Below are positions 1 to 8,952 of a stretch of 8,952 nt of DNA, in pieces. The stretch is from Candidatus Heimdallarchaeota archaeon (GTDB taxonomy: Archaea; Asgardarchaeota; Heimdallarchaeia; Heimdallarchaeales; Kariarchaeaceae), in contig WAMJ01000185.1 in NCBI GenBank assembly GCA_015522385.1, forward strand, positions 1-8,952, read 5' to 3'. Every line of letters begins with the position of its first letter. Position 1 is the first letter of the stretch. The notes beneath the pieces are model-generated. The model did no database searches, was not told the origin of the DNA, and saw only the letters and a program-made list of their open reading frames with translations. Position numbers and translations under genes: made by a program.

Positions 1-1199
1 CCTTTGATGCAGGAACACTGTACGACCACATGTACTTCCCACGAAGTAACAGAAAATCTTATTTCCGAGATTCGTTCTACCTACTTGACTACGCTGATGG
101 GAATGCCCAATTGTTAGCCATGGATGCATCGGCACGAACATTTACAGTAGGTACAACCTCTGATCCAATCACCACTGTACTCTACGGTTCAAACATATAT
201 CAGTACGGTACTGGTAACACATTCCGCATCTTCGAATCAACTGATGCGACATATGGTGCACGAACAAGTTTCGGGCAGGTGGTGACAAATTCAAAGGTAC
301 AGTTCCAGCACCAGTATCACGTTAATACCCCCACCAATGGAGAAATTAATTGGTACTCCACAAGTTCTTTCAATCAATTCATGAGGAAACCGCTCAATAG
401 TTATGCTATCCACAATCCTCAAGATAACGCAGGTTGGTACACGGGGGCAGGGGATGATCTACGGATGTACCACGACGGGACGTACTCGTATCTTCTAAAT
501 ACAACAGGATCTCTATACATACGAAATGACTCAAGGGACATCATCTTCGGCGGGTACGGGTACGGATTTCAGGACATGTACTTCACCGCACGAGGCATAA
601 TCTACATCAGGGATCAGGACGATGGAAATGCAGACCTCGTGAAGATAGACAGCGGTGCAAGGACCTTCAAGGTTGGGACGAACAGCGATCTTATGACGCT
701 GTACCTCGGTGACGACGTCACGCTGTACCGCTCTGCTGCTGATCTCCTGAAGACCGACGACACATTCGAGGCGGCGGAGATCAGGGTCAATACCAGATCG
801 ACCGCCATGGATCCGGCCTCCTCCACGACTTCCGGGTCGAGTAACAAGGTACTCTACGGTCCCACGACGATCCTCGACGACGGTCATCCCGTGCTGTCGG
901 TGCGGGCGGTGTCCATAGCAGACACGGGCATGACGGATCCACTGCTCACAGATAGCATAACGATCAAGGTACAGATCTCCGTGGATTCGGGCTCGACATG
1001 GACAACCATCGTGTCCGATTCGGGAGTTCAGAGCTCGACCGACCTCGAGTTCAGTCTTACTCCAACGGACTACCGGACCCAGTCGGGGCAGTCAGTGCAG
1101 CTGCGGATAGCAGTGGATGAGGCAGGGGGGAGTATAGAGTCCTATGATATAGGTACAATCACGCTGGGGTGGCAAGTCGTTTTAGACTCCGGGGCATAA
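1..1199 (+). CDS. Tail-fibre-like virion protein, 5' end missing
   Basis: The frame is open to the window edge: codons read from position 3 (FDAGTLYDHMYF...), so the ATG at 30 is probably internal and the gene starts upstream. The protein is rich in Y, G, D, S and T. It carries two diverged copies of a unit ending in ARTFxVGTxSD, around nt 27-165 and 574-690. Between them is a GDDLRMYHDGTYSYLLN stretch (about nt 447-500), a pattern I know from phage tail-fibre and other virion fibre proteins. The last 120 or so residues look like an all-beta domain rich in T, S and V, possibly for binding or trimerisation. Known of the family: such repeats build long fibrous host-binding proteins. Inferred: this is a receptor-binding or side-fibre protein of a tailed virus. 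The first half is clearly more AT-rich than the second. A generic adhesin is the alternative. The stop is TAA at 1197-1199. Confidence 0.72.
   Translation, partial: FDAGTLYDHMYFPRSNRKSYFRDSFYLLDYADGNAQLLAMDASARTFTVGTTSDPITTVLYGSNIYQYGTGNTFRIFESTDATYGARTSFGQVVTNSKVQFQHQYHVNTPTNGEINWYSTSSFNQFMRKPLNSYAIHNPQDNAGWYTGAGDDLRMYHDGTYSYLLNTTGSLYIRNDSRDIIFGGYGYGFQDMYFTARGIIYIRDQDDGNADLVKIDSGARTFKVGTNSDLMTLYLGDDVTLYRSAADLLKTDDTFEAAEIRVNTRSTAMDPASSTTSGSSNKVLYGPTTILDDGHPVLSVRAVSIADTGMTDPLLTDSITIKVQISVDSGSTWTTIVSDSGVQSSTDLEFSLTPTDYRTQSGQSVQLRIAVDEAGGSIESYDIGTITLGWQVVLDSGA
27..690 (+). repeat. Two diverged copies of a fibre repeat unit
   Basis: At protein level, the segment coded by about nt 27-165 (xHMYF...DGNAQLLAMDASARTFTVGT) reappears at about nt 574-690 (QDMYF...DGNADLVKIDSGARTFKVGT). 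Shared features in order are MYF, RD, DGNA, a short hydrophobic strand, ARTFxVGTxSD and a following L/Y strand. The copies lie about 175 codons apart and differ considerably at the nucleotide level, so this is an old duplication or a repeated beta module rather than a recent tandem repeat. Confidence 0.6.
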
Positions 1200-1200
1200 G

Positions 1201-1208
1201 TATATATA
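1201..1208 (+). promoter_or_regulatory. TATA box before the glycoprotein gene
   Basis: TATATATA lies just after the fibre gene's stop codon, with its centre about 26 nt before the ATG at 1231. In archaea transcription starts roughly 22-28 nt downstream of the TATA centre, so the mRNA would start at or very near the ATG (leaderless). No Shine-Dalgarno sequence precedes 1231, which supports this reading and supports 1231 over the ATG at 1216. Confidence 0.6.
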
Positions 1209-1230
1209 CAAAATAATGATATATCTAACT

Positions 1231-2169
1231 ATGAAAGGGCACATCCTAATTTTCATCACAGTGATGACACTCGCTGTCATCGCTGCACCTGCGGCCCCGC
1301 AGGTGGAATCGGTGAGTGGGCTGGAGTACGAATTCGACAAGAGCTGGTGGCTGTTCACATCCGGAAACGAAACAGTCCAAGAATGGAGAGATGTACGGCT
1401 CGCAGACGGAGCTGTGGTAAATAGCACCATCTCAACGTCGTACATCAAGAACAGCACAATCACGTGGTACTATTCTCCCTCAGGAGCACTGCGGGGCTGG
1501 GACAATAACGAGACAAGACCTGGAGGGGGGGTGTTCGGAGAGTGGAGGTTCAGCGAGGTGAACTACACTCTTGGCGAGAGAACCTATATGTTCTCGGAGA
1601 GGTTGAACATCACTTCTACCGACATCAACGGGAGCAGGTTCTACAACTACCCGTACAACTTCACAGTGAAGCCGCAGACCAACTTCACGATGAGTAGCGG
1701 GAAGACCGTCGGGATCTACCCCTTCGTGGCCCTGGTGGATATCTCCTTGCGTAATGGGACTGGATATTATGACTACGATGATCGGTCGTTGAGGGAGAGA
1801 TACTTCGGGAACGGAACCATTGAACGGGTGGATATCTATCCCAACGGCACGGAAATATCTGCCCGATATCAGATCTCCAGCATCTACCTGAACATCTCCG
1901 GCTACTTCGCCCCAAGCATATACCGCATCGCCAAGCTCAGCTTCGACATCGTGTCGGGGGAGACGCTGCGGCTCATGGGCGACGGCGGGTTCAACGAGGA
2001 CGCGGCGAAGACCCTGGAAGACTACTACGTGTCCAGAGTGGATGATTCCTTCACGTTCACCAGCGGCCCAGGCGGTTCCAACGATCCTACAGTTACAGAG
2101 GCACCGCTGCTCTTCCTCCCCGTTCTAGCGGCGTTGGTCCTGCGGAAGAAGAGGGCGATACCAAAGTAA
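1231..2169 (+). CDS. Secreted, heavily N-glycosylated surface protein with C-terminal anchor
   Basis: The protein has 312 aa. I chose ATG 1231 over the in-frame ATG at 1216 because it opens a clean signal peptide (MKGHILIFITVMTLAVIAA, then PAAPQ) and sits at the leaderless distance from the TATA box. The mature part is rich in Y, N, S and T and holds 13 N-x-S/T sequons (for example NET, NST, NYT, NIT, NGS, NFT, NGT, NIS) spread through most of its length. Near the C-terminus a Gly/Ser/Pro linker (GPGGSNDP) leads into a short hydrophobic segment (LLFLPVLAALVL) and the basic tail RKKRAIPK. This three-part layout resembles archaeosortase-processed C-terminal signals, although the diagnostic PGF or PEF motif is absent and the segment has TEAP instead. 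Inferred: a glycosylated surface protein on the virion or infected cell, next to the fibre gene. I recognise no named family. An acquired host S-layer-like protein is possible. Confidence 0.7.
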   Translation: MKGHILIFITVMTLAVIAAPAAPQVESVSGLEYEFDKSWWLFTSGNETVQEWRDVRLADGAVVNSTISTSYIKNSTITWYYSPSGALRGWDNNETRPGGGVFGEWRFSEVNYTLGERTYMFSERLNITSTDINGSRFYNYPYNFTVKPQTNFTMSSGKTVGIYPFVALVDISLRNGTGYYDYDDRSLRERYFGNGTIERVDIYPNGTEISARYQISSIYLNISGYFAPSIYRIAKLSFDIVSGETLRLMGDGGFNEDAAKTLEDYYVSRVDDSFTFTSGPGGSNDPTVTEAPLLFLPVLAALVLRKKRAIPK

Positions 2170-2283
2170 TTGCTCAACATGTCTCCCAGATTCTGCACAG
2201 ATGTCCAGATTTTGCCACGTGGATGGATCACGCCCCATGGGTATTTAAGGGAATCTGCTGCTTAATTTGTCTCACCGACAATG

Positions 2284-2291
2284 TTTATATT
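2284..2291 (+). promoter_or_regulatory. TATA box for the winged-helix gene unit
   Basis: TTTATATT is centred about 28 nt before ATG 2315, the expected geometry for a leaderless archaeal transcript. A second AT-rich match, TATTTAAG at about 2241-2248, is further upstream and less well placed. The 145-nt gap after the glycoprotein gene (2170-2314) otherwise shows no gene. Confidence 0.55.
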
Positions 2292-2295
2292 GCGG

Positions 2296-2326
2296 GTGTT
2301 ACACTAGCTACAATATGAGTTCTAGT
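2296..2326. promoter_or_regulatory. Possible operator palindromes at the 2315 start
   Basis: GTGT-T-ACAC (2296-2304) is a perfect short palindrome between the TATA box and the ATG. ACTAG (2303-2307) and CTAGT (2322-2326) form inverted arms 19 bp apart around the start codon. A protein bound here would cover the predicted transcription start. Because the first gene of the unit is a winged-helix protein, autoregulation is a reasonable inference. Short palindromes arise by chance, so confidence is low. Confidence 0.25.
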
Positions 2327-2689
2327 ATTGCTAATATCTCAGAATTCGATGAAGAGCAGATTAGTGAATTGTTTGACGTAACTGAACTATCATCCTATTC
2401 AGACGGGGAAATTCAGAAAGTACCCGAGAATGGAGAGGTGGAATTCAGAACGGAAAAAATCATGAGTTTTCAGGTTGAGACAGTACGGGAAGTCACGATC
2501 AATTTGGACAACATCACTTCGAAGTTTTTCAAAGAACGGACAAGAGAAGATGTGAAATCAGAAATATTCGATATTATCCAAACATCTCCTGGGATAAGTA
2601 CCTCGGATATAATCGATGAAATCGATTATGACCTGTGGACAATTCTAGAGATATTGGATGAGTTGATGGAAGAGGGTAAGGTGGAATAG
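2315..2689 (+). CDS. Small winged-helix DNA-binding protein
   Basis: The protein has 124 aa. The frame can be extended to a TTG at 2267, but ATG 2315 lies about 28 nt from the TATA box and removes an unlikely cysteine-rich N-terminus. The first 75 or so residues are acidic and of unknown fold. The C-terminal 50 or so residues (REDVKSEIFDIIQTSPGIST, then SDIIDEIDYDLWTILEILDELMEEGKVE) have the spacing of a winged helix-turn-helix: helix 1, a short turn with GIST, a SDI helix, a recognition helix and a LxxLxxEGKV wing start. That pattern is known from MarR/ArsR-type and archaeal HTH proteins. Inferred role: transcription regulator of its own unit or of viral genes. It ends in TAG, which overlaps the next start by 1 nt. 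It is AT-rich compared with the rightward operon. Confidence 0.65.
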   Translation: MSSSIANISEFDEEQISELFDVTELSSYSDGEIQKVPENGEVEFRTEKIMSFQVETVREVTINLDNITSKFFKERTREDVKSEIFDIIQTSPGISTSDIIDEIDYDLWTILEILDELMEEGKVE

Positions 2690-2889
2690 TGGTAGATATT
2701 ACAAATAGTCTGAAAGCCGGTGACCGTTTCAAGTTCGAGAAGATAGTGGTTTCCGCAAGAAAAATCCAAAAACCGAGAACAACATCTGGATCTGGAAGGC
2801 ATCGTACAATGCAAACAATTTGTGAACGTGATGGACTCATATTCGTGGATAAGACATGGAAATCTAAAGGAGGAAAGAACAATGACTGA
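2689..2889 (+). CDS. Hypothetical 66-aa basic protein
   Basis: GTG start at 2689 overlaps the upstream TAG by 1 nt, and the 3' end overlaps the next ATG by 8 nt, so it fits the unit's tight packing. The sequence KAGDRFKFEKIVVSARKIQK followed by a Ser/Gly-rich linker and TICERDGLIFVDKTWK suggests small beta strands on either side of a basic linker. I recognise no family. A nucleic-acid-binding role is only suggested by its basic charge and neighbours. The start is preceded by a weak purine-rich stretch (GAAGAGGGTAAGG), so translation may be coupled to the upstream gene. Confidence 0.55.
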   Translation: MVDITNSLKAGDRFKFEKIVVSARKIQKPRTTSGSGRHRTMQTICERDGLIFVDKTWKSKGGKNND

Positions 2890-3349
2890 TATAAATATAG
2901 ATATAAAGGAAGACTTGGACTTCGAAGTTAAGAAGTTTGAGTTCAATCGTTATAAATTAAAAGACGGTACTGTTTTGAGGTTGGTATGTGTACCGGTAAA
3001 AATAATGAAAACCGAGAAATATGATAATAGGGGGATCCCTCAATACGTTGTACAGTCCCAATCTATACTCTCTGCAGTTGTTGACGACGCTCTGAGAGGA
3101 CCTTCGGAAATCTTCAATCCGTTAGAACAAATAAGTCCAGAGGACTTGGAACCTATCGATTTTGATCCAATCATCGAACCTTGGAACGAATATGAGTTAT
3201 CAGATGGAGTGATACTTAAATTTCGAACTTCTGTGACTCAGGTAGATCGGTATAAGGGCCGAAACCAATTCGGAGAGCCAGTGTATTTTGTTAAAGAGAA
3301 CAAATCGCTGAACACACGCGCTTCCAAACATCTGAGGAAGAGAAGATAG
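2882..3349 (+). CDS. Hypothetical 155-aa protein made of a duplicated 43-residue unit
   Basis: ATG 2882 is chosen over the upstream in-frame ATG at 2822 because AAAGGAGG (2869-2876) is well spaced before it. Residues 21-63 and 101-143 align without gaps, with 11 identities of 43. Shared positions include NxYxLxDGxxL near the start and GxPxYxV near the end. Each unit looks like a small beta-strand domain, YxLxDGxxLxxxxxV then GxPxYxV. Between them is an acidic linker rich in E, P, D and I (residues 65-100), and the C-terminus is basic (KHLRKRR). I do not recognise the family. The repeat suggests a two-site binding protein or intramolecular dimer. It ends in TAG, 13 bp from the end of the convergent gene. 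The gene is AT-rich, with many ATA, AAA and GAT codons. Confidence 0.65.
   Translation: MTDINIDIKEDLDFEVKKFEFNRYKLKDGTVLRLVCVPVKIMKTEKYDNRGIPQYVVQSQSILSAVVDDALRGPSEIFNPLEQISPEDLEPIDFDPIIEPWNEYELSDGVILKFRTSVTQVDRYKGRNQFGEPVYFVKENKSLNTRASKHLRKRR
2942..3310 (+). repeat. Internal protein duplication (2942-3070 and 3182-3310)
   Basis: The two 129-nt segments code for units that align end to end with no gap. Identical positions are N2, Y4, L6, D8, G9, L12, G31, P33, Y35, V37 and L43 of the unit, and many others are conservative (V/I, R/K, F/W). The nucleotide sequences have diverged, so the duplication is old. Confidence 0.6.
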
Positions 3350-3359
3350 GATCCCTATC
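3345..3359. terminator. Small inverted repeat between convergent stops
   Basis: GATAGG-ATC-CCTATC is a perfect 6-bp-arm, 3-nt-loop inverted repeat. It begins inside the last codons of the plus-strand gene (TAG 3347-3349) and lies just past the stop of the minus-strand gene (TAG, plus-strand CTA 3363-3365). Its place exactly at the convergence of two transcripts suggests a shared 3'-end structure. No clear T-run follows on the plus strand, and only a pyrimidine-rich stretch follows on the minus strand, so a true terminator is uncertain. Confidence 0.3.
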
Positions 3360-3362
3360 CCA

Positions 3363-4238
3363 CTAAATCTTCCTCTCGTAGCTACACCGGCAGTACCCGT
3401 GACCATCATTCGTGCAGTTGGGATTCGGAAGCACGGGAACGTCCGTCTTGGAGAACTCCCGGCCCCGTAATTTCCTGCACTGGTCACACGCACTACCCGC
3501 CACGCCGATGACCACCGTGGATCCAGCGGGGAACCGCTCCAGCTCCAGGCGGTTGTACACACGGTTAGCTGCATCGAAGGCGACCGCCAAGTTCTCTCCC
3601 AGGTCCTTCACTATCCCGAGATTGTAGTCAATGACCTCCCTCTGAATCCCGCCCTCGAGCTCGGGCACGATGGAGGCCCACGCCAGCTCGTAGTTCCCGC
3701 ATTTCCAACTGTACTTGGGCGAGATACCACCGTCCATTCCCATACTCATCCCCACTCCCCTAACAGGATAGGGGATCTGCTCGTTCATGAACTTGGTCAA
3801 TGCAGCCTTCGCACCCACGGGATTCTCACGCACCCGCTCGCATACCTTGACGTACTCCTCCCTCAGCTCATCCAGCCTCTCCTCCAGCCCCGTCCTGATC
3901 GTGTGCGTCACGATGTACCTGGGCTCGGCAGTGCGGTGTATCTCCTCCCATTCGTTGTCGTCGAGGCTCGGGACCAGCCGCTCAATCAGGTCCGCCTTCT
4001 TACCCGACCTCTTCAGCCCCTTCTTGTGTATCCACGGGCGGATGAATGACGCCTTCTGGTAGGTCAGGAGTGCAGGCCCCCGGAGTGGGACGATGTCCCC
4101 TCTCCGCAACCGATCTCCGAAGTACGAGCTGTAGTCGGTCCCGAGGTAACTCTCCCATAATCTCTGGGACGATGGCGGATGGGCGTAGGGAATCTGCGTG
4201 AACCTCAGGAAGAACCAGAGCTCGTCACTGACGATCAC
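3363..4238 (-). CDS. SAP-domain protein with MuF-like cysteine C-terminus
   Basis: The frame opens at an ATG at 4292, but that start lies inside the upstream RHH gene. GTG 4238 directly follows that gene's stop and has a GGTGAG Shine-Dalgarno, giving 291 aa, so I prefer it. Residues about 60-92 hold a SAP-like motif: a hydrophobic helix (FIRPWIHKKGL), then SGKKADLIERL. SAP domains usually bind DNA. The middle is helical and charged. The C-terminus has CDQCRKLRG (C251, C254), then C275, H280 and CRC (C283, C285). This follows the C-x2-C...LxG+xF...LP...NC...CRC pattern of phage Mu gpF / SPP1 gp7-type minor head proteins. Inferred: a capsid-associated or DNA-associated viral protein. The odd points are its minus orientation and its pairing with a regulator. 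An accessory effector with a MuF-like module is the alternative. Confidence 0.6.
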   Translation of the reverse strand: MIVSDELWFFLRFTQIPYAHPPSSQRLWESYLGTDYSSYFGDRLRRGDIVPLRGPALLTYQKASFIRPWIHKKGLKRSGKKADLIERLVPSLDDNEWEEIHRTAEPRYIVTHTIRTGLEERLDELREEYVKVCERVRENPVGAKAALTKFMNEQIPYPVRGVGMSMGMDGGISPKYSWKCGNYELAWASIVPELEGGIQREVIDYNLGIVKDLGENLAVAFDAANRVYNRLELERFPAGSTVVIGVAGSACDQCRKLRGREFSKTDVPVLPNPNCTNDGHGYCRCSYERKI

Positions 4239-4239
4239 C

Positions 4240-4419
4240 TCAGGCCTCACCTTCAGGTTTAAAGAAGTCCATATTCTTTGATCGAAGTGCATTGTAAACC
4301 TGTTTTATGCAGAACTTCAGAGCTTCACTTTTATATGATGTATTGAGCCAAGACATGATAAATTCCAACATTTCTCCAGTTTCGTTGTCGATATCTGTCC
4401 GCAGTTGAATCTTTGACAT
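4240..4419 (-). CDS. 59-aa ribbon-helix-helix-type regulator
   Basis: This short ORF reads from ATG 4419 to TGA 4240. The protein begins MSKIQLRTDIDNETGEMLEF and continues IMSWLNTSYKSEALKFCIKQ, followed by VYNALRSKNMDFFKPEGEA. The layout fits the MetJ/Arc/CopG ribbon-helix-helix fold: a short basic strand (KIQLRTDI) for DNA contact, a first helix (ETGEMLEFIMSWL), a turn with TSYKSEAL (similar to the usual S/T-x-S-E-A/L motif) and a second helix (KFCIKQVYNAL). Such proteins bind tandem operators as dimers. It is the first gene of the minus-strand unit, one nucleotide before the GTG of the SAP gene, and it faces abrB across the GTAC array. I infer a viral repressor, possibly autoregulated. It is AT-rich, unlike the SAP gene after it. 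Confidence 0.62.
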   Translation of the reverse strand: MSKIQLRTDIDNETGEMLEFIMSWLNTSYKSEALKFCIKQVYNALRSKNMDFFKPEGEA

Positions 4420-4444
4420 ACATTGATATGACAGTACGCGAATA

Positions 4445-4454
4445 ACAATATTAA
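4445..4454 (-). promoter_or_regulatory. Weak TATA-like element for the RHH/SAP unit
   Basis: On the minus strand TTAATATTGT is about 26-35 nt before ATG 4419, a position that would give a leaderless or nearly leaderless transcript. It lies between GTAC cores at 4434 and 4456, so a bound repressor would block it. Another AT-rich element (minus-strand ATATAAAA, 4328-4336) lies inside the RHH gene and could serve an internal start, but it is less convincing. Confidence 0.35.
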
Positions 4455-4494
4455 CGTACTCTCAATAACACTTGCGTACTGTTAGTACGTAAAC

Positions 4495-4504
4495 TTTATA
4501 TATG
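4495..4504 (+). promoter_or_regulatory. TATA box of the abrB-led operon
   Basis: TTTATATATG has its centre about 29 nt before ATG 4528, which fits a leaderless transcript. There is no Shine-Dalgarno before 4528. GTAC palindromes flank the box on both sides (4475-4489 and 4511-4527), so occupancy would control the whole rightward operon. Confidence 0.65.
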
Positions 4505-4527
4505 TCGCAGAGTACGTATTATGTACT

Positions 4528-4674
4528 ATGAGTACGTCAGAGTACACATTCGTGGCTGAGATTATCTCTGCAAATCGAATCACAATCCCGAAAAACATCA
4601 GGAAACTGATGAATACGCACAAAGGACACCTTGTGCGAGTTACCATCAAACCAATCAAGGAGGTCTCCTCATGA
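4528..4674 (+). CDS. AbrB/MazE-type swapped-hairpin DNA-binding protein
   Basis: The protein has 48 aa and starts MSTSEYTFVAEIISANRITI, followed by PKNIRKLMNTHKGHLVRVTI and KPIKEVSS. The F-V-A-x-I...NRITIPKxIRKLM...KGHLVRVxI pattern matches the SpoVT/AbrB domain almost exactly: a strand, then R-I-T-I-P leading to a short helix, G, then a V-x-V-x-I strand. Proteins of this fold dimerise through swapped hairpins and bind DNA, as transition-state regulators or antitoxins. No toxin-like gene follows, so a regulator is more likely than an antitoxin. It is the first gene of the 13-gene rightward operon and has a leaderless start. Its stop overlaps the next start (ATGA), and the next gene's AAGGAGGT (4657-4664) lies within its coding sequence. 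Confidence 0.78.
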   Translation: MSTSEYTFVAEIISANRITIPKNIRKLMNTHKGHLVRVTIKPIKEVSS

Positions 4675-4802
4675 ATCTCGTCGATCTGACTGGTTATGAT
4701 ATTTGCACCTGCTGCGGACTCCGGGGCAAACAGCCCCACGGGTACTGCATGAACTGCGACATCCACGGGGACTGCCCCAACTGCAGGGAGGGGGAGGCAT
4801 GA
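4671..4802 (+). CDS. 43-aa zinc-binding microprotein
   Basis: The ATG at 4671 overlaps the abrB stop (ATGA) and follows a perfect AAGGAGGT at 6-nt spacing. Seven cysteines are visible: C12, C14 and C15 (ICTCCG), C26-x2-C29 (YCMNC) and C35-x2-C38 (CPNC), with H23 and H32. This is enough for one or two zinc sites. No known family is recognised. Its role is unknown; protein-protein or nucleic-acid contact is typical of such small zinc modules. The end overlaps the next ATG by 4 nt. Confidence 0.65.
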   Translation: MNLVDLTGYDICTCCGLRGKQPHGYCMNCDIHGDCPNCREGEA

Positions 4803-5083
4803 TCATCGGGCAGCACTCCAATGTCATTCACAAGCCTACCGTCCGTGCACGAGCACTCAAGGCTATCGCCCTCATGCGGGAGGCCTCTGGTATTATCAAG
4901 TCACTCTACAACGACGCCCTCGAGACCAGCGACATGGTGGCGGACGCACTGATGGACATCACACTGCCCGGCTTCAATGAGCCTGACTTCGACGAGGAGA
5001 ACGAGCGGGAGATCTCCTATGTGACCGAAGTACTGGCGGAGATCCGAGAGCTCGAGGACGAAGACGAGGAGGACTCGGAATGA
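4799..5083 (+). CDS. Hypothetical 94-aa helical acidic protein
   Basis: ATG 4799 overlaps the upstream stop (ATGA) and follows a GGGAGGGGGAGG purine run. An in-frame ATG at 4703 lies inside the zinc microprotein gene and is rejected as the start. Residues about 14-55 look helical (RARALKAIALMREASGIIKS, then LYNDALETSDMVADALMDIT). The C-terminus is strongly acidic (ELEDEDEEDSE). There are no cysteines. No family is recognised. The acidic tail could mimic nucleic acid or bind basic proteins, but this is speculation. Confidence 0.6.
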   Translation: MIIGQHSNVIHKPTVRARALKAIALMREASGIIKSLYNDALETSDMVADALMDITLPGFNEPDFDEENEREISYVTEVLAEIRELEDEDEEDSE

Positions 5084-5241
5084 ACGAAACGCCGCTCTCC
5101 TGCCCGATCCAAGACGCTGCCATGGTCGAGTGCGACGGCTGCGGATTCGTCGATGCGTGCCACCGCTACACCAGCACCGACGAGTGGCTGTGCTACTCCT
5201 GTGTCCAGAAGGCCGTGGCGGTGTGGAGGTCATGCCAATGA
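5080..5241 (+). CDS. 53-aa zinc-ribbon microprotein
   Basis: The start is ATG 5080 (ATGA overlap) after GAGGAGGA. The zinc ribbon is C18-x2-C21 (VECDGCGFVDAC) and C38-x2-C41 (WLCYSC), separated by 16 residues. C8, C27 and C52 are extra. The CxxCG...CxxC spacing is that of short zinc ribbons found in transcription factors and small viral proteins. Function is unknown. Its 3' end carries GGAGGT as the ribosome-binding site of the next gene and overlaps it by 4 nt. Confidence 0.62.
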   Translation: MNETPLSCPIQDAAMVECDGCGFVDACHRYTSTDEWLCYSCVQKAVAVWRSCQ

Positions 5242-5606
5242 AGTTGAAGATCCACTACGGCTACTTCATAGAGCACAATAGGTGCAGATCGGATTACCGA
5301 CCCCACAGGCACATCTACGGCTGCCACTATGTGTGGGGGACTATGACCAAAGATCTCTCGAAGGTCACCTGCAAGGTCGGGATGAAATATCAGAAACTGG
5401 ATTATCGAGGAATGCTGCTTCGGGACGCCCCCATACCATACGAGAAGAGTTTTGACCAGAGGCAATGGGAACGTATAGACTTCCACGATCTTTGGGAGCA
5501 GGCTGCTGAGACGTACCGAGACCCGGATCTCTTCATCAAGGGGATAGGCACTGAGCCACTGAGACTGAACAGATTCTCCTGGGTCAGGAGGAGGTCCAAG
5601 GCATGA
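5238..5606 (+). CDS. Hypothetical 122-aa basic protein
   Basis: Two in-frame ATGs exist, 5232 and 5238. I prefer 5238 because GGAGGT (5225-5230) is 7 nt away from it, against 1 nt for 5232, and because it gives the ATGA overlap used elsewhere in the operon. The N-terminal part is rich in H, C and Y (HNRCRSDYRPHRHIYGCHY) and could bind metal. The middle reads as strands (TCKVGMKYQKLDYRGMLL). A helical FDQRQWERIDFHDLWEQAAE segment follows, and the C-terminus is basic (RFSWVRRRSKA). No family is recognised. It sits directly before the TFB gene and overlaps it by 4 nt. Confidence 0.6.
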   Translation: MKLKIHYGYFIEHNRCRSDYRPHRHIYGCHYVWGTMTKDLSKVTCKVGMKYQKLDYRGMLLRDAPIPYEKSFDQRQWERIDFHDLWEQAAETYRDPDLFIKGIGTEPLRLNRFSWVRRRSKA

Positions 5607-6607
5607 CGCTGCTTGTCCACGACGTCTGCTCCAACTGCGGTAACCAATCCGTGGTTCCCGACGGTGAGGAGGTATGTGCCAAATGCGGGACCATCCTCGG
5701 CCCACTGTACGAATACTCATCGCACGCCATGGTCGAGGGCTCCTACGAGGGACCGACACAGTACACCAGTGTTGGAAAAAGAATCAACGTGGTAGGCGAG
5801 CTCGGCTCCGAGATCGGGCTGTTCAGATCCACATTAGTGGGGATCCGATACAGGATAACCGAGGAGGCGGCCGAAAAGTTCAACCGCCTGAACTACATCC
5901 ACCACAGGCAGGCCAAGACCGCTTCGGTCCAGACGCACCTGAGAACTTTTTCCATCTTCAACCGGGTCGCCTCGCAGCTCCAGCTGACGAACTCGCTGAG
6001 GAACCGGACGGCACACCTCTACTGGAAGTACGACAGTGAGCACCGGATAACCAACCACGTGCTGCTCATTGCTATGTGTCTTCTGTATGCTGTCAGGGAG
6101 AGTGGATCACCGCTCAAGTTCCAGGAGATAATTGCAGCATTCGAGTCGCACCGGGTGATCCCCCGTGCCATCAACAAGCTGGCCAGGGACCTCGGCGTGA
6201 ACTTCGCCCGCTTGGGGGTTAGGAAGCCCGAGGACTACGTGGGACGGATCGCAGAGCAGGTCTCAAACCACGAAGCAGTGAAACTGGACGACTACGGGAT
6301 GAGCCGTGGTACCTACCAGGCCCTCTTGACGAAGATAAGCGAGTATTTCCTGTCAACCATTGGACGAAGAGAGAGGGGAGGAGTACAACCCCATGGCTAT
6401 GCGGTGGCGGTCGTGTACCTGGCCGATCGGGGTATCGCTCGGTATTTCAGGCGAGTGCCGGTCCTCACACAGCCACTGGTAGCGGAGATCACCGGGGCTC
6501 GAGAGTACACGATAAGGGATCATGTTTCCATGACCCTGAACTGGAAAACGTGGGTGAGGGGCCGAATCATGCCGTATGTTAAGCAGATTATGGAGGGGAG
6601 CAGCTGA
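5603..6607 (+). CDS. tfb: Virus-encoded transcription initiation factor B (TFB)
   Basis: The protein has 334 aa, slightly longer than the usual 300 or so. The N-terminal zinc ribbon is C9-x2-C12 (CSNCGN) and C25-x2-C28 (VCAKCGTILG), the classical TFB/TFIIB ribbon that docks on RNA polymerase. A B-reader/linker region follows (about residues 35-80). Two cyclin-like repeats then fill about 85-180 and 190-300. Typical patterns are HRITNHVLLIAMCLLYAVRE, LKFQEIIAAF...RAINKLARDLG, RKPEDYVGRIA, and AVAVVYLADRG in repeat 2. TFB binds TBP-TATA and the BRE and recruits the polymerase. A viral copy could steer transcription to viral promoters. The reader region lacks the usual D/E-x-G-x-E-W-R-A-F stretch. 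The start ATGA overlaps the gene before; GGAGGAGGT precedes it. Confidence 0.85.
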   Translation: MTLLVHDVCSNCGNQSVVPDGEEVCAKCGTILGPLYEYSSHAMVEGSYEGPTQYTSVGKRINVVGELGSEIGLFRSTLVGIRYRITEEAAEKFNRLNYIHHRQAKTASVQTHLRTFSIFNRVASQLQLTNSLRNRTAHLYWKYDSEHRITNHVLLIAMCLLYAVRESGSPLKFQEIIAAFESHRVIPRAINKLARDLGVNFARLGVRKPEDYVGRIAEQVSNHEAVKLDDYGMSRGTYQALLTKISEYFLSTIGRRERGGVQPHGYAVAVVYLADRGIARYFRRVPVLTQPLVAEITGAREYTIRDHVSMTLNWKTWVRGRIMPYVKQIMEGSS

Positions 6608-6960
6608 TGTGTGACCAGTGCGAGAACGAGGTCTCGCTCATGGGGGCGGCCAAGAGTGTAACCTTCACCAGCAACGGGTACAGGCTGAAGCTCTTCAACG
6701 GGAAGGAGCACACCGTCTCACTGCCGAATAGTTCCATACATGGACTTTGGAAATACTGCGACATATGGGCAGAGAACCTGAGTGCTTTGGTTGATCGTCG
6801 ATGCACGGCGTCGATATACCTGTACTGCGAGGAGTGTCACGGGGACAACGGGATCGCCCGATGCGGCAGCTTGGTGCACTCAACCCGCGAACATCGCCTC
6901 AAGGGCAGGAAGTCAGCCCTGAGTGGGGTCTGCGAGTACTGCGAGGAGGACTCAGAGTGA
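6607..6960 (+). CDS. Hypothetical 117-aa multi-cysteine zinc-binding protein
   Basis: ATG 6607 follows the TFB stop in a TGATG junction (1-nt overlap), after GGAGGGGAG. Nine cysteines are visible: C2-x2-C5 (MCDQC) at the extreme N-terminus, C51, C66, C74-x2-C77 (YCEECH), C86 and C109-x2-C112 (VCEYC), with H78, H91 and H96. At least two zinc sites are likely. The stretch between, VTFTSNGYRLKLFNGKEHTV, looks like beta strands. No family is recognised. Its position directly after TFB suggests a transcription-related role, but this is only context. Confidence 0.6.
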   Translation: MCDQCENEVSLMGAAKSVTFTSNGYRLKLFNGKEHTVSLPNSSIHGLWKYCDIWAENLSALVDRRCTASIYLYCEECHGDNGIARCGSLVHSTREHRLKGRKSALSGVCEYCEEDSE

Positions 6961-7568
6961 TCGAGCAGTTCGAGGGTGTGGATGTTGAGATCCACCATGT
7001 TGAATCCGAGCATGTCATCACTCTTACCGACGTGTCAAAAGCCTTGGGTGTCAACAAACAGGCCATACACAATATTCTACGACGATATAAGGATGAGTTT
7101 ACGGAGGAGGATACAAAGGGGGTAACAATTTGTGACCCCCTTGGAAAGAACAAACAAAGAAACCGTGTATTCACCAAATCCGGTATCATCCAGCTCTGCT
7201 TCTTCGTGAAGTCCCCGAAAGCAGCAGCCTTCCGCAAGTGGGCGAAGAAGACCCTCACCAAGATCATGGACGGCACGTACGAGGTCATCGAGTCCTCGAC
7301 CAAGCAGAAAGTGGACGTACTGGCAGATCTCATGGTCGATCTCGCCTATGCAAATCACCTCGAGGCAGCGGAGCGAATCCGGGTCAAGTTCGGGGAGGAG
7401 CTACCACCACCGCCGACACGTAAAGAGTTCGCAGCTGCGATCCAGAAGGAGGGGTATGACTTCGGGCTCAAGTGGTACAACACACTACGCACAGCTCCGA
7501 GGTCCAAGATCCCCCTGCTGATCGCCCCCGGTGTGGGTCCAACAAAGCCCAGGAGGAGGAAGAAATGA
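6957..7568 (+). CDS. Bro-N/phage antirepressor-type DNA-binding protein
   Basis: The start is GTG 6957 (GTGA overlap with the upstream stop) after GCGAGGAGG; an in-frame ATG at 6801 lies inside the previous gene and is rejected. The protein has 203 aa. Residues about 3-108 follow the Bro-N pattern: FEGVDVEIHHVE, then HVITLTDVSKALGVNKQ (the conserved LTxxDVxxALGV helix), then RRYKDEF, RNRVFTKSGIIQLCF and KAAAFRKWAKKTLTKIMDG. Bro-N domains occur in phage antirepressors and baculovirus BRO proteins and bind DNA. Residues about 110-175 are helical (KVDVLADLMVDLAYANHLEA), and the C-terminus is basic (TKPRRRKK). The likely role is a viral regulator or antirepressor acting on the operon or switch. 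The exact partner is unknown. Confidence 0.75.
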   Translation: MIEQFEGVDVEIHHVESEHVITLTDVSKALGVNKQAIHNILRRYKDEFTEEDTKGVTICDPLGKNKQRNRVFTKSGIIQLCFFVKSPKAAAFRKWAKKTLTKIMDGTYEVIESSTKQKVDVLADLMVDLAYANHLEAAERIRVKFGEELPPPPTRKEFAAAIQKEGYDFGLKWYNTLRTAPRSKIPLLIAPGVGPTKPRRRKK

Positions 7569-7768
7569 CCCGGCTGAACCGCTGGACGGGAATCAAGAAA
7601 ATTCGGTCCAGCTCCCGGGGGAGATCCATCGGGCACGGGGTGGAGCAGTGCCCCGAGTGCAAGAGCAAGAACACAAGAGTACACTGGCAGGGCGACCTGT
7701 TCTGCAAGAACTGCGGAGTGGAGACCCCAGCCGAGAAACTATCATCCAATATGGAGGAAACAAAATGA
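7565..7768 (+). CDS. 67-aa zinc-ribbon protein, TFB/TFIIS-like ribbon
   Basis: ATG 7565 (ATGA overlap) follows AGGAGGAAG. A basic N-terminus (RLNRWTGIKKIRSSSRGRS) is followed by a clean zinc ribbon: C29-x2-C32 (CPECKSKNTRVHW), 14 residues, then C47-x2-C50 (LFCKNCGVE). The ribbon resembles the polymerase-docking ribbons of TFB or transposase ribbons, but there is no cyclin domain. Role unknown; it could compete for a polymerase or nucleic-acid surface. The 3' end overlaps the next start by 4 nt. Confidence 0.65.
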   Translation: MTRLNRWTGIKKIRSSSRGRSIGHGVEQCPECKSKNTRVHWQGDLFCKNCGVETPAEKLSSNMEETK

Positions 7769-7959
7769 GTGAAACAACAACCGAACCCGCCCAACCCGAG
7801 ATGGAACACATCACGGTACTGGGACGAATCTACGACCACTGCGGATACTGCAGCCCGTGCAAATCAGTCCACCGCTGCGTCCGCTGCCACACGCTCACCT
7901 GCATCAAGTGCAGAAACCACGAGGGGAAGTGCCCCCGGTGCTCAAGGAGGAGACGCTGA
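7765..7959 (+). CDS. 64-aa cysteine-rich zinc finger-like protein
   Basis: ATG 7765 (ATGA overlap) follows GGAGGAAAC. After a Pro/Thr-rich start (SETTTEPAQPE) there are nine cysteines in 34 residues: HCGYCSPC (C26, C29, C32), RCVRC (C38, C41), CIKC (C46, C49) and CPRC (C56, C59), plus H25, H37, H42 and H52. The protein ends in SRRRR. The ladder of CxxC pairs suggests two interleaved zinc sites, similar in style to RING or B-box fingers, though I cannot assign a family. The basic end suggests nucleic-acid or acidic-protein contact. Confidence 0.65.
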   Translation: MSETTTEPAQPEMEHITVLGRIYDHCGYCSPCKSVHRCVRCHTLTCIKCRNHEGKCPRCSRRRR

Positions 7960-8207
7960 TGGAGATCATCATCTCTCTATCCGTCAAAGACAGGGACGAG
8001 AAGCTCTCGTTCAGTATGAGGATGAGCGACGACTACGAGTCGAAGAAGTACGTACCCGTCAATGACTGGCTTCCTGAGATCTTGAAGAGGATGAAGGACT
8101 GGCTGGTCAAGGTGGACAAGGAATACGATCTGGAGCTCAACCAGACCACCCTCGACGAGGCATTCAGAACGCTCGTTAGGGACACGCTTGAGGAGGCAGA
8201 GTCATGA
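7959..8207 (+). CDS. Hypothetical 82-aa protein
   Basis: ATG 7959 follows a TGATG junction after AGGAGGAGA; an in-frame ATG at 7857 lies inside the preceding gene and is rejected. The N-terminus reads as strands (MEIIISLSVKDRDEKLSFSM). A charged helical segment (WLPEILKRMKDWLVKVDKEY) and a final helix (LDEAFRTLVRDTLEEAES) follow. No cysteines and no recognised family. It overlaps the next gene by 4 nt. Confidence 0.6.
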   Translation: MEIIISLSVKDRDEKLSFSMRMSDDYESKKYVPVNDWLPEILKRMKDWLVKVDKEYDLELNQTTLDEAFRTLVRDTLEEAES

Positions 8208-8599
8208 ACGAGCTGGAGAACATGACCGCCGAGGAACTACAGTACGTCCTCGAGCAGGCGAAAGCGACCGCAAAGGTCGGGATTCAGAAGTACTCCCCCA
8301 TCGCCCGGAGTATCGCAGAGAGGCTCGGGAAGGAGCTCGGCACGAGGTACGGAAGAAAGTACTTCTACGACGACGGGATAGTCCGCATCTACTACGACAC
8401 CCACGGGAACTACGTCTCAGTCGGCTACAGCGGCGTCACGGTGCTCAGCGACCACCCCTGCCCCGAGATCTACCGGGCGGGGTACTGGATGCAGCACCTC
8501 GAGGGACTGCACGAAACACTGGAATCGAAAGACCAAGAGAAGAAGAAGGAGCTGCTGGACAAGCTCAGGAACTATCTCCCACTGGAGGAGGGCTACTGA
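8204..8599 (+). CDS. Hypothetical 131-aa protein
   Basis: ATG 8204 (ATGA overlap) follows GAGGAGGCAGAG. A helical N-terminus (residues 1-45) is followed by a strand-rich centre (RYGRKYFYDDGIVRIYYDTH, then GNYVSVGYSGVTVLSDHPCP) and a charged coiled-coil-like C-terminus (LESKDQEKKKELLDKLRNYL). The DGIVRIYYDTHGNYVSVGYSG motif resembles short hypothetical proteins seen in virus genomes, but I cannot name a family. The stop forms a TGATG junction with the next gene. Confidence 0.6.
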   Translation: MNELENMTAEELQYVLEQAKATAKVGIQKYSPIARSIAERLGKELGTRYGRKYFYDDGIVRIYYDTHGNYVSVGYSGVTVLSDHPCPEIYRAGYWMQHLEGLHETLESKDQEKKKELLDKLRNYLPLEEGY

Positions 8600-8952
8600 T
8601 GAGCCTGCTCGACATTTTCTCATACCTTCAGCTCTTGGAGCAGTCCCTTGAGAACGAGCAGAAGATCGGGTGCTGCGAGAAGGAGGTCCGTGAATCCGTG
8701 CAGAAATGGAAGACCATCCGCTCCGGTGCCATCTGCCCTGGGTGCGGAGAGTGGACCAGTATACTTCGAGATCAGAACGAGCAGATCTGCGACGTCTGCG
8801 GGTTCGTCTTCAAGCTCCGCCCCGAGGACGGTCGTGTGGCATTTGTTACCATGCTTGAGAGCTGGGAGTTCGTGGGTCTACTCCGTGCCAAGGTGAGATT
8901 CGTGGACGATAAAGAGGGGTATGTCGTCTCCACCTCTGGCACGGTGCACATC
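8599..8952 (+). CDS. Zinc-ribbon protein, 3' end missing
   Basis: The ATG at 8599 overlaps the previous stop (TGATG) after GGAGGAGGG, and the frame stays open for 118 codons to the window end. The N-terminus is helical (SLLDIFSYLQLLEQSLENEQ) with C25 and C26. A zinc ribbon follows: C46-x2-C49 (ICPGCGEWTSI), 14 residues, then C64-x2-C67 (ICDVCGFVF). The CPxCGxxxxxxx...CxxCGxV spacing and sequence are close to TFB/TFIIB-type ribbons. The remaining part (ESWEFVGLLRAKVRFVDDKE) looks strand-rich. No cyclin fold is visible yet. It could be another transcription-related ribbon protein. Function unknown. Confidence 0.6.
   Translation, partial: MSLLDIFSYLQLLEQSLENEQKIGCCEKEVRESVQKWKTIRSGAICPGCGEWTSILRDQNEQICDVCGFVFKLRPEDGRVAFVTMLESWEFVGLLRAKVRFVDDKEGYVVSTSGTVHI

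Follow-up and report, generated by a model that had tools for sequence, protein, structure and literature searches.

The stretch of DNA that we analyzed (hereafter "the window") comprises 8,952 nucleotides of a Heimdallarchaeota contig. Near its middle, two small divergent genes, one RHH-like and one AbrB-like, are separated by an AT-rich gap (GC 0.33, 4420–4527), which is occupied and slightly overrun by an array of short boxes with a GTAC core. The features are as follows:

3363–4292, minus strand: protein with a SAP motif (E 0.00097, below cut-off), whose gene overlaps the end of the RHH gene
4240–4419, minus strand: 59-aa RHH-like protein, heading the leftward unit (relative in genome G005, 42 and 44%; family profile versus RHH_1)
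4433–4549, no strand: array of eight AGTACRYNW half-sites (GTAC core positions and word counts)
4447–4454, minus strand: probable TATA box of the RHH gene, TTAATATT, starting 35 bases before the ATG
4475–4489, no strand: perfect inverted repeat CGTACT-GTT-AGTACG, CGTACTGTTAGTACG, directly upstream of the abrB TATA box
4495–4502, plus strand: TATA box of abrB, TTTATATA, starting 33 bases before the ATG
4522–4536, no strand: second inverted repeat TGTACT-ATG-AGTACG, TGTACTATGAGTACG, with one mismatch, around the abrB start codon
4528–4674, plus strand: 48-aa AbrB/swapped-hairpin-like protein, heading the rightward operon (TIGR01439; 40% over 40 aa to the protein at locus L089/L097)
4671–8952, plus strand: 12 further ORFs, including zinc-finger-like, TFB (5603–6607), Bro-N (6957–7568), and others, the last truncated at the window end

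The 59-aa protein is classed as RHH-like on the strength of a distant profile match. It has no sequence match of its own in Pfam, NCBIfam, or the PDB (best PHROG E 0.067), and searches of these three collections with the window protein or its family returned no RHH protein, save for one family member at E 0.067. A profile of the 12-member Asgard family aligned by hhalign with the Pfam RHH_1 proteins of the same genomes over 48 colinear columns spanning the strand, helix 1, and helix 2 (probability 85.6, E 5.6e-6), in a comparison to which 8 of 19 loci chosen by a motif pattern contributed a protein. In the structural model of the 59-aa protein, which is of low overall confidence (mean pLDDT 64), helices are predicted where an RHH protein would have them, at residues 12–28 and 32–47, and the strand is unformed in the monomer; Foldseek gave no significant match for either this model or that of the AbrB protein. 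Relatives of the RHH protein occur in 9 of 227 Asgard genomes, the best being in G005. The next gene of the leftward unit encodes the SAP-motif protein, whose true start is possibly, we infer, the GTG at 4238. One of 58 genomes of the class has a relative of it (42%, locus L077 on G001:C6), with no such gap or array beside the gene. The C-terminal part of the SAP protein has a CxxC...CRC pattern, which we take to be reminiscent of Mu-F-type head proteins.

The 48-aa AbrB-like protein matches TIGR01439 at E 3.5e-6 (26.6 bits against a cut-off of 28.3) and Pfam MazE_antitoxin, below cut-off, at E 0.012. It is the first of 13 ORFs that run to the end of the window, each overlapping its predecessor by 1 or 4 bases, overlaps that depend on manually selected starts. 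The Bro-N gene among them is antirepressor-like; a search of INPHARED with it matched seven records, all of bacterial phages. The TFB gene (5603–6607) is closest to a TFB paralogue of Heimdallarchaeia, such that a mobile element appears to carry a host-type initiation factor. All eight confirmed loci with TFB relatives (38–53%) are on archaeal MAGs (six Heimdallarchaeota, one Kariarchaeota, and one "archaeon"). At E 1e-40 or better, a relative is found in 42 of the 58 class genomes, in single copy in 38 of these 42, with other, weaker TFB matches in seven genomes. At two loci (L001 and L003), the relative is flanked by housekeeping genes, whose names were assigned by reading.

Since relatives of the TFB, the SAP protein, the RHH protein, and a small module of the window sit in Heimdallarchaeia genomes, the element is placed by sequence in this Asgard class. 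The module is a set of three genes at 2315–3349, encoding a winged-helix-like protein and proteins of 60 and 150 aa. All three genes are present in G005, and 13 of the 227 Asgard genomes have a relative of the third, the best match again being in G005. The module recurs at locus L128 and on contigs G003:C4 and G056:C31, and the third gene is found alone on G003:C7. We considered the module as a viral marker and rejected it, as all three genes lie amid host-looking genes on G003:C4 and G056:C31. The Bro-N gene and the compact operon suggest that the element is probably a virus or provirus. No capsid, portal, or terminase was recognized among the window proteins scanned, a set that left out several small ORFs, and no RNA family reached its gathering threshold. 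At 1216–2169, the window encodes a protein that looks secreted: it has a signal-like stretch at the N-terminus and, at the C-terminus, a hydrophobic stretch and then RKKR, similar to archaeal surface-sorting tails. The SAP and TFB proteins of the window were found in two contigs (the longest of 33,577 bp), and AbrB in one (21,104 bp); the abrB of the second SAP/TFB contig may be different or missing.

A prior reading, made from the window sequence without any database search (the sequence-only reading), had proposed eight GTAC cores, mostly as AGTACG/CGTACT, between the divergent RHH and AbrB genes. The eight cores are indeed there, at 4434, 4456, 4476, 4485, 4512, 4523, 4532, and 4542 (thus spanning 4434–4545), with successive spacings of 22, 20, 9, 27, 11, 9, and 10 bp. 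Six of the eight sites read AGTACG/CGTACT, and the remaining two AGTACA/TGTACT. However, the density of GTAC is by itself a weak argument, because the word is common throughout the window, with 70 occurrences against the 26.7 expected from dinucleotide shuffles. Coding sequence holds 63 of them, versus 48.7 in synonymous shuffles (5 of 1,000 shuffles reach 63), with 41 of the 63 in the phase that gives Tyr TAC codons. Even so, the cluster exceeds chance: eight GTAC sites within 112 bp were obtained in 24 of 20,000 random placements of the 70 sites, and shuffling the local 131 bp with its dinucleotides preserved gave eight in 8 of 20,000 cases. Read in one orientation, all eight sites of the array fit the word AGTACRYNW, compared with 5 of the other 62 GTAC sites in the window (Fisher 1.4e-7, which is optimistic, as the word was derived from the array itself), and the window as a whole has 13 occurrences of this word versus 1.3 expected. 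The array also extends into the first codons of abrB, as had been pointed out, but the overlap is weak evidence given the codon usage of the window, where 34 of the 211 Ser codons are AGT, and where Glu and Tyr are more often encoded by GAG and TAC than by the alternative codon.

The two palindromes that had been described as bracketing the abrB TATA box are both real, that at 4475–4489 being perfect and that at 4522–4536 having one mismatch, although perfect repeats of this 6-3-6 form are not rare as such (seven in the window, one of them inside the array). The TATA boxes start so close to their start codons, at the distances listed above, that both the abrB and the RHH mRNAs are probably near-leaderless. 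For each of the two promoters, boxes are located directly upstream of the TATA box and between it and the start codon. Within the range of 6–29 bp, the window has GTAC spacings of 9 bp (two), 10 bp, and 11 bp in the array and nowhere else.

Support for the arrangement came from a related element. The best match to the RHH protein among the 227 Asgard genomes is on a contig of 6,427 bp (G005:C48, locus L089/L097), where two tandem repeats, 42 and 44%, form one fused RHH-RHH protein of 122 aa. Facing it across 128 bp is a gene for a 137-aa AbrB-like protein, with 40% over 40 aa to the AbrB of the window. Sequence comparison thus indicates that the divergent RHH/AbrB pair is conserved, in one homologous pair. 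The gap at L097 contains TGTAGT-N3-ACTACA twice, where the window gap has CGTACT-N3-AGTACG. The contig has three perfect 6-3-6 inverted repeats, and the two in the gap are both TGTAGT-N3-ACTACA. Shuffling the gap 20,000 times gave the same arm twice in 3 cases and at least two 6-3-6 repeats in 203; among the 665,765 bases of the other loci fetched, there was one instance of the same arm twice within 60 bp (L062). The L097 gap also provides a test of the window word on sequence from which that word was not derived. In the 134-bp gap region, there are six matches with at most one mismatch versus 0.83 expected from the contig density, and the best other 134-bp stretch of the contig has four; shuffles of the AT-rich gap reached six in 113 of 5,000 cases. 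One TGTAGT-N3-ACTACA lies directly upstream of the abrB TATA box, and the abrB promoters of the window and L097 have in common TTTATATATG, an inverted repeat directly upstream, and TACGTA between the TATA box and the ATG. Hence, the expectation that relatives would keep such an array beside an RHH/AbrB pair was borne out by one related element; the pair and the geometry of the sites are kept, but the GTAC word is not, as the operator word differs. A search with AbrB of the 58 class genomes gave one other match, adjoining a PIN-like ORF, and an alignment search of the 227 Asgard genomes gave matches in 16 (the G005 pair and 15 weaker ones), with no second divergent pair recognized among loci where a motif filter located the AbrB ORF in 4 of 18 and full ORF lists covered L157 and L049.

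A second element, at locus L128 (G005:C256), is related through the three-gene module. It has two facing small genes of 51 and 53 aa, one of whose products matches the RHH family clearly (E 7e-10) and the other weakly (E 0.31; RHH_1 E 0.067). The gap between them and the first codons hold eight TGCA boxes against 1.0 expected, with no 6-3-6 repeat in the gap and no AbrB gene beside the facing pair. An eight-box array without an adjacent AbrB favors RHH proteins as the readers of such arrays. At RHH strand residues 5, 7, and 9, the window protein and both L097 repeats have Q, R, and D, where the word is STAC, whereas both L128 proteins have A, T, and R, and the word differs (TGCA). Three elements are too few to establish a code that links residues and word.

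To place these arrays among their relatives, one and the same test was applied to the 134-bp upstream regions of 12 genes of the RHH family (117 bp for L092 and 44 bp for L152), with a background that is mostly coding and with no correction for many words. Apart from the three elements already described, L091, L096, and L130 also have strongly over-represented upstream words together with 6-3-6 repeats, the repeated words in L091 and L096 consisting of A and T only; L129 was weak, and L090, L092, L131, and L152 (44 bp) showed little. Repeated upstream words may be a frequent trait of this family of RHH genes; alternatively, the signal may in part reflect AT-rich intergenic DNA set against a coding background. 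An array alone, therefore, does not single out a switch, and a partition function stays a rival. The short RHH relatives L129, L130, and L131 have no facing AbrB gene. At L129 (G012:C70, 4115–4837), an AbrB-like 65-aa ORF lies ~340 bp beyond the RHH gene on the opposite strand, with no common gap.

Taking these observations together, we consider it reasonably likely that 4433–4549 is the autoregulatory operator array of a Heimdallarchaeia mobile element, in which RHH dimers would occupy the boxes and repress both promoters. The dimers would bind the AGTACRYNW boxes, cooperatively where these are spaced by 9–11 bp, and the bound boxes would adjoin the BRE and TATA box and surround the start site of each near-leaderless promoter. 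Binding would repress the RHH gene, and with it the leftward RHH/SAP unit, as well as the abrB promoter, which heads a rightward operon of at least 13 genes that includes TFB and Bro-N. AbrB, a product of the operon that it heads, would be a second regulator and would probably act on the same gap. There is a bacterial precedent for such binding in CopG of plasmid pMV158, whose RHH dimers bind four-base palindromic boxes 9 bp apart (TGCA-N5-TGCA). The window has GTAC-N5-GTAC, and L128 uses TGCA, as does CopG; however, the CopG site is a single 13-bp element on a bacterial plasmid, with no known divergent partner gene. The sequence-only reading thus stands in three respects, namely the divergent pair, an array that spans both promoters, and a relative that keeps the pair with a matching array, and is refined by the tie to Heimdallarchaeia and by a word that varies while the geometry is kept. 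Binding by RHH or AbrB, repression, and the outcome of any switching we infer from this arrangement.

The same reading had gone further and drawn a parallel to lambda CI and Cro, with the two regulators competing or cooperating to select either the leftward RHH/SAP unit or the rightward TFB operon. A bistable choice of this kind, with overlapping boxes bound by both proteins in opposite order of preference, goes beyond our preferred explanation while being compatible with it, and we regard it as rather unlikely. In lambda, two HTH proteins act at operators between divergent promoters, and both the two specificities and the developmental switch are proven. The window likewise has divergent regulator promoters with candidate operators between them, for which two specificities and a developmental switch are proposals. 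The conservation of the divergent pair and the antirepressor-like Bro-N gene in the operon are in keeping with such a choice, as is the helical phase of the boxes: the left four and the right four are each coherent (R 0.86 and 0.89), their faces lie somewhat under half a helical turn apart, and none of 729 random sets was equally coherent in both halves, for a 4+4 split that was picked after the sites had been seen. However, all eight boxes have one word in common, so two specificities are not indicated.

Alternatively, the main reader of the array might be AbrB, which, like C68 of the Sulfolobus plasmid-virus pSSVx, would repress its own operon from an inverted repeat at the BRE while RHH acts elsewhere. 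The inverted repeat directly upstream of the abrB TATA box in both the window and L097 would suit such a role. Against it, boxes flank the RHH promoter too, palindromes of four bases at 9-bp intervals are typical of CopG, and at L128 an array of eight boxes lies between two RHH-like genes. The parallel with pSSVx is nevertheless the closest known case. The AbrB-like C68 binds the gap to the divergent orf60, which encodes a CopG homologue, and its best, high-affinity site is over the BRE of its own promoter, the other being midway between the promoters (PMC5569661). The window and L097 are alike in this, given the fold assignments: a gene of the AbrB fold and an RHH gene diverge from a common gap. 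C68, however, has two sites with a different consensus, and its gene stands alone opposite the other eight (PMC5569661), whereas the window has eight boxes over both promoters and an abrB that heads a long operon. With up to two mismatches, the two spellings of the C68 recognition word occur six and five times in the window and in neither case in the array; the C68 structure (3o27) is absent from the eight PDB matches of the window AbrB, and no sequence relation between the two was found. We think it improbable that AbrB is the main reader.

A third possibility is that the array is a centromere or a replication iteron, and RHH a partition protein. RHH proteins of 174–200 aa at L090, L091, L092, L096, and on G003:C4 (L152/L153) precede or are close to ParA/MinD-like ATPase genes, possibly as a chromosomal segregation pair in Heimdallarchaeia, and the upstream regions of L091 and L096 have repeated A/T words, as described above. 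In addition, L097 carries a gene that, by reading, encodes a ParB-like protein of 784 aa, and both GC and AT skew rise across the array of the window (GC skew from −0.14 at 3751–4250 to +0.03 at 4751–5250). Yet a change of gene direction would give the same skew change as an origin, no ParA was recognized within the 8.9 kb, and the boxes are at the promoter positions of both genes, all of which make this explanation decidedly unlikely. Finally, a chance cluster of a word that is frequent in this genome (70 sites in the window) is very improbable in view of the placement, shuffle, and AGTACRYNW statistics of the array and the matching layout at L097.

We also searched more widely for relatives and arrays. 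IMG/VR gave no relatives with single queries of AbrB, RHH, TFB, and SAP or with the A1, A2, and A5 alignments, INPHARED gave no match for these four proteins, and in a protein search AbrB and SAP matched themselves only. Eight IMG/VR stretches that fitted a GTAC-array pattern were taken as chance, as all eight lie inside an ORF of at least 138 aa, with no RHH/AbrB pair seen. In the 58 class genomes, GTAC triplets were found at 47 places in 27 genomes, compared with 179 places for the reversed control pattern. One dense cluster, L055 (in L175), was present among the 27 loci fetched for these triplets, and it is the only place in 665,765 control bases with at least six word matches (at most one mismatch) per 134 bp, having eight. 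We did not take it as support, because it has no RHH or AbrB match and one exact AGTACRYNW. It is a GTAC-rich intergenic stretch (L175, G024:C78, 6325–6490) on a compact virus-like contig of another Heimdallarchaeia genome, and is possibly an origin or another operator.

The general plan is thus already known, both from the pSSVx pair and from F55 of SSV1, an RHH lysogeny regulator that acts on tandem sites, regulates itself, and has been likened to CI (PMC5569661). The same source describes archaeal viral RHH proteins that polymerize over BRE/TATA. Like the RHH protein that we propose to act on the window array, F55 is a small viral RHH protein with tandem short sites over BRE and start sites; unlike it, F55 acts on four promoters, and the account of F55 names no AbrB partner (PMC5569661). 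The F55 word ATAGATAG does not occur in the array, even when one mismatch is allowed. Heimdallarchaeal viruses have been published (HeimV1 and HeimV2), and the terms "transcription factor" and "AbrB" are absent from the main text (PMC8813620). Judged by titles and the openings of abstracts, in a literature that included few subscription papers, no paper listed describes an operator switch of RHH and AbrB in a virus or plasmid of Asgard archaea. What is new here is an eight-box array over both promoters, a word that has changed while the geometry is kept, a TFB/Bro-N operon, and the Asgard setting.

On a broader view, which we offer tentatively and consider doubtful, there may be a family of compact switches in mobile elements of Asgard archaea (Heimdallarchaeia), each combining a facing pair of small DNA-binding proteins with some eight boxes that cover the two promoters. 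The box word (AGTACR, ACTACR, or TGCA) would co-evolve with the RHH strand residues while the placement at the promoters is kept, and in viruses the switch would decide between dormancy and a TFB/antirepressor early operon. If the switch is real, it would be a small and testable one in the archaea most closely related to eukaryotes, and its natural variants would show protein and DNA word differing in parallel. Moreover, as the operon that it would control includes a TFB closely similar to a paralogue in 42 of the 58 Heimdallarchaeia genomes, the switch may also govern the redirection of host transcription.
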